Assembly (NCBI GenBank): GCA_021772055.1
Contig: JAETNR010000002.1
Location: forward strand, 62,001 to 126,000
Length of the DNA stretch: 64,000 nucleotides
Reading direction: 5' to 3'
Source of the DNA: Blautia sp.
GTDB taxonomy: Bacteria > Bacillota > Clostridia > Lachnospirales > Lachnospiraceae
Positions within the stretch are counted from its first letter, which is position 1, and each line of letters begins with the position of its first letter. This document shows, piece after piece, positions 1 to 64,000 of the stretch. A program made the translations under genes and the position numbers. The notes below the pieces were generated by a model. That model did no database searches, was not told the DNA's origin, and worked only from the letters and a program-made list of their open reading frames with translations.

Positions 1-132
1 TTCCAGGTTTCCGGCATAGGTCAGCTTGTCCACATTGATGATGCGGATCTCATCCCCGTATTTCTGAAACATGTAGTGAATATAATTGGAACCAATAAAG
101 CCTGCTCCTCCTGTTACTAAATAAGTTCTCAT
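1..132 (-). CDS. rfbB: dTDP-glucose 4,6-dehydratase, N-terminal part only (cut by window edge)
   Basis: Only the first 44 codons are inside the window. They begin [16 protein letters not shown], the Rossmann GxxGxxG NAD-binding motif of extended short-chain dehydrogenases, and end [11 protein letters not shown], a stretch highly typical of RmlB/RfbB dTDP-glucose 4,6-dehydratases, which make the 4-keto-6-deoxy intermediate of dTDP-L-rhamnose. The ATG is preceded by AAGGAG at a normal distance. The gene lies 31 bases downstream of the amidase in the same direction, so it may be read from the same transcript. This places surface-polysaccharide synthesis beside wall-remodelling enzymes. Another NAD-dependent sugar epimerase is possible but the VDKLTYAGN stretch favours RfbB. 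Confidence 0.85.
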
Positions 133-163
133 AATGTCTGTGTACTCCTTTATTCTTTTTCCA

Positions 164-1642
164 TTATTTGCGGTTGGTGCATACACCTTTTGCATTGAAT
201 TTGTATACCTTGCCGTTTTCTTTCAGCGTGGTGCTTTTCAGCATCCGTTTTGTCTTTTTATCGAAATAATAATACTTTCCGGAATATTTCACCCATCCTG
301 ACCTGGCCTTTCCGTTGGAGGCAAAGCAGTAAGTTCCTGATTTCAGTTCCTTGAAACCTTTATTATAGCGGATTCCGTCAGGATCAATGTAATAGACTGC
401 ACTGTCCGTTCCTTTTATTATTTTGTTCTTTACTAAGTATGCTTCTTTTTGATCAAAATAATAATAATTTCTGCCGATTTTTACAAATCCGGTCAGTGCA
501 TATCCATTAGAGCCAATGTAGTAGCGCTTTTTCTGAAATGTAGACCAGCCTTCCAGTCTCTTACCGTCATCCCCAAAAAGATACATTTTTCCTGTACCGG
601 AAACAAGCTTTGCATTTTTGTACAGGTAACCCAGCTTACTGTTAAAGTAATACCAGTTGCCCTCGTCTCTCATCCAGCCGAGCCAGGCTGCGCCATCCTC
701 CTGAAAATAATAGGTTTTCCCCTGGAAGTCCTGCCAGCCATACTGGCGTTTTCCTTCCTCGTTCACATAGTAAGTTTCGTCCTTAATGGTCAAAAGCTGG
801 TTGACTGCTTTTTTGTCATTCTTATAATAGTAAAAGTCTTCGCCCTCTTTCAGCCAGCCGTTTTTTTTCGCCGGATCTACCGGCTCTTCTTTTGCAGGAA
901 GCTGCCTGATATAGCGGACGATGGCATTTGCATCTGCTTTTGCGATCTTTTTCAGCTTTGCTTCGGAACTTAAGAATTTCGTGGCATCAGAGTAATTGCT
1001 GACAAATGCATGTTCAATAATCACTCCGGGAAGATTGCTTTCTACGCTTAATGCTACAATACTGTAGTAATCACGCTGTTTTCCGTTGGGATATTTGCTT
1101 CCATCCGTACTCATGCGGTATTCCATACCTCCGGTGGAACTATAGCGTTTAGAAATTCCCAGTTTTCCAAGTTCCGACATGACATAGCTTCCAAACAATT
1201 TCTCTTTTGCAGCCAGATTCGCACGATAGGTTCCTTTGGAAATCAGCACGGAGGCGCCTTTTGCCCTGCCGGTTTCTTCATCATTGATGTGCTGGCTTAC
1301 CAGAAGGTCTGCCTTAGCCTTTTGGGCTGTTTTTACCCTGTCCTTAAGGCTTGGACATTGAGTCCTGGTTCTGGTTAAAACCACTTTAATATTGGTGTAT
1401 TTTGCCAGTTCCTGCTTGGTATAATTGGAGATCTTCCAGTTGATCTCGGATTCCACATACTTTTTGCCATTATGCACTTCTACTGCACCGGAATCAATTC
1501 CTCCGTGGCCCGGGTCTAAAGCTACCACAAACTGTCCTGTATTCACTGTAGCTGCGGATATGACCTCCGGTACTCCTCCCAAAATGGTGACTGCACTGAT
1601 TGCTGCGCTAAGAAGTACGGCACGTATTCTTTTCTTTTTCAT
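164..1642 (-). CDS. Secreted N-acetylmuramoyl-L-alanine amidase with C-terminal cell-wall-binding repeats
   Basis: The 492-residue protein has a signal peptide (residues 1 to about 31) followed by an Amidase_3 domain. Zinc ligands are visible as H46 in DPGHGG, a glutamate in VESEINW (E64 or E66) and H118 in SQHIND; the catalytic glutamate is E210 in IIEHAFVSN. This family cuts the amide bond between N-acetylmuramic acid and L-alanine of peptidoglycan. Residues about 262-492 are tandem aromatic CW-binding repeats of the form GW...YYF, which bind the wall or its polymers. The same repeats occur in the two enzymes encoded upstream. It lies 24 bases after the GH25 gene and is probably cotranscribed with it. 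A role in cell separation or autolysis is inferred. Confidence 0.92.
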
Positions 1643-1666
1643 ATCTTTTTTTCTCCCTGAATGCCC

Positions 1667-3295
1667 TTATCTCTTCCTGTACTGCTTTGTACAGACCCCG
1701 TTTTTATCAAAAACGGATACCAGACCTGTAGAACTGGTCAAAGTGACACTCTGAGCCCGTACTCCGGACTTTTTTGAAGTACCCTTGTAAAAATAGTACT
1801 TTTTCCCTTTAATCGTATGCCATCCTTTATAGGCACGGCCGTTTTTGTCAAAATAGTAGGTGTTTTTTACTCCGTTTTCTTTGATGGTATAGAATCCGTT
1901 GGCGCAGCTTACGCCATTGCTTCCCATATAATAGATATTTCCCGAGGTTGTAATGACTTTACAGTTCTTCGTCATATAAGCGTTCGCTTTATGGAAGTAA
2001 TAAAGCTTGCCGCCGATCTTCTGAAAGCCCTTCACAGCATATCCGTTGGAACCAATATAATAGCGCTTGTTCTTTGAGGTTACCCATTGATTGCTGACCC
2101 TGGCTCCCCTGGAATCCATATAACAGATGTTCTTCTTTGAGGAAGTCAGCAGTGCGTTCTTGTAGATATAGCCATAAATGCTGTTAAAGTAATAGTATTT
2201 GCCGCCGATCTTCTGCCAGCCTTTTAGTTTTACGTCATTTTTATAGTAGTATGTCTTTCCGCCTTCTGTTTTCCACCCATTTTTGACAGTCGGCTTGGGA
2301 GTGGCTGTAGGTTTGGGGGTTGCCGTGGGTTTCGGCGTTGCTGTTGGTTTTGGGGTTGCTGTTGGTTTCGGAGTTGGCGTAGGGGTCTCCGGCTGCGAAG
2401 AAGCATCATAGGATGCCAGAGGCGCTGTACGCGGCTGAATAATCCTGGTGTAATCCACATATCCGAAATTCACATCCACATTATTCCACACAGGGATCCC
2501 ATCCACCAGACCTTTGGTGGAATTCAGCACTCCGCCTCCATCGCCGTCCGTAGATTGCCAGATTGTATAATCATAATCGGATCTGGAAGGAGCCAGAATT
2601 TTGTCTCCGTACCTTGCCACCCAGACATCTATGCCGGGCAGTAAGGACCAGTCTACTTTTTCATCATACCAGTTTGTGTTGCAGTATACCATGGGGTAAT
2701 AACCTGCCCTTTTTACCTCATTGCAGAATGTTAAGGCAAGTTTCGCTACCTGAGTCCTGGAAAGCTGGCCCATTTTGGAATACTCCAGGTCAAATACCAC
2801 AGGATAGGAGACCTTATATCCCTTCATTTTGCTGATTACCAGCTTCGCTTCCTTTAAAGCACCTGCGGTCGTTGTGGCTGTACTGTAGATATAGGTTCCC
2901 ACAGGGACGCCTGCAGCCTCCGCATTTTTCATGTTTGCAGCATACTGCTTGTCAATATATCCGGTGCCGTATGCCACACGGACAAAAGCAAAATCAATAT
3001 CAGAATTCTTTACCTTATTCCAGTTGATCACGCCCTGCCACTCAGAAACATCGATTCCTCTTGTAATGGCACCGGTAATCTTCTGACCGCTTCCATTATA
3101 ACAGACGCCGTTTATTTTCTGCCATGCTTTCGGACTTGCCTCCGATGCCCGCAATAGTCCCTGCATCTGGGCATGCTCCTGCCGTTCTCCCTCATCTACT
3201 GTCTCCCACCGTTCATAGGAAGCGGCATGAACAGTTCCTGCAATTCCCATAGACATTACTAGACAAAGCCAAAAAATTTTTACTTTCTTTAACAT
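1667..3295 (-). CDS. Secreted GH25 lysozyme with Thr-Pro linker and cell-wall-binding repeats
   Basis: A GH25 (Chalaropsis-type) muramidase domain begins at GIDVSEWQGV and contains VVFDLEYS, giving the acidic residues of the active site; GH25 enzymes cleave the beta-1,4 bond between MurNAc and GlcNAc. A TPKPTA-repeat linker follows, then about 200 residues of aromatic CW-binding repeats like those of the neighbouring amidase. The open frame extends to 3316, but the codon at 3295 is preceded by AAGGAG at nine bases and gives a clean signal peptide starting MLKKVKIFW; a start at 3316 or 3313, with GAGG just upstream, remains possible. A promoter is visible about 80 bases upstream. The amidase and rfbB follow in the same direction. 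Confidence 0.9.
   Translation of the reverse strand: MLKKVKIFWLCLVMSMGIAGTVHAASYERWETVDEGERQEHAQMQGLLRASEASPKAWQKINGVCYNGSGQKITGAITRGIDVSEWQGVINWNKVKNSDIDFAFVRVAYGTGYIDKQYAANMKNAEAAGVPVGTYIYSTATTTAGALKEAKLVISKMKGYKVSYPVVFDLEYSKMGQLSRTQVAKLALTFCNEVKRAGYYPMVYCNTNWYDEKVDWSLLPGIDVWVARYGDKILAPSRSDYDYTIWQSTDGDGGGVLNSTKGLVDGIPVWNNVDVNFGYVDYTRIIQPRTAPLASYDASSQPETPTPTPKPTATPKPTATPKPTATPKPTATPKPTVKNGWKTEGGKTYYYKNDVKLKGWQKIGGKYYYFNSIYGYIYKNALLTSSKKNICYMDSRGARVSNQWVTSKNKRYYIGSNGYAVKGFQKIGGKLYYFHKANAYMTKNCKVITTSGNIYYMGSNGVSCANGFYTIKENGVKNTYYFDKNGRAYKGWHTIKGKKYYFYKGTSKKSGVRAQSVTLTSSTGLVSVFDKNGVCTKQYRKR
2282..2392 (-). repeat. Short tandem repeat encoding the TPKPTA linker of the lysozyme
   Basis: About 110 bases consist of degenerate 18-base units, each encoding TPKPTA, near perfectly repeated at the protein level. 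The linker separates the catalytic domain from the wall-binding repeats. Such a tract can change length by slippage in whole 18-base steps without breaking the frame. Confidence 0.85.
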
Positions 3296-3374
3296 CCATT
3301 TTTTCTCCTTCATCATTTTACCTCTATTTCTCTCCCCATTGTTTACAAATTATTACCGTTTTGTTACGATTTTT

Positions 3375-3403
3375 ATTATACATATATGTCAAATAAAATG
3401 CAA
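3375..3403 (-). promoter_or_regulatory. Sigma-A-type promoter of the lysozyme-amidase unit
   Basis: Read on the minus strand, the -35 element is TTGCAT (3403-3398) and the -10 element is a perfect TATAAT (3380-3375), separated by 17 bases. The first start codon lies about 60-80 bases downstream. Confidence 0.65.
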
Positions 3404-3509
3404 GGAAATTTCCTCCAGTATTCATTTTTACTTTCCACAGTCGTTACGCTTCACAGGAGGGAAAGAAAGAAACAGACGCTTCACGTAAAATGTAACTCAT
3501 AGCTAAAGG

Positions 3510-3541
3510 AAAAAACGCTCTCCGGAAGGTTCCGGAGAGCG
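3510..3541 (-). terminator. Intrinsic terminator after the L,D-transpeptidase
   Basis: CGCTCTCCGGAA at 3516-3527 pairs perfectly with TTCCGGAGAGCG at 3530-3541, and on the minus strand the stem is followed by a run of six T. It lies just after the L,D-transpeptidase stop codon and probably ends the whole cdaA unit. Confidence 0.9.
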
Positions 3542-3553
3542 CCGCTCTGATCA

Positions 3554-6244
3554 TTAATGCCATGCCAAATTATCCGTAGGGTCAAAGTTTCGGCTTCCAT
3601 ACAGCGGAACAAGGGCTTTCCGTCCAAGAGGTCCTTTAAAGGATTCGTTGGCGTTGTATGTTCCGTCAATGATTCTTATGGTCGAACCGTTACAATTATA
3701 GAATACCCATCTTGCATCTGCTACACAGCAGCGGATACATCCATGGGAGGCCGGGCTGCCCAGCCGGTTGTATTCGCCTGCAGGAAGATTATAATAGCTT
3801 TTTGAAACGCCTGCTACTGAATGAATGAAGATTCCTCCGTTGCCTGCACCATCCACATGAGTTCCATACTGTCCCCATGACGGTCCCATGAGCGTCTGCC
3901 ATCTGTTGTAGCTGGTCAGTCTCATATCCCTGTTTGCCGGCCATGTAGGCGTAGAGGATAATCCAACGGAAATCCGGATTGTTTTTATTGGAACTGTCCT
4001 GGAGGAGTCATATACAGTCATGACGCCATTTACACGGTCTGCCACCAGATAGTACGGTCCGCTGAATCGTCCTGTCAGATCATTGATACGGTAGCCGTTT
4101 TTGTCAAAATAGTATCTCAGGCCATTAATCACCAGTGAACAATTTACTGCAAATTTGCCGGTTTTGGGATTCACATATTTCACCTGGTTCTTAGCATCAT
4201 TTACGATTACCCAACCGGTACAGAATTTTCCTCTGCTGTCCAGATAGCCACGAACACCGTTTCTGGTTGCAGAGCAATTTGTTTTTACCGTATAGTCTTT
4301 ATTGAAGTAATAATAGTTTCCATTGATACTCTTCCACCCGCTCTTATAAAGTACTCCGTCGCTTCCTGCATAGTACCATTTACTTTTGTAGCTGATCCAG
4401 GTGTTTTTGTACATTACACCTTTATAAGCTTTTGCGGTCGAACCCTGGAAGAAATAGGTTTTTCCATTTACTGTCGTGATTCCGCTGGCAAGTCTTCCAT
4501 CCGGACGGAAATATCGTCCGCCGGTGAGTTTGTCAATATAGTGATTTCCCTTGCTTGAGAAGTAGAACCATCCGGCATTGGTGCCATTCCGCCTTACCAC
4601 CAGCTGCCAGCCTTTTTTCTCAACTACTTTGCCAGGAGTCTTGCCGAAATAATAGTACCGCTTTCCTGCCGGAGAAACTCTGTACCATCCATTTGCATAG
4701 GTTGAACGCTTTCCGCTGGAAGTAACATAATATCTTGCGCCTTTATATGTTACGAGCTTGTTTTTATAAACCTGGCCATACTTATTTGTGATGTAATAAT
4801 ATCCATCCTGAGCTTTGGCCATTTTGCTCTTAAGAACATAGCCATTGCTGTCAAGCAAGTAGGTATAAATCTTACCGCTAACACAGGGCAGCTCTGCAGT
4901 CGTAGTCTTATGTGACCAGTAACGTCCGTCAGAAAGATATTTTCTCCACTGAAGGACACCTTTGCTGTCTTTCACCTTCATCCAACCTGAACGGAACAAC
5001 TTTCCGGGAATCTCGCCCTCTTTTTTCGCGGGCATACCATAGTATCTGCCCGGTGCCTTACCATCCTTAATAGTAACATCTCCTACACAAGGAGTCCCGT
5101 CGCTCTTTAAAATATATCTTTCATTATTGATGGTGTAATAACCTGTATAAGTATTTTTTTTCAGATTTTCTCTTTTCAGAGTCGCCACAGAAAGGAAACC
5201 GCCGTTGGATGAATAATAACGGAATGTTTTCCCTGTCCACAGCCAGTATTTTCTCTGCAACTTACCCATATTGGAGTTCACAGGTGTGCATGCTCCGGTG
5301 GAATTGGGGTTATTCAGCGTAGCATTCTCTTCCGGCATGAAATACGCTTCTTTTGCCGTAGTATAGGAAAAACCGGGAGTTCCGGCAGGCAGAGTGCGCT
5401 GCCCTGTTACCAGAAAGCCTTCCTCATCAAAATAATAATCGCCTTCCGTAATAAGGGTATTGGGATTTCCCACACTCTGATAAGTCTGAATATGTACAAT
5501 GCCATCTTTACTGGTGTAGTATTCCGGTTCAGAGGCTGCATTTAATATATCTGCCTCCGAGTTCTCCGCTTCCTCCGGTACACCAGTCTGTTCTGACGGT
5601 TCTGTATTCTCTTCCTGAACAGCCGTCTCTTCGGAAACGCCTTCCTCAGTTCCCACAGTAAGAAGATCTGCCGGAACATTCTCTGCAGTTTCCTCTGTAA
5701 AGACTGCTTCCGTCTGCTCTGCCGGAACCCCTGCTGTCTCATTATCAGATGAAGCAGCTAAATTCGCGGGAGCTGGTTTCGCCAGCTTCCATTTTCCGTC
5801 TATAGTTTTCCAGTTGGATACAAAGATCTTACCTGCCGCAGCATTTAAAAACTCTCCCTCGATTTCCGTCTGATCCGGCTGTTTTGTCGGCTCCGGTTCC
5901 TGAGCGGATTCCCCGGCAGTAAAAATATCCATATCCGCAGCATCTTCTTCCGGTGCGTCCAATTCCTCACCAGGAACTTCCGGGACAGGTGTCTCTTCCG
6001 GCACTTCCGGAGCAGGCGTCACTGTCTCAAAAATCTCCGGTGTGGGAGTAATCTCCGCCGGTTCATCGGCAGGCGGAACCTCCGGCTGCTGCGGACCATC
6101 CAAAGAATCATCAAATACTGCAGAATCAAGCGCTGTCGATACTTCCGGCTCTGCCTGATCATCAAAAACAGCCGCTCCGGTCTGAAGCACAGTTGCCATG
6201 CATAATGTCACACTCAGTACAACTGCAACTACTCTCTTTTTCAC
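3554..6244 (-). CDS. Secreted L,D-transpeptidase (YkuD domain) with many wall-binding repeats
   Basis: This 896-residue protein starts with a signal peptide, then an acidic Pro/Glu-rich low-complexity region (about 27-235), then a long array of aromatic CW-binding repeats (about 240-720), and ends with a YkuD domain. The catalytic signature is SHGCIR with Cys836, preceded by a conserved IHSVAG histidine about 26 residues earlier. YkuD enzymes form 3-3 cross-links in peptidoglycan or attach proteins to it. The repeats resemble those of the lysozyme and the amidase downstream. The gene is 40 bases after the HPr gene in the same direction and is followed by a strong terminator. The array is unusually long for the family; the linker-like N-terminal region may span the wall. 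Confidence 0.9.
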   Translation of the reverse strand: MKKRVVAVVLSVTLCMATVLQTGAAVFDDQAEPEVSTALDSAVFDDSLDGPQQPEVPPADEPAEITPTPEIFETVTPAPEVPEETPVPEVPGEELDAPEEDAADMDIFTAGESAQEPEPTKQPDQTEIEGEFLNAAAGKIFVSNWKTIDGKWKLAKPAPANLAASSDNETAGVPAEQTEAVFTEETAENVPADLLTVGTEEGVSEETAVQEENTEPSEQTGVPEEAENSEADILNAASEPEYYTSKDGIVHIQTYQSVGNPNTLITEGDYYFDEEGFLVTGQRTLPAGTPGFSYTTAKEAYFMPEENATLNNPNSTGACTPVNSNMGKLQRKYWLWTGKTFRYYSSNGGFLSVATLKRENLKKNTYTGYYTINNERYILKSDGTPCVGDVTIKDGKAPGRYYGMPAKKEGEIPGKLFRSGWMKVKDSKGVLQWRKYLSDGRYWSHKTTTAELPCVSGKIYTYLLDSNGYVLKSKMAKAQDGYYYITNKYGQVYKNKLVTYKGARYYVTSSGKRSTYANGWYRVSPAGKRYYYFGKTPGKVVEKKGWQLVVRRNGTNAGWFYFSSKGNHYIDKLTGGRYFRPDGRLASGITTVNGKTYFFQGSTAKAYKGVMYKNTWISYKSKWYYAGSDGVLYKSGWKSINGNYYYFNKDYTVKTNCSATRNGVRGYLDSRGKFCTGWVIVNDAKNQVKYVNPKTGKFAVNCSLVINGLRYYFDKNGYRINDLTGRFSGPYYLVADRVNGVMTVYDSSRTVPIKTIRISVGLSSTPTWPANRDMRLTSYNRWQTLMGPSWGQYGTHVDGAGNGGIFIHSVAGVSKSYYNLPAGEYNRLGSPASHGCIRCCVADARWVFYNCNGSTIRIIDGTYNANESFKGPLGRKALVPLYGSRNFDPTDNLAWH

Positions 6245-6284
6245 AATAATTCCTCCTTATTCAACTAACAATTCCTATTACTCT

Positions 6285-6548
6285 TTACTCTCCCAGCCCA
6301 TTCTCAATCGCTGTAACCAAAGCCTCCATGGCTTCCTTCTCATCTGTTCCTTCACAGGCAAGCTGAATTTCGTCCCCGCATTTTACGCAGGCGCCAAGAA
6401 CACTCAATACGCTTTTTGCATTGGCAGTACATCCCTCAAAAGAAAATGTAATCAATGATTTGTATTTCATTGCTTCTTTGCAAAGGATACCTGCCGGACG
6501 TAAATGAAGGCCTGTAGGATTTTTTACCGTTACCTTTTGATAAATCAT
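6285..6548 (-). CDS. ptsH: HPr family phosphocarrier protein
   Basis: The 87-residue protein matches HPr in length and layout. His15 sits in PTGLHLRPAG, the site phosphorylated by enzyme I, and Ser46 sits in NAKSVLSVLG, the regulatory site phosphorylated by HPr kinase in Firmicutes. HPr passes phosphate to PTS sugar permeases and, when Ser46-phosphorylated, acts with CcpA in catabolite repression. The protein carries four cysteines (residues 23, 40, 54 and 57), more than usual. It lies between cdaR and the L,D-transpeptidase, not beside an enzyme I gene, so it could be the general HPr or a Crh-like paralogue; because His15 is present, HPr is favoured. Confidence 0.88.
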   Translation of the reverse strand: MIYQKVTVKNPTGLHLRPAGILCKEAMKYKSLITFSFEGCTANAKSVLSVLGACVKCGDEIQLACEGTDEKEAMEALVTAIENGLGE

Positions 6549-6559
6549 GATGTATCTCC

Positions 6560-7849
6560 TTATTCTTCACTATTCTCTGCGACACTGGAAATAACAGAAA
6601 TCTGTACCTCTGCAGTTACCGGTTCTACCAGTTCATACCCTTCAGGAAGTTCTACATCCACAGGCAACTCATAGCTGCCCTCTTCTTTTCCTTCCAGATT
6701 TACGGATACCCTGATCCAGGGTTCCGCTAAAATCTCTTCTGCCTCTTCCGTTTCTTTGATCCGAAGTTCTATCCTGTCTGTTCCAAAAACAACCTGAAGA
6801 CCCTCTTCCAGATTCTCCACTTCGATATCCTGTGTCTGGTACTCATAAGCGTGACTTCCCAAAGGAAGGATCTTCACTCTGATCCAGACATCCTCACTGG
6901 CACCGCTTGGTAGCTTCAGCCCATCCGGTAGGAGTTCGGCAATATTCACCTTTGTTTCATAATCCGAATCTGCCCCCGTAATATCCACGAACTCTGCAGG
7001 GATAGAAATTCTGTTCAGTTCTGTGTCAGCCAGATTCTGAAGCGCTTCATCACTGCCTGCCACACTGATCACATCAGGAACTGTAACAACACTTTCCACC
7101 TGGTATCCTTCCGCAGGTTCCCCTGTATACTCCTCTGCATCAATCTGTATATTGGATCTTACCTTCCAAAGTCTTGCTGTCACTATGACCCTCGGCACAT
7201 TCAGATAACTCATCTCTGCATCTGTAAGTACCTCTCCGTTCTTGTCATAGATTACAAGCGAAGTTTCCTGAGATACATTCTCCGTTTTGCCTTCTATGTT
7301 ACTGATCGTGGCTGTTACATTATCTATTTTATTAATTAGGCTCTCAGGACCTGTAATCTTGATTTTTTCCGGATTACAGGTAAGAGTTCCGATCTCATAG
7401 CCTTTGCCCGGCCTGGAGTCGCCGCTGGATACGCCGATCACAAACTCCTGGGTTTTCTTGTCCTCCAGATGAACAGCATAATTCTTAGGAACAACTTCAA
7501 TATTATTGGGGGAAATCCCGTCACAGACCACTGTGATGGGTACCATCACAGGTGTCCTTTCCAGATCTACTGCCTGCTGCATATCTGCATAAGCCCGGAT
7601 ATTCGATGCAGAGATCCTGCTCAGAGTTTTCCGATCCCCGGTAATATAAACACGGATCGTCTCCTGATCCTTATCCGGCAGACAGACCTGATTTTCAATG
7701 TATGCCTGGTTTGTCAATTCCACATTGGAGATCACATAAGAAGTTGTTCTTGTGGGATTATCTACATTTACAACGATCAGCCACACAAGAACTGCCGCTA
7801 CAACGGACATGATCTTCAGAGAGATGTTATCAGTCAGTTTCTTCTTCAT
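6560..7849 (-). CDS. cdaR: CdaR/YbbR-domain regulator of the diadenylate cyclase
   Basis: The 429-residue protein has one N-terminal membrane segment (about residues 8-28, ending VVNVDNP) and then repeated YbbR-type beta domains on the outside of the membrane, each with the typical I.ITGP.. and ..V..I.V patterns. In other Firmicutes CdaR binds CdaA and tunes c-di-AMP synthesis. Its start overlaps the 3' end of cdaA by 20 bases, which suggests translational coupling. The usual next gene in the cda operon, glmM, is absent here and HPr takes its place 11 bases downstream. Confidence 0.9.
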   Translation of the reverse strand: MKKKLTDNISLKIMSVVAAVLVWLIVVNVDNPTRTTSYVISNVELTNQAYIENQVCLPDKDQETIRVYITGDRKTLSRISASNIRAYADMQQAVDLERTPVMVPITVVCDGISPNNIEVVPKNYAVHLEDKKTQEFVIGVSSGDSRPGKGYEIGTLTCNPEKIKITGPESLINKIDNVTATISNIEGKTENVSQETSLVIYDKNGEVLTDAEMSYLNVPRVIVTARLWKVRSNIQIDAEEYTGEPAEGYQVESVVTVPDVISVAGSDEALQNLADTELNRISIPAEFVDITGADSDYETKVNIAELLPDGLKLPSGASEDVWIRVKILPLGSHAYEYQTQDIEVENLEEGLQVVFGTDRIELRIKETEEAEEILAEPWIRVSVNLEGKEEGSYELPVDVELPEGYELVEPVTAEVQISVISSVAENSEE

Positions 7850-8714
7850 GCTTCACTCTCCCTTTCAGCAACTGTCTTAACTTGCTGTTATCGACGATTT
7901 TCTTATTCTGAGTTTCTACCAGGATTTTCCGCAGATGCTGGCTGTTGATATTGCTCATAAGACGTCCGTTTTTCGCCACGGAAACATGCCCTGTTTCTTC
8001 AGACACAATGATGGTAACGGAATCACTTACTTCACTGATTCCCACACCGGCCCTGTGCCTGGTTCCGAGCTGCTTGCTCAATTCCATGTTATCGGACAAA
8101 GGAAGATAACATGTGGCAGCAACAATACGGTTTCCTCTTACAATAATCGCCCCATCATGAAGAGGTGTATTATGTTCAAAAATGTTGATCAGAAGCTGAC
8201 TGGTAAGAACCGCATCCAGATTGATTCCTGTCCGCTCATACTCTGTAAGAAGAATATCCTGTTCAATAACGATCAATGCCCCTGTTTTTACCTCCCCCAT
8301 ATCAAAGCAGGCTTTGACCAGCTCATTTATGGTTTTATCTGTAAAACGTTCTTCCACTTCCTTATTGGAATCAAAGGGAATAATAGCAGCCATAATATTT
8401 TTCTGCCCCAGCTGTTCCAAAGCCCTTCTCAGTTCCGGCTGGAAAATAATCACCACAGCAGTAATCATCATATTGGCAAGATTCGTTACGATCCAAAGAA
8501 TGGTATTCATTTTGAAAACATATGCCAGCAGGAGGAACAGCAGTACCACAACGATTCCCTTTAACAGGGTATACGCCCTCGTATACTTGATCCATACCAT
8601 GCATTGATAAATAAAAACAGCAATCAATGCGATCTCAATAACATCGATCACGCCCACATTCGGCAAAGAAATCTTCAAAAAGAATCTCACCAGCATATCC
8701 TTTAAGCCCTGCAT
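7830..8714 (-). CDS. cdaA: CdaA diadenylate cyclase
   Basis: This membrane enzyme makes the second messenger c-di-AMP from two ATP. Three membrane segments lie in about residues 22-90, followed by a DAC domain with the DGA motif (residues 187-189) and the GTRHRA motif (RHR at 219-221), both needed for nucleotide binding and catalysis. An upstream in-frame ATG exists at 8735, but GGAGG lies between the two and directly serves the ATG at 8714, so the shorter form of 294 residues is chosen; it also matches the usual CdaA N-terminus. It overlaps cdaR and is preceded by two membrane-protein genes in the same direction. Confidence 0.95.
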   Translation of the reverse strand: MQGLKDMLVRFFLKISLPNVGVIDVIEIALIAVFIYQCMVWIKYTRAYTLLKGIVVVLLFLLLAYVFKMNTILWIVTNLANMMITAVVIIFQPELRRALEQLGQKNIMAAIIPFDSNKEVEERFTDKTINELVKACFDMGEVKTGALIVIEQDILLTEYERTGINLDAVLTSQLLINIFEHNTPLHDGAIIVRGNRIVAATCYLPLSDNMELSKQLGTRHRAGVGISEVSDSVTIIVSEETGHVSVAKNGRLMSNINSQHLRKILVETQNKKIVDNSKLRQLLKGRVKHEEETD

Positions 8715-8765
8715 AAAAGTCCTCCCCTCCTCCATTCTTCTTATTTCCCGGCTTTACTGCACTTT

Positions 8766-9875
8766 TTATAAATCTCTCAAAGACTCTTCCAGTTTCTTTT
8801 CAAAATCAATATCATCCATATCATCATTACCGATAACAGGCGCGGCAGTCTCTGCCTTTCTCTTTTTCGGCCTGCGAGGCCGTTCTTCTCCCTGAAAGAT
8901 GGGTTCTGAAAAAGATACCACCCCTTCTTCGCTTCTGCGTTCTTCTCTTTGGGGAGAGCCGCTGATTTTCTTAATGCTTCTCTCTGAGGTGCTCACAGAA
9001 GACTTGGGAACCGCCTTCACATAATAATAGTATTCATCATCTTCGTATTCCAAACGCTCCGTTCTTGTGTAATCTCCCCCGAACACAAAGAACTCCAGAA
9101 CGATTCCGATCAGTACGGTTACTACTGTATAAATGATCAAAGCTACCATATCGATCTGTACGCCAAAATAGTAGCCGCCTCCCAGCATGATCAGAACATA
9201 CGTCAGCCCTCCGGCGACAATGGCAATTCTCCATGCATAATCAAAAGATCTTGTACGGATCAGATTTACAAGAAGAATCACTACTATAAAGGCGATTATG
9301 GTGATCCACATTTCCCGGTTGCCTACCATACCGTCCGCCATCAGAGTGAGACGGTCCACGATCTGCAGATCCGGATTCTGAAGCGCCTGGGCATTTGCTT
9401 TCAGAAAAGAAATAAAATAATAAATGATCACGCCGCATCCTGCCGGAAAAGCAGAAATAACACTGCTCAAAAGCCCGCTGCCGATAGGAAGCAGGGCCGG
9501 AACATGCAAAGCAAAGGAAAGGGGTGTAAATATCAGCACAATATTTCTCCCTGAACTAAACCTAAGGAACAAAAGCATCATAAACAGGATGAGCACCAGC
9601 ATAAACCCTGCCACTTCTATCCCCAGAGCATAGCAGTGCCCTACCATCAGCACATATCCGGCAAACACCATGACGCCGGAGGGTAAAATAGAACAGATCA
9701 GCGCAAGGATCAGAACCACAAATATATTGTCCAGTTGTTCCATATATCCCATATTCTGATTCAGCCACACAAAATAAACAAGCCCCAGTATAAACTTCAA
9801 AAGAGGATGGAAATACATTTCATACTGTCCATAAAAGTTTTTCATTTTCTGTTTAAATTCCAGTAAAGCTGTCAT
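8766..9875 (-). CDS. Uncharacterised polytopic membrane protein upstream of cdaA
   Basis: I do not recognise a named family. The 369-residue protein has roughly nine to ten hydrophobic segments over residues 20-270, followed by a charged cytoplasmic-looking tail with an acidic and tyrosine-rich motif (EDDEYYYYVKAVPK), a Ser/Arg-rich stretch and a lysine-rich PRRPKKRK patch, ending in an acidic helix. The start overlaps the previous gene by four bases (ATGA), and cdaA follows 51 bases later, so it should be made together with the c-di-AMP machinery. From memory, similar proteins with the same EYYYYVK motif occur next to cdaA in other Lachnospiraceae. Function is unknown; a link to c-di-AMP or to envelope osmotic control is only inferred from position. 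Confidence 0.85.
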   Translation of the reverse strand: MTALLEFKQKMKNFYGQYEMYFHPLLKFILGLVYFVWLNQNMGYMEQLDNIFVVLILALICSILPSGVMVFAGYVLMVGHCYALGIEVAGFMLVLILFMMLLFLRFSSGRNIVLIFTPLSFALHVPALLPIGSGLLSSVISAFPAGCGVIIYYFISFLKANAQALQNPDLQIVDRLTLMADGMVGNREMWITIIAFIVVILLVNLIRTRSFDYAWRIAIVAGGLTYVLIMLGGGYYFGVQIDMVALIIYTVVTVLIGIVLEFFVFGGDYTRTERLEYEDDEYYYYVKAVPKSSVSTSERSIKKISGSPQREERRSEEGVVSFSEPIFQGEERPRRPKKRKAETAAPVIGNDDMDDIDFEKKLEESLRDL

Positions 9876-10306
9876 CTTTTATTTCCTCCTGACACTCTGC
9901 GGCCTGATGATTTCTTTTCTTCTCTGCTGTAAATCTTATCCAGTCTGGTAAGATCTCCGTAGTATTTCTTCACACTTTTCTTGGCACAATGGTATTTGAC
10001 GGAATACTGGATATAGGTCAGCACGGAATAAGCCACAAGAAGACTCACATATCCTGCCACGACCCCGATTCCCAAAGAGATCAGATCCATCTTGTGGATA
10101 TTCTCCATTAAGTATTCCCCAAAGTATGCTGCAACTCCTGCTAAGATCAGCACATATCCGATCGTAACCAGAAAAAAGTTTTTGATCAGCGCCAGTCCGA
10201 TATAATCACTTCTGTAATATTTGCTGACCGGGAGGTATTTCCTGCCCTCACCCTGTTCGTACATGGCAAGTTTATTCATAACCTTAACCTTTTCTTCGTT
10301 TATCAT
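9872..10306 (-). CDS. Uncharacterised small membrane protein, first gene of the cdaA unit
   Basis: The 144-residue protein has a basic N-terminal region (MINEEKVKVMNKLAMYEQGEG...), two predicted membrane segments (about residues 42-63 and 75-100) and a basic C-terminal tail. No catalytic motif is visible and I do not recognise a family. It overlaps the next membrane protein by four bases, which suggests the two are made in fixed proportion and may interact. It has AAGGAG upstream of its ATG. It appears to be the first gene of a unit running through cdaA, cdaR, HPr and the L,D-transpeptidase. Confidence 0.8.
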   Translation of the reverse strand: MINEEKVKVMNKLAMYEQGEGRKYLPVSKYYRSDYIGLALIKNFFLVTIGYVLILAGVAAYFGEYLMENIHKMDLISLGIGVVAGYVSLLVAYSVLTYIQYSVKYHCAKKSVKKYYGDLTRLDKIYSREEKKSSGRRVSGGNKR

Positions 10307-10357
10307 AACATACTCCTTGTACTTTTTCGTTTTCCATTCACCAGTCAGCAGCCAAAA

Positions 10358-10437
10358 ATGAATTACGGTTCATCCTGTTCCGGTAACGCAGGTGCCCTGT
10401 GAACAGATAACGAAAATACTCATATAGATTAATTGTA
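10358..10437 (-). promoter_or_regulatory. Possible promoter and structured leader of the cdaA unit
   Basis: On the minus strand an extended -10 (TGTTACAAT, with TACAAT at 10437-10432) lies 17 bases after a weak TTTTCA. The leader of about 120 bases holds competing short stems: CTGTTC (10375-10380) with GAACAG (10401-10406), GTTCA (10368-10372) with TGAAC (10400-10404), and ATGAA (10358-10362) with TTCAT (10369-10373), the last followed on the minus strand by five T. These cannot all form at once, as in an attenuator. No known riboswitch consensus, including ydaO, was recognised. Confidence 0.35.
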
Positions 10438-10468
10438 ACATATATCCCTACCTATGAAAAGTACTTTT

Positions 10469-11179
10469 TTATCCCATGTTTCCCATACATACCGTCAGAA
10501 AATAGACCTGCGCTGCCCCGGCCTCCAGAAGGCATGCGGCTGCCGCATCCATGGTACTTCCTGTCGTATACACATCGTCGATTACCAGAATACGCAGACC
10601 ATCCAGCCGTTCCCGGGCCTCAAACGCATTCTGAAGATTTCTGTAACGTTCAGCTGCATTTAGCTTCTTCTGTGATTTTGTTTTTCTCTTTTTTATAAGA
10701 ACGCGGCCTGAAACAGGGATTCCGTAAAATGCCCCGATCCTGTCAGCAAGGTACTCCGCCTGATTAAAGCCTCGTCTTCTCTGCTTCGAAGGATGCAGCG
10801 GCACAGGGACCAGCAGATCCGCCTTCCACCTCTCGATCTCTTTTCTCCCGTACCTGCATATGGCTGCTGCATAAAAATCTCCGTACTCCCGGCGCCCATA
10901 ATATTTATACCTCAAAAGTGAGGCTTTCATTCTGTCATCGTAAAAGTAAATTCCCCGTCCTTCCGTAAATGCCCGCTTTTTTTGGGAGCACTCACTGCAG
11001 TACTCTTCCTCCTGTGCAACGCTCTTGCCGCATTTCATACACCTTGGCCCCTCATAGGGCTTCAGGCTGACAGCACATTCCGGACAGATCAGTGCTTTCT
11101 GGTTTTCCAGGATCTGGTGGCACACAGGACAGCACCTGGGATATAAAATATTCAAACATTTTTTCAAAAAGCTGCGCAA
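10469..11179 (-). CDS. comF: ComF family phosphoribosyltransferase-like protein
   Basis: The 236-residue protein starts with four CxxC pairs (CPVC, CPEC, CMKC, CSEC), forming a zinc-ribbon N-terminus, and ends with a phosphoribosyltransferase fold containing the PRPP-binding signature ILVIDDVYTTGST. ComF proteins take part in DNA uptake in competent bacteria but are also widespread in species never shown to be competent. It follows recD2 by 30 bases in the same direction. comEA and comEC are also in this window, about 30 kb away. Confidence 0.9.
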   Translation of the reverse strand: MRSFLKKCLNILYPRCCPVCHQILENQKALICPECAVSLKPYEGPRCMKCGKSVAQEEEYCSECSQKKRAFTEGRGIYFYDDRMKASLLRYKYYGRREYGDFYAAAICRYGRKEIERWKADLLVPVPLHPSKQRRRGFNQAEYLADRIGAFYGIPVSGRVLIKKRKTKSQKKLNAAERYRNLQNAFEARERLDGLRILVIDDVYTTGSTMDAAAACLLEAGAAQVYFLTVCMGNMG

Positions 11180-11209
11180 GATATGTCCTTTCTCCCCGAT
11201 GACACTCTC

Positions 11210-13435
11210 TTATTCCAGTTCCCGGATCCTGAGATCCAGAGAGCTGAAGCGTTTCTGTTGTTTTTCATTACGGATCATCTCTTCAAAAGTTTCTTCACTT
11301 CCCACAATGGTCACACACTTTCTGGCCCTGGTAACAGCCGTATACAGAAGATTCCGGTTCAAAAGCATCTTCGGGCCTGACAGAAGAGGCATCACCACTG
11401 CAGGATATTCCGACCCCTGGGACTTATGTATGGTAATGGCATAGGCCAGTTCCAGCTCTTCCAGCTGTTTAAACGAATATTCCGCATACCGTCCATCCTC
11501 AAATTCCACTTCCGCAGTCTCGGAGAATTCATTCACGGATTTCAGGATACCCGTATCCCCGTTAAAGACTCCTACCCCTTTTTCCACAGGAATCCCGTAT
11601 CTTCCCCGAACCTCCCATTCAAGCTGGTAATTATTACGGATCTGCATCACCTTGTCTCCCTCCCGGAAAAGGTTCTGCCCGATCTGCCGCTCGTGCTTCT
11701 TTTCATCCGGCGGATTAAGGTATCTCTGCAAAATCTGATTCAGCCGTTCCACTCCCAGAAGTCCCTTGCGCATAGGCGTCAGCACCTGAATATCAAAGGG
11801 CTTTGCCTCTACGTATCTGGGAAGTTTCTCCTGGATCAGGGCAATGAGCACACGGATGATCCGATCTGCATCATAACGCTTCAGAAAAAAGAAATCCCTG
11901 CTCTTATTATCCAGGATCACAGATTCTCCTCTGTTAATCTTATGGGCATTTACTACAATATCGCTTTCGGAAGCCTGCCGGAAGATTTTCTTCAGCTCTA
12001 CAATGGGAAACTGACCGGACTTGATAATATCCCGCAGCACGTTTCCGGGGCCTACACTGGGCAGCTGGTTTTCATCGCCTACCAGGATGAGCCTTGTTCC
12101 CGCAGTCACTGCAAGAAGAAGGGAATGCATCAGATGAATATCTACCATAGACATCTCATCAATGATGATCACATCCGCTTCCAGGGGATTTTCTGAATTC
12201 CGGTCAAAATGCACTGCCTGCCCTTCCCGCTCCTCATCCGGAAGCCCTGTAAGCTCCAGAAGCCTGTGGATGGTCTGAGCCTCATATCCCGTAGCTTCTG
12301 TCATACGCTTGGCTGCACGTCCGGTAGGAGCCGCCAGCCGAATTTCGGCACCTTCCCCTTCAAAAAAACGGATGATCGCATTAATGGTCGTTGTCTTTCC
12401 TGTACCGGGTCCGCCAGTCAGAACAAAAAGACCATGGCTGGCTGCTTCCTTCACTGCTTTCTTCTGCATTTCGTCCAGAATGGTTCCTGTATCCTTTTCA
12501 ATCCGGGAAATCCTTCCCTCCACCAGCTGTTCGTCCTCAGGGCAGAGAATGTTTAATTCCCGAAGCATTCTGGCTGTATTCAATTCCAGATAATAAAACT
12601 GGCTTGGGTAGACAAGTGTCTTCTCCTCCTCTTCTTTCAGGATCACCTTGCGCTCCAGGGCCAGATCCATAAGGTGCTTCTCCATATAAGAGGAATCCAC
12701 CCCGAGAAGCTCCGACGCCCTCCCGAAAAGCTGCTCCTTCGGAAGATAGGTATGCCCTTCCCCGGAAGCCTGAAGGAGAGTATACATCATTCCGCTTCGT
12801 ATTCTGTAATCTGAATCTGTATGGATACCGATCCGGGATGCAATTTCGTCAGCAATCTTAAATCCCACACCGCTGATATCATCTGCAAGCCTGTAAGGGT
12901 TCTCCTGGAGAACACTGTACACGGATTCCTTATATTTCTGATAAATTTTTGCACCCAGGTTCAAAGAAATGCCATACTTCTGCAAAAACATCATCGCCTT
13001 GCGCATATCTGCTTTTTCTGTCACCTGTGCAGCAATCTCCCGGGCCTTTTTCTCACTGATGCCCTTCACTTCGGAAAGGCGCTCCGGCTCCTCCTCCACG
13101 ATTCTTAACGTGTCCTCTCCAAAATGTCGCACAATTCTTGCCGCAAGCGCAATTCCCACGCCTTTGATCGCACCGGATCCCAGATAGCGTTCCATCGCCA
13201 GGGAGTCCTCCGGCATTTTTTCCACAAAGGATTCCATCTGAAACTGCTTTCCGTAAATATGATGCCGCGTAAAGGTTCCCCGGGCTTCAATCGTTGCGCC
13301 CTGGGAAACAGAAGGAAAGGAGCCTACACAGGTCAGCTCTTCTCCCTGGCTGTCCTTCAGCACAAGCACTGTATATCCATTCTCCTCATTCCGAAAAATA
13401 ATGTGATCAATATATCCGGTCACTGTCTCACTCAT
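11210..13435 (-). CDS. recD2: RecD2 family ATP-dependent DNA helicase
   Basis: The 741-residue protein has the RecD2 layout: an N-terminal OB-like part, helix-hairpin-helix repeats at about residues 85-200, and a superfamily 1 helicase core. Walker A is GGPGTGKTTT at residues 341-350 and Walker B is IIIDEMSMVD at about residue 420; the C-terminal UvrD-like part holds the AITIHKSQGSEYPAVV motif. RecD2 is a 5'-3' helicase working outside RecBCD in repair and replication restart. It lies 72 bases after mbl, separated from it by a terminator, and 30 bases before comF. Confidence 0.93.
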   Translation of the reverse strand: MSETVTGYIDHIIFRNEENGYTVLVLKDSQGEELTCVGSFPSVSQGATIEARGTFTRHHIYGKQFQMESFVEKMPEDSLAMERYLGSGAIKGVGIALAARIVRHFGEDTLRIVEEEPERLSEVKGISEKKAREIAAQVTEKADMRKAMMFLQKYGISLNLGAKIYQKYKESVYSVLQENPYRLADDISGVGFKIADEIASRIGIHTDSDYRIRSGMMYTLLQASGEGHTYLPKEQLFGRASELLGVDSSYMEKHLMDLALERKVILKEEEEKTLVYPSQFYYLELNTARMLRELNILCPEDEQLVEGRISRIEKDTGTILDEMQKKAVKEAASHGLFVLTGGPGTGKTTTINAIIRFFEGEGAEIRLAAPTGRAAKRMTEATGYEAQTIHRLLELTGLPDEEREGQAVHFDRNSENPLEADVIIIDEMSMVDIHLMHSLLLAVTAGTRLILVGDENQLPSVGPGNVLRDIIKSGQFPIVELKKIFRQASESDIVVNAHKINRGESVILDNKSRDFFFLKRYDADRIIRVLIALIQEKLPRYVEAKPFDIQVLTPMRKGLLGVERLNQILQRYLNPPDEKKHERQIGQNLFREGDKVMQIRNNYQLEWEVRGRYGIPVEKGVGVFNGDTGILKSVNEFSETAEVEFEDGRYAEYSFKQLEELELAYAITIHKSQGSEYPAVVMPLLSGPKMLLNRNLLYTAVTRARKCVTIVGSEETFEEMIRNEKQQKRFSSLDLRIRELE

Positions 13436-13476
13436 GATTTCCTCCTTGTATCACAGGCTGCTGCGTTTACAGATGC

Positions 13477-13503
13477 AAAAAGGCGCTGCCAAAACGCAGC
13501 ACC
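13477..13503 (-). terminator. Intrinsic terminator after mbl
   Basis: On the minus strand GGTGCTGC (13503-13496) pairs with GCAGCGCC (13489-13482), one wobble pair, and is followed by TTTTT. It lies directly after the mbl stop codon. A further AAACGCAGC at 13468-13460 could pair with the first arm. Confidence 0.75.
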
Positions 13504-13507
13504 CTCT

Positions 13508-14497
13508 TCAGCCTTCCATTTTTGCCATCACGTCCGCATATTTGCCAGTTCCGACAGCTACTACATTCATAGCCTCCTGAACAGTCATGGTGGTTACGCC
13601 TGTGCGCTGTTCAATCAGCTTGTCCATTCCCCGAAGAAGGGCACCGCCGCCAGCCAGGACGATTCCCCGTTCCACAATATCCGCTGCCAGTTCCGGCGGC
13701 GTTTTCTCCAGAATGCTATGAACCAGTTCTACGATCTGATTTGTAGCATCTTTCAATGCAATTCTGATTTCTTCTGACGTAATTGCTGCTACTTTGGGGA
13801 GTCCGGTCATCACATTGCGCCCTTTTACTTCCATGATCCTGGGATCGGCCTCTTCACAGGCTGTTCCGATCTGGACTTTGATCTTCTCGGCAGCCTCTTC
13901 CCCGATAAATAAACTGTGATTTTTTCTCACATAATTCAGGATTGCCTGGTCAAAGGTGTCTCCTGCGGTTTTAATCGTTCCGGACACTACAACGCCTGCC
14001 AGAGAGATCACTGCCACATCCGTTGTTCCTGCCCCGATATCCACGATCAGATTTCCAAAAGGCTTAGTCACATCCACCCCAGCTCCAATCGCCGCGGCAA
14101 TCGGTTCCTCCACCAGAAAAACCTCTCTGGCTCCTGACTGGTAAGTAGCCTCCTCCACAGCCTTGCGCTCTATCTCTGTAATGCCGCTTGGCACGCAGAT
14201 ACTGATGCGGGGTTTGCGGAAAGCACGCCTTCCCATTGCCTTGGAGACAAAATATTTCAGCATTTTTTCCAAAACCGTATAATCCACGATCACCCCCTGC
14301 CGAATCGGGCGGATCAATTCCAGATTAGAGGTAAGATGCTCCGCCATCTGTCTGGCCTCTTCGCCGATGGCGCGGATCTTTTCCGTATCTTTATCATATA
14401 CAACTACGGAGGGTTCCTGCAGCACAAGTCCCTTTCCCGTAGAATAAACCAGACAATTTCTGGTTCCCAGGTCAATTCCAATATCGCTCGACGGCAT
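13508..14497 (-). CDS. mbl: MreB-like rod-shape protein (Mbl type)
   Basis: The 329-residue protein is a bacterial actin. The phosphate-binding loops are visible as DIGIDLGTRNCLVY at the N-terminus and DIGAGTTDVAVISL in the middle, with an adenosine-binding LAGGGALLRGMD near the C-terminus. MreB-family filaments guide lateral wall synthesis. The ATG at 14497 is chosen because AAGGAGG lies eight bases upstream; an in-frame start at 14524 has no ribosome site. mreC and mreD are not nearby, so this is more likely a stand-alone paralogue such as Mbl than the primary MreB. It sits between uvrA and recD2. Confidence 0.88.
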   Translation of the reverse strand: MPSSDIGIDLGTRNCLVYSTGKGLVLQEPSVVVYDKDTEKIRAIGEEARQMAEHLTSNLELIRPIRQGVIVDYTVLEKMLKYFVSKAMGRRAFRKPRISICVPSGITEIERKAVEEATYQSGAREVFLVEEPIAAAIGAGVDVTKPFGNLIVDIGAGTTDVAVISLAGVVVSGTIKTAGDTFDQAILNYVRKNHSLFIGEEAAEKIKVQIGTACEEADPRIMEVKGRNVMTGLPKVAAITSEEIRIALKDATNQIVELVHSILEKTPPELAADIVERGIVLAGGGALLRGMDKLIEQRTGVTTMTVQEAMNVVAVGTGKYADVMAKMEG

Positions 14498-14541
14498 AAG
14501 AATCCTCCTTTCTCTGCTGTACAAAAAATATCATATCAATT

Positions 14542-14570
14542 ATTATATACAACTCCTGCGGAAATGGAAA
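14542..14570 (-). promoter_or_regulatory. Promoter of mbl
   Basis: On the minus strand TTTCCA (14570-14565) and a perfect TATAAT (14547-14542) are spaced by 17 bases, about 45 bases before the mbl start codon. Confidence 0.5.
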
Positions 14571-14589
14571 GCTTTTTCTTGGAAAACCG

Positions 14590-17430
14590 TCAGGAAAGAT
14601 ATCTTGCCACATATTTTCCGGTATAGGATACCGGATTCCCGGCCACTTCCTCCGGAGTTCCCTTGGCAATCACAGTGCCGCCCTGATCTCCGCCCTCCGG
14701 GCCGATATCAATTATATAGTCCGCAGTTTTGATCACATCCAGGTTATGCTCGATCACTACAACCGTGTTGCCGCCTTCTGTCAGGCGGCGCAGGATATCG
14801 ATCAGCTTGTGCACATCTGCAAAATGAAGGCCTGTGGTAGGCTCATCCAGGATATAAATGGTCCGTCCTGTGCTTCTTTTGCTCAGTTCTGCAGCCAGTT
14901 TAATCCTCTGCGCTTCCCCTCCGGACAGCTCCGTGGACGGCTGCCCCAGGCGGATGTAGGAAAGTCCCACATCGTAAAGAGTCTCGATTTTTCTCCGAAT
15001 GGACGGCACGTTCTCAAAAAAGGTCAGAGCCTCCTCTACCGTCATATTCAGCACATCATAAATACTCTTATCTTTATATTTTACCTCCAGCGTCTCTCGG
15101 TTATAGCGTTTTCCCCTGCACACTTCACAGGGTACATAGACATCTGAGAGAAAATGCATCTCAATTTTGATAATGCCGTCTCCGCTGCAGGCCTCACATC
15201 TGCCGCCTTTCACATTAAAGCTGAACCGGCCTTTTTTGTATCCTCTTGCTTTGGCATCCGCCGTAGCCGCAAACAGATCCCTGATCTGGTCAAATACTCC
15301 CGTATACGTTGCAGGATTGGATCTCGGGGTACGTCCGATGGGTGACTGATCGATATTGATCACCTTATCCAGCTGTTCCAGCCCCAAAATATCCTTATGC
15401 TTCCCCGGAATCGTTCTTGCACGGTTCAGATCTCTGGCAAGGCGCTTGTACAGGATCTCATTCACCAGAGAGCTCTTTCCGGAACCGGAAACACCGGTCA
15501 CACAGGTCATCACACCCAGAGGAATATCCACATTGATGTTTTTCAGATTATTTTCTGCAGCACCTTTGATTTTCAAAAATCCTGTGGGCGTTTTTCTCTC
15601 TGAAGGCACCGGAATCCTGATTTTTCCGCTTAAGTAGGCTCCTGTAAGAGAGGCAGGATTCTTCATCAGATCCTCTGCGGTTCCGATCTGCACAAGCTCC
15701 CCGCCATGCTCACCGGCTCCCGGCCCGATATCCACCACGCAGTCTGCGGCCCGCATGGTATCCTCATCATGCTCCACCACGATCAGGCTGTTTCCCAGAT
15801 CCCGCAGGCGCATCAGTGCTCCCAGAAGCTTGTCATTGTCCCTCTGGTGAAGCCCGATACTTGGCTCATCCAGAATATAAGCCACTCCCACAAGGCCGGA
15901 ACCGATCTGCGTGGCCAGACGGATGCGCTGTGCTTCTCCTCCGGACAGCGTTCCGGTTGCTCTGCCAAGAGAAAGATAGTCCAGACCCACTTCTGACAAA
16001 AATCCGACTCTTGCACGGATTTCTTTCAGGATCTGTTTGCCGATCAGCTCCTGCTGCTGTGTCAGCTTCAGCTCTCCCATGAATTTCTTCAGCTTATCAA
16101 TGGAAAGGGCTGTGATCTCATAAATATTTTTATCACTCACTGTCACTGCCAGAGATTCTTTTTTCAGACGCTGGCCCTTACATTCCTTACAGGGGGTGAT
16201 ACGCATAAAAGACTCGTATTCCTGTTTCATGGTATCTGAGCCTGTTTCCCGGTAACGCTGTTCCACATTTTTGATCAGGCCGGGGAAGGTTACATCATAA
16301 ATTCCTTCTCCCCGCTGGCCTTTATAGTGCACCTTCACGGAACGCCCGTCTGTTCCGCAGATCAGCACATCCTGAATCTCCTTGGGGTAATCCTGAAAAG
16401 GCGTGTCCAGGCTGAAATTATATGCTTTGGCAAGAGCCTCCAGAATTGCTCTGGTAAAGCTTCCTTTATCCGTACAGGACTGCCAGCCGGTCACCACAAT
16501 AGCACCCTGGGAAATACTGAGCGAACGATCCGGAATCATCAGATCCGGATCAAATTCCATCTTATACCCCAGTCCCAGGCAAGCCGGGCAGGCTCCAAAG
16601 GGATTATTAAAAGAAAAGCTTCTTGGTTCTATCTCCGCAATGCTGATTTCACAATCCGGGCAGGAAAAGCTCTGACTGAAATTATGGATATTTCCATCCA
16701 TAGTATCCACCATCAAAAGTCCGTCCGCCAGGTTCAGAACCGTTTCAATGGAATCGGCCAGACGTTTCTCAATCCCCGGCTTTACCACAAGACGGTCAAC
16801 GATAATTTCGATATTATGCTTTAAATTTTTGTCCAGAGAAATCTCTTCGGAAAGCTCATACAGGTTTCCATCGATCTGCACACGGACATAGCCGCTCTTT
16901 TTCGCCTGCTCCAGAAGCTTCGCATGGGTTCCCTTGCGTCCTCTCACCACAGGGGCCAAAAGCTGGATCTTTGTTCTCTCCGGAAAGGACATAATGGTGT
17001 CCACCATCTGATCTACCGTCTGCTTCTTAATCTCCCTTCCGCACTTTGGACAGTGAGGGATCCCGATTCTTGCATAAAGCAAACGAAAATAATCATAAAT
17101 TTCCGTAACAGTTCCCACTGTAGAGCGGGGATTTCTGTTGGTAGACTTCTGGTCAATGGAAATGGCAGGGGGAAGTCCCTCGATCAGCTCCACATCCGGC
17201 TTCTCCATCTGCCCGAGAAACTGCCGGGCATAGGAAGACAAGGATTCCATATAACGTCTCTGCCCCTCTGCATAAATGGTATCAAAGGCAAGGGAGGACT
17301 TTCCGGAACCGCTCACACCCGTCAGGACCACAAACTGGTCTCTGGGAATATCCACGCTTAAATTCTTCAGATTATTCACATTTGCACCGCGTATTCTAAT
17401 AAAGTTCTTTCTGATCGTATCTGCAGCCAT
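14590..17430 (-). CDS. uvrA: UvrA, excinuclease ABC subunit A
   Basis: The 946-residue protein is full length for UvrA, the damage-recognition ATPase of nucleotide excision repair. The first Walker A is GVSGSGKSS near residue 39 and the second, [13 protein letters not shown], is in the C-terminal half; two ABC signatures ([12 protein letters not shown] and [12 protein letters not shown]) and several CxxC zinc modules (CPKC, CPDC/CPAC, CEAC/CEVC) are present. The ATG at 17430 follows GGAGG by five bases, while the in-frame ATG at 17442 has no ribosome site. The gene is 44 bases after hemW. No uvrB is adjacent. Confidence 0.97.
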
Positions 17431-17474
17431 AGGCTCCTCCATCTGTTTCTATCTGTCAAAATTCTTTTCTTTCT

Positions 17475-18614
17475 CTAATCCTCCAGAAATTCTGCAAGGA
17501 TCACATTGCTTACATGGATTCCCTTCCTGGTAAAACGCCAGTACCCGTCTTTGTACTCCAGGAATCCCGTTTTTCTGTATTTATCCAGTACTGTTCCGTA
17601 CTGCTCTCTAAGGCTCCTGCCAAAGCATCCGGCGAAATCCGCCTCCCGGATTCCTTCTGTCATGCGCAGGCCAAGGAACATAAATTCTTCCATTTCCTCC
17701 TGTTTCGTCAGCAGCTGAACCTCTTTTCGTATCTTCTCCGGCTTCCTGCAGCCTGCAAGATATTCCCCCATATCTCTGGTATTTGAATAGCGTGTCCCCC
17801 CAAAAAGGGACGCCGCTCCAAGCCCCAGTCCCAGATATTCTGTCCGTTTCCAATAGCCCGAATTGTGCAGGCATTCAAATCCTGTCTTTGCATAATTCGA
17901 TATTTCATACTGATGATATCCATATTCTCCCAGAACCTTCGCCGTATCCTCATACATCCGGTATTCCGTATCCTCATCCGGAAGATCCAGCTTTCTCTCT
18001 GCAAAAGGAGTTCCCTCCTCCACGATGAGGCTGTATGCTGAAATATGCTCCGGATTCAGTTCAGCCGCTGTCCTTAAGTTCCGGATCCATCCTTCATAGC
18101 TCTGGCCCGGAATAGCGGACATCAGATCCACATTAATATTGGAAAATCCCGCTTCCCGTGCCAGGGAATAACTCTCCAGAAACTCTTCAAAGGTATGGAT
18201 TCTTCCCAAAGCCTTCAATTCTTTATTATCTGCAGACTGCAGGCCCAGGCTCAGGCGATTCACGCCTGCTTTCCCGTAGACTTCCAGCTTTTCCTTCGTT
18301 AAAGTCCCCGGATTAGCCTCCAACGATATCTCAGCCTCCGGGGAAAACAAAAATTTTGCTTTTAAGTTGGAAAGAAGTTCTGCAATCAGACGTGCATCCA
18401 CAAGGGAGGGAGTTCCGCCGCCGAAAAACAAAGACACCACTTCATACGCAGGTGCAGGCGGCAGGCTTTTGATTTCCTCCAGAAGTGCTCTTCCATAGGT
18501 TTCCTGCCTGCGTTTGTCTCCGGGGCCGGACAGGAAATCACAATAGTCGCATTTTTTCACACAAAAAGGGATATGCACATAAAGTTCCAGCGGAGCCAGG
18601 GCTTTTTCTCTCAA
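17475..18614 (-). CDS. hemW: HemW-like radical SAM protein
   Basis: The 379-residue protein has the radical SAM cysteine motif of the HemN/HemW group, [10 protein letters not shown], followed by [10 protein letters not shown], and a C-terminal HemN_C domain. HemW proteins are heme chaperones rather than true coproporphyrinogen dehydrogenases; they are often annotated as oxygen-independent coproporphyrinogen III oxidase. The start is TTG, overlapping the stop of the lipoprotein upstream by four bases (TTGA). Its position after lepA matches the usual clostridial order. Confidence 0.9.
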
Positions 18615-18856
18615 TTTTCCTGTCCCCCTGCCAGATATTCATTTACCATGGTTACATTTCCGTTTGTCACCACGGAATCCGGATGAGCCTCCACCGGATC
18701 CGGTGTAGGGGTGGGATTGGGGGTGATAGAGATCTTCAGCACCTGGGAAGCTTTTGGATCCACGTCCTTCTTTTTTCCGCAGCCGCAGCCGGACAGAAGA
18801 CAGCAGGACAGAAGAAAAGCAATCCCGAAACATGCTTTGCTGTAAGTTTTTTTCAT
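18611..18856 (-). CDS. Small lipoprotein of unknown function
   Basis: The 81-residue product begins with a lipoprotein signal peptide ending in the lipobox LLSGC (Cys24), followed by a Cys/Lys-rich start (GCGKKK), a short TPNPTPTPDP linker and no recognisable domain. It has AAGGAG six bases upstream, and it fills the space between lepA and hemW with a four-base overlap to hemW. It appears to be a real gene because its reading frame, ribosome site and lipobox agree; its function cannot be told. Confidence 0.75.
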   Translation of the reverse strand: MKKTYSKACFGIAFLLSCCLLSGCGCGKKKDVDPKASQVLKISITPNPTPTPDPVEAHPDSVVTNGNVTMVNEYLAGGQEN

Positions 18857-18865
18857 GGCTGCTCC

Positions 18866-20674
18866 TTATTTATCATCCAGCTTCAGAACGCTCATAAAGG
18901 CTTTCTGGGGAATCTCCACATTTCCCACCTGGCGCATACGTTTCTTGCCTTCCTTCTGCTTTTCCAGAAGTTTCTTCTTACGGGTAATATCACCGCCATA
19001 GCATTTGGCGAGTACATCCTTGCGCATGGCTTTTACCGTTTCTCTGGCAATGATCTTGCTGCCGATGGCAGCCTGGATAGGAATTTCAAATAACTGACGC
19101 GGAATTTCATCCTTCAGCTTCTCACACATGCGGCGGCCCCTCTCATAAGCTGTCTCTCCGTGAACAATAAAGGACAGAGCATCCACCTCTTCCCTGTTCA
19201 CAAGAATATCCAGCTTCACAAGCTCACTGCGCTCATATCCGCACAACTCATAATCCAGAGAAGCATAGCCTCTGGAACGGGATTTCAGCGCATCGAAGAA
19301 ATCGTAGATAATCTCATTTAAGGGCAGCTTATATTTCAGAAGTGCTCTGGTTTCTTCCATATAATCCATACCTTCATACTGACCTCTGCGCTCCTGGCAA
19401 AGATCCATAATGGCACCGATAAACTCTGTCGTCACCATAATCTCTGCTTTGACCATGGGCTCTTCCATATATTCAATCTCAGAAGGATCCGGCAGATTGC
19501 TTGGATTCGTCAGGTCCATCACTTCTCCGTTGGTTTTATGGACTTTATAGATAACACTGGGCGCTGTGGTAACCAGATCCAGATTATACTCTCTCTCCAG
19601 GCGTTCCTGAATGATCTCCAGATGAAGCAGTCCCAGGAAACCGCAGCGGAAGCCAAAGCCCAATGCCACTGAGGTCTCAGGCTCATAAAACAGGGACGCA
19701 TCATTTAGCTGCAGCTTCTCCAGGGCATCCCGCAGATCGCCGTATTTCGCCCCGTCAGCAGGATACAGGCCGCAATATACCATCGGATTCACTTTCTTAT
19801 AACCCGGAAGCACTTCTGCGCACGGATTCTCGTCGTCCGTTACCGTATCGCCCACACGGGTATCTCTTACATTCTTAATGCTGGCAGTAATATAACCTAC
19901 CATACCTGCAGACAGCTCATCACAGGGAATAAACTGCCCAGCGCCAAAATATCCCACCTCTACCACTTCCGTCTTAAATCCGGTTGCCATCATGCGGATC
20001 TTCGTGCCTTTTTTCACACAGCCGTCCATCAGGCGGCAAAATACGATGACTCCCTTATAAGGATCATAAATGGAGTCAAAGATCAAAGCCTTTAAAGGCG
20101 CCCCGGGATCTCCGGAAGGAGCAGGGATCTTCTCTACGATCTGCTCCAGAACAGCGTCGATATTCAGGCCTACTTTGGCGGAAATCTGAGGTGCATCCTG
20201 TGCTTCCAGGCCAATCACATCCTCAATTTCATTAATAACTCTTTCCGGATCGGCACTGGGAAGGTCGATCTTGTTGATCACCGGAATCACGTCCAGGTCG
20301 TGGTCCAGTGCCATATAGACATTAGCCAGGGTTTGGGCTTCGATTCCCTGGGCAGCGTCTACCACCAGGATTGCACCGTCACATGCAGCAAGGCTTCTGG
20401 AAACTTCATAGTTAAAGTCAACATGCCCCGGGGTATCGATCAGGTTGAAAATATATTCTTCCCCGTCTTTTCCCTTATAAACAATACGTACGGCCTGGGA
20501 TTTAATGGTGATTCCCCGTTCCCTCTCAAGATCCATATTATCCAGAACCTGGGCCTGCATCTCACGTTCTGTTAAAAGGCCGGTCATTTCGATAATTCGG
20601 TCAGCCAGGGTGGATTTGCCGTGGTCAATATGTGCAATGATACAAAAATTACGAATTTTACTCTGGTCTGTCAT
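18866..20674 (-). CDS. lepA: Elongation factor 4 (LepA)
   Basis: The 602-residue translational GTPase has the G1 motif AHIDHGKST, the G3 motif DTPGHVDF and the G4 motif NKID, and ends with the LepA-specific C-terminal domain ([16 protein letters not shown]). LepA acts on ribosomes during initiation or stalled elongation. The ATG at 20674 lies ten bases after AGGAGG; the in-frame ATG at 20683 is only one base from it and is unlikely. It has its own promoter and is followed by the lipoprotein and hemW. Confidence 0.97.
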
Positions 20675-20715
20675 GACAGACATTCCTCCTGTCCTCTATG
20701 TAATTCTCTTCTGAC

Positions 20716-20745
20716 AGTATAACACACACACGTTCGGTTTGTCAC
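20716..20745 (-). promoter_or_regulatory. Promoter of lepA
   Basis: On the minus strand GTGACA (20745-20740) and TATACT (20721-20716) are spaced by 18 bases and lie about 40 bases before the lepA start. Confidence 0.55.
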
Positions 20746-20791
20746 GGAGTTTATTCAATCCAAACTCATGTTTGTGATGTTTTACCAAAAA

Positions 20792-22099
20792 TCACCTGTT
20801 TCCCTGCAGAACCCTGTTCAGAATATCAGCAAAAGGCTCCATTGCGTTCTTCACCTCCTGCACGGTGTTGGTCTGGGCACCGGCTTCCAGAAGGAGAGCC
20901 CTCGGCCGCAGATGCAGATTATACCGAAGTCCTGCCAGATAGATTCCTCTGTAAAGTTCCGGGTAATACAGGGCAGCCTGGTACTCCAGCTGGAAAGAAA
21001 AGGCCAGATTATCCTGAATATAGGGATTTGGCAGATAATCCACAGGGCCGTTATTTACCGTATAGCTTAATCCATTGTAAAACATGATCTGTGCCGTGTC
21101 TTTTCCGTTGATCTCCGTAACAAGATGCCTATCCTCCGGAACTCCGTCCCTGTGAAGGTCTATAATGACTTCAATGGAAGGATTCTCCTCAAGCACCTTT
21201 TCTACATATTCTCTGGAAAAATCGTAGGCCCGGCTGCGGTCGATTTCTCCGTCTATAATGTCAAAGGTTTCTGTCACATGGATCACATTGTATCCATAAT
21301 TTTCTGTCAAAAGCCGGGTCAGGTAATTTCCCACACCCACAATGGTATCCTCCGTTTCCCCCTCTCTGGAATCCGCAAAGTTTTCCTGGCTGTGGCTGTG
21401 GTAAATGAGAATCTGGGGAGCCTCAGGTTCCTTATGCAAAGTCAGGTCCTTTGCCAGGAACCGGGCAGCATTCAGTTGTTCCGCACTGGTGGATGTGTTT
21501 TGGTCCAAAATATAGAACTGTCCCAGAAGATAGTCATAATCTGCCAGAGTCTCGGCCGACAGATCCACTGCAGGATGCGGTTTCAGAGCATCCTGAGGCA
21601 GCGCGGCGGCCGTTACCTCTTCCTCCGGGATTCTCTGTGTCTGTTTTTGTACGCCTTCCTCGTCCTGTGACTGTTCTTCTGCTCCTGCCTCTTCCTGCGG
21701 TTGTTTTTCTTCCTCTGCTTCATCCTGCGGCAGTTCTTCCGTTCCTGCCTTTTCTGAATTTTTCTTTTCCGCATCTGCTTTCTTTGGGATACTTCCCTGC
21801 TTTTCCTCTGAATCATCAGAAACAGACAGGTTGTCCGCATCCCCGTTTTCTTTCAGACTCCGGTCATTTTCTCTTCGAACCTGCTCGCCTAAATACTTTG
21901 CATTGGAAGCAATGATCATTTCATACGTCTCCGGATCCTCCCGCAAGGGTACGCTGCCGGCCTCTTTTTCCAGGAAGCAATACAGCGGAAGCCGCCTGTA
22001 TACATTCTCCTGCAGGAAAAAGGGTCCTGGCATCAAGGCCAGAACAGCAAAAAAACACAGGCTCATCAATACGCAGAATGCCTTCTGGAAATTCGTCAC
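20792..22099 (-). CDS. spoIIP: Stage II sporulation protein P
   Basis: The 435-residue protein has an N-terminal membrane anchor, a low-complexity Glu/Gln-rich region of about 90 residues (roughly 85-170) and a C-terminal SpoIIP amidase/endopeptidase domain (ILIYHSHSQENF with a zinc-ligand histidine, DLHRDGVP, and a conserved LLEAGAQTNTVQEV end). SpoIIP removes septal peptidoglycan during engulfment together with SpoIID. The start is GTG, seven bases after GAGG. It follows gpr in the same direction, as in other spore-forming clostridia. The acidic linker is longer than usual and made of near-repeats. Confidence 0.93.
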   Translation of the reverse strand: MTNFQKAFCVLMSLCFFAVLALMPGPFFLQENVYRRLPLYCFLEKEAGSVPLREDPETYEMIIASNAKYLGEQVRRENDRSLKENGDADNLSVSDDSEEKQGSIPKKADAEKKNSEKAGTEELPQDEAEEEKQPQEEAGAEEQSQDEEGVQKQTQRIPEEEVTAAALPQDALKPHPAVDLSAETLADYDYLLGQFYILDQNTSTSAEQLNAARFLAKDLTLHKEPEAPQILIYHSHSQENFADSREGETEDTIVGVGNYLTRLLTENYGYNVIHVTETFDIIDGEIDRSRAYDFSREYVEKVLEENPSIEVIIDLHRDGVPEDRHLVTEINGKDTAQIMFYNGLSYTVNNGPVDYLPNPYIQDNLAFSFQLEYQAALYYPELYRGIYLAGLRYNLHLRPRALLLEAGAQTNTVQEVKNAMEPFADILNRVLQGNR

Positions 22100-22173
22100 A
22101 TAATCACCTCTTTAAAGGTATCCTATGACAAAAATACGGAGAATATACCGTCCATGCGGATGCCCACGCCTTT

Positions 22174-23082
22174 TTAGTTTTGGGCAAACGCCATATTTAA
22201 GCCTTCCGATATGGTAAAACTCAGGTATTTCATCGTCTCGTCCACATCCTTCGGTGTCACGAACATGCTGTGAAGATGGGGCGGAATCATCTCTTCCAGA
22301 AACTCCTTCTGCTCTGCCTCCTCCAACGCATCCAGCAGATGAGCCATAGAATCATGTACGATGGTAGCTGCATCCACCACCGTGGGCACGCCGATTCCGA
22401 TCACCTTTACCTGCAGGTTTTCCTCTGTCAGTCCCACTCTGTGATTACCCACTCCGGAACCGGGATGGATTCCCGTATCTGTAATCTGAATCGTCCGATT
22501 CAGCCTTTTTACACTGCGCGCGGCCAGAGCATCGATTGCGATCACTACATCCGGCTTTATTTCACTTACCACGCCTTCTACGATCTCAGAAGTCTCCATT
22601 CCCGTCTGTGCCATCACACCCGGAATAATTCCGCTGGTACAGTGCATTTTTTCTTCCCCCAGTCCCTTTAGCCCGTATTCCCGTATAATGTGCCTTGTCA
22701 TATGCATATTTTCCACCACATGGGGACCCAGGGAATCTGCCGTAATGCCCTGGTTTCCAAGCCCCACCACCAAAATGGATTTATCACTGTCAAGGTCAAT
22801 CAGCTGCCGCAAATGACGGGCTACCTCTTCTGAAACTTCCCTGTGATAATCCTCATCCGGAACAGATAAATTTGGGGCCTCAATGGTAATATAATTTCCC
22901 TGAGGTCTTCCCATGGTCTTTGCCCCGTTTTCCGTGCGGATTTTTACAACGGTAGTCCGGATGTCCTTCTCTTCATTATAGTCCTCCTTCACCTCCACAC
23001 CCCGGATTTCCACATTCTCTTCCGTGAACCGTTCCGTCGCCTCCAATGCCAGGTCAGTTCTGACCCTGTAACTTCCCATCAT
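22174..23082 (-). CDS. gpr: GPR germination protease
   Basis: The 302-residue protein matches the GPR family of atypical aspartic endoproteases, which degrade the small acid-soluble spore proteins during germination. It is made as a zymogen in the forespore. Visible family stretches include VRTDLALEA at the N-terminus (near the propeptide cleavage site), VVGLGNQGITADSLGP and VIAIDALAARS. The ATG has GGAGG eight bases upstream. spoIIP follows 74 bases later. The upstream region holds a large hairpin element. Together with spoIIP it shows that the organism sporulates or derives from a spore former. Confidence 0.95.
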   Translation of the reverse strand: MMGSYRVRTDLALEATERFTEENVEIRGVEVKEDYNEEKDIRTTVVKIRTENGAKTMGRPQGNYITIEAPNLSVPDEDYHREVSEEVARHLRQLIDLDSDKSILVVGLGNQGITADSLGPHVVENMHMTRHIIREYGLKGLGEEKMHCTSGIIPGVMAQTGMETSEIVEGVVSEIKPDVVIAIDALAARSVKRLNRTIQITDTGIHPGSGVGNHRVGLTEENLQVKVIGIGVPTVVDAATIVHDSMAHLLDALEEAEQKEFLEEMIPPHLHSMFVTPKDVDETMKYLSFTISEGLNMAFAQN

Positions 23083-23108
23083 AATCTCAACCTCCGATTT
23101 TCAGCATT

Positions 23109-23200
23109 CTTCCATCGCTACATTTCACGGGATGGGGAAGGGCTCCCGGGTTCCTGTCTCCGGCAGCCCTTCCCCACCCCGTGAAATGTAACCTTCCATC
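23109..23200. mobile_element. MITE-like hairpin element with 8-bp flanking direct repeats
   Basis: The core at 23117-23192 is 76 bp. Its arms, 23119-23144 and 23165-23190, pair over 26 bases with a single A/G mismatch around a 20-base loop. Exact copies of CTTCCATC sit on either side (23109-23116 and 23193-23200), each directly abutting the core. This is the pattern left by insertion of a small non-autonomous element with 8-bp target duplication. It carries no coding capacity. It lies in the gpr-rpsT divergent region and would fold into the 5' leader of the gpr mRNA if that promoter is further upstream. Confidence 0.5.
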
Positions 23201-23231
23201 ATATTTTTTACCTATTTTGCAGAATTATGTA

Positions 23232-23260
23232 TTGACATTCCTGCTAAATTATACTAAGAT
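23232..23260 (+). promoter_or_regulatory. Promoter of rpsT
   Basis: A perfect TTGACA (23232-23237) is followed after 17 bases by TAAGAT (23255-23260). The rpsT start codon lies about 80 bases further on. The leader is short enough for the autogenous control known for S20, but no specific structure was recognised. Confidence 0.55.
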
Positions 23261-23340
23261 ATATAAGCATGTTCGCAGGAGCGCCCGTGTCTGTTTCTGC
23301 GAAAAACATTTTACTATTACCCTGATTGGAGGTGTACGAA

Positions 23341-23604
23341 TTGGCTAATATTAAATCTGCAAAGAAAAGAATTTTAGTAAACAAAACCAAAGCTGCGAGA
23401 AACAAATCTATCCGCTCCGCTGTTAAGACTTCCATTAAAAAAGTAGAAACAGCAGTCGCAAACAAGGATAAAGAAGCTGCACAGGTTGCATTAACAGATG
23501 CGATCTCCACAATCAGCAAAGCAACTTCCAAAGGTGTTTATCACAAAAACAACTGCGCCAGAAAAGTTTCTCGTTTAACAAAAGCCGTAAACAGCATCGG
23601 CTGA
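23341..23604 (+). CDS. rpsT: 30S ribosomal protein S20
   Basis: The 87-residue basic protein begins MANIKSAKKRILVNKTKAARN and matches S20 over its full length; S20 binds 16S rRNA early in assembly of the small subunit. The start is TTG at 23341, with GGAGGT about eight bases upstream. An in-frame TTG at 23326 would add five residues and overlap the ribosome site, so it is rejected. It is transcribed away from gpr and ends before a strong bidirectional terminator region. Confidence 0.97.
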   Translation: MANIKSAKKRILVNKTKAARNKSIRSAVKTSIKKVETAVANKDKEAAQVALTDAISTISKATSKGVYHKNNCARKVSRLTKAVNSIG

Positions 23605-23615
23605 TAAACGATTGA

Positions 23616-23676
23616 TTTTAATTATAAGCTTATAATTAAAAGGACAGCCACAACCGTCATGTGACTGTCTTTTTGT
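23616..23676 (+). terminator. Perfect AT-rich palindrome plus intrinsic terminator of rpsT
   Basis: The first part, 23616-23641, is a 26-bp perfect palindrome (13+13, centre AAGCTT). Directly after it, GACAGCCACA (23643-23652) pairs with TGTGACTGTC (23660-23669), one mismatch, followed by TTTTTGTTTT. The second stem is a normal terminator; it also faces the AraC gene stop at 23678. Confidence 0.85.
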
Positions 23677-23677
23677 T

Positions 23678-24445
23678 TTATCCTTCTCTCCCTGGCTCTG
23701 ACCGGAAGGATGCCGGACTTTTCCCGGTCACCAGCTTAAACATTTTTGAAAAGTTGCAGGTATCCAGGTAACCCACCATGTCAGCCACAGTAGCAACAGG
23801 ATATCCCTCCTTCAGAAATTCTTTTGCCCTTTCCATCCGGTACTCCATCAGGAAACGTTTCAGGGTTTTCCCGTATCTCTGCTTAAACAGGCGGGAAAGA
23901 TACCGACGGTCCAGATTCACCATTCCCGCAAGTCCCTCCACAGTAATATTGCTCATATAATTATAGCGGATGTATTCCCAGACTTCTCCGGCATAATCCC
24001 TGTTCTGCTTTCGGTCACTGAATATTTCGCAATACAGCCTGAACAAAATTCCGGCAAGATATTCTTTTCTTGTATTTTGGATTTCCTCTGCTCTGCGGAT
24101 ATCATAAAAATTCCCCGGTGAAAATTTCAATACAGGAGGAAGCTGCCAGAAGTCATCTGCAAGCGTCCCATCAAACCCGATCCACACATAATACCAGGGA
24201 TCCTCCCTGTCCGCCTGATAACGGGTAACCTGATCCGGCTTAATCAGAAAGCATTCCCCTGCTGACAAAGAATACTCCTTTCCCTCCACCTGATAGATTC
24301 CCTTTCCCTCCAGGATATAATGAAGCAGATAATACTCCCGCACTGCAGGTCCAAAAAAATGCCCCGGGCTGCAGCGGTCAAACCCTGCAAAAAGCGGATT
24401 TAATTCATGAAATTTTTTATCAGAACCAGCACTGATCTCAAGCAT
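23678..24445 (-). CDS. AraC family transcriptional regulator
   Basis: The 255-residue protein has an N-terminal cupin-like sugar-sensing domain (LHYILEGKGIYQVEGKEYSLSAGECFLIKPDQ) and a C-terminal pair of helix-turn-helix motifs (ITVEGLAGMVNLDRRYLSRLFKQRYG and VATVADMVGYLDTCNFSKMFK, quoted in part). Such regulators usually activate a sugar operon when its inducer is bound. It is divergent from the GH4 glycosidase with 214 bases between the start codons, so control of that gene is the natural inference. It ends convergently against rpsT. Confidence 0.9.
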   Translation of the reverse strand: MLEISAGSDKKFHELNPLFAGFDRCSPGHFFGPAVREYYLLHYILEGKGIYQVEGKEYSLSAGECFLIKPDQVTRYQADREDPWYYVWIGFDGTLADDFWQLPPVLKFSPGNFYDIRRAEEIQNTRKEYLAGILFRLYCEIFSDRKQNRDYAGEVWEYIRYNYMSNITVEGLAGMVNLDRRYLSRLFKQRYGKTLKRFLMEYRMERAKEFLKEGYPVATVADMVGYLDTCNFSKMFKLVTGKSPASFRSEPGREG

Positions 24446-24602
24446 CGAATCTTCCTTCCTAGTCTTCCATTTCTGATACAGATATATTCATAAGTTACAT
24501 TTTGACATGTACCCGGCACTTTTGTCAATCGTTTTTTCCAGGACAGTATGTTATGATCTTTTTATCAAAAAAACAGATGCTTTTTCAGCCTGATCCAGCG
24601 TG

Positions 24603-24644
24603 TGCGCCGTCACGCTCAGGTATATTCTTATCCGAAACGGCGCA
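24603..24644 (+). promoter_or_regulatory. Leader hairpin ahead of the GH4 gene
   Basis: TGCGCCGT (24603-24610) pairs exactly with ACGGCGCA (24637-24644), closing a 26-base loop 15 bases before the start codon and next to the ribosome site. In the rest of the 24446-24659 region TTGACA and TGTCAA face each other (near 24507 and 24528), but no good sigma-A promoter with correct spacing is seen, which would fit an activator-dependent promoter. Confidence 0.4.
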
Positions 24645-24659
24645 GAAAAGAGGAATGCT

Positions 24660-25982
24660 ATGATAAAAATCACATTTATGGGAGCCGGGAGTACGGTCTT
24701 TGTAAAAAATGTCCTTGGGGACACGCTTCTCACCCCGGAGCTCTGCCAATCAGAAATTGCACTTTATGACATTGACGAAGAACGTCTTAAGGAATCCCGG
24801 CTTCTGATTGAACGGTTAAATGAAAACTTAAATCAATCCAGAGCTGTCATCCGAACCTATCTTGGACCGAAAGCCCGTAAAGATGCCCTGCGTGATGCGG
24901 ACTTTGTAATCAATGCCATTCAGGTAGGGGGATATGATCCCTGTACCATTACGGATTTTGAGATTCCAAAAAAATACGGTCTTCGCCAGACCATTGGAGA
25001 TACTCTAGGAATCGGCGGAATTTTCCGTGCCCTGCGCACCATTCCGGTGCTGGAGGATTTTGCAGCTGATATAGAAGAAGTCTGCCCTAAGGCATGGTTT
25101 TTAAATTACACCAATCCTATGGCAATCCTCACCGGATATCTTAATCAATATACCAACGTCCGGACCATCGGTTTATGCCACAGTGTCCAGGTCTGCGCTC
25201 CAGAACTGCTCCGCAGCTTAGATATGGAGGAATATGTGGATCATGTGGAAACCACCATAGCGGGAATCAACCACATGGCCTGGCTGCTCAGCATCCGTGA
25301 CCTTAACGGCAATGACCTGTATCCGGAGATCAAACGGCGGGCATTCCAAAAAAGCGAGGAAGGCCCCCATAAGGACATGGTGCGCTATGAATACATGCGC
25401 CGCCTTGGCTACTACTGCACAGAATCCAGTGAACATAACGCAGAATATAATATGTTCTTCATCAAGTCACGGTATCCGGAACTGATCGAAAAATACAATA
25501 TTCCGCTGGATGAATATCCAAGACGCTGTATCAAACAAATTTCCGACTGGAAAAAGACCCGCGATGATCTCCTCAGTGATCCGCACATTACCCATGAAAG
25601 AAGCCGGGAATATGCATCACATATCATGGAGGCAATGGTCACAGGAAACCCGATCAAAATCGGTGGAAATGTAATGAATACCGGACTGATTCCCAACCTT
25701 CCCGCCAAAGCATGTGTGGAAGTTCCCTGTCTTGTTGACCGGAGCGGCATCACTCCATGCTATGTAGGAGAACTTCCTCTTCAGCTTGCGGCAATGAATA
25801 CGACAAACATCAACACCCAGCTGCTTACCATCGAAGCAGCCCGCACCAGAAGCCGTGAAACTCTGTATCAGGCAGCCATGATGGATCCTCATACTGCTTC
25901 AGAGCTTTCCATCGATGATATTGTCTCTCTGTGTGATGATCTTCTGGAGGCACATAAAGACTGGCTTCCGGAATATAAATAA
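24660..25982 (+). CDS. GH4 family glycosidase (alpha-galactosidase / alpha-glucosidase type)
   Basis: The 440-residue protein belongs to glycoside hydrolase family 4, which uses NAD+ and a divalent metal (usually Mn2+) in a redox-elimination mechanism. The NAD-binding loop is FMGAGST at residues 6-12. The metal ligands are Cys173 in LCHSVQ and His205 in GINHMAW. The CHSVQ form is that of MelA/AglA-like alpha-glycosidases rather than 6-phospho enzymes. The ATG at 24660 has AGAGGA upstream; an in-frame start at 24600 would fall in the leader hairpin. No transporter is adjacent, so the substrate must come from elsewhere. The divergent AraC protein is the likely regulator. Confidence 0.9.
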   Translation: MIKITFMGAGSTVFVKNVLGDTLLTPELCQSEIALYDIDEERLKESRLLIERLNENLNQSRAVIRTYLGPKARKDALRDADFVINAIQVGGYDPCTITDFEIPKKYGLRQTIGDTLGIGGIFRALRTIPVLEDFAADIEEVCPKAWFLNYTNPMAILTGYLNQYTNVRTIGLCHSVQVCAPELLRSLDMEEYVDHVETTIAGINHMAWLLSIRDLNGNDLYPEIKRRAFQKSEEGPHKDMVRYEYMRRLGYYCTESSEHNAEYNMFFIKSRYPELIEKYNIPLDEYPRRCIKQISDWKKTRDDLLSDPHITHERSREYASHIMEAMVTGNPIKIGGNVMNTGLIPNLPAKACVEVPCLVDRSGITPCYVGELPLQLAAMNTTNINTQLLTIEAARTRSRETLYQAAMMDPHTASELSIDDIVSLCDDLLEAHKDWLPEYK

Positions 25983-26002
25983 AAATATTATTCTTCTGTC
26001 AA

Positions 26003-26030
26003 GACCACCAGCTAAGCCGGTGGTTTTGAT
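26003..26030 (+). terminator. Terminator of the GH4 gene
   Basis: ACCACC (26004-26009) pairs with GGTGGT (26019-26024) around a short loop and is followed by a T-rich run (TTTTGATTTT). Confidence 0.65.
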
Positions 26031-26145
26031 TTTGCGCTTTTATCAGCAGCATCATCGCCTGCGCATTTCATGCTGTATGAAGGGCAAAAAAGATAAGATA
26101 ATGTAAACCACTGCCATATTTTGACAAATTTTGCATATATTATGC

Positions 26146-26164
26146 GCTACAATATGATTGTAGC
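26146..26164 (+). promoter_or_regulatory. 19-bp palindrome upstream of the Rpn gene
   Basis: GCTACAAT (26146-26153) and ATTGTAGC (26157-26164) form an exact inverted repeat with a 3-base centre. It sits about 25 bases after a TTGACA (26121-26126) and directly before the first possible start codon. It could be an operator or a leader hairpin. Confidence 0.4.
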
Positions 26165-26203
26165 ATGCAAGAAACTATGTTAAAATTATGGGAGAAATAT
26201 AAA

Positions 26204-27118
26204 ATGAAAGAGATACAGAAAAAATATCCAAAACCTTTACAGGAGCTTACGCTCTTGGACAGATTTTTGTTTGATACGGCTATGGCAAACCCGGAAATTT
26301 GTCAAAATGTGTTGTCCATTATTCTGAATGAACGGAAAATATCCAATGTAACCGTAGGAATAGCAGAGAAAACACTTGAGCCATACTATGACTCAAGAGC
26401 AGTGAGACTGGATCTGCTGGCATTTGATGAAGCGGATACCGTATATGATGCAGAAGCGCAAAAGGAAAACAAAGGGCACAGAGCCACATGCCGGAGGAGC
26501 AGGATTTATCAGGCATACATTGATGTGAATCTTCTGAAACCTGGTGAGACAAACTTCGGAAAACTGAATGATACATATGTGATTTTTATCTGTCCTTTCG
26601 ATCTGTTCGGATATAAGAAATACAGATATACGTTTCGCATGACCTGTGATGAGGTTCCGGGGTTGGAAATGAATGATGGCGCGGTAAGGATATTTTTGAA
26701 TACTCATGGGGAGAATGATGATGAAGTACCGAAGGAATTAGCAGAATTTCTTCATTATATGGAGGATTCGGTAGACAATTCGGAAGAAATTACCAGCCCA
26801 AGAGTAAAGCAGCTCGCAAAACAGGTGGATGATATCAAATCCAGTCAGGAAGTTGGTGTGAAATATATGAGAATGTGGGAAGAACTTGTTGAGGCAAAGA
26901 AAGAGGGAAGGGAAGAAGGCAAGAAGGAAGGCAGAATACTGAGTAAAATTGAACAGGTACGGAAGACCCTGAAAGAGGGATGTGAACTGTCTCAATTGGC
27001 ACATTTTTTAAACGAGAAACCGGATAATATTGAATTGATAAAGAATTCGATTTCTGAAAATCCGGAAATGGATGATGAAGAAATTTTAGAAGTAATAAAA
27101 GAACTCTGGACAGAATGA
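26204..27118 (+). CDS. Rpn family recombination-promoting nuclease / PD-(D/E)XK transposase-like protein
   Basis: The protein of about 304 residues matches the Rpn/YhgA family, formerly called putative transposases. Its N-terminus (LTLLDRFLFDTAMANPEICQ) and the nuclease core LDLLAFDE...YDAEAQKEN, giving the D and E-x-Q of a PD-(D/E)XK site, are typical, as is the charged coiled C-terminus with the EGREEGKKEGR repeat. In E. coli, Rpn proteins cut DNA and promote RecA-independent recombination. ATG at 26204 has GGAG nine bases upstream; ATG at 26165 is also in frame but abuts a palindrome. The gene stands alone, opposite in direction to holA, in an accessory stretch. Confidence 0.85.
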   Translation: MKEIQKKYPKPLQELTLLDRFLFDTAMANPEICQNVLSIILNERKISNVTVGIAEKTLEPYYDSRAVRLDLLAFDEADTVYDAEAQKENKGHRATCRRSRIYQAYIDVNLLKPGETNFGKLNDTYVIFICPFDLFGYKKYRYTFRMTCDEVPGLEMNDGAVRIFLNTHGENDDEVPKELAEFLHYMEDSVDNSEEITSPRVKQLAKQVDDIKSSQEVGVKYMRMWEELVEAKKEGREEGKKEGRILSKIEQVRKTLKEGCELSQLAHFLNEKPDNIELIKNSISENPEMDDEEILEVIKELWTE

Positions 27119-27127
27119 AAGAAGCAT

Positions 27128-27180
27128 AAAAAACGCCGTCCTTCCGAGAGGCAATCCTCCCGGAAGAACAGCGTTTTTAT
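27128..27180. terminator. Bidirectional terminator between Rpn and holA
   Basis: AAAAAACGC at the left pairs with GCGTTTTT at the right, with inner pairing CTTCCG (27141-27146) to CGGAAG (27161-27166) and AGG to CCT. The flanking A and T runs allow use on both strands. The holA stop codon lies inside the T run. Confidence 0.8.
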
Positions 27181-28163
27181 TTTCTACCCGAACTGTATTT
27201 TATGATCAAAAGCTCCACGCTCAGCACATCTCCCAGGCGTCCGGTTTTCACCGCTTCCTCGGAATCCACAAAATCTTTCACCGCCTCTTCCAGTTCTTCC
27301 ACGGAATAGGATCTTGCGCAGGAAGCAATATTCCGCACAACAAAGGAAGGTACTCCAAGACGGGAAGCGATCTCGCTCTGGGAAGCTCCTTCCCCGGAAA
27401 GCTGTTTCGTCAGCAGCAGCTGCCGAAACTGTTTTGCCAAAAGAAACAGGATCCTCATAGGCGGCTCCTTCAATGTCAGAAGATCATAGTACAGATCAAG
27501 CGCTCTCTTCTGGTTCTTTTCCGTCACCGCACGCACCATGTCAAAAATCTTGTTGGTAGTCTGGGTCGTGCAGATTTCCTCAATATCCTCTCCGGTAACT
27601 ACCTCCCGCCCATCCGTATAGGCAATCAGCTTCTCCAGTTCCATGCGCAGATTACCCATATTCGTACCGGTTTTCGTCAGCAGAAGTTCCATATCCCTCT
27701 GGGTGATCTTCCTTCCTTCTCTTGCCAGAACCCCTGCAGCCCAGCGCATCAGTGTCTTCTCATCCTGTTTTGCAAATTCCACTGCACGGCCGACGTTTTT
27801 CACAGCTTTATACATTTTGCTGCGCTTGTCCACTTCCGTTTCCGCAAAGATCAGAACCACATACTCCGGCAGCTCTTTCAGATATTCCGCAAACTCCTCG
27901 CATTTATTCTTGAAAAATCCGGAATCTTCGATCAGGATCACCCTTCTGTCTGCAAAAAATGGCATTGTCTCACAAAGATCTATCAGCTCCTTTACTTCTA
28001 TGCCTTTCCCTTCGTAGCGGCTGAAATTCATGGTATCCCCATCCGGATTCAGGGCTTTCAGGAGCTTCTCTTTATACTGTTGTCTTAAATAAGCTTCTTC
28101 CCCAGACAAAAGATATGCCTGCTTAAAATTTCCCGTCTTGATGTCTTCCTGTAAACTCTTCAA
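27177..28163 (-). CDS. holA: DNA polymerase III delta subunit
   Basis: The 328-residue protein matches HolA over its length (YLLSGEEAYLRQQYKEKLLKAL, ILIEDSGFF, LLAKQFRQLLLTKQL, quoted in part). Delta is the clamp-opening subunit of the clamp loader. In most Clostridia holA directly follows comEC and precedes rpsT; here those neighbours are about 10 kb and 3.6 kb away, with sugar-related genes between. It is 24 bases after the serine hydrolase gene in the same direction. Confidence 0.93.
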   Translation of the reverse strand: MKSLQEDIKTGNFKQAYLLSGEEAYLRQQYKEKLLKALNPDGDTMNFSRYEGKGIEVKELIDLCETMPFFADRRVILIEDSGFFKNKCEEFAEYLKELPEYVVLIFAETEVDKRSKMYKAVKNVGRAVEFAKQDEKTLMRWAAGVLAREGRKITQRDMELLLTKTGTNMGNLRMELEKLIAYTDGREVVTGEDIEEICTTQTTNKIFDMVRAVTEKNQKRALDLYYDLLTLKEPPMRILFLLAKQFRQLLLTKQLSGEGASQSEIASRLGVPSFVVRNIASCARSYSVEELEEAVKDFVDSEEAVKTGRLGDVLSVELLIIKYSSGRK

Positions 28164-28187
28164 ACCTTCGGCTCCTATTCTCTCCTG

Positions 28188-29054
28188 TTATAACTGTACG
28201 CAGATTTCCTCATAGATTGCCTTCATCAGTTCCTCTGTTTTTCTGCACTCTGATACAACCGAAATTACAGCGTCTTTCTCCTGCAGCACAATAGAAAGCT
28301 GACCGTATTTTCCATCAGCCCGGAAGGAATGATATTTTCCTCTCCAGAACAAATATCCGTAAGGCGCGTCATCCGCATATTGTCTGGTGCTTTCCTCTAT
28401 CCATTCAGGGGAGAGAATCTGCCTGTTGTTCCACATTCCTTTATTCAGGTAAAACAGACCAAATCTATGCATCTCAGACAATGTCAGAAACAGCCCGCCT
28501 GCTCCAAAAGAATTTCCAAGAGGATCCGTTTCCCATGTAGGACGTTTGATGCCAAGATGGGAAAACAATCGGGGAGTCAGATAAGAAACCAGATCACAGC
28601 CGGATCTTCTCTGCACAAGAATCCCGGCAAGGTACGGGCCAACATTATTGTATACAAAATGGGTTCCCGGCTCATAGACAAACGGAATGGCAAGGGACAT
28701 TTTTACCCAGTCATCCTCCTCGTAAATCGGCCTCTGTGCACCCATAAGACTGCCTTCCTTCTGTCCAAGGCGCATGGTCAGAAGATCCCGAACAGTTGCC
28801 TTTTTCAGATTTTCATCTGCTTTTTCCGGAAGGTCGTCCGCAAAAGCATCTGTCAGTTTTTCATCCAGAGAAAGCAGGCCTTCCTGTACCGCAAATCCCA
28901 CTGCACAGGAGGTGAAGCTCTTGGTTACAGAATACACATTTCTCCGGCACTCATCCTCACTGTGCCACTGTGCAGTTACTTCGCCATGCTGGGATATTTT
29001 TATTCCAAGGACACCAAGTGTACTGATTCTTTCAACAAATAAACCTAAATCCAT
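28188..29054 (-). CDS. Serine hydrolase of the beta-lactamase / penicillin-binding-protein family
   Basis: The 288-residue protein has the SxxK motif as SVTK (Ser42-Lys45) and the YxN motif as YNN (Tyr135-Asn137), the two signatures of class C beta-lactamase-like hydrolases and esterases; the third motif (KTG) is replaced by a less clear region near HSFRADGKYG. No signal peptide is present, so it should be cytoplasmic, which argues against a role on peptidoglycan or antibiotics. An esterase or peptidase acting on an imported compound is more likely. It lies 83 bases after the sugar-binding protein gene and 24 before holA, so it may be the tail of the carbohydrate locus. Confidence 0.85.
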   Translation of the reverse strand: MDLGLFVERISTLGVLGIKISQHGEVTAQWHSEDECRRNVYSVTKSFTSCAVGFAVQEGLLSLDEKLTDAFADDLPEKADENLKKATVRDLLTMRLGQKEGSLMGAQRPIYEEDDWVKMSLAIPFVYEPGTHFVYNNVGPYLAGILVQRRSGCDLVSYLTPRLFSHLGIKRPTWETDPLGNSFGAGGLFLTLSEMHRFGLFYLNKGMWNNRQILSPEWIEESTRQYADDAPYGYLFWRGKYHSFRADGKYGQLSIVLQEKDAVISVVSECRKTEELMKAIYEEICVQL

Positions 29055-29137
29055 TTCCTGTCCTCCTTGTATAAGAACTTTCTGAACAGATACACCATAT
29101 CACAAAATCGTTCGTTTAGGAAGACTAATTCTCCATT

Positions 29138-30394
29138 TCACTTAACATAATACTTTTGGATTATTTCCTGAGCTTCCTGAAAAAAAGCCGTCTCTTCCAT
29201 CTGCCCCAGGACAAATTTCTGAAACAGTGTTCCCATGGATGCAATTGCTGACATGGAATTAGGACACAGCGGCCTGGCATAAAGTTTTGCTGAGCGAAGA
29301 TATTCCCGCACCTCTTCAATCCCCTGAATATGCAGGCTCTCCTCCTCAATCACATCCAGTCTGGCAGGAAAGGCATTCATTGCCTTTGCATAAGAAAGGC
29401 TCCCCTCTTTCCCGGCTGCAAATTTAAGGAATTCCAAAGCCGCTTCCTTATTTTCCGAAGCATTGTTCAGCACATACTGCCATGCAGCAATATTGGTAGC
29501 AGGCACTCCTTCACCGAACTTCGGCAAAGGTGCAATATGTATTTTCTCTTCACCATAAACACCTGCACTCACAAACTGGCTGACAGCACCGCTGTACATA
29601 AACATACAGCCATAGATTCCATTCATAAACTTCTCTTCCATCTGTTCGTACTGGTCTACCATCTGCCCGCCGGAAGTCATCTTCTTATCCAGAAGCTCCT
29701 TCATGCACTTTACCGCAGCTTTTGTATCAGGATTCGTCCAGTCTCTGTAATCTCCGCCAAAAAGATTCACAAATTGGGAAATGCCATTAAATGCATAAGT
29801 CTTTTCCCATGCATCACCGTACACATACCGGTTCTCCCCCAAGCCTTTGGACAACTCAGAAAAATCCTGATATGTCTCAATCTGTGCCATCCCGGCCTGA
29901 TCCAGAAGCTCCTGATTTACCCAGAACATCATCACATCCATGGAAAAAGGCACAGAATATACCTTTCCGTCCGCCATGCACATTTCCCGGAAATATTCCT
30001 CAGGATAATTACTCTGCATCTCCTCCGTCATTACGGTTTCATCTAAAGGCGTCAGATATCCCTTATATTTAAATTCGCTGATCATCTCGTCATTTACCGT
30101 GATCACATCTACAGAGCTGTCCCCTGAGGAAAGGATCGTAGAAATCAGCGCCTGACGGTTATCCGCATTATCCGGGCACTCCATCACATGGATCTTCATT
30201 CCAAGGGCTTCTTCAGCCTCCTGAATAAAAGAAGAAAACCCCTTATTTTTCTGATCCATATGCAGAATCGTCAGCTCTGCCATTTCCTCCTCCTGCCTGG
30301 GAATGGGCGTCACAGAGCTGACTCCGCTTTTACAGCCGCTAAGTGCCATCACGGCTGCCAAGAGCAAACCTAATCCTTTTTTCACCTGAATCAC
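29138..30394 (-). CDS. ABC sugar-transporter solute-binding lipoprotein (second copy)
   Basis: The 418-residue protein has a lipoprotein signal with the lipobox ALSGC (Cys21) and a family 1 extracellular solute-binding fold. Over the region STILSSGDSSVDVITVNDEM it aligns closely with the binding protein at 33359-34594 (STGDSSVDILEINDEM), and both share the DYRDW/DYFDW type stretches, so the two are paralogues of one family. It is the last gene of the unit with permeases and GH172, starting one base before the GH172 stop. It may bind a different length of the same glycan or serve the same permease pair. No ATPase lies in the locus. Confidence 0.9.
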   Translation of the reverse strand: MIQVKKGLGLLLAAVMALSGCKSGVSSVTPIPRQEEEMAELTILHMDQKNKGFSSFIQEAEEALGMKIHVMECPDNADNRQALISTILSSGDSSVDVITVNDEMISEFKYKGYLTPLDETVMTEEMQSNYPEEYFREMCMADGKVYSVPFSMDVMMFWVNQELLDQAGMAQIETYQDFSELSKGLGENRYVYGDAWEKTYAFNGISQFVNLFGGDYRDWTNPDTKAAVKCMKELLDKKMTSGGQMVDQYEQMEEKFMNGIYGCMFMYSGAVSQFVSAGVYGEEKIHIAPLPKFGEGVPATNIAAWQYVLNNASENKEAALEFLKFAAGKEGSLSYAKAMNAFPARLDVIEEESLHIQGIEEVREYLRSAKLYARPLCPNSMSAIASMGTLFQKFVLGQMEETAFFQEAQEIIQKYYVK

Positions 30395-30395
30395 C

Positions 30396-31508
30396 CTATC
30401 TCGGCCATCTGTCCTCTTTTTCCATCAGTGGTTTAAAAGAAGCGTGAGGTTCTGACTGATACCAGTAAGCCACACTGGCCACATCATCCTGCCGCTCAAA
30501 CAATCCCCTGTAGCCCACTCCGATCTGCTGAATCGTCACACGCAGATTCTCCTCAAAACAGATTGGATCCTGGATATGCCAACGGTAGAATCCCCGCATG
30601 GGCGGGCAGTCGTCATTGTGGTAAAAATTATGAATCAGCTCATCGTGTGAAGAATAATAAGGATATCCCAGGTAGGGAGTAGAATAATTCTGCTCCACAG
30701 TCTTCCCGTTTACCTGATGGGCAAAACTCCATGAGCCGCCGAAGTAGTCCTCTGTTCCTGTCCCGCAGATGGTCGGATATTCCTCATCCCCGTCCAGATA
30801 AAACTTTACTTCGCCCTCTCCCCACCAGTACCGCTCCAATGTAGTAAGGGCAAGATAGGTACCTACATAATGCCCCTTTCCCTTCACCCCATCCAGAATG
30901 GTATAATCCTTCTGTTTTTCTGTGAGACGCTCCCGCCTCCATTGTGCATGAAAATAGGCAATGTCCTTTGGAAGTTCCTCATACAGGCAGTAATCCACCT
31001 GATAAAAGAAAGCCGGAATCGGATTTGCATGCTGGTTCTCCAAAGTAATTTTCGCGCTTTTCTGAAAAGGCATAGGGAAATAGCAGTTAAATCCTCTGTT
31101 TGGAACCACCGCAACAGGAACCGAATTCACCAGGCATTCCCTTCCAAATCCACAGCAGAAAAAGTCCCCCAAAGGGCTTTCCACAGAAGGCGTCTCTTCT
31201 CCATCCCAATACATCCGAAGCACCAGGTCACGCAGCACAAAACAATCTGCGTCTGTTGTTTTGGTATCTACGGTAATCCAGATATGATTGATTTCTCCCG
31301 GGCCCTCCATACTTGCCAGCGTAACCGTTTCTCCGGGAGCAATATCTCTGAGGCAGGGACTTCCCTTCCTGGAAGGCCCCAGGTGACTGGCAGCCATGCC
31401 GCCTTTTCCTTTTTCTCCATGAGGATTTTCTGCATTAATAGAACGGCTTTTTCCGTATTTTGCAAGGGCGATTCCTCCAAGCCCTCCTGTAAAAGAAAGA
31501 TAAGACAT
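30396..31508 (-). CDS. GH172 (DUF2961) glycoside hydrolase
   Basis: The 370-residue protein is a DUF2961 protein, a family now named GH172. Its hallmark GTGTEDYFGGSW is at residues 249-260, preceded by YWWGEGEVKFYLDGDEEYP (228-246), which carries further acidic residues likely at the active site. Characterised members are a Bifidobacterium alpha-D-fructofuranosidase that acts on difructose dianhydride I and inulobiose, and exo-enzymes acting on alpha-D-arabinofuranosides of arabinan. No signal peptide is seen, so it should act in the cytoplasm on an imported oligosaccharide. It lies between the permease genes and a second binding protein. The substrate, a fructose- or D-arabinose-containing oligosaccharide, is an inference. 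Confidence 0.88.
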   Translation of the reverse strand: MSYLSFTGGLGGIALAKYGKSRSINAENPHGEKGKGGMAASHLGPSRKGSPCLRDIAPGETVTLASMEGPGEINHIWITVDTKTTDADCFVLRDLVLRMYWDGEETPSVESPLGDFFCCGFGRECLVNSVPVAVVPNRGFNCYFPMPFQKSAKITLENQHANPIPAFFYQVDYCLYEELPKDIAYFHAQWRRERLTEKQKDYTILDGVKGKGHYVGTYLALTTLERYWWGEGEVKFYLDGDEEYPTICGTGTEDYFGGSWSFAHQVNGKTVEQNYSTPYLGYPYYSSHDELIHNFYHNDDCPPMRGFYRWHIQDPICFEENLRVTIQQIGVGYRGLFERQDDVASVAYWYQSEPHASFKPLMEKEDRWPR

Positions 31509-31539
31509 GTTGTTTTCCTCCTTAAGTTCATATACCGGA

Positions 31540-32394
31540 TTATGCTTTTACTCCTCCCGCCATTATACCATCCATGATTTGTTTTTCAAAGACTGCAACA
31601 AAAATAATGATGGGAAGCAGAATAATCCATCCCATAGCGCTTACCAGATCCCAGGGCACACCATACATATTATCCCGAAGGGGAAGCTGCACGATTGCCA
31701 CCGAAAGCACCTGGATTCCATTGGAATAAAACAGCGGGGTAAAGAAATTATTCAGGCAGGTAATAAAATTAATAATACAAACGGTTGCAATTGCCGGTTT
31801 CATCAGGGGCAGCACCACCTGAAACAGCCTCTGGAAAAAAGTTGCACCGTCAATGGAAGCAGCCTCCTCCAGCGAGACAGGGATTTCTCCCACAAAATTT
31901 TTCAGGATCAGTACCGTAAATGGAATTACCGTACTAATATATAAAATAATCAATCCCGGATAAGTATCATAAAGCTGTACTGTCCTTAAAAACTCATACA
32001 AAGGCCTTGCCGTAACCACCTCCGGAATCAGCATGGTCGCTACAATAAAGGCAAATGCAATACCGACTCCCCTGGATTTAAAACGCGCAAATCCATAAGC
32101 AGCCATTGCACAGAAAACCGTACTGATCACCAGGGTCAGTCCTACGATCAGAACCGTATTCCCTATTTTTTCCAAAAGTCCTACATTTTCGACCAAAAAA
32201 GTATAGCTTTCCAAAGTTGGATGATCCGGCAGGTAGTCAATGGGAGTTTTAAAGAGCTCACCGGGAGGCGTAATGGAAGAAATAAAGATCCAGTATACAG
32301 GAAAAAGGATCACAAAGGAAACCAGTGCAAACAAAATCCATCTTCCCCAAACAGTCAGCCCGCGGTAGAATTTATATTTATTGTTGCCTTTCAT
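31540..32394 (-). CDS. ABC sugar-transporter permease (MalG type)
   Basis: The 284-residue membrane protein has six hydrophobic segments and the cytoplasmic EAA loop EAASIDGATFFQRLFQVVLP, which docks to the ATPase. It belongs to the carbohydrate uptake transporter 1 group. It follows its partner permease by 12 bases and precedes GH172 by 31. The ATPase is not encoded here and is presumably a shared MsmK-like protein from another locus. Confidence 0.93.
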   Translation of the reverse strand: MKGNNKYKFYRGLTVWGRWILFALVSFVILFPVYWIFISSITPPGELFKTPIDYLPDHPTLESYTFLVENVGLLEKIGNTVLIVGLTLVISTVFCAMAAYGFARFKSRGVGIAFAFIVATMLIPEVVTARPLYEFLRTVQLYDTYPGLIILYISTVIPFTVLILKNFVGEIPVSLEEAASIDGATFFQRLFQVVLPLMKPAIATVCIINFITCLNNFFTPLFYSNGIQVLSVAIVQLPLRDNMYGVPWDLVSAMGWIILLPIIIFVAVFEKQIMDGIMAGGVKA

Positions 32395-32406
32395 GGGTTT
32401 TCCCTC

Positions 32407-33285
32407 CTAATCGTTAAATTTATTCATGGCATGGATGTTCAGCCAGCTAAGCAAAGCCATCACTGCAAACAGCGCTATCGCAAGAGCAGCCGCATAGCCT
32501 ACATTCAGATTGGTAAATGCTTCTGTTGTAATCCTGTAGGCAATCAATGCCGTATCTTCTCCCGGTCCTCCGGAAGTCATGGAATATACCAGGTCAAAGG
32601 AGGTCAGCCTCCAAAGGGTAAATGGAATACACAGGGTCATGACATTCTTCGTGATCAGGGGAAGAGTGATCCGGAAGAAACTCTGAACGCCGTTGGCTCC
32701 GTCCACCTTGGCAGCCTCATAAATATCCCCGGAAATAAACTGAAGCCCGGATAACACCAGAATGGCAAAGAAAGGCAGATCCTTCCAAAGATCCATTGCG
32801 ATCACGGCAGCCCTTGCCGATCCCGTATGGATCAGCCAGCTATTCTGATAGGAAGGCGCAAACCAGCGGATAAAATCATTGATCAGGCCATAATCATTAT
32901 TAAAGGCCCATTTTGCAGCCATACCTGCCACAACCGTAGGCATGGCCCAGGGAATCAGGACAATGGTACGCAAAAATCTTCGTCCCTTAAATTTCATATT
33001 CAAAATAAGTGCCAGGCCAATGCCAAGAATAATATGCAGAGCCATGGACACAACCACAAAAATAACCGTGAAGCGAATCGATGTCAGCACCTTGGGATCC
33101 GAAAACATTTTCAGATAATTCTTAAATCCCACAAACTCATCCACACCGGCCAGGATCCGGATATCAAACAAGCTGTTTTTAAAGGTTGCAAAAATAGGAA
33201 ATAATGTAGTAAAGCCCCGGATCAGAAGAACCGGAAGGATCAGCAGCCAGGGAATCCATTTTATTGACTTTTTACTTACAAACAC
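32407..33285 (-). CDS. ABC sugar-transporter permease (MalF type)
   Basis: The 292-residue protein has six membrane segments and the EAA loop YEAAKVDGANGVQSFFRITLP. The start is GTG at 33285, eight bases after AAGGAGG. The open frame runs further upstream to 33357, but that extension would run through a strong intergenic hairpin and contains the ribosome site, so it is not coding. It forms a heterodimer with the next permease. A hairpin separates it from the binding protein upstream. Confidence 0.92.
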   Translation of the reverse strand: MFVSKKSIKWIPWLLILPVLLIRGFTTLFPIFATFKNSLFDIRILAGVDEFVGFKNYLKMFSDPKVLTSIRFTVIFVVVSMALHIILGIGLALILNMKFKGRRFLRTIVLIPWAMPTVVAGMAAKWAFNNDYGLINDFIRWFAPSYQNSWLIHTGSARAAVIAMDLWKDLPFFAILVLSGLQFISGDIYEAAKVDGANGVQSFFRITLPLITKNVMTLCIPFTLWRLTSFDLVYSMTSGGPGEDTALIAYRITTEAFTNLNVGYAAALAIALFAVMALLSWLNIHAMNKFND

Positions 33286-33318
33286 GGCGAAAACCTCCTT
33301 CTTATCCATAGGGAAACT

Positions 33319-33347
33319 GCGGGCGGAAATCATAGACCTCCGCCCGC
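33319..33347 (-). promoter_or_regulatory. Strong hairpin between binding protein and permease genes
   Basis: GCGGGCGGA (33319-33327) pairs exactly with TCCGCCCGC (33339-33347) around an 11-base loop. No T run follows on the minus strand. Such hairpins after binding-protein genes protect the upstream mRNA from 3' decay and so raise the amount of binding protein over permease. Confidence 0.7.
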
Positions 33348-33358
33348 TTAGTTTCATT

Positions 33359-34594
33359 TTACTGATAGGATTCTACATAAGCCTGTGCTTTCTCGCAGAA
33401 CTCATCTACTGTGATCTCATCCTTCATACAGGACTGGAAGATCGTTCCCATATCAGAAATAAATTCCATTGTCTGAGCTACCATAGGACGGCCCTTTACG
33501 TTACATTCAGAAGCATAGCGGCTATACATTTCTTTTGCAATATCTGTATCCGGAACCACTTTTTCTGCCACGTCTTTTCTTGCAGGATATCTATCAAAAT
33601 ATTTATAGGAAGCTTCCATACCGCCCTCATCTGCCATATACTGAAGGAATTTCACTGCTGCCTCCTTATGTTCGGATGCACTGTTTAATACATAACTCCA
33701 GGAGTCTGTAAAGATGGCACGTTCTCCTTTTCCGCTGAAATCAGGAACCATAGCCATATGGATCTTATCCTCGGAACGCATATCTACATTGGCATATTCC
33801 TGTCCAAGTCCCCAATAGAACCAGCAACCGTATTTTCCGTCGTTTGCCTTGGGATTCATCTGTTCATATTTGTCAGCGATCTGATCAATCGGTGTCTGTC
33901 CGTTAGCTACCATATCATGAAGGAACTGAATGGCCTCTTTATTTTCTTCTCTGGTCCAGTCAAAATAATCACCGCCAAACATGTTTACAAACTGTGCGAT
34001 TTCATTAAATACATAAGTTTTTTCCCAGGAGCCGCCATAACCGTAGCGTCCGTCGCCGGAAGCGGCCTCCACATATTTCAGGAAGTCTTCCTTTGTTTCA
34101 ATGGATTCCATGCCAAGCTCATCCAGAATTTCCTGATTTACCCAGAATGCCAGATATCCTGAATATCCCGGTACTCCCACAATATTTCCGTCTTTATCCG
34201 TGATCATGTCTGCCATATATCCCTGTGGAAATTCTCCCCGGATATCCTCTGTCATGACTGTATCATTTAATCCTTCCAGCCATCCGGAGTTTTTAAATGC
34301 TGCACTCATTTCATCATTGATTTCCAGAATATCCACGGAGGAATCGCCTGTGGAAAGAATGGTGGTGATCTTCTGCTGACGGGTATCACTGTCTGTGGGA
34401 GCCGCGATCACATTAATATTCAGCCCTGTTGCCTCCTCCACATTTGTAAGCCAATCCTCAAAATCAGGGTCTGTGGTGTTGATGCTGTACAGTGTCAGAT
34501 CATACTCCTCATCTGCATAAACAACTGCCGCATTTGCTGCCATTCCCATCATCATTGCTGCTGCAAGTACTATGCTCACTGCTCTTTTCTTCAT
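33359..34594 (-). CDS. ABC sugar-transporter solute-binding protein without lipobox
   Basis: The 411-residue protein starts with a signal peptide (MKKRAVSIVLAAAMMMGMAANA) and then a family 1 solute-binding fold related to that at 29138-30394. No cysteine occurs near the cleavage site, so there is no lipoprotein anchor, which is unusual for a Gram-positive binding protein, although the downstream paralogue has one. It could be released, or held by an uncleaved N-terminus. It is the first gene of the unit, followed by permeases, GH172 and the second binding protein, and is divergent from the YesMN-type sensor kinase pair. Confidence 0.9.
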   Translation of the reverse strand: MKKRAVSIVLAAAMMMGMAANAAVVYADEEYDLTLYSINTTDPDFEDWLTNVEEATGLNINVIAAPTDSDTRQQKITTILSTGDSSVDILEINDEMSAAFKNSGWLEGLNDTVMTEDIRGEFPQGYMADMITDKDGNIVGVPGYSGYLAFWVNQEILDELGMESIETKEDFLKYVEAASGDGRYGYGGSWEKTYVFNEIAQFVNMFGGDYFDWTREENKEAIQFLHDMVANGQTPIDQIADKYEQMNPKANDGKYGCWFYWGLGQEYANVDMRSEDKIHMAMVPDFSGKGERAIFTDSWSYVLNSASEHKEAAVKFLQYMADEGGMEASYKYFDRYPARKDVAEKVVPDTDIAKEMYSRYASECNVKGRPMVAQTMEFISDMGTIFQSCMKDEITVDEFCEKAQAYVESYQ

Positions 34595-34611
34595 ATCGTT
34601 CTCCTTTTCCC

Positions 34612-34636
34612 GGGCGGCTTACCTTTTCTCCCGCCC
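34612..34636 (-). promoter_or_regulatory. Leader hairpin before the binding-protein gene
   Basis: GGGCGG (34612-34617) and CCGCCC (34631-34636) form a 6-bp GC stem about 18 bases before the start codon of the first binding protein, next to its AAGGAG site. No strong sigma-A promoter was seen for this unit. Confidence 0.35.
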
Positions 34637-34724
34637 TGTTTTATTTGATGGGTTAAAGATACCAGATTGGGATTTTTTTCTAAATACAATATTTTTCGAT
34701 TCATTTATATTATTTTTTGTTCCA

Positions 34725-34753
34725 TTGAAATTCCGTTCTGTCTTTTTTATAAT
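34725..34753 (+). promoter_or_regulatory. Promoter of the YesMN-type two-component genes
   Basis: TTGAAA (34725-34730) and a perfect TATAAT (34748-34753) are spaced by 17 bases and lie 30 bases before the sensor start codon. Confidence 0.65.
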
Positions 34754-34782
34754 GTAATTATCAAGAAAAGGAGTATCTGACC

Positions 34783-36597
34783 ATGAAACGATTAAAAAAA
34801 ATCCGGATTCACTGTTCCAGCTTTCAGTCCAGGCTTCTGCTGGCTTTCTTTGCTGCCACACTGCTGCCGATCTCCATTATCGCAGGCATTTCCTGGCATA
34901 TTTCCTATGGGATAGCACAGGATAAAATCCTGGACTCTGTCCTTGAGTCCGATGCCCAATTGAATGCCCGGCTGAACAGCCGCATACGTCAGACAGAAGC
35001 GGTTGCAGACACCCTCCGCTATCAGATGTATTCCCTGTCACAGGCCTCAGAAGAACTTTCCCTATCCCTGGATACGGTCAGCAATGTAAGAAATAATATA
35101 TCCCAATATAAATCCGCATTCGACTTTTATCACATTTTCCTTTATCTCCAGCCCGGCCGGATCGGAGCCGATGAAGGTGTATACTTTTTTCCTCTGGAGA
35201 AACTCTCCAATTTACAGCTTTCCCAAGGTGAGCTCTCTTCCTTTGGCTCCTCCTCAGGCTGGCTGCTGCGCCGGAATGTAAAACTTCCTGCCATCCTCTC
35301 CGCCAGGGAATCGGACGCAGTACTATGCTGCCGTTCCCTGACAGACCAGGGCACAGGGATTATGGAATACGCCTATTGCATTGCCATAGAAGCGCAGGAG
35401 TTCTCCGATTATCTGGACACCTCCTTTGGTGCGGAAGAAATTACCAGCTATCTGGTATCCCGGGAAGGCCAGGTGATCGCCCACAAGTCCCCGGACCAAA
35501 ACGGAACCGCCTTGGACGACAGCAAAAAATCGCTTCTTTTGGAACATCAGGATTCTTTTTTTCATTGTGATGGAACCTATTACCATAATGTGGGACTGGA
35601 AAATGGCTGGCTTCATGTTACAGAAATCCCGGACAGTTATATCACCAGCAATACCCGGCCACTGATTCAGAGCATTCTCCTTGCACTGGCATTTTTTATT
35701 CCTCTGACCATTTGTGTGATCATCCTGTTTTCCAAAAGCCTTACCAGAAGGCTTACTATCCTGTCCAATGCAATGGAATGCTTCCGTCTGGACCAGAATC
35801 AGGCAGAGCCCTCCATCATTACCGTTCCCCGTCCTGACGACCCGAAGGATTATGATGAGATCGACCGGCTCGGCGTTACTTTTGAGGAAATGCAAAATAC
35901 CATCTCCGGCAGCCTGAAATCCATTGTGGAACTGTCTGTCCGTGAGGAGCGGCTGAAGTATCAGCTTCTTCAGTCCCAGATCAATCCCCATTTTCTTTAT
36001 AATATTCTTGGCTCCATCAGGACCTGCCAGACCCTCGGCAAACTAGACACTGCCAATCAGATGATTACAGACCTGACTGCTTTTTACAGGCTTACCCTTC
36101 GCAAATCCAGGGATCTGATTCCCATCCGGGATGAACTGGAGATTGCAAGGCTGTATCTCAATATGGAAAAGCTTTGCCACAGTTACCAACTGGACTGGAG
36201 CATTACCGCAGAAGACGGCGTAGAGAATTTTATGATCTGCAGGTTTACACTGCAGCCCTTCCTGGAAAACAGTATCCATCACGGCCTTTCCGCAGGCGGT
36301 GAGCTTCTCCATATTGATGTGAACGTATGCTACGGAGATGATACGGTAATTATTACCATCCGGGACAATGGGGCAGGCATTTCGCCCCAGACACTCGAGC
36401 AGCTTCAAAACGCCATGGAAAACAAAATCATCAATTACGAAAAGCATTTTGGAATTTCCAATGTGAATGCAAGAATATCCAATCCCCTTTTTGGAAACGG
36501 AACCGTCTGCATTGAAAGCCAGCTTATGGAAGGGACCTGCATCACAATCGAATTTCAGCAAATGGAGGACACCGATGAGGAAAGTTATGATCGTTGA
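34783..36597 (+). CDS. YesM-type sensor histidine kinase
   Basis: The 604-residue protein has a first membrane segment at about 18-38, a large extracellular sensor region to about 293, a second membrane segment at about 295-318, a HAMP linker and a His_kinase domain with His403 in QSQINPHFLYNILGS, followed by an ATP-binding domain with IRDNGAG. This class senses extracellular sugars and is usually paired with an AraC-type response regulator, as here: the next gene overlaps it by 23 bases. It is divergent from the binding-protein, permease and GH172 unit, which it probably controls. Confidence 0.92.
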   Translation: MKRLKKIRIHCSSFQSRLLLAFFAATLLPISIIAGISWHISYGIAQDKILDSVLESDAQLNARLNSRIRQTEAVADTLRYQMYSLSQASEELSLSLDTVSNVRNNISQYKSAFDFYHIFLYLQPGRIGADEGVYFFPLEKLSNLQLSQGELSSFGSSSGWLLRRNVKLPAILSARESDAVLCCRSLTDQGTGIMEYAYCIAIEAQEFSDYLDTSFGAEEITSYLVSREGQVIAHKSPDQNGTALDDSKKSLLLEHQDSFFHCDGTYYHNVGLENGWLHVTEIPDSYITSNTRPLIQSILLALAFFIPLTICVIILFSKSLTRRLTILSNAMECFRLDQNQAEPSIITVPRPDDPKDYDEIDRLGVTFEEMQNTISGSLKSIVELSVREERLKYQLLQSQINPHFLYNILGSIRTCQTLGKLDTANQMITDLTAFYRLTLRKSRDLIPIRDELEIARLYLNMEKLCHSYQLDWSITAEDGVENFMICRFTLQPFLENSIHHGLSAGGELLHIDVNVCYGDDTVIITIRDNGAGISPQTLEQLQNAMENKIINYEKHFGISNVNARISNPLFGNGTVCIESQLMEGTCITIEFQQMEDTDEESYDR

Positions 36598-38167
36598 CGA
36601 CAACCACCTGTCAGCAGAAGGTGTGGAGAAAAATATTGACTGGGAAGCTCTGGATGCCAAAGTAGTGCATATCTGCTATAGCGGCGAAACTGCCATCCAG
36701 GCCATTCAAAAAGAAAATGTAGATCTGATTATCACAGACATTGAAATGCCGGATATGGACGGCCTGACCATGGGAAAAGCTGCCCTTGCCATGAATCCCA
36801 TGGTCAAGATCATCCTCATCAGCGCATACGATAAATTTGAATATGCAAAGCGGGCACTGCATATCGGTGCACTGGACTATATTGAAAAACCTCTGGACTA
36901 CCAATATCTGGCACGGAAGGTACAAAATGCCTTTACTGTTCTTGATCGGGAGGAGAAGAATATCAGCCTCCTGAAAAAAAGCCGTCCCGTTCTGGTAGAA
37001 AAATTTTTCCGGGAGCTGACTCACATGCCTCCGAAGGAAGCAAAGCTCCAGTTACAGTCCCATATGGAATACCTGCAGCTTAAGCTTTCTTATTCCTTTT
37101 ACAATGTGATTGCCATTGAGCCGGAAAATGCCAGGGAGTACAAGGAACAGTACGGTGTGGAAAAATATCAGATAGAGCTTTTAAACATCCGGGATATTAT
37201 CCTGGAACACACCGGCATTTTCAGCTATGTGTATCTTTTGGAAAACTTTGACGGCTTTCTCTGTATCCTGGCACAGAATGGCTCCCATGCCAATCATTTC
37301 CTGCAGGTCTGCCACAAGGTTATGAATGCCATTGCTGAGGCCAGCCGTCCTATCGGCCTTTCCCTGAATATAGGCATCGGCACCATTGTAACAGATTTCT
37401 GGAATCTCTGCCGGTCCTGCGAAAGTGCAAAGCATGCACTGGAATACCGTTTTTTCTTTCCTCACAAAAATGTATTTGACGGCAGGGAGGCTCTGGGCCG
37501 GGATTTGTCTGTAGCAGAATTCCCCAACCAGAAGGAAGAAGAGCTGATCCGCCTTCTCTGCAAAAAGGAGGAAGCAGCCATAGACCTGTGGCTTGAGGAT
37601 TTCTCCAGGGGACTTACCAGGAATTTTCAGACAAAAAATTTTGCTTTTATCCAGGTTTATTCCCTTCTGGGAAGAATCCTGAAATTCTTCTACGAATTAA
37701 GCTTGGATACCAGTGACCTGGAGAAAAAAATCATTTATGTATATAACCACATAGAGCAATTCCACACCACAGAGGAACTGTGCGCATGGCTCAAAAATCT
37801 CTGCCGCCTGGCATGCAGCAAACTGGATACCTCCATGAACGACTATCACCGGAAGCTTTGCGAATCTGTTATTTCCTATATAGGGGAAAACTACATGAAC
37901 AATTCTCTGTGCCTGAACGATATTGCCAGAGAAGCAAACGTAAGCCCCGCTTATCTAAGCGCACTATTCAAAAAGACTCAGGAAATCAGCATCAGCGACC
38001 TGATTACTTCCCGCCGGATCGACGCTGCCTGCCGCTATCTTACTGCAACCGATATGTCTCTTAAAGAGATCAGCATGAAATGCGGTTATGCCAATCAATA
38101 TTATTTCAGTACCAGCTTTAAAAAGAGGATGGGCATGACACCTACTGCCTACAGAGAACAGCACTAG
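36575..38167 (+). CDS. YesN-type response regulator with AraC DNA-binding domain
   Basis: The 530-residue protein has an N-terminal receiver domain with Asp8, Asp9 and the phosphoacceptor Asp55 in IITDIEMPDMDG and Lys105, a central region of about 300 residues with no assigned domain, and C-terminal AraC helix-turn-helix motifs at about 430-528 (CLNDIAREANVSPAYLSALF and LKEISMKCGYANQYYFSTSF). The ATG at 36575 is six bases after GGAGG and overlaps the sensor gene. Its stop codon shares the tetranucleotide CTAG with the stop of comEC on the other strand, so no terminator separates them. Confidence 0.93.
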   Translation: MRKVMIVDDNHLSAEGVEKNIDWEALDAKVVHICYSGETAIQAIQKENVDLIITDIEMPDMDGLTMGKAALAMNPMVKIILISAYDKFEYAKRALHIGALDYIEKPLDYQYLARKVQNAFTVLDREEKNISLLKKSRPVLVEKFFRELTHMPPKEAKLQLQSHMEYLQLKLSYSFYNVIAIEPENAREYKEQYGVEKYQIELLNIRDIILEHTGIFSYVYLLENFDGFLCILAQNGSHANHFLQVCHKVMNAIAEASRPIGLSLNIGIGTIVTDFWNLCRSCESAKHALEYRFFFPHKNVFDGREALGRDLSVAEFPNQKEEELIRLLCKKEEAAIDLWLEDFSRGLTRNFQTKNFAFIQVYSLLGRILKFFYELSLDTSDLEKKIIYVYNHIEQFHTTEELCAWLKNLCRLACSKLDTSMNDYHRKLCESVISYIGENYMNNSLCLNDIAREANVSPAYLSALFKKTQEISISDLITSRRIDAACRYLTATDMSLKEISMKCGYANQYYFSTSFKKRMGMTPTAYREQH

Positions 38168-40464
38168 GAGGTTATGCAGAACCGTTCTGTCCATATGCGT
38201 GTCCCGTTTGTGCGAAGGGTAACTGCGCCGCTTTTCATAGTATATTCCAGGCGGCATCCGGAATCCTCCAGCCTCTTGATTGCCTCCGGGGAGGGATGAC
38301 CGTATGTATTGGCGGCAGAACAGGAGATCACCCCGATTTCCGGCAGGATGGTTTCCAGAAAAGCCTTTCCCGAAGAATACCTTGACCCGTGATGCCCTAC
38401 TTTCAGGAAATCAACATCGGAAAGGCGTCCTTCTTTCAAGAGCTTTTTCTCGGTTTCTTCTCCAATGTCCCCTGTACAAAGCCCCCGGAAGTCTTTGTAT
38501 TCCAGCTCCAACACCATGGCCTCCTCATTTACGTCCTGTCCGGATGCCCCCGGCACAGGAGAGAGAACGGCAAAGCTTAATTCACCTGCTTTTATCCGGT
38601 CTCCCGCATTGGTGCCTGTTGTTTTCATTCCTGCCTCTTTTGCCAAAGCCGCAAGCTCCTCCCAGGCATCCGGCGGCTGGCTCCAGCCCGGAAGGTACAG
38701 GGTTCCCCCGTGTATGGAAGTCAGCCCCTCTCCCATATAGGTCAGCAGTTCTTTGATTCCGCTGATATGGTCTTCATCTGTATGAGAAACAAAAATGCCG
38801 TCCAGATAAGAAATCCCCTGGCTTTTCAGATAGGGCAGAAGCTGATATTGTCCTACATTGGATTTATTGCTGCTTCCACAGTCTACCAGAAAGTGATACC
38901 CCTCCGGTGTCTCTATTACAATACCGTCCCCCTGTCCCACATCCAGACAGGTAATCTTCAGGTTTTTTTCCGATCTCCAGCCCAGAATAAAAACACCCAG
39001 ACATACCAGCAGGAGCATTCCCATTTCCAGCTTTCCCGGGAAATGCCGCAGGATTTTTCCTCTGTGCTTATTTTCTGTTCCTTTCTTCCTCCTTTTCATT
39101 GCCGTCTTTCCCAGAAACAGCGCCAGAAACAAGAAGCCGTAATACCCCAGAATCTGCCAAAGCTCCGGCTGTCCGCCGATCCATGTGCACCAGGGAAGTT
39201 TCCCGGCCAGCCTGCACAATTGTTCATAGAGGAACAAAAGCACTCTGCCCGGAATCAAAATGATCTCCGCCGCTCTCATGCTGAGAAGTCCTGCCAGGCC
39301 TCCCAATACCCCGCAGGCCAGAACTGCTCCCACAGTAGGAAGAACCGCCAGATTAAGAAAAATTCCCATCAATGACACTTCTCCATAAAAATACAGCATA
39401 ACCGGCAGATTGACCATCTGTACTGCCAGCGACCCCAGCAGCGTCTTCACCATCTTTCCTTTCTTTCCCGCCACTCCGGAAACCACAGGAGCCACAGTTC
39501 CAAGTCCCACCACAGCTCCGAAAGAAAGAAGAAATCCACTGCTGTAAAGATTAGAAGGCGCATTAAAAAGCAAAAGGATCGCCGATACTGCCAGAGCCGT
39601 CAGCCCATCATAGCATCTTCCCAAAAGCTCTGCGCTTACCGCCATGAAAAACATACATACCGCCCTCATAGCAGCCACACTGCTCCCTGTCATCATCCCG
39701 TACTGCACCATCAGCACCAGAGAGATCATCCCTGCCGGAACCAGCCCCAACCCTGCCCTTTTTAAAAGACGGTTGATTCCTGCCCCCAGAAGGCTGATAT
39801 GCATGCCTGAGATGGCAAGAATATGAATAATCCCTGCCATCTGGTATCTCATCTTTGTCTCTTCTTCCAGGCTTCCCTTTTCTCCCAGAACCATCGCTTC
39901 AAATACAGGAGCATCCTCTCCCGCAGCCCCTGCATAGATTCCGGCAAATTTCTCCCGCACATCCAGAAGTCCCTGCAGATAAGGAGACCAGGCAGCAGAT
40001 TGCTCTTCGATCACCCCATCCTTCAGGAAATAGTAAATATGCCTGCACCCATAATACTGCCGGCTGTCAAATTCCCCGGGATTCCTGGCTTCAGGCACAG
40101 GAACCAGCCTGCCGGACACTTTTAAGAAGGTACCTGCAGGAATGTTCCCCGATGTATTCACTTTTTCTTTTTTCAAAAAAACTCTGACATTTTCAATGGA
40201 AATTTTTCTTACAGATTCAGCCCCCTGCCCTCCCTTTTTCGGGCAAAGCAGGAAAGCTCCTTTGAGATAGATAGACTGGGAAAATTCTGTTTCTGCGCAC
40301 TGCTGTACCTCCCCGAAGATAACAGCCTCCTGATGGCAGCCGATCCATGTCTGCAGGGACCGGGGCAGGGGATTCCCCCGAATAACAGATATCCCCAGCG
40401 CATCCATCAGACACATCGCTGACATCAGGAGCAGGCAGACCACACATATCGGGCGTCTTCCCAA
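38164..40464 (-). CDS. comEC: ComEC/Rec2 family DNA-uptake channel protein
   Basis: The 766-residue protein has an N-terminal DUF4131 region, a competence membrane domain with many hydrophobic segments (about 200-490) and a C-terminal metallo-beta-lactamase domain with DVGQGDGIVIE and HTDEDHISG, the metal-binding motif. ComEC carries single-stranded DNA across the membrane in transformation. The start is TTG at 40464, with AAAGGAG close upstream; a GTG eight codons in is an alternative. It is the last gene of a unit led by comEA, and its stop codon overlaps that of the response regulator on the opposite strand. Confidence 0.92.
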   Translation of the reverse strand: MGRRPICVVCLLLMSAMCLMDALGISVIRGNPLPRSLQTWIGCHQEAVIFGEVQQCAETEFSQSIYLKGAFLLCPKKGGQGAESVRKISIENVRVFLKKEKVNTSGNIPAGTFLKVSGRLVPVPEARNPGEFDSRQYYGCRHIYYFLKDGVIEEQSAAWSPYLQGLLDVREKFAGIYAGAAGEDAPVFEAMVLGEKGSLEEETKMRYQMAGIIHILAISGMHISLLGAGINRLLKRAGLGLVPAGMISLVLMVQYGMMTGSSVAAMRAVCMFFMAVSAELLGRCYDGLTALAVSAILLLFNAPSNLYSSGFLLSFGAVVGLGTVAPVVSGVAGKKGKMVKTLLGSLAVQMVNLPVMLYFYGEVSLMGIFLNLAVLPTVGAVLACGVLGGLAGLLSMRAAEIILIPGRVLLFLYEQLCRLAGKLPWCTWIGGQPELWQILGYYGFLFLALFLGKTAMKRRKKGTENKHRGKILRHFPGKLEMGMLLLVCLGVFILGWRSEKNLKITCLDVGQGDGIVIETPEGYHFLVDCGSSNKSNVGQYQLLPYLKSQGISYLDGIFVSHTDEDHISGIKELLTYMGEGLTSIHGGTLYLPGWSQPPDAWEELAALAKEAGMKTTGTNAGDRIKAGELSFAVLSPVPGASGQDVNEEAMVLELEYKDFRGLCTGDIGEETEKKLLKEGRLSDVDFLKVGHHGSRYSSGKAFLETILPEIGVISCSAANTYGHPSPEAIKRLEDSGCRLEYTMKSGAVTLRTNGTRIWTERFCITS

Positions 40465-40487
40465 AACGCTCCTTTCCGGCCAGTTTC

Positions 40488-41435
40488 TTATTTCTGGTCC
40501 TCTTCCTGCACAATAAGTTCTTCATTTTGCTGATAATAACTATACAGCGGCATTTCATTTCCAAAATTTCCTTCCGAACTGCCGTCCACAGAAATCTGCA
40601 CTTTATCCGCATCACAGGCTGCAAGTACAGAGTTCACTACAGAATAGACCCGAACCTCTTCCGAGACATCCAACGCATAATCCAGAAAGCCCCTCTCCAG
40701 GTTCAGATAACATACCCTGTCTGAAATGGAAGTACTTGTAACCAGCGTATTTCCCGGTATTGTCGGATAGTTTCCTTTTACCATAGGGCCCTTTGCAAGC
40801 TGCTCCAGGACAACCCGTTCTTTTGGAAGGCTCTTTTTATAATATACGTTTCTCTTTTCAGCCACAAGATTGGTACCCGTTTTGTCCGTGAAATACAGAG
40901 TAAAGGTATCATAACGATACTTATCCATATTCTCCCCGGAATACTCCACAAAGGTACTTTCATCCATGTCTCCGATTTTCTGGTTCTTGGAATCTGTAAG
41001 ATCCTGCCCGTTTACCGTGAAGCGGACAGCCTGGATTCCCGGTATCTGCACGAACATTTTTACGATTCCTGCACGTACCAGAATTTCCCGGACCCTGCTC
41101 ATTTTACTGTACTGGTCATTAAAGTCAATGGTCAGAACCTTCTCTGCTGCCGTATAGGAATTGATGGTCACCTCTTTGGGTAAAAGTGCGATCTCCTCAC
41201 CCTCTGCTGCCATTTTTCCCAGGCGCTGCATCAGGTCCTTGATCATATACTCCGCCTCTTCCTCTTTTGGCTTGTAATCTCTTTGTTCCAGTTCTGTTTC
41301 ATCGCCGCTTAAATAATAAATACTGTAATCGGCTTTTTTTTCTTCCTGCTGTGCTTCTTCCACTTCAATCGTACATCCCGCCAGAGAAATGCAACAAAAA
41401 AGCACAGCCAGAAATATGCTTAAACTTTTCTTCAC
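40488..41435 (-). CDS. GerMN-domain lipoprotein
   Basis: The 315-residue protein has a lipoprotein signal with SLAGC (Cys21) and two GerMN domains (about 45-170 and 175-300; recognisable in EVTINSYTAAEKVLTIDF and in TYDTFTLYFTDKTG-like stretches). GerMN domains occur in the spore protein GerM and in lipoproteins linked to sensor kinases such as LpqB. It begins with GTG, six bases after AGGAGG, and follows the sensor kinase by 10 bases, so a role in modulating that kinase or in envelope work is plausible. Confidence 0.88.
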   Translation of the reverse strand: MKKSLSIFLAVLFCCISLAGCTIEVEEAQQEEKKADYSIYYLSGDETELEQRDYKPKEEEAEYMIKDLMQRLGKMAAEGEEIALLPKEVTINSYTAAEKVLTIDFNDQYSKMSRVREILVRAGIVKMFVQIPGIQAVRFTVNGQDLTDSKNQKIGDMDESTFVEYSGENMDKYRYDTFTLYFTDKTGTNLVAEKRNVYYKKSLPKERVVLEQLAKGPMVKGNYPTIPGNTLVTSTSISDRVCYLNLERGFLDYALDVSEEVRVYSVVNSVLAACDADKVQISVDGSSEGNFGNEMPLYSYYQQNEELIVQEEDQK

Positions 41436-41445
41436 CCTGCACCTC

Positions 41446-42867
41446 CTACGGAATATAAGACAACGGAATCCGAACAGAGAACGTGGTTCCCTCGCCTTCC
41501 TTGCTGAATACCTTGATCACCCCATGATGCATTGCAATACTGCTTCTGGTAATGGCAAGGCCAAGTCCCGTTCCGCCGATTTCTCTGGAATGAGATTTAT
41601 CAACACGGTAAAAACGCTCAAAAATGCGCTCAATGGAATCCTCCGGAATTCCCAGTCCCGAATCTGCCACAGTCACATAAAAGTACTTATGGTCTGCATC
41701 CAGGGATACCCGTACCCATCCGTCATCAACATTGTATTTAATACCGTTTTCCACCAGATTACTGATGGCTGAGGTAAATTTAATTTCATCCACATCCGCC
41801 TCTACCGTGCGGAAACTGTCCAGAATCAGATCTATATTTCTCTTATCTGCAATAGGACGCAGACGTTTCAAAATGGATTCCAGAAGCTGATTGATATCCA
41901 GATGAGTAATATTCAAATCAGAAGACTTTTTGTCCATTTTTACCAGAGTAAGAAGATCTGTGATGATCTTATTCTCTCTGTCGATCTCCGCTGTAATATC
42001 CTGCATAAACTCCTGATACAGCTCTTCAGGAACCCCCGACTGCCCTACCAGAGAATCTGCCAGAACCTTCATGGAAGTTAACGGTGTCTTCAGCTCATGG
42101 GACACATTGGATACAAACTCCTGGCGGGATTCATCCAATACCTTCATACGTGCCACCATTTTGTTAAATGCATCTGTGATAAGGACTGTTTCCGTATAGT
42201 CCGGAACAGATATCTGTTCATTCTGGTAACCATCTGTCAGATCCTCAATGGCCCTTGTCACTCTGGCAAAAGGTTTTACCAGTACAGTAGAGAGCACGCA
42301 GGCCAGAAGAACCACCAGAACTACAATGATGGCAATGACCAGAATGCCTATCTGCTCCAGCTGAAAAACAGTTGATAAAATCTCACCGCAGGAAAAAGTC
42401 ACAAGCATGGCTCCCTGAAGCTGCTGCACATCCGGGCTTCTTACCGGAACCACGATCTCCAGAGTCTGATCCTTTCTGCTGTAGCCTGTATCCTTCTCTC
42501 CCTTAAAGCACCTGATAATCTCCGGGGAGATCATCGTCTTCCCCTCATCTACATGATAAGTATCCTTAACGATTTTAAAATCCCTGTCCACTAAAAGGAT
42601 CCTGCCGCCGTAAATATTCGACAACAACTCCAGCTTGCTGTTTGCAGCCTGAGAGCTGGAGTCATTGAGATAATTTTCTTTAATTAGCAGGCTGCACAAA
42701 ATGTCACACTGGTTCCTGATACTGTTCACACGGATTTCAATGGCCTTGTCCTCATAATTGGCGATCACCATTACTGCCGAGATGACCCCGGGTACAATTC
42801 CCAGAATAATCAGGATGATCAGGATACGGAAACGCAGACTCTTTAAAAAGTTTCCTCGTTTCTTCAT
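41446..42867 (-). CDS. HAMP sensor histidine kinase (WalK/PhoR-like)
   Basis: The 473-residue protein has membrane segments at about 13-35 and 173-196 with an extracellular sensor between them, a HAMP domain, His257 in VSHELKTPLTSMK, and an ATP-binding domain with ADSGLGIPEDSIERIFERFYR and GTGLGLAI. It pairs with the OmpR-type regulator encoded 3 bases upstream. It resembles WalK/PhoR kinases; a PAS domain is absent, so it is not a full WalK. The surrounding comEA-comEC unit gives no clear signal. Confidence 0.9.
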   Translation of the reverse strand: MKKRGNFLKSLRFRILIILIILGIVPGVISAVMVIANYEDKAIEIRVNSIRNQCDILCSLLIKENYLNDSSSQAANSKLELLSNIYGGRILLVDRDFKIVKDTYHVDEGKTMISPEIIRCFKGEKDTGYSRKDQTLEIVVPVRSPDVQQLQGAMLVTFSCGEILSTVFQLEQIGILVIAIIVVLVVLLACVLSTVLVKPFARVTRAIEDLTDGYQNEQISVPDYTETVLITDAFNKMVARMKVLDESRQEFVSNVSHELKTPLTSMKVLADSLVGQSGVPEELYQEFMQDITAEIDRENKIITDLLTLVKMDKKSSDLNITHLDINQLLESILKRLRPIADKRNIDLILDSFRTVEADVDEIKFTSAISNLVENGIKYNVDDGWVRVSLDADHKYFYVTVADSGLGIPEDSIERIFERFYRVDKSHSREIGGTGLGLAITRSSIAMHHGVIKVFSKEGEGTTFSVRIPLSYIP

Positions 42868-42870
42868 AGA

Positions 42871-43560
42871 CTATGCCTGGAAGTAATATCCCACACCCCA
42901 TTTGGTGTGCACATATTTGGGCTCGCTGGGATTTGCCTCGATTTTCTCACGAAGTCTTCGGATATGTACGTCTACTGTACGCACGTCCCCCGGATATTCA
43001 TATCCCCATACAATATTCAGAAGATTCTCACGGCTGTAAACTTTATTGGGATTGAATACCAAAAGCTCCAGCACATCAAATTCCTTCGCTGTAAGATTGA
43101 TCTCTTTTCCGGAAATAAATACCCGGCGTCCCTCGCAATCCAGTTTCAGATCTCCTGCCTGAATGGTCTTTGCCTTCTCTTTTTCCTCATGGTCAGAGCC
43201 TGCACGGCGGATGATCGCCTTAATGCGCGCCTTTACCTCCAGAATATTAAAAGGCTTTGTGATATAGTCATCTGCGCCATACTCCAGGCCCAGAATCTTA
43301 TCCATGTCTTCTCCCTTGGCAGTAAGCATGACAATAGGCACATTGGAAAATTCCCGGATCTGCTGGCACACTTCCAGGCCATCCATCTTAGGCAGCATCA
43401 GATCCAGAAGAATAATATCATATTTATTCTCTCTTGCCTTCTCCACTGCCTCTTCCCCATCATAAGCGCAGTCTACTTCCATTCCGTCCTGCTCCAGGCT
43501 GAAACGGATTCCCTTTACAATCAGCTTCTCGTCATCTACTACCAATACTTTCCTGCTCAT
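42871..43560 (-). CDS. OmpR family response regulator
   Basis: The 229-residue protein has a receiver domain with Asp9, Asp10, the phosphoacceptor Asp53 in LLDLMLPKMDG and Lys102 in ITKPF, and a winged-helix DNA-binding domain (KEFDVLELLVFNPNKVYSRE, VDVHIRRLREKIE). It closely resembles WalR/PhoP regulators. It lies 11 bases after comEA and 3 before the kinase, so it is cotranscribed with competence-like genes. Confidence 0.92.
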   Translation of the reverse strand: MSRKVLVVDDEKLIVKGIRFSLEQDGMEVDCAYDGEEAVEKARENKYDIILLDLMLPKMDGLEVCQQIREFSNVPIVMLTAKGEDMDKILGLEYGADDYITKPFNILEVKARIKAIIRRAGSDHEEKEKAKTIQAGDLKLDCEGRRVFISGKEINLTAKEFDVLELLVFNPNKVYSRENLLNIVWGYEYPGDVRTVDVHIRRLREKIEANPSEPKYVHTKWGVGYYFQA

Positions 43561-43571
43561 TCATGTTCTCC

Positions 43572-44360
43572 TTATTCTACTGCTATATTGTCTTTTATCT
43601 TCACGAATGTCCCCTCTTTAATGCCCGGGACATTCAAAATCTCCTCAATTGCGGAAAATCCGCCGTGCTCTTCCCTGTACGCCAGAATCGCCTGTGCCTT
43701 GGATGCCCCGATCCCTGTTAAAGTGGTCAGCGCATCTTCGTCTGCTGTGTTCAGATTGACTTTCCCAGAAGTCCCTGCTTCTGATCCCTGCTTTTTGGCT
43801 TCTTCGTCAGATAAACTCTTTTCCAGAGGGTTCTGATAAGACGGTCTGTTCTTTACTTCCTCCCTGGTAGGAATATAGATCTGCTGCCCATCCTCCACCT
43901 TTTCTGCCTGGTTGATATATTCTCCTGCTGCTTCCGGAAGGAACCCGCCTGCTGCTTTGATTGCATGAAACACCCGGCTGTCTGCATCCAGCCGGTAGAC
44001 GCCCGGTTCTGCCACCGCACCGCACACGTCCACATAAATTTCTGCAGGCAGAATGGACTCTGCCCGGGAAATTCCCTGCTGCCCGGAGTCATCTTCCGAC
44101 TGCCACTCTCCCCGGTTTTCCTCCGATGGCTGCTTTCCTTCCGGGGAGGCTTCTTCCGGCTGTCCGGCGCTTCGGGCGTCTTCCTCTTCTGAAGGATCAT
44201 GGCCCTCATTCCCGGCTTTCTTCTCCGGCTGCTCCACTGCTTCCAAAAACTCTGCTTCCTTTCTTCCGCAGCCCGACGATGTAAAAAGCGCCATCGCCAG
44301 CAAGCCGCAGGCAAATATCAGCAAACATCTCTGAAAAAAAGTCCCCATATTATTTTTCAT
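43572..44360 (-). CDS. comEA: ComEA-like DNA-binding protein (SLBB + helix-hairpin-helix)
   Basis: The protein of 262 residues has an N-terminal signal/membrane segment with TSSGC, a variable acidic linker, a SLBB domain (IYVDVCGAVAEPGVYRLDADS) and a C-terminal helix-hairpin-helix pair (KVNLNTADEDALTTLTGIGA and GGFSAIEEILNVPGIKEG). ComEA binds double-stranded DNA at the cell surface during uptake. The ATG at 44360 is chosen over a GTG at 44375 because GGAG precedes it. It leads a unit that ends with comEC and has the two-component pair and a GerMN lipoprotein in between. Confidence 0.9.
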   Translation of the reverse strand: MKNNMGTFFQRCLLIFACGLLAMALFTSSGCGRKEAEFLEAVEQPEKKAGNEGHDPSEEEDARSAGQPEEASPEGKQPSEENRGEWQSEDDSGQQGISRAESILPAEIYVDVCGAVAEPGVYRLDADSRVFHAIKAAGGFLPEAAGEYINQAEKVEDGQQIYIPTREEVKNRPSYQNPLEKSLSDEEAKKQGSEAGTSGKVNLNTADEDALTTLTGIGASKAQAILAYREEHGGFSAIEEILNVPGIKEGTFVKIKDNIAVE

Positions 44361-44430
44361 AGTTCTCCGGTTCACTCCTTTGCCTTTGTATGGCGGTAAG
44401 TTCCCCGTTTCTCATACAGAACCTTGTTTT

Positions 44431-44459
44431 ATTTTAACGAATTATTACAAAATTTACAA
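44431..44459 (-). promoter_or_regulatory. Promoter of the comEA unit
   Basis: On the minus strand TTGTAA (44459-44454) and TAAAAT (44436-44431) are spaced by 17 bases, about 70 bases before the comEA start. Confidence 0.55.
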
Positions 44460-44468
44460 TAGAAATTC

Positions 44469-44903
44469 TCATTTTTGCCACTTAAAAATTACGATTCCCA
44501 CAATGGCAACTGCCATCCCCAAAATCTTCCTCCACTCAAAAGGCTGCTTATCCACTCCAAACATTCCGAACAGCTCGATCACATAAGCTACGATCAGCTG
44601 GGAGATGACGATCAGCATGGCAGACCTTGCAGGTCCCAGGGCACTCATGCTCTGAATTACCGTAATAGTAATAAATGCACCGATCACACCTCCAAGAAGA
44701 GTATATTTATTTTCCACCTGCCACAGAGCGCCAATGCTCTCCCGCCCTGTAAACAGCCAGGCAAGAACGCACACCAGAAACGCAGAAAGCTGTACCCAGC
44801 CTGTAGACACCCACAGGCTGCTCTGCTTAGTCACTTCCGTATTAAATACCCCCTGGATGCTCATCAATGCCCCTGACAGCAATGCAACAAGAATACCCCA
44901 CAT
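44469..44903 (-). CDS. YdcZ (DUF606) type membrane transporter of the DMT superfamily
   Basis: The 144-residue protein has four to five hydrophobic segments and closely fits the DUF606/YdcZ group of small drug/metabolite transporter relatives (GALMSIQGVFNTEVTKQ at the start and a VIQSMSALGPARSAM stretch). Such proteins act as two-domain or dimeric exporters, but substrates are unknown. The ATG at 44903 has GGAGGG seven bases upstream. It is separate from the comEA unit. Confidence 0.85.
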   Translation of the reverse strand: MWGILVALLSGALMSIQGVFNTEVTKQSSLWVSTGWVQLSAFLVCVLAWLFTGRESIGALWQVENKYTLLGGVIGAFITITVIQSMSALGPARSAMLIVISQLIVAYVIELFGMFGVDKQPFEWRKILGMAVAIVGIVIFKWQK

Positions 44904-44930
44904 AAAATATCCCTCCATAAATAAATATTG

Positions 44931-44962
44931 AAAAAGGTGAATGATCGTTCATTCACCTTTTT
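44931..44962. terminator. Bidirectional terminator, perfect 14-bp stem
   Basis: AAAAAGGTGAATGA (44931-44944) pairs exactly with TCATTCACCTTTTT (44949-44962) around a 4-base loop. It lies after the ABC permease gene on the minus strand. Confidence 0.9.
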
Positions 44963-45011
44963 CATTGTTTCTACTAAATAGAATATACCTGTCAGGGGGG
45001 TTTTATGCATG

Positions 45012-46265
45012 TTACTGCTGTTTCAGCCTCCGCAAAGCAGTGCTGAATTTCAGCGGATTTCCATAATGCAGGGTTCCGAAGCGGAAAATCTTCGCAGAGA
45101 GGGCTCCTGCTGCAGCACAGCTTGCAGCCAGCAGAATTCCCGAGAGCACGGTTTCCCACGCAGATACACTGCCCATGGATACGCGGATAAACATGGCATT
45201 TCCTGACGTAAACGGAATAAAGGATGCCACTTTCATTAAAACACTGTCGCAGTCTGCCATTCCAAACATTGCAATCAGGAACGAAGCAATGTAGATTAGC
45301 ATGACCGGCATGGAGCTCTTGCTGATGTCTTCTGTCTTTGATACCATTGCACCCAGCATTCCGAAGATAAACGCATACAGGAGATAGCTCAGCATTGCAA
45401 AAAACGCATAAATAATCAAAACTCTGGCAGGAATATCAAACAGGAAATCCAGCATTCCTCCCCACTTATCCTGAAATGCATAGTAGGAGGCAAACCCTGT
45501 TCCCAGGATGAAAACAGCCTGTATCACACCTGCAATGGCACCAGCCAGCACTTTACCGAAGATCAGGCTGTTGGGATTCACACTGGTAACCAAAATCTCA
45601 ATGGCACGGTTGCTTTTCTCTGTGGTAACGGACACAGCGATCATCTGTCCGTAAAAAATAATCAGGAAATAAACCACAAATATCAGTGCATAGGTATATC
45701 CGTAATTCCGTGCGCTGTTCTTTCCAAGAATTTCTGTGGAGAGAGAAACACTCACGTTTTCTGCTTCCATAACCTCTTCGGGACTTAATCCCTTTTCGCC
45801 CAGGTAGTGCATTCTCTGATAGATGCCCAGTGCATTCCGGAACATATAGGAATATTCTTCTCCCATGGACAGATTGTTCACCACATACGTGACATCGGAA
45901 AGACTCTCCAGAATAAATCCTGCTTCTACCTCTTCCTCTTCTACAGCAGCCTTCAGTGTCTCTTCATCCAGGAATGTTTTCCACTGTGCAGGCATCATGG
46001 CAAGTAATGTATCCACATCATCCACTTCATCCGTTCTCACAAAGATTCCCAGGGCATCCAGTTCCTCTGCCGAAGCCTCTTCCCCTGCTGCAGTATCCTG
46101 CACGGAGTTCTCTGTCTTCTCCAAATTGAGAAGTCCCGGAATAAATGTAGGGACAATGATCACTCCTGCCATCACCACTGCCAGTAAAACTGTAGTCAGT
46201 ACAAAACTCCGATTCTTAAAATAACTGTTCAGCTCGAATTTTAATACGTTCAAAAATTGTTTCAT
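45012..46265 (-). CDS. ABC-2 type exporter permease (NatB-like)
   Basis: The 417-residue protein has an N-terminal membrane segment, a long extracellular loop (about 45-190) and a cluster of five hydrophobic segments near the C-terminus, the layout of NatB/ABC2_membrane_3 permeases. NatAB-like pairs export sodium or small toxic compounds. It overlaps its ATPase gene by four bases (ATGA). Confidence 0.9.
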   Translation of the reverse strand: MKQFLNVLKFELNSYFKNRSFVLTTVLLAVVMAGVIIVPTFIPGLLNLEKTENSVQDTAAGEEASAEELDALGIFVRTDEVDDVDTLLAMMPAQWKTFLDEETLKAAVEEEEVEAGFILESLSDVTYVVNNLSMGEEYSYMFRNALGIYQRMHYLGEKGLSPEEVMEAENVSVSLSTEILGKNSARNYGYTYALIFVVYFLIIFYGQMIAVSVTTEKSNRAIEILVTSVNPNSLIFGKVLAGAIAGVIQAVFILGTGFASYYAFQDKWGGMLDFLFDIPARVLIIYAFFAMLSYLLYAFIFGMLGAMVSKTEDISKSSMPVMLIYIASFLIAMFGMADCDSVLMKVASFIPFTSGNAMFIRVSMGSVSAWETVLSGILLAASCAAAGALSAKIFRFGTLHYGNPLKFSTALRRLKQQ

Positions 46266-47179
46266 GCCTCATCACCCGCCTTTTCTACAAAAATATCATT
46301 CAGGGACGGCTCATACATTCCAAAAAACTCCATATCCACGTCCTGTTCCAGAAGCCTTTTCAAGATTGCAGGCTTATTTTCAGGCTGAAGCTTCCGGATA
46401 ATAATACGGTCCTTCTGAACCTTCTCCACTTCCAGAAGATCTGAAAACGTGTCCTTAAGGCGTCTCGACAGCTCTTCCGGTTCTTCCTCAAGACTGGAAA
46501 GCACCAGGCGGTCGCGTCCAAACTCTCTCTTTATTTCTCTCAGATTACCGGAGAGGACCAGTTCTCCATGATTGAGAATGGCGATCTCCTCGCAGAATTC
46601 CTCCACATAACTCATCTGGTGGCTGGAAAAGATCACCAGCCTACCTTCCTGAATCTGCTCTTTAATTACATCCTTTAATATCTGGGAATTGACCGGGTCC
46701 AGACCGGAAAAGGGCTCATCCAGTATAATAATATCCGGGTTACACAAAAGCGTCTGGGCAAGCTGTACCTTCTGCTGGTTTCCTTTGGAAAGGGTTTCCA
46801 GCTTCCTGTTTTCATACTGGGCAACCTCCATACGCTCCAGCCATTTTTTCATATTAGCCTTCGCTTCCCTGGCACTTAAACCCCGGAGCATTCCCAGGTA
46901 AAGAAGCTGTTCTCCCACAGTCTTTTTCGGATACAGGCCGCGCTCCTCAGGCAGATAGCCAATCTGATGCTCCCTGGGAACAAAAGGTTTTCCATCCATC
47001 AGAACGGTTCCTGAATCCCCTTTAAATACATCCATCAGGATACGGATGGTGGTGGTTTTTCCGGCACCATTACGTCCAAGAAGTCCCAGCGCACTTCCGC
47101 TCTCTACGGAAAAAGAAATCCCGTGAAGCACTTCATTCTCTCCGAAATTCTTTTTTAAATTCTTCACTTCCAGTCTCAT
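46262..47179 (-). CDS. ABC exporter ATP-binding protein (NatA-like)
   Basis: The 305-residue protein has Walker A GRNGAGKTTT near residue 35, the signature LSKGNQQKVQ and Walker B IIILDEPFSGLDP, followed by a C-terminal extension typical of NatA-like proteins. It overlaps both neighbours by four bases. Part of the HTH-DUF3169-ABC unit. Confidence 0.93.
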   Translation of the reverse strand: MRLEVKNLKKNFGENEVLHGISFSVESGSALGLLGRNGAGKTTTIRILMDVFKGDSGTVLMDGKPFVPREHQIGYLPEERGLYPKKTVGEQLLYLGMLRGLSAREAKANMKKWLERMEVAQYENRKLETLSKGNQQKVQLAQTLLCNPDIIILDEPFSGLDPVNSQILKDVIKEQIQEGRLVIFSSHQMSYVEEFCEEIAILNHGELVLSGNLREIKREFGRDRLVLSSLEEEPEELSRRLKDTFSDLLEVEKVQKDRIIIRKLQPENKPAILKRLLEQDVDMEFFGMYEPSLNDIFVEKAGDEA

Positions 47180-47964
47180 GTATTCAGCTTACTTCCTTTC
47201 TTTTTTACACATGCATAACAATAGGTAACAGTCAGTGCAATCCAGATAATTCCCACCATGACCACAGCCATGATCCCAGTATCCCAAAACAAATGGCAAA
47301 GCATTGCAGCCACAGCCAGCACAGATACCAGCTTATGGATCCACAGGCGGCTTTTATAGGAAGCCTGGTAGATCATCTCACGCTCAGCCTCGTCGCAGTT
47401 CTCCAGCCACTGCTCCTGAAATTTCATACAGGTAACATCCGCATTCTGTTTCGGATAGATTCTCTGTATGTTTTTCACATAGCGTACCTGCCAGAATCCA
47501 TTATAAACGCAATTCAGGATAAACAGGAACAGTATCAGCAGAAGGTGTGTATCCTCATCAGCGCTCAGCGATTCTATGTAATCCATAGAATATCCTGTGG
47601 ATAAAAAAACCATTGCAAGGACCATTTCCACAATACTGATCGTAGTTCCTGCAGCACCGAGCCATTCCATTTTATATTCCAGCAGGTCGCCCTCCTCATC
47701 CTCCGCTTTCTCCAGGGCTCTTCCCAGAGAACGGAATCGGTACAGAAGAGGCTCCCCGATCAGCATGCCGGCAATCAGAAAGAAAGCCTGAATCCCAAAC
47801 AGATGTTCCCTGATGATATCCGATGCAGTCTGAAACATACCGCCCAGGGACTTTACGTCAAAGTGCGCACAGCAAAAACCAATGATGCCTCCGCAAAGTG
47901 CAAATGCCAGTGTTTTAATACTGAACTTAAGGTATGTGTTCATTTTTTTCTTCGTCACAGTCAT
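47176..47964 (-). CDS. DUF3169 membrane protein
   Basis: The 262-residue protein has six to seven hydrophobic segments in three pairs with a charged middle loop. The order HTH regulator, this protein, NatA-like ATPase, NatB-like permease is the setting in which DUF3169 proteins are usually found, so I assign it with moderate confidence. It is neither a sensor kinase nor an ABC protein. Overlaps of four bases to both neighbours suggest coupled translation and possibly a complex with the exporter. Confidence 0.75.
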   Translation of the reverse strand: MTVTKKKMNTYLKFSIKTLAFALCGGIIGFCCAHFDVKSLGGMFQTASDIIREHLFGIQAFFLIAGMLIGEPLLYRFRSLGRALEKAEDEEGDLLEYKMEWLGAAGTTISIVEMVLAMVFLSTGYSMDYIESLSADEDTHLLLILFLFILNCVYNGFWQVRYVKNIQRIYPKQNADVTCMKFQEQWLENCDEAEREMIYQASYKSRLWIHKLVSVLAVAAMLCHLFWDTGIMAVVMVGIIWIALTVTYCYACVKKKGSKLNT

Positions 47965-48179
47965 TCCTGATTCTCCTCATCTTCCTCATAAGAAAAAATG
48001 TCTTCCACAGCAACTCCAAAGATTTTCGCAAGCTTCAGTGCCAGAGTTACGGAAGGCGAGTAATCTCCCCTTTCGATCAGGCTGATCGTCTGTCTGGAAA
48101 CGCCGCTTCTTTTTCCCAGTTCTGACTGGTTGATTCCGAGTCTCGCACGATGTTCCTTTAAACGATTGATTAACGGCAA
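47961..48179 (-). CDS. XRE-type helix-turn-helix regulator
   Basis: The 72-residue protein is a single helix-turn-helix domain (NQSELGKRSGVSRQTISLIE) of the short Cro/C1 type, with an acidic tail. The start is TTG, about seven bases after AGGGGGGT. It heads the four-gene unit and its promoter region holds several TTGTCA/TGACAA palindromes that it likely binds to control itself and the exporter. Confidence 0.9.
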   Translation of the reverse strand: MPLINRLKEHRARLGINQSELGKRSGVSRQTISLIERGDYSPSVTLALKLAKIFGVAVEDIFSYEEDEENQE

Positions 48180-48251
48180 CTATTTTACCCCCCTAATTTT
48201 TTGACAATTTTCTCATGAACATTTCTGCAATCCTTTCTTTTTTGTCTTTCT

Positions 48252-48328
48252 GTTATGACATAACTTCTTGTCATTTTGACAACTTTATTTGTCATGCTAA
48301 CTATAACATTGACAAGAAAAGTTGTCAA
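48252..48328 (-). promoter_or_regulatory. Promoter and operator cluster of the HTH-DUF3169-ABC unit
   Basis: On the minus strand TTGACA (48328-48323) and TATAGT (48305-48300) are spaced by 17 bases. The exact inverted repeat TTGACAA-6-TTGTCAA (48309-48328) covers the -35 and spacer. Downstream lie another inverted repeat TTGTCA-3-TGACAA (48268-48282), a half-site TTGTCA (48289-48294) and GTTATG-1-CATAAC (48252-48264). This arrangement suggests repression by the short helix-turn-helix protein. Confidence 0.7.
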
Positions 48329-48330
48329 TA

Positions 48331-48389
48331 GAAAAATAAAAAGACATAACAAAAACCGCATCAGCCCATGAGCAGCGATTTTTGTTATG
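48331..48389 (-). terminator. Terminator after the Cys-rich feo gene
   Basis: CATAACAAAAA (48345-48355) pairs with TTTTTGTTATG (48379-48389), with extra GC pairs inside; on the minus strand the stem is followed by TCTTTTTATTTTTC. It ends the feo unit before the HTH promoter. Confidence 0.75.
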
Positions 48390-48396
48390 CCTTTTC

Positions 48397-48570
48397 TCAG
48401 CCTTTTCTTTTTTTCTCCTCCGCAGGCCCTGCCATCTGATGGCATCCTGCGCAGCATTTACAGTTTCCTCCGCACTGGAGGGATTTCCCGTTCTTTTTGT
48501 CACGGATCATGCTTCTCACGATCAAGGCTATCACCATTGCCAGAAGCAATAGTACAATCAATGTTCCCAT
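48397..48570 (-). CDS. FeoB-associated Cys-rich membrane protein
   Basis: This small gene of 57 codons encodes a single membrane helix (MGTLIVLLLLAMVIALIVRS) followed by a basic loop and a cysteine cluster (CGGNCKCCAGCH, five Cys), then a Lys-rich tail. This fits the family annotated as FeoB-associated Cys-rich membrane protein, found downstream of feoB in many Firmicutes. Its function is not established; a role in iron handling or transfer is inferred. The ATG has AAGGAG six bases upstream. A promoter-like pair lies just upstream, so it can be made separately from feoB. Confidence 0.9.
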   Translation of the reverse strand: MGTLIVLLLLAMVIALIVRSMIRDKKNGKSLQCGGNCKCCAGCHQMAGPAEEKKRKG

Positions 48571-48606
48571 ACACAACTCCTTTTTTCCTGATTCTGCTTT
48601 CCAAGG

Positions 48607-48647
48607 AACCCTGCCCTATTATAGGCAGGGTTTCTGTGCACCGTCAA
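48607..48647 (-). promoter_or_regulatory. Promoter overlapped by a palindrome, between feoB and the Cys-rich gene
   Basis: On the minus strand TTGACG (48647-48642) and TATAAT (48623-48618) are spaced by 18 bases. AACCCTGCC (48607-48615) and GGCAGGGTT (48624-48632) form an exact inverted repeat with the -10 in its loop. It may be an operator or a weak terminator hairpin of feoB; no T run follows on the minus strand. Confidence 0.45.
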
Positions 48648-48664
48648 GGCTTTGTTCGCTCTGA

Positions 48665-50821
48665 TTACTTTGCGCCTGCTGCGCTTCTGACATTTACATT
48701 CAATGTCCTGCTTTCTTTATAAGGCCGGAACAGCAGGTAAAGGAAACCTATAATCAGAAGCACCGCCGCAGCTGTAAATACTCCGAAGCCGCCCCCTGTC
48801 ACCATCTTTCCGATCTGATATACGCACAGAGATACCACATATGCCAACAGACACTGATAGCCGATTGCAAACCAGAACCATTTGGCATTGTTCATTTCCC
48901 GCCGGATTGCTCCCATAGCTGCAAAGCAGGGAGCGCAGAGCAGGTTAAAGATCAGGAAGGAATAGGCTGCAATGGCTGTCATGCTCCCTGCAAGCTGTCC
49001 CCAGATTTCAGCACCGTCTTCCGCAACCTCAGCAAATCCAAAAAGAATCCCAATCGTACCAACTACATTCTCTTTTGCAATCAGGCCGGTGACTGCTGCT
49101 ACCGCCATCTTCCAGTCTCCCCATCCAAGAGGCGCAAACAGCGGCGCGATCACACTGCCGATGGCTGCAAGAATGCTGCTGTCAAGTTGTTCTGCGTCCA
49201 ACATCCCGAAAGCCCCCTCTGTCCATCCGAAGCTCATAAGGAACCAGAGAAGGATGGTGGAAAGAAGGATGATCGTGCCTGCTTTTTTAATAAAGGACCA
49301 GCCCCGCTCCCACATGCTGCGCAGAACACTTCCAGCCGTAGGCATATGGTAGGCCGGAAGCTCCATGACAAAAGGAGCCGGATCTCCTGCGAACATTTTT
49401 GTCTTTTTCAAAATGATTCCGGAACAAATAATAGCTGCAATTCCCACAAAATACGCACTTGGTGCAACCCAGGAGGCACCATGGAACAGAGAGCCTGCGA
49501 TCAGTGCAATAATCGGAAGCTTTGCACCGCAGGGAATAAAGGTGGTAGTCATAATTGTCATTTTCCGGTCACGGTCATTTTCAATGGTTCTGGAAGCCAT
49601 AATTCCCGGAACACCGCATCCTGTGCCAATGAGCATGGGAATAAAGGATTTTCCGGAAAGACCGAATTTACGGAAAATACGATCCATGATAAAGGCAACT
49701 CTCGCCATATAGCCGCATCCCTCCAGAAATGCCAGAAAAAGAAACAGTACCAGCATTTGAGGAACAAAGCCAAGCACTGCCCCCACACCTGCCACAATCC
49801 CGTCCAGGATCAGGCTCATAAGCCAGTCTGCACAATGAATGCTCGAAAGAAAGCCTTCTATTGCAGGGGGAATGATCTCGCCAAAAAGTACATCATTGGT
49901 CCAGTCTGTCACGATAGTCCCTACTGTTGAGACAGATACATAGTAAACCAGCCACATAACAACGGCAAAAATAGGAAGTGCGAGGAACCGGTTCGTTACG
50001 ATCCTGTCTATTTTGTCAGAGATGGTCATTTTTTCCCCTGTATGCTTTTTCCTGCAGCACTCTCCAATGATGGAAGAAATGTATACATAACGCTCATTTG
50101 TGATGATGCTCTCCGTATCGTCATCCATGATCTTCTCAATGTCCCTGATTTCCCGGGAAACGTCCGGAACATCCTTAAGCTGCTCAGCAATCTTGTCATC
50201 CTTCTCCAGAAGCTTAATAGCAAAAAACCGTTTCTGTTCTTTCGGCACAGCGTTTCCAAGCTTATTCTCAACAGAATCCAGAATCTTCTCCACTTTCTCA
50301 GAAAAGGTATGTACCCGTTCAGAAGCTTTATGGGCATTTGCCAGCCTTACGGCTGTCTCTGCGGCTTTCTGCACACCCTCTCCCTTCAGTGCGGAAATCT
50401 CCACAACCTCGCAGCCCAGCTTCTGTGCAAGCTTACTGATGCGGATCTCATCGCCGTTCTTTCTTACAATATCCATCATATTCACTGCTATAACTACCGG
50501 AATCCCAAGTTCCAGAAGCTGTGTTGACAGATAAAGGTTTCTCTCAATATTCGTTCCGTCCACAATATTCAAAATAGCATCCGGTTTCTGATTGATGAGG
50601 TAGTTTCTTGCTACCACTTCCTCCAGCGTATAGGGGGACAGGGAGTAAATTCCCGGAAGGTCTGCGATGACCACGTCTTTTCTTCCTTTCAGCTTTCCCT
50701 CCTTCTTTTCTACCGTAACACCCGGCCAGTTTCCCACAAACTGGTTCGAACCGGTCAGTGCATTAAACAGGGTCGTCTTACCGCTGTTAGGGTTTCCGGC
50801 CAATGCAATTGTAATTGCCAT
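48665..50821 (-). CDS. feoB: FeoB ferrous iron transporter
   Basis: The 718-residue protein has an N-terminal GTPase domain with GNPNSGKTTLFN, DLPGIYSLSPYTLEE and NMMD, a helical GDI region, and a membrane domain of about ten segments holding FeoB gate motifs (GCGVPGIMASRTIEN, FIPCGAKLP). FeoB imports Fe2+. It follows two feoA genes in the same direction with AGGAGG upstream of its ATG, and precedes the Cys-rich protein. Confidence 0.96.
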   Translation of the reverse strand: MAITIALAGNPNSGKTTLFNALTGSNQFVGNWPGVTVEKKEGKLKGRKDVVIADLPGIYSLSPYTLEEVVARNYLINQKPDAILNIVDGTNIERNLYLSTQLLELGIPVVIAVNMMDIVRKNGDEIRISKLAQKLGCEVVEISALKGEGVQKAAETAVRLANAHKASERVHTFSEKVEKILDSVENKLGNAVPKEQKRFFAIKLLEKDDKIAEQLKDVPDVSREIRDIEKIMDDDTESIITNERYVYISSIIGECCRKKHTGEKMTISDKIDRIVTNRFLALPIFAVVMWLVYYVSVSTVGTIVTDWTNDVLFGEIIPPAIEGFLSSIHCADWLMSLILDGIVAGVGAVLGFVPQMLVLFLFLAFLEGCGYMARVAFIMDRIFRKFGLSGKSFIPMLIGTGCGVPGIMASRTIENDRDRKMTIMTTTFIPCGAKLPIIALIAGSLFHGASWVAPSAYFVGIAAIICSGIILKKTKMFAGDPAPFVMELPAYHMPTAGSVLRSMWERGWSFIKKAGTIILLSTILLWFLMSFGWTEGAFGMLDAEQLDSSILAAIGSVIAPLFAPLGWGDWKMAVAAVTGLIAKENVVGTIGILFGFAEVAEDGAEIWGQLAGSMTAIAAYSFLIFNLLCAPCFAAMGAIRREMNNAKWFWFAIGYQCLLAYVVSLCVYQIGKMVTGGGFGVFTAAAVLLIIGFLYLLFRPYKESRTLNVNVRSAAGAK

Positions 50822-50858
50822 TTTTCTTTCCTCCTCGTATAGCAGATGATATTAAAAA

Positions 50859-50883
50859 TTTGTCAAGACTAACTATTTGTCAA
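50859..50883 (-). promoter_or_regulatory. Tandem TTGACAAA repeats upstream of feoB
   Basis: TTTGTCAA occurs twice in direct orientation (50859-50866 and 50876-50883), 17 bases start to start. On the minus strand each reads TTGACAAA. A usable -10 is not clear, so this may be a weak internal promoter or a binding site. Confidence 0.3.
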
Positions 50884-50889
50884 AAAAAA

Positions 50890-51111
50890 TTATTCCACTG
50901 TGATCATTTCCGCATCTGTTTTCCTCAGAGATAATTCATAGCCTCTTACTGTAATCTCCACAGGATCCCCAAGAGGCGCTACTTTTCTCACATAGATGCT
51001 GACCCCCTTGGTAATCCCCATGTCCATGATCCTTCTCTTCACAGGCCCCTCTCCCTGAAGCTTCGTCACCGTCACAGTCTGTCCGCATGGAATTTCCTTT
51101 AATGTCTTCAT
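50890..51111 (-). CDS. feoA: FeoA family protein (second)
   Basis: The 73-residue protein is an SH3-like FeoA domain (GEGPVKRRIMDMGITKGVSIYVRKVAPLGDPVEI, quoted in part), with the conserved G-DP pattern. FeoA binds the FeoB complex and supports iron uptake. The ATG at 51111 is chosen because GGGAGGGG lies upstream; an in-frame ATG at 51129 would overlap the previous gene. Two FeoA proteins in series are common in Firmicutes. Confidence 0.92.
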   Translation of the reverse strand: MKTLKEIPCGQTVTVTKLQGEGPVKRRIMDMGITKGVSIYVRKVAPLGDPVEITVRGYELSLRKTDAEMITVE

Positions 51112-51125
51112 GTCTGTCCCCTCCC

Positions 51126-51341
51126 TCAATTTACCAGAACCTTATTTGCCATATCTCTGCCAATGGCAACCCGGGAATCCTTTACATTAACGATCAGATT
51201 CCCCCCTGCTGAGGAGATTACGGTTACAATCGCTCCGCTGACAAAGCCAAGATTCTCCAAAAAACGTCTTACTTCCTCTTTTCCGCCCACTCTGCTGATA
51301 ATGTTTGGTTTTCCCTGATCTACCATGGATAACGGCATCAT
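51126..51341 (-). CDS. feoA: FeoA family protein (first)
   Basis: The 71-residue protein is a FeoA domain (LENLGFVSGAIVTVISSAGGNLIVNVKDSRVAIG, quoted in part). It is the first gene of the iron unit. GAAGGA lies upstream of the ATG, and the promoter with palindromes is 50 to 80 bases further up. It has less of the usual G-DP motif than the second FeoA, so the two differ and may not be interchangeable. Confidence 0.9.
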   Translation of the reverse strand: MMPLSMVDQGKPNIISRVGGKEEVRRFLENLGFVSGAIVTVISSAGGNLIVNVKDSRVAIGRDMANKVLVN

Positions 51342-51367
51342 GATTTCCTTCTTTCTTTTTTAATGTT

Positions 51368-51422
51368 AGTTATCAATAACTTTTCCATTTGTTAGTATAT
51401 GCTAACTCAAAACAAATGTCAA
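51368..51422 (-). promoter_or_regulatory. feo promoter with palindromic operators
   Basis: On the minus strand TTGACA (51422-51417) and TATACT (51399-51394) are spaced by 17 bases. The -10 lies inside the exact inverted repeat GTTAG-6-CTAAC (51391-51406), and a second, AGTTAT-2-ATAACT, follows at 51368-51381. The TTAG/CTAA arms resemble DtxR/IdeR-type sites, which would give iron-dependent repression. Confidence 0.7.
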
Positions 51423-51460
51423 GAAGTAATTTTTTATTTTTCCCAAAATAAACCGGGCGT

Positions 51461-51499
51461 AAAAAACAGCAGCCGCACCTTTCTCAAGGCCGGCTGCTG
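51461..51499 (-). terminator. Terminator of the arginine unit
   Basis: CAGCAGCCG (51467-51475) pairs exactly with CGGCTGCTG (51491-51499), followed on the minus strand by TTTTTT. It lies about 180 bases beyond the argD stop because an element is inserted between them. Confidence 0.9.
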
Positions 51500-51520
51500 T
51501 GCGCATCGCTCTTTTTATTG

Positions 51521-51680
51521 ATTCTTTCGTAACTATTCAGTAGATAATATCCCGCGAAGTGTTTTCATGCATCTATGCATGAAAATCCCGAGACATACAA
51601 GCCAAAATTCCTTCACCGAAGGTGATTTCTAATGAATTTTGGCTCGTAACTGTGAAGGTACTGAACAGTTACATTCTTTC
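51521..51680. mobile_element. 144-bp MITE-like structured element with 8-bp target duplication
   Basis: The element 51529-51672 has terminal inverted repeats GTAACTATTCAGTA and TACTGAACAGTTAC (13 of 14 match). It is bounded on both sides by exact ATTCTTTC (51521-51528 and 51673-51680). Inside are two further hairpins: TTTTCATGCAT-2-ATGCATGAAAA near 51562-51586, and GCCAAAATTC ... GAATTTTGGC with a CACC-GAA-GGTG core near 51601-51643. No open frame is present. The right repeat ends one base before the argD stop codon, so the element sits in the 3' untranslated part of the arg mRNA. Confidence 0.65.
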
Positions 51681-52874
51681 TTATTCCAAACAATCTTCCA
51701 GAATATCCACCATTTCATCAATATGTTCCTTATGAATGATCAGCGGCGGAACAAGACGCAGAACATTGTGTCCTGCTGAGATCACCACAAGCCCTTCCTC
51801 CAGAGCCTTGGACACAATATCCCCTACGGGACGTCCCGTGATTACAAGTCCCTGCATAAAACCACGTCCTCTTCTCTCGGATACGCAGTCATATTTTTCC
51901 ACCAGTTCATCCAGCTTCTTCTTGAAATAAGGTGTCAGTTCTTTTACATGATCCAGGATTTTATCCTTTTCAAAAATATCAAATACCTTGCTTACCGCAG
52001 CACATGCCAAAGGATTTCCTCCGTAGGTGGTACCGTGGTCTCCGGGCAGCAGAGATGCCGCTGCAGCCTTTTCCCCAAGGACAAATGCCCCTACCGGAAC
52101 TCCGCAGCCAAGCGCTTTTGCACATGTCATAATATCCGGAGCAATACCATAGGACTGCCATGCAAAATAGGAACCTGTGCGTCCCATACCGCACTGAATC
52201 TCATCAAAGATCAGGAGAATATCCTTCTTGTCGCAAAGATCCCGAAGGCCTTTTAAGAACGCCGGATCTGCCGGGCAAATGCCGCCTTCCCCCTGTACAA
52301 CCTCTGTAATAATGACACAGGTTTTATCTGTAACAAGTGCCTTTACACTGTCCAGATCATTAAAGTCCGCAAACTTTACTCCGCCTATCAAAGGCTCAAA
52401 CGGCTCACGGTAATGGGCTGTTCCGGTCACAGAAAGAGCTCCCATGCTCCTTCCATGGAAGGAATTATTCATGGCAATGATCTCATAGCGGTCTGCCTTT
52501 CCACTCTTTGTATACGCATATTTTCTTGCTGCCTTCAGGGCGCCCTCAATGGCCTCTGTTCCGCTGTTGGTAAAGAAAGCCTTGCTCATTCCGCTTGCCT
52601 TTATCAGCTTCCTGCCGGCCTCGACCATAGGCTCATTATAATACAGATTGGAAATATGAGTCAGTTTATCGATCTGTTTTTTCAATGCCTGATCATATCC
52701 CGGATAGTGGTATCCAAGGGAATTCACTGCAATTCCTGCTGCGAAATCCAAATACTTGAGCCCCTCCGTATCATAGAGGTAACATCCCTCTCCCCTCTCA
52801 AAAACAACAGGGAAACGATTATACGTATGAAGAATGTTTGCTTCTGCTTCCTGCATCTGTTCATTCATGTTCAT
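51681..52874 (-). CDS. argD: Acetylornithine aminotransferase
   Basis: The 397-residue protein is a class III PLP aminotransferase with the pyridoxal lysine Lys253 in TCAKALG, preceded by [13 protein letters not shown] and the [10 protein letters not shown] phosphate-binding stretch. It converts N-acetylglutamate semialdehyde to N-acetylornithine. The start is placed at 52874, overlapping the end of argB by 14 bases; no strong ribosome site is seen, which fits translational coupling. It is the last gene of the unit. Confidence 0.94.
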
Positions 52875-53757
52875 AGTAGTATTTTTCACCATCCTCTCGT
52901 AAAATTGCGGTACCAATACCTTTGTTTGTAAATATTTCCAGCAGCAGGCTATGGGGAATTCTTCCGTCCAGGATATGCACTCTGTTGACTCCATGTTCAA
53001 TGGCATCAATACAGTTGCGCAGCTTCGGAATCATTCCGCCGCCTACAAATCCTTCGGAAATCAGCTTCTCCGCATCCCCTACCTGAAGCTCTGAAATCAA
53101 CGTGGAAGGGTCATTCTGATCCTTATATACACCTTCAATATCCGATAAAAATGCCAGTTTTTCTGCATTTACAGCTTCCGCAATGGCACATGCCGCATCA
53201 TCTGCATTAATATTATAGCTTTGAAAATGATCGTCATATCCTACCGGGAACACAATGGGCAAAAAATCCTTTTCCAGAAGGTCATAAAGGAGTTTCGGAT
53301 CCACCTTTTCCACTTCACCCACATATCCGATATCTTCTCCATTGGAAAGCTTTTTATGACATTTTAAAAGACCTCCGTCCTTGCCGCTGATTCCAACAGC
53401 CTTTACCCCGAGAGTCTGCACCAGGGTGACAAGCTCCTTGTTTACTTTAGCCAGGACCATCTCTGCAATCTCCATGGTATCTTTGTCCGTTACACGCAAG
53501 CCATTGATAAATCTGGCTTCCATACCCACTTTTCCAACCCAGCGGCTGATTTCCTTTCCGCCGCCATGGACAATGATCGGCTTAAAGCCCACCAGTTTCA
53601 AAAGAACCACGTCTTTAATGACATTTGCTTTCAATTCTTCGTCCAGCATAGCGCTTCCGCCGTATTTGACTACCACGATCTTGCGGTTAAAACGCTGGAT
53701 ATACGGGAGCGCTTCGATCAGCACTTCCGCTTTTTCTAAGTATTTCTGATTCACCAT
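52861..53757 (-). CDS. argB: Acetylglutamate kinase
   Basis: The 298-residue protein has the NAGK motifs [22 protein letters not shown] and [12 protein letters not shown]. It phosphorylates N-acetylglutamate and is commonly feedback-inhibited by arginine. The N-terminal helix ([18 protein letters not shown]) is the one that mediates arginine-sensitive hexamers in this family. The ATG at 53757 is eight bases after AAAGGAG; an in-frame ATG at 53787 lacks a ribosome site. Confidence 0.95.
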
Positions 53758-53798
53758 TTGTAAGACTCCTTTGGATTCTGCCTGCATAAGCGGGCAGT

Positions 53799-55022
53799 TT
53801 ATGAACGATAATCTGCGTTGATTTTTACATAATCATAGGTCAGGTCACAGCCCCATGCAGTTGCCTCAAAGCTGCCCATTTTTATGTCTGCAATGGCAGT
53901 TACCGCTTCCTCTGAAAGGATTTTTGTCGCTTCCTCTTCACTGTATCCGGTGGAAACACCGTTCTCTATGATCTTGATTTTTCCGGCCCTGCTTTCAAAA
54001 TAAAGATCCACTTTTTCCGGGTCAAACTGTGCACCTGAGTAACCCATGGCACAGAGGATTCTTCCCCAGTTTGCATCATGGCCATAAATAGCAGCCTTGG
54101 TAAGAGAAGAGGTTACCACGGATTTGCTTAAAGTTACTGCCTGCTCCTTGCTCTCTGCCCCTATGATTTTCACCTCAAAAAGTGCAGTCGCACCTTCCCC
54201 GTCACCTGCAATTTTCTTCGCCAGAGTGGTGTTTACATAGTTTAAAGCATCCTTAAATATCTGATAATCTTCCTCTTTTTCCGTGATCTCCGGATTACCT
54301 GCAAGACCGTTTGCCAGAAGAAGCACTGTATCGTTAGTGGAGGTATCCCCATCTACGGAAACCATATTATAAGTGTCTTTTACGTCCTCACTTAAAGCTT
54401 CCTGGAGCATTTGTTTGGATATTTTTGCGTCTGTAGTGACAAACCCGAGCATGGTACACATGTTGGGATGAATCATTCCGGAACCTTTGCACATCCCGCC
54501 GATGGTGACGGTTTTTCCGCCGATTTCTACCCGGACAGCCACTTCCTTCTTCACGGTATCTGTGGTCATAATCGCCTTTGCGGCTTCCGTACCTGCGTCT
54601 ATCCCGTCAGCCAGCTTTTTGGCCATAGCCTTTACGCCATTGGCAATCCGGTCAATGGGAAGCTGCATTCCAATTACCCCTGTGGAGGCTACAAGAACGC
54701 TCTCCGGTACAATATGCAGAGCCTCTGCAGCCGCATCAGCGGTCTTTTTACAGTAGGCATATCCCTCTTCTCCTGTACATGCATTGGCAATGCCGCTGTT
54801 GCAGACCACTGCCTGTGCTGTCGGATGATGATAGACGATTTCCTGATCCCATTTTACAGGAGCTGCCTTCACTACATTGGTGGTAAAGGTTCCCGCTGCC
54901 AGGCAGGGAACTTCACTGTAGATCATAGCCATATCCGTCCGGTTTTTATATTTAATTTCTGCTGCTGCAGCTGCTGCCCGGAATCCCTTCGCAGCAGTTA
55001 CACCGCCCGTAATTACTTCCAT
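53799..55022 (-). CDS. argJ: Bifunctional ornithine acetyltransferase / N-acetylglutamate synthase
   Basis: The 407-residue protein matches ArgJ over its length, an enzyme that recycles the acetyl group from N-acetylornithine to glutamate and is made as a precursor that cuts itself. The nucleophile of the second chain is Thr190 in [15 protein letters not shown]. The residue before it, usually Ala (ATML), is Cys here. The start follows AGGAGG. Confidence 0.94.
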
Positions 55023-55070
55023 AATCTTCCTCCTAACAAAGCCTTTGTTCCTGCTTACTCCAGGCTATTC

Positions 55071-56111
55071 CTACGGCATCATGGGAATCTGCCGGAGCCC
55101 TTCTGCCTCATCAAAACCAAACATCAGGTTCATATTCTGCACAGCCTGTCCTGCTGCACCTTTTACCAGATTATCAATGGCTCCCATCATGATTATCCGT
55201 TTGGTTCTCGGATCAATTTTAAAGTTCACATCCACATAATTGCTGCCTTCCACAAACCTAGTCTGGGGGCATACATCCTTATCCAGAACCCGAACAAAAT
55301 TTTCCTTTTCATAGTATTTATCATAAGCCGCCTTCACCTCATCATAGGTGACATCCCGTGCAAGAGATGCGTATGCTGTCACCAGGATTCCTCTGTTCAT
55401 GGGCACCAGATGAGGTGTAAAATTAATCAGGACTTCCTGTCCGCAGGCATAACCAAGCTGATCTTCGATCTCCGGCGTGTGTCTGTGGGAAGCTACCCCG
55501 TAGGCTTTTATATTCTCATTCACTTCACAGTAAAGATTATCCACCTTGGCTCCTCTTCCTGCTCCGGAAGTACCGGATTTTGCATCAATAATGATGGTCG
55601 AAGGGTCAATAATTCCCTCTTTTAACAGAGGATAAATGGATAATGTAGAGCATGTAGGATAACATCCGGGGTTAGCAATCAGCCTTGCCTTCTTTATATC
55701 CTCTCTGTTAATCTCACAAAGTCCGTAAACCGCTTCCTCCACATACCGGGGCGCTTTATGGCTGATTCCGTACCAGGCTTCATATTTGGACACATCTTTA
55801 ATACGGAAGTCTGCACTTAAGTCAATGACCTTCGCTTTTGAAAGAATCTCTTCATTAATAAGTGATGCACACAGCCCCTGGGGCGTTGCAGTAAAGATCA
55901 CATCCACCTCGTCTGCCAGCGCTGCCATATTGTCGTCCATGCATTTGGCATCGATGAGCTGAAAGAAGTTGCGGTATACATCTGCATAGCTTTTATCAAT
56001 GTAGCTTCTGGAACCGTACCATGCGATCTCCACATCCTTATGTCCCAGCAGCAGTCTTACGATCTCATTCCCGGCATAACCGGTAGCACCGATAATTCCT
56101 GCTTTAATCAT
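55071..56111 (-). CDS. argC: N-acetyl-gamma-glutamyl-phosphate reductase
   Basis: The 346-residue protein has the NADP-binding GATGYAGNE motif and catalytic Cys150 in ANPGCYPT. It reduces N-acetylglutamyl phosphate. It is the first gene of the minus-strand unit, with AGGAGG seven bases upstream and a promoter about 40 bases upstream; it is divergent from argG. Confidence 0.96.
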   Translation of the reverse strand: MIKAGIIGATGYAGNEIVRLLLGHKDVEIAWYGSRSYIDKSYADVYRNFFQLIDAKCMDDNMAALADEVDVIFTATPQGLCASLINEEILSKAKVIDLSADFRIKDVSKYEAWYGISHKAPRYVEEAVYGLCEINREDIKKARLIANPGCYPTCSTLSIYPLLKEGIIDPSTIIIDAKSGTSGAGRGAKVDNLYCEVNENIKAYGVASHRHTPEIEDQLGYACGQEVLINFTPHLVPMNRGILVTAYASLARDVTYDEVKAAYDKYYEKENFVRVLDKDVCPQTRFVEGSNYVDVNFKIDPRTKRIIMMGAIDNLVKGAAGQAVQNMNLMFGFDEAEGLRQIPMMP

Positions 56112-56146
56112 TTTCCTTCCTCCTATCTGTCCTCTAAGCTTTTAAG

Positions 56147-56175
56147 ATTATACATCCTTTCTGCATATTATGCAA
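56147..56175 (-). promoter_or_regulatory. argC promoter overlapped by an ArgR-like box
   Basis: On the minus strand TTGCAT (56175-56170) and a perfect TATAAT (56152-56147) are spaced by 17 bases. The palindrome TGCATATTATGCA (56162-56174) covers most of the -35. Confidence 0.7.
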
Positions 56176-56251
56176 CAGATAATTTTTATGCTTTTCCGGA
56201 CAGGATCTTTCTTTGTTCTCATTTTATCATTTATTATTTCTTATAATATGC

Positions 56252-56265
56252 TGCATTTTTATGCA
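56252..56265. promoter_or_regulatory. ArgR-like box between argC and argG
   Basis: TGCAT-TTTT-ATGCA is a 14-bp palindrome with the same layout as the ARG box core (TGAAT-WWWW-ATTCA of other bacteria). A second palindrome TGCATA-T-TATGCA lies at 56162-56174 and a half-site TGCATATTTATA at 56298-56309 overlaps the argG -35. Confidence 0.5.
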
Positions 56266-56296
56266 AAAATTTTTAAGATTTTTTTCATATTCGCTA

Positions 56297-56325
56297 TTGC
56301 ATATTTATAAAAAATGTTGTATATT
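56297..56325 (+). promoter_or_regulatory. argG promoter
   Basis: TTGCAT (56297-56302) and TATATT (56320-56325) are spaced by 17 bases. Its -35 has the same sequence as that of argC, suggesting common control. Confidence 0.6.
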
Positions 56326-56334
56326 AACCCATGT

Positions 56335-56429
56335 CGGCAGGAATATGCCAAAAGAAAATCTGCCGCAGGAAATTTCTTTTTTTACAACTACATATCATAT
56401 CAAATATCAACGTTCCTGCCAATAGGCAG
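56335..56429 (+). promoter_or_regulatory. argG leader with mutually exclusive stems
   Basis: The leader of about 135 bases holds CGGCAG (56335-56340), CTGCCG (56360-56365), CTGCC (56416-56420) and GGCAG (56425-56429). They can pair as 1:2 and 3:4, or as 1:3 or 2:4. A T-rich run (TTTCTTTTTTT) follows the 1:2 stem at about 56374-56383. The layout resembles an attenuator. Confidence 0.4.
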
Positions 56430-56466
56430 AACGATAAAAATGCAGAAATTCAGGAGGAAATTTATT

Positions 56467-57693
56467 ATGAAGGAAAAAGTAATCTTAGCGTATTCAGGCG
56501 GACTTGATACCACAGCTTTAATTCCGTGGCTGAAAGAGACTTTTGATTATGAAGTAATCTGCTGTTGCATTAACTGCGGCCAGGGCAGTGAGCTGGAAGG
56601 ACTGGACGAAAGGGCAAAGCTCTCCGGCGCCGCAAAATTATACATTGAAGACATTGTGGATGAATTCTGTGACGAATACATTATGCCATGCGTGAAGGCA
56701 GGCGCTGTATACGAACACAAATATCTTCTTGGTACCTCTATGGCACGTCCCATCATTGCGAAAACTCTGGTAGAGATTGCTCGTAAGGAAGGCGCATCCG
56801 CCATCTGCCACGGTGCAACAGGAAAAGGCAATGACCAGATCCGTTTTGAGCTGGGGATCAAAGCCCTTGCACCTGACCTGAAGATCATTGCTCCATGGCG
56901 TATGACCGATGTATGGACCATGAAGTCCCGTGAAGACGAAATTGCCTTCTGCCAGGCTCACGGCATCCACCTTCCATTTGATGCAAGCCACAGCTACAGC
57001 CGTGACCGTAACTTATGGCACATCAGCCACGAAGGCCTGGAGCTGGAGGATCCTTCCCAGGCTCCGAACTATGACCATATGCTGGTTCTTGGCGTAACCC
57101 CCCAGAACGCTCCTGACAAAGAGACGGATGTCACCCTCACCTTTGAGGAAGGTGTTCCAAAAACCTTAAACGGAAAGGCAATGAAAGTCTCCGAGATCAT
57201 CACAGAGCTGAACAGGCTTGGAGGCGAAAACGGCATCGGTATCGTAGATATCGTAGAAAACCGTGTAGTTGGTATGAAATCCAGGGGCGTATACGAAACT
57301 CCCGGCGGAACCATCCTGATGGAAGCCCATGAACAGCTGGAAGAGCTGACCCTGGACCGTGAAACAATGGAGACCAAGAAGAAACTGGGCAGCCAGTTTG
57401 CACAGGTAGTATACGAGGGAAAATGGTTTACCCCTCTCCGTGAAGCAATCCAGGCATTTGTAGAGTCCACACAGAAATATGTAACAGGAGAAGTAAAGCT
57501 TAAACTGTACAAAGGCAATATCATCAAAGCAGGAACCACCTCTCCGTACAGCCTGTACAACGAATCTCTCGCATCCTTCACCACCGGCGATCTCTACGAC
57601 CACCATGATGCAGACGGTTTCATCACCCTTTTCGGCCTGCCGCTGAAAGTCCGTGCCATGATGCTGAATGAAGTAAAAAAAGCTGAAAAATAA
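56467..57693 (+). CDS. argG: Argininosuccinate synthase
   Basis: The 408-residue protein has the PP-loop AYSGGLDTTAL of ATP pyrophosphatases and ArgG stretches such as ATGKGNDQIRFE, SYSRDRNLWHISHEG and MKSRGVYETPGG. It joins citrulline and aspartate. The ATG at 56467 follows AGGAGG; an upstream in-frame extension from 56314 would read through the leader. argH is not adjacent. It is divergent from argC. Confidence 0.96.
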   Translation: MKEKVILAYSGGLDTTALIPWLKETFDYEVICCCINCGQGSELEGLDERAKLSGAAKLYIEDIVDEFCDEYIMPCVKAGAVYEHKYLLGTSMARPIIAKTLVEIARKEGASAICHGATGKGNDQIRFELGIKALAPDLKIIAPWRMTDVWTMKSREDEIAFCQAHGIHLPFDASHSYSRDRNLWHISHEGLELEDPSQAPNYDHMLVLGVTPQNAPDKETDVTLTFEEGVPKTLNGKAMKVSEIITELNRLGGENGIGIVDIVENRVVGMKSRGVYETPGGTILMEAHEQLEELTLDRETMETKKKLGSQFAQVVYEGKWFTPLREAIQAFVESTQKYVTGEVKLKLYKGNIIKAGTTSPYSLYNESLASFTTGDLYDHHDADGFITLFGLPLKVRAMMLNEVKKAEK

Positions 57694-57708
57694 TTTTATC
57701 AAAAATAT

Positions 57709-57756
57709 GCCGCCTGCCCAAAGAGCTTACATGCTCCCGGCAGACGGCGTTTTTTA
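57709..57756. terminator. Bidirectional terminator between argG and the ABC exporter
   Basis: GCCGCCTGCC (57709-57718) pairs with GGCAGACGGC (57739-57748), one mismatch, followed by TTTTTT on the plus strand, with A residues on the other side. Confidence 0.85.
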
Positions 57757-58962
57757 TTGTTCTATTTCTGTTTTTACTGTACATAAGGATTCCTCTGCCT
57801 GCTGCTGATATTTATTTACCAGAAGGTAAATACAAAACAGAGCTGCCGCAAACCCTATCTGGATCAGGATTCCTTCATATACCGGCTGCAGATCTTTCCA
57901 CCGGAAACCGGTCATGCTGCTGATTCTCCCCTCGTTTTGTTCATACCAGTAAACAGGGAGCAACTTGGATACCTTCAGAATCCCCTCTCCCATCATCTCC
58001 AAAGGCACAAAAACGCCGCTTAAAAAGCTCATGGCCAAAGCCACGACATTGGCTGCAAAATGGAGGACATTTTCGCTGCTGATAAATACACTGCATAGAA
58101 GCGCCACAGAAATCGCCACCGTCATAGCAGCAAGGCTGTTGCCAAGATACAGCCGGATCAGCCGGATATCCAGTCCCCGAAGCTCTTTTATCACAGCCGC
58201 GCCTCCCATAAGGTTCAGAAGAAGCCACATCCCTGCCCCTACCACAAACGCATACAACAGTTTTCCTACCGCAAAAACGGTGGGCTTTACCGGACTGCAA
58301 AGATTTCTCATGCGTATTTCCGTCTTCCGAAACGCAGTAAATACCATTCCCACTCCCGAAATGCATTCCAAAAGAAGAATATAAGGCAGAAATCTTTGAA
58401 ACAGCCGGATATTCTCCCCCACTGCCGTCCCGTCCACGTATCTGCACACAGTCACCTCTGTTTTTCTTTCCATGGAGGAGAGGGCTGCCTGCACAGCTTC
58501 TTCCTCTGACATTCTGCCTGTATTCTGATAAATGCGGACCAGGGACAAATACTGTTCCACAGCAGAACGGAGATAATATCCCGCAGAGGAAGAGGGCCAC
58601 TGCCACATTTCCAGAACGGTATCGTCTCCTTCCCAAAAACGCTCCCCATACCCTTTGGGAATGACGAAAATGCAGTCCACAGCTCCGTAAAAACCTGCAT
58701 CCATCATCGCTTCCCTGGAGTCCTCAAGCTCCACAAAAGTTCCCATCTCCTCAAGAATCCCGGCAAGCCCCTCTGCGGCAGCGCCGGATCCGTCCCTGTT
58801 GATCAGGGTGTATTTAGGCCTTTTGGCCGTAAAATCTCCATACATGGAGGAATCTCCCAGAAATATCATGGACAGAAGCAAAGCGGCAAACACAAAAAAG
58901 TAAACCAACAAAGTAAGCTTTCGTCTCTTCATAATTTTCATACATGCGCTAAATACTCTCAT
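57754..58962 (-). CDS. ABC-2 type exporter permease
   Basis: The 402-residue protein has an N-terminal membrane segment, an extracellular domain (about 45-190) and five to six C-terminal hydrophobic segments, as in ABC2_membrane_3 permeases. AAGGAGG lies seven bases before the ATG. It overlaps the previous permease gene by 14 bases. Together with that permease and the ATPase it should form an exporter, probably for a drug, peptide or lipid. Confidence 0.88.
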   Translation of the reverse strand: MRVFSACMKIMKRRKLTLLVYFFVFAALLLSMIFLGDSSMYGDFTAKRPKYTLINRDGSGAAAEGLAGILEEMGTFVELEDSREAMMDAGFYGAVDCIFVIPKGYGERFWEGDDTVLEMWQWPSSSAGYYLRSAVEQYLSLVRIYQNTGRMSEEEAVQAALSSMERKTEVTVCRYVDGTAVGENIRLFQRFLPYILLLECISGVGMVFTAFRKTEIRMRNLCSPVKPTVFAVGKLLYAFVVGAGMWLLLNLMGGAAVIKELRGLDIRLIRLYLGNSLAAMTVAISVALLCSVFISSENVLHFAANVVALAMSFLSGVFVPLEMMGEGILKVSKLLPVYWYEQNEGRISSMTGFRWKDLQPVYEGILIQIGFAAALFCIYLLVNKYQQQAEESLCTVKTEIEQ

Positions 58963-60121
58963 ACTGCACCCTCCTTGTAGCGATCACGCAGATTCCCCCA
59001 AATATAACCGCCATTCCAAGCAGCATCCCGATATTTTGAAAATATCTGGTATATCCCTCGTAATAATACAGGCAGTAAAATGCGTCTGCGATCCGTGCTG
59101 CAGGATTGACTGCGGCAAGTATGGGCATGTTTGTTTTCACAATGTAGCTGATTCCGTCAATCATCAAGCCTGCAAAAAAACAGCAGATCATGGAAACGCC
59201 TACCAGCACACCGCTTTTCATGCCGCCCTTCCACTTAGGCGGCAGAGCTACCACGCTGCCAAAAGAAATTCCGGTCATGCTTCCCGCAAGTATGGTTCCG
59301 AGGGCTGCGCAGGGAGAAGTCCCGAAGTTTACTTTCAAAACAAATCCCATATAGAAGAAGCTCACTGCCACACACAAAAACTGAACGGTCAAAGCCCCCA
59401 GATACGACGCAAGGAACAGTTTCCAGCGGCTTCCCGGAGACAGGGTATTCCTTGCTCCCTGGGGCGACAGGTTTGCCTGAAGGTTTTCCACCACCACCAG
59501 GCCGTGAAACCCTCCGTACAGGCAGATCATTGCCAGCAGGGCATAATAGTAGTTTACTGTTGCAGAGGGCTTCTTTCCGGTCAATTCCAGATCCCGGATA
59601 AACTCCCGGGAAGGAGTTAAGTCCTCTCCGTCCCTCTCTCCTCCTGTCGCCTTTTTGGCCAGCTTCAGAGCAGAAACCGGGTCTTTTCCGGCAATCGTTA
59701 TAACAGCATCCTTTGTCTGTATATAGCTGTCCAGCAGATTTTTTAAGATTGTCTGATAGATTCCGTTCTCCTTGACATAGAGCCTGGGGTCCCTGCCTTC
59801 CATAAAAATATAGCCGCATATCTCATCATTTTTTAAAAGGGTATCTGCCTCCTCTTCACTTGAGACCCGGCAAAGATCCAGCAGTGGCTCACCCCCTTTC
59901 GAAATCTCTTCCAGCATCTGCTTCAGATAACCTTCCGTCTCCATGGCTCGATTCTCAACCACCGCCGCAGGGATAGATTGAAATTCCATATCCTCATCCA
60001 AAGATCCCAGTGAAAAATAAAACAATGTAGAGAGAAGAATGGGAAACAGCAGCGTCCAGCCGATCATCTCCCTGCTTCTCACGGCTCGCAAAATATACTT
60101 CCGGTAAATATTCCAAAACAT
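58949..60121 (-). CDS. ABC-2 type exporter permease
   Basis: The 390-residue protein has the same layout as the next permease (one N-terminal membrane segment, outer domain, C-terminal membrane cluster) and is its likely partner. The ATG at 60121 follows AAGGAGG by about five bases; the open frame extends to 60175, but that extension overlaps the ATPase gene end and has no ribosome site. Confidence 0.88.
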   Translation of the reverse strand: MFWNIYRKYILRAVRSREMIGWTLLFPILLSTLFYFSLGSLDEDMEFQSIPAAVVENRAMETEGYLKQMLEEISKGGEPLLDLCRVSSEEEADTLLKNDEICGYIFMEGRDPRLYVKENGIYQTILKNLLDSYIQTKDAVITIAGKDPVSALKLAKKATGGERDGEDLTPSREFIRDLELTGKKPSATVNYYYALLAMICLYGGFHGLVVVENLQANLSPQGARNTLSPGSRWKLFLASYLGALTVQFLCVAVSFFYMGFVLKVNFGTSPCAALGTILAGSMTGISFGSVVALPPKWKGGMKSGVLVGVSMICCFFAGLMIDGISYIVKTNMPILAAVNPAARIADAFYCLYYYEGYTRYFQNIGMLLGMAVIFGGICVIATRRVQYESI

Positions 60122-60131
60122 AGGCGCCTCC

Positions 60132-60896
60132 TTAGTCCCGCAGCTGTCTTCCCGTAAGCTCCAGGAAAACATCATTCAGGGTCAGCTCCGCTCCCTGTCC
60201 GAGCGGCGATTCTGTGTCTCTCTTCCGGATCATGCTCTTTAATTCGTCACTGGTTCCACAGGCAATGGCATGGCCTTTGTCCATGATCATGATCCTGGTA
60301 CAGAGCTGTTCGACCTCCTCCATATAATGGGAAGTATAGATAATGGTCGCCCCCTGCTTGTTCAGCTCCCGGATGCCTTCCAAAATACTGTTCCTGCTCT
60401 GAGGGTCCACAGCAACCGTAGGCTCATCCATAAAGATCAGCTGCGGTTTATGAGCAATTCCGCAGGCAATGTTCAGCCTGCGCAGAAGGCCTCCGGACAG
60501 CTTTCCCGGCAGAAATCTCCGGTATTCCTCAAGCCCTGCAAATGCAATGGCTTCCTTCACAAGTCCCCTGCGCCTGTGCTTGTCAGAAACATACAGTCCG
60601 CAGAAATAATCAATATTCTCCTCCACGGTCAGTTCATTATAAACTGCCACATTCTGCATTACCACACCGATTTTTCTCTTGCTTTTATAATTATCCGGTG
60701 CCATGGGTTCTCCAAAGATCCTGATTTCTCCTTTGTCATATTTCAATAAAGAAAGCATGCAGTTAATTGCCGTAGTCTTCCCGGAGCCGTTCGGCCCCAG
60801 AAGGCCGAAAATCTCACCATCTGCTACACTCAGATTAAAGTGATCCAATGCCAGCACATCTCCGTAACGCTTTACCAGATTTTTTACTTCTATCAT
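60132..60896 (-). CDS. ABC exporter ATP-binding protein
   Basis: The 254-residue protein has Walker A GPNGSGKTT, signature LSGGLLRRLNIA and Walker B LIFMDEPTVAVDP. The signature and its GLLRRL variant are typical of DrrA/NatA-like exporters. It is the first gene of the minus-strand unit and is divergent from a NarL-type two-component pair, which likely regulates it. Confidence 0.94.
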   Translation of the reverse strand: MIEVKNLVKRYGDVLALDHFNLSVADGEIFGLLGPNGSGKTTAINCMLSLLKYDKGEIRIFGEPMAPDNYKSKRKIGVVMQNVAVYNELTVEENIDYFCGLYVSDKHRRRGLVKEAIAFAGLEEYRRFLPGKLSGGLLRRLNIACGIAHKPQLIFMDEPTVAVDPQSRNSILEGIRELNKQGATIIYTSHYMEEVEQLCTRIMIMDKGHAIACGTSDELKSMIRKRDTESPLGQGAELTLNDVFLELTGRQLRD

Positions 60897-60989
60897 TCCT
60901 ACTGCCTCCTGTTTCTAATATACTTTCGGAATATAAAAACAGTTTATCAAAAACAATCTCTCCTGCACAGTGACCTCTGTCATTTACTC

Positions 60990-61007
60990 TGATGACAAAT
61001 GTCATCA
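60990..61007. promoter_or_regulatory. Palindrome between the exporter and two-component units
   Basis: TGATGACA (60990-60997) and TGTCATCA (61000-61007) are an exact inverted repeat with a 2-base centre, in the divergent region. It is a candidate binding site for the NarL-type regulator. No sigma-A promoter of good quality was identified on either side. Confidence 0.5.
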
Positions 61008-61112
61008 TTTTCAATCCCCCATGGATTCCTGTCCCCATTCGTGTTATGATATTCCTACCAGCTCACTCAAACATAGGATCCAATGCCGCGATCCGGCAGA
61101 AACGGAGGAATT

Positions 61113-62222
61113 ATGACGCTGCTTTATCATAAACTGCTGCTTTTCTTACTGATACTCCCTGCTCTTTTCCCAGGAGAGATCTCCACAGGCACCATTGCCG
61201 CACTTTTGACCGCCGTATCGGCAGGCGCGCTGTGCAGTTATCTGGATCAAAGACGCGTTTTGCCCGTATTACTAGGATTCTGGGCTGCCTGCACCTTCCG
61301 GCCGTCCCTTTTTCCCTTTCTTCCTCTGACAGCCTACGACTGTATGGACAATCAAAGGAAATGGATCCGCTGTCTCCCTGCCCTTTCCCTTATCCGCAGC
61401 ATAACGCTTTTCGATCCCCTTGCCATATTTCAATGCAGTGCGCTCTGTGTACTGGCTGTTTTTCTCTGCTTCCAGAGACAGAAATACGAAAGGCTGCTCC
61501 TGGAATATCATCAGGTGCGTGACGATACCGCAGAAGCGGCCCTCCTCCTGCGGGAGAAGAACCGGGAGCTGCTTAAGAACCAGGATTACGAGGTGGAGCT
61601 CGCGACTCTTGCAGAGCGAAACCGCATTGCCAGAGAAATCCACGACAATGTCGGGCATCTCCTCACCCGATCTATTTTGCAGGTAAGTGCCCTGTTGGTA
61701 ACCTATACCGGAAGCCAGGAACAGAAGGATCAGATCAGCGCGGTCAAAGATACTCTTGTAGATGCCATGGACAATGTACGTCAGAGCGTCCATAACCTGC
61801 ACGAGGAGTCTCTTGACCTGAAGCAGCAGATTACCCGCCTTATCCGGGACTTTGCCTTCTGTCCCGTGAATCTTGTATATGATTCAGGCAGGCTTTCCAA
61901 GGAGATGAATTACGCAGTGATCGCCATTGTAAAAGAGGCCCTCTCCAATATTGCCAGGCACAGTAATGCAACCAATGCAGTCATCTCCATTCTGGAGCAC
62001 CCTTCTCTGTATCAGATTCAGATCAGCGACAACGGAAGCTCCTTTAAGAGACACGCCCTCCTGTCTGCCTCACAAGGAGACGGCATGGGCATCTCCAATA
62101 TGGAAGAGCGGGTACGCTCCCTTCACGGCATTTTTCACATTGACTACAGCAATGGCTTCAAGATCTTCATCTCCATCCCTAAACTTTCTAACGAGGTAAA
62201 AAATGCAGATTGTTATAATTGA
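61113..62222 (+). CDS. NarL-family sensor histidine kinase (HisKA_3)
   Basis: The 369-residue protein has several hydrophobic segments over residues 5-120 and no large outer domain, followed by a HisKA_3 domain with His177 in AREIHDNVGHLL and an ATP-binding domain (ISDNGSSF). Such intramembrane kinases often sense ABC-transported antimicrobials or membrane stress. The ATG at 61113 follows GGAGGAATT; an in-frame ATG at 61083 is less likely. It overlaps the next gene by 20 bases. Confidence 0.92.
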   Translation: MTLLYHKLLLFLLILPALFPGEISTGTIAALLTAVSAGALCSYLDQRRVLPVLLGFWAACTFRPSLFPFLPLTAYDCMDNQRKWIRCLPALSLIRSITLFDPLAIFQCSALCVLAVFLCFQRQKYERLLLEYHQVRDDTAEAALLLREKNRELLKNQDYEVELATLAERNRIAREIHDNVGHLLTRSILQVSALLVTYTGSQEQKDQISAVKDTLVDAMDNVRQSVHNLHEESLDLKQQITRLIRDFAFCPVNLVYDSGRLSKEMNYAVIAIVKEALSNIARHSNATNAVISILEHPSLYQIQISDNGSSFKRHALLSASQGDGMGISNMEERVRSLHGIFHIDYSNGFKIFISIPKLSNEVKNADCYN

Positions 62223-62826
62223 CGACGACCGTCTGGTATGTATCTCCCTAAAAACCATTCTTCAGTCCGAACCAGGAATTACCGTTGCCGCAATCGGCAC
62301 CAGCGGAGAAGATGGAATTGCATTATACGATAAATTTCATCCGGATATCCTGCTTATGGATATTCAGATGAAGGGCATCGGCGGTCTTGCCGCAGGAGAA
62401 CAGATCCTCTCCCGGTACCCCAAGGCCCGGGTTTTATTCCTGACCACATTTTCTGATAATGAATATATTGTAAAAGCACTCCGCATGGGTGCCAAGGGCT
62501 ATCTCATCAAGCAGGATATTGAAGCACTCATTCCGGCTCTTCGGGCTGTAATGAGCGGACAGAATGTTTTCGGAAATGAGATCGTCACCAGGATTCCTTC
62601 ACTGATGCAGCATGAGCCTGCCTTTTGTCCGGAGCAGTTCCATTTAAGCGCCCGGGAGGGAGAAATCATTGAACTGGTGGCGAAAGGCCTCAATAATAAA
62701 GAAATTGCGGACACTCTCTTCTTAAGCGAAGGAACCGTCCGCAACTATTTAAGCGCTCTGCTGGATAAGCTGTCACTGCGTGACCGTACCCAGCTCGCCA
62801 TATTCTATTACAGAAACCAGACATAA
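62203..62826 (+). CDS. NarL/LuxR-family response regulator
   Basis: The 207-residue protein has a receiver domain with Asp7-Asp9 and the phosphoacceptor Asp53 in LMDIQMKGIGG, and a C-terminal LuxR helix-turn-helix (REGEIIELVAKGLNNKEIADTLFLSEGTVRNYLSALLDKL, quoted in part). It is the partner of the kinase and probably controls the divergent exporter. Confidence 0.94.
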   Translation: MQIVIIDDDRLVCISLKTILQSEPGITVAAIGTSGEDGIALYDKFHPDILLMDIQMKGIGGLAAGEQILSRYPKARVLFLTTFSDNEYIVKALRMGAKGYLIKQDIEALIPALRAVMSGQNVFGNEIVTRIPSLMQHEPAFCPEQFHLSAREGEIIELVAKGLNNKEIADTLFLSEGTVRNYLSALLDKLSLRDRTQLAIFYYRNQT

Positions 62827-62882
62827 AACGGAACCCGGGCTCTACCGTACCTGTTCGCACCTGCAGCGCAGTCAGGCACGCT

Positions 62883-64000
62883 CTATACCTGAATTTTCTT
62901 CTCCTTCAGTCTTTGATAGGCCCACTCACGAAACAGGGAATAGAGGACAGATACCAATGGGATAAAAATCAGCATCCCCACAATTCCCATAAGACTGCCG
63001 CCCAGGGTAACTGCAGCCAGTACCCAGATGGAAGGAAGCCCTACAGAGCCGCCCACAACATGGGGATAGATCAGGTTTCCTTCGATCTGCTGAAGAATCA
63101 GGAAAAGTCCCAGAAACATCACGGCCTTCAAGGGACTGACCATCAGGATCAGAAAAAAAGCGATCCAGCAGCCGATAATTCCGCCAAACACCGGAATCAG
63201 TGCTGTAAAGGCGATGAGCACCCCTACCAGAAGTGCATAGGGGAAACGCAGGATCGTCATGGAAATAAAGAACATGCTTCCCAGAATAACCGCCTCAATG
63301 CACTGTCCTGCAATAAAATTTGCAAAAATCTCATTTGCCAGGGAGCACACATGCAGGATATATTTTACCCACTTTTTCGGCAGAAGAGCATACAGAGCCT
63401 TTTTCATCTGTACAGCCAGTCTTTCCTTCTGCAGAAGAATATAGAAGGAAAAGATAAAGGCGATTCCTACATTCATTGCCGTATTCACAATTCCCACCGT
63501 CACGGAAATGGTAGAGGTTAAAATATTGTTTACGCCGCTCTGAAGCACTCCGATGATAGAATCCAGCATCTTCTGAGGCTGGAAGTCAATGGTGTCTACC
63601 CACTGTACAATAGGAGAATCACTTCGGAATGCGGTTTCCAGCCACGCCTGCAGCTTGGGAATATTTTCTTCAATTCTCCTGGTGACGCTGACAATGGTGG
63701 TTCCCAGCTCCGGTACAACCACAAGCACCACCACCAGAACCAGAACTGCCACAAAAAGGACAGAAAGCAAAAGGCTTGCAGGCCTTGCTAATTTTTCCAC
63801 TGCTTTCCTGCCCTTGATCCTTTTCTTTGCAAACAGGTGCTTCTCAAAAAAACTCATAGGAACATCCAGCACAAATGCAATTGCCGCCCCTAAGATGAAG
63901 GGAAACAGGATTCTGATGATTCCTCCTGCAAAGGACAAGACCAGATTCAGGTGCTGCACTCCCAGATACAGAAGTACGGCAAAGGTAATCAGATACAAAA
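62883..64000 (-). CDS. AI-2E family transporter, C-terminal part (cut by window edge)
   Basis: The 371 residues visible have the layout of AI-2E (YdiK/PerM-like) transporters: several N-terminal membrane segments, a middle domain and a C-terminal cluster with family-like stretches such as FTALIPVFGGIIGCW and GGSLMGIVGMLIFIPLVSVLY. The true start lies beyond the window. Members export autoinducer 2 or other small molecules or ions. It ends 57 bases from the response regulator. Confidence 0.88.
   Translation of the reverse strand, partial: LYLITFAVLLYLGVQHLNLVLSFAGGIIRILFPFILGAAIAFVLDVPMSFFEKHLFAKKRIKGRKAVEKLARPASLLLSVLFVAVLVLVVVLVVVPELGTTIVSVTRRIEENIPKLQAWLETAFRSDSPIVQWVDTIDFQPQKMLDSIIGVLQSGVNNILTSTISVTVGIVNTAMNVGIAFIFSFYILLQKERLAVQMKKALYALLPKKWVKYILHVCSLANEIFANFIAGQCIEAVILGSMFFISMTILRFPYALLVGVLIAFTALIPVFGGIIGCWIAFFLILMVSPLKAVMFLGLFLILQQIEGNLIYPHVVGGSVGLPSIWVLAAVTLGGSLMGIVGMLIFIPLVSVLYSLFREWAYQRLKEKKIQV

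Follow-up and report, generated by a model that had tools for sequence, protein, structure and literature searches.

The window, by which we mean the whole 64,000-nucleotide stretch of Blautia sp. DNA analysed here, carries an arg operon (argC-argJ-argB-argD) whose last gene is followed directly on its 3' side by a 144-bp element at 51529-51672, set between exact 8-bp copies of ATTCTTTC. A likely terminator of the arg transcript comes after the element, and feoB is located further along, beyond that terminator side. The features of the region are as follows.

51466..51500, minus strand: hairpin then T run, likely arg transcript terminator (from fold and sequence; coordinates approximate)
51521..51528, no strand assigned: ATTCTTTC, left member of the exact 8-bp target duplication
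51529..51672, minus strand: type-A miniature element, 144 bp, with its left end at 51672 as set by the 27-bp palindrome
51529..51542, plus strand: terminal inverted repeat GTAACTATTCAGTA
51549..51554, minus strand: second CGGGAT of the direct repeat around hairpin 2 (first CGGGAT at 51585-51590; read from the sequences)
51558..51589, minus strand: hairpin 2, with paired changes across copies; missing from a 108-bp copy (L004) in the same genome
51596..51648, minus strand: hairpin 1 with a small inner hairpin, with paired changes across copies
51646..51672, minus strand: 27-bp terminal palindrome GTAACTGTTCAGTACCTTCACAGTTAC, elsewhere also found alone between 8-bp duplications
51659..51672, minus strand: terminal inverted repeat GTAACTGTTCAGTA, 13/14 identical to the other end
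51673..51680, no strand assigned: ATTCTTTC, right member of the exact 8-bp target duplication, adjoining the argD stop codon
51681..52883, minus strand: argD (acetylornithine/succinylornithine transaminase; TIGR00707), last gene of argC-argJ-argB-argD

Read along the minus strand, positions 51521-51680 consist of GAAAGAAT, the 144-bp element starting GTAACTGTTCAGTACCTTCACAGTTAC and ending TACTGAATAGTTAC, and GAAAGAAT again. The initial annotation had described an element of this length with an exact 8-bp target duplication, 14-base terminal inverted repeats of which 13 bases match, two internal hairpins, and no open frame. Its anatomy held throughout: the duplication agreed letter for letter, the terminal repeats were located at 51529-51542 and 51659-51672, and the hairpins were recovered as internal inverted repeats (51562-51572/51575-51585 and 51596-51613/51631-51648). 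Additionally, no ORF of at least 90 aa was listed over the element, in which 144 bp would allow at most 48 codons. The placement of the right duplication copy against the argD stop codon, argD being on the minus strand, and of the left copy before the arg terminator was likewise borne out, the latter by a GC-rich hairpin and T run at approximately 51466-51500. This hairpin was not listed by a terminator scan that covered 51466-51500, probably because its stem has a bulge. The element folded better than all 200 dinucleotide shuffles (200/200), with z-scores of -5.5 on the plus strand and -9.0 on the minus strand, which is that of the arg mRNA. No Rfam family reached its gathering threshold within the window, and around the element only four hits with E ≤ 1 were returned, all far below gathering scores.

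Searches of the same genome and of its relatives returned many matches to the element, so the sequence is not a once-only feature of the arg site. Its own genome contained 31 matches, and matches were present in 34 of 98 relative genomes (its own included), all from the same genus, with at most about eight candidates scored per genome. The 27-bp left end, allowing one mismatch at most, occurred in 20 of 299 genomes from the family, corresponding to 19 of 298 genera (again including its own), at up to 52 copies per genome, and a reversed-pattern control run on the same 299 genomes gave zero hits in every row. In exact form, the 27-bp left end was found in at least 119 stretches of named genomes, the hosts among the matches listed being Blautia, Oliverpabstia, Murimonas, Catenibacillus, and many other Lachnospiraceae, and it was found in no viral contig. 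A further subtype, B, is characterized by the left end GTTACTGTTCACTCC and in many copies has an interior common to that of type A; one sister genome of about 4.7 Mb contained 105 type-B left ends (≤2 mismatches; control 0), from which 30 loci were fetched. No comparable MITE was mentioned for Blautia or Lachnospiraceae in the titles and abstract openings of open-licence literature, and among the element's end sequences only the shortest string matched in that literature, in papers on subjects that are unrelated by title. To the extent of those titles and abstract openings, the family is one without a name in the open-licence literature searched, and the kind itself is already known.

Target duplications were common across these copies. 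Specifically, of 171 distinct type-A left ends (≤2 mismatches), 104 could be paired with a GTTAC right end across an 8-bp duplication, in which at most one mismatch was allowed, compared with a mean of 1.25 when duplications were permuted among copies. For type B the count was 36 of 58 left ends, with a control of 1.2 of 36. The duplications were exact in 76 of the 104 type-A and 22 of the 36 type-B copies, and flank comparison placed these at 103 and 36 separate insertion sites, respectively; a recognisable duplication was absent from 67 of the 171 type-A and 22 of the 58 type-B left ends. Most type-A copies fell into the class of at least 130 bp (n = 62) or into one of 27-28 bp (n = 31, of which 30 measured exactly 27 bp and one 28 bp), with 11 more at 42-109 bp, and copies of 132-145 bp with duplications accounted for 46 of 104 in type A and 27 of 36 in type B. 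The 42-bp form was rare outside the window's own genome: at ≤3 mismatches it had five matches in four of 64 genomes of the genus, two of the five being in the window's own genome, where four 42-bp copies with a target duplication were recognised.

We then examined whether sites occupied in the window's genome were empty in relatives, using the joined flanks of 13 of its copies as queries against nine chosen relatives and reading the 30 loci retrieved, a subset of the matches listed. A clean empty site was found at L299, where a single GATTTTAC corresponds to the site of a 53-bp copy (L017), and this was the sole letter-clean case among the 30 loci. The element was missing with a less clean junction at L317 (site L023), L300 (site L030), and L308 (site L091, shifted junction), and four relatives lacked it at site L002, also without a clean junction. 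Site L023 held about 540 bp of other sequence in another relative (L326), and several of the 13 sites had only a single flank in relatives. The expectation that empty sites with a single target copy would exist was borne out at one site of the family (that of L017, empty in L299); at the arg site itself, no allele with a single ATTCTTTC was found. The L017 copy itself, on contig C92, was inserted at a gene 3' end, and the GTAAC with which it begins creates a TAA stop codon immediately after the shared GATTTTAC, giving GAT TTT ACG TAA in place of GAT TTT ACA TAA (by eye, in the relative's frame). At the gap orthologous to the L002 copy, two loci of relatives (L311 and L322) carried remnants of other kinds, either short palindromes or B-like, which gives the impression of a gap that is hit repeatedly.

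Taken across genomes, these comparisons show that the same ends have inserted again and again at unrelated sites, each time between 8-bp duplications, and that some of those sites lack the element in relatives, and it is from such comparison that we infer movement of the family. We next considered which enzyme might be responsible. Comparing the terminal repeats with those of transposases that make 8-bp duplications, as had been proposed from the window's sequence, led to IS66 elements whose ends are of this type, one of them (L063) in the window's own genome. IS66 transposases (PF03050) were present in 28 of 60 genomes of the genus, and of 37 IS66 loci, seven had terminal repeats flanked by an exact 8-bp duplication, five with ends of the MITE type (L063, L112, L118, L119, and L120) and two with GTAAGCG ends; no such pairing of terminal repeats and duplication was found at the other 30, and some loci were cut by contig ends. 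With the larger piece of the L112 transposase as a family-wide query, matches were obtained in 14 of 299 genomes, and among the 16 loci read there, MITE-like ends with an 8/8 duplication were found only in L280 and, again, in the L063 element (as L283). This brought to six the IS66 elements of the genus and family that have such ends and exact 8-bp duplications. The Pfam domain DDE_Tnp_IS66 was recognised in L063, L119, L120, and both pieces of L112, in which the transposase is in two pieces, while L118 was also assigned by Pfam and L280 by its similarity to the L112 piece. L119 had a further ORF of 124 aa without a Pfam match.

The ends of these elements are GTAACTATTCAG in L112, GTAACAGTTCAG in L063 and L118, GTTACTTTTCAC in L119, and, at one end, GTTACTGTTCAC in L120 and L280. 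Over the first 12 nt, the type-A right end, which in the window is GTAACTATTCAGTA, was identical to both ends of the sister-species element L112 (12/12), while the type-A left end matched L063 and L118 at 11 of 12 positions. L120 and L280 each have one end that is identical over the same length to the type-B left end, and the B right end corresponded to this L120/L280 end in 17 of 36 copies (ending TGTGAACAGTAAC; first 12 nt GTTACTGTTCAC) and to the L119 end (GTTACTTTTCAC) in six of 36 (ending TGTGAAAAGTAAC). No transposase-bearing element with the exact type-A left end, or with both exact A ends, was found, and searches from the 171 type-A left ends (to 3.5 kb or the locus end, first match only) yielded no duplication-bounded element longer than 236 bp. 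In the window's own genome, L063 was the sole IS66 element seen with MITE-type ends proven by a target duplication, at 11/12 relative to the A left end.

We therefore infer, from end likeness together with duplication length, that the family was most likely moved by single-gene IS66 transposases resembling the ISBst12 group. According to PMC12898284, ISDge4, which its authors put in the ISBst12 group of IS66, was seen to transpose, has the ends GTGACTACTCAGCA/GTAACTGCTCAGCA with an 8-bp repeat, and is the first such case for the group. An 8-bp target duplication and terminal repeats of the GTAACTGCTCAGCA type are common to that group, as represented by this account of ISDge4 (PMC12898284), and to the family described here. 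The related intact IS66 elements seen here have one ORF with an IS66 transposase domain, whereas the 144-bp element carries zero genes; the ISBst12-like label of the former was judged by their single-transposase content and the similarity of their ends to those of ISDge4.

The family combines several properties expected of MITEs: its members are short and lack a transposase gene, have terminal inverted repeats and target duplications at independent sites, are multicopy with presence/absence variation, and share ends with putative autonomous elements (over the first 12 nt, 11/12 at the left end of type A and 12/12 at its right end and at either end of type B), in which a DDE_Tnp_IS66 transposase lies inside matching ends with an 8-bp duplication. 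On this basis we consider, with a probability of about 0.86, that the 144-bp element belongs to a MITE family present in Blautia and other Lachnospiraceae and moved in trans by an ISBst12-group-like IS66 transposase. The non-autonomous mobile element proposed earlier is thereby upheld: the family is multicopy, its members lie between target duplications, one site is empty in a relative, and its ends are of a kind also seen in IS66 elements. The transposase would act in trans on GTWACNNTTCA ends and join them to the target with an 8-bp stagger, inserting the element, and hairpin modules would later drop out when short repeats (AGTTAC, TTAC, CGGGAT) recombine with loss of the DNA between them, a process that would account for the 108- and 42-bp forms and probably for that of 27 bp. 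At the arg locus, the element would have landed between the argD stop codon and the terminator, lengthening the 3' untranslated region by 152 bp, which is apparently tolerated. Such a family would represent a high-copy gut-bacterial MITE tied to transposases whose movement is little documented (PMC12898284). As described in PMC3189936, MITEPsy1, which is tied to ISPsy2 (possibly IS5) and has a 4-nt duplication, is likewise short, non-coding, and multicopy with IS-like inverted-repeat ends and a target duplication; the present family differs in its IS66-type ends, 8-bp duplications, 27-bp terminal palindrome, and exchangeable hairpin modules.

The shorter forms are informative about how modules were lost. 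The 108-bp copy fits a deletion between the two CGGGAT repeats that flank hairpin 2. For the 27-bp copies we prefer in-place deletion between AGTTAC repeats, because 27 bp would hardly hold two ends. These copies do stand alone between 8-bp duplications, and one, L023, has the element-less relative L317. That the 27-bp terminal palindrome is itself mobile, as a tiny DNA-transposed unit, perhaps hairpin-moved, of which the larger forms carry exchangeable selected hairpins, appears improbable to us. The natural series of 144, 108, 53, 42, and 27 bp could show which parts of IS66 ends are needed.

The hairpins were evaluated across 23 of 73 full-length copies, hand-picked for a shared interior (21 of 46 type A and two of 27 type B). 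Their consensus comprised 41 pairs, of which 10 were changed on both sides, and 97.6% of cells were paired. The covariation score was 0.181, as against 0.076 in shuffled and at most 0.038 in slid versions; since the structure came from the very alignment on which it was scored, the comparison with slid versions is tilted in its favour. The strand that begins with the left end gave the more stable fold in 55 of the 73 full-length copies. Distant A subtypes kept two hairpins with otherwise different sequence (by eye), and in five B copies (L036, L338, L344, L354, and L357) hairpin 1 is swapped for an unrelated hairpin, CGCTTCGCGATGCACAGAATTTATGC...GCATAAATTCGCGC, with ends and linker kept, which is a modular exchange. 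The paired changes would favour maintenance of the hairpins, and both these and the unrelated hairpin in the same slot are what one would expect if the hairpins of a mobile element were also selected, beyond descent, as RNA or single-stranded DNA structures in transposition or in host transcripts. We regard such selection as a tentative possibility, on the less probable side. Template switching can correct and homogenise palindromes without selection, further pair types were not in excess of shuffles (454 of 500 reached the count), the copies are related, such that pair changes are not independent events, and hairpins are missing from the copies of 42-53 bp, which may, however, have arisen by later deletion.

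The same folding bears on whether the element is instead a functional, non-mobile RNA of the arg 3' untranslated region, acting in stability or termination. The strong fold on the arg mRNA strand, the pairs changed on both sides (10/41), and the position between the argD stop codon and the likely terminator would all suit such a role. However, this reading is largely refuted by the argD loci of relatives. An ArgD match was found in 59 of 60 genomes, and of 30 argD loci read, only the window's own had a type-A element; we accordingly rejected a conserved arg RNA element. Among the other 29, two held B-type material, two (L254 and L265) had loose end-motif matches that look like chance, and the sequence of one (L251) ends 59 nt past the stop codon. 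The initial annotation would have given way had the element occurred once only and always at the arg site, or had covariation pointed to a fixed function of the operon; the element occurs in many copies, is absent as type A from 29/29 of the other argD loci, and shows covariation as a property of the family rather than of the arg operon. Copies also occur in every gene arrangement, and Rfam returned no family at the gathering threshold, only the four weaker hits. We consider an arg-specific RNA very improbable. A role of the element in the arg genes has no support, an effect on arg expression is possible but likewise unsupported, and for the operon it looks like an ordinary tolerated insertion. 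A REP- or BIME-like palindrome moved by a Y1 (RAYT) transposase has, in our estimate, scarcely any chance of being correct. The family does resemble these repeats in being short, palindromic, mostly intergenic, and of high copy number, and REP and BIME are likewise high-copy intergenic hairpins, but it has IS66-like ends and commonly 8-bp duplications at them; Y1 enzymes are not known to make such duplications, nor are REP, BIME, or similar intergenic palindromic repeats known to have them.

As to the B-type material near argD, one sister-species locus (L247) had a B-type fragment near the stop codon, and in another (L273) a B-like copy, now degenerate, was located 134 nt downstream of argD. 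Both are apparently insertions separate from the window's copy.

The distribution of copies relative to genes did not bear out the suggestion that the element is a mobile structured RNA which travels at the 3' ends of mRNAs. Copies were located in co-directional, convergent, and divergent gaps, and only nine of 104 type-A copies were inside a called ORF (100-aa cut-off). At least 25 of 84 stop-to-element distances were 11 bp or less, and for that reason an element directly behind a gene, as at argD, is not unusual for the family. In co-directional gaps, types A and B together had 27 sense and 50 antisense copies (p = 0.012, ORFs of at least 100 aa, with gene calls made as simple longest-ORF picks), ratios at other ORF cut-offs being 26:51 and 24:48, and B alone giving a non-significant 8:12. 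This bias runs against the orientation at the arg site. It is consistent with a pyrimidine-leaning target on purine-rich coding strands: sense-strand gaps had base fractions of 0.34 A, 0.27 T, 0.23 G, and 0.16 C, while type-A targets leaned toward T (0.67) at duplication position 7 and C (0.57) at position 8, and a hand calculation from these figures predicted about 64% antisense, with 65% observed. A direct split by T at position 7 gave no difference in orientation (p = 0.80). We did not retain orientation as a sign of mRNA function, the bias being antisense, opposite to arg, and of about the size expected from target preference.

Finally, we noted other palindromes associated with the element. 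Hairpin loops of six type-A copies (L199, L210, L231, L242, L154, and L227) contained a further GC-rich palindrome (GTCTACGCTCCGCTTCGGTCGGCGC...GTTCAGCGCC, with variants), which in L016 adjoined the element instead; this repeat may likewise be small and mobile, with a preference for hairpin loops. Five copies (L147, L168, L178, L239, and L045) had some 80-90 bp of extra sequence inserted in the loop of hairpin 1, with inverted repeats of its own. Three of these (L147, L168, and L178) were on Oliverpabstia contigs, and L045 and L178 shared flanks, representing one site in two genomes.
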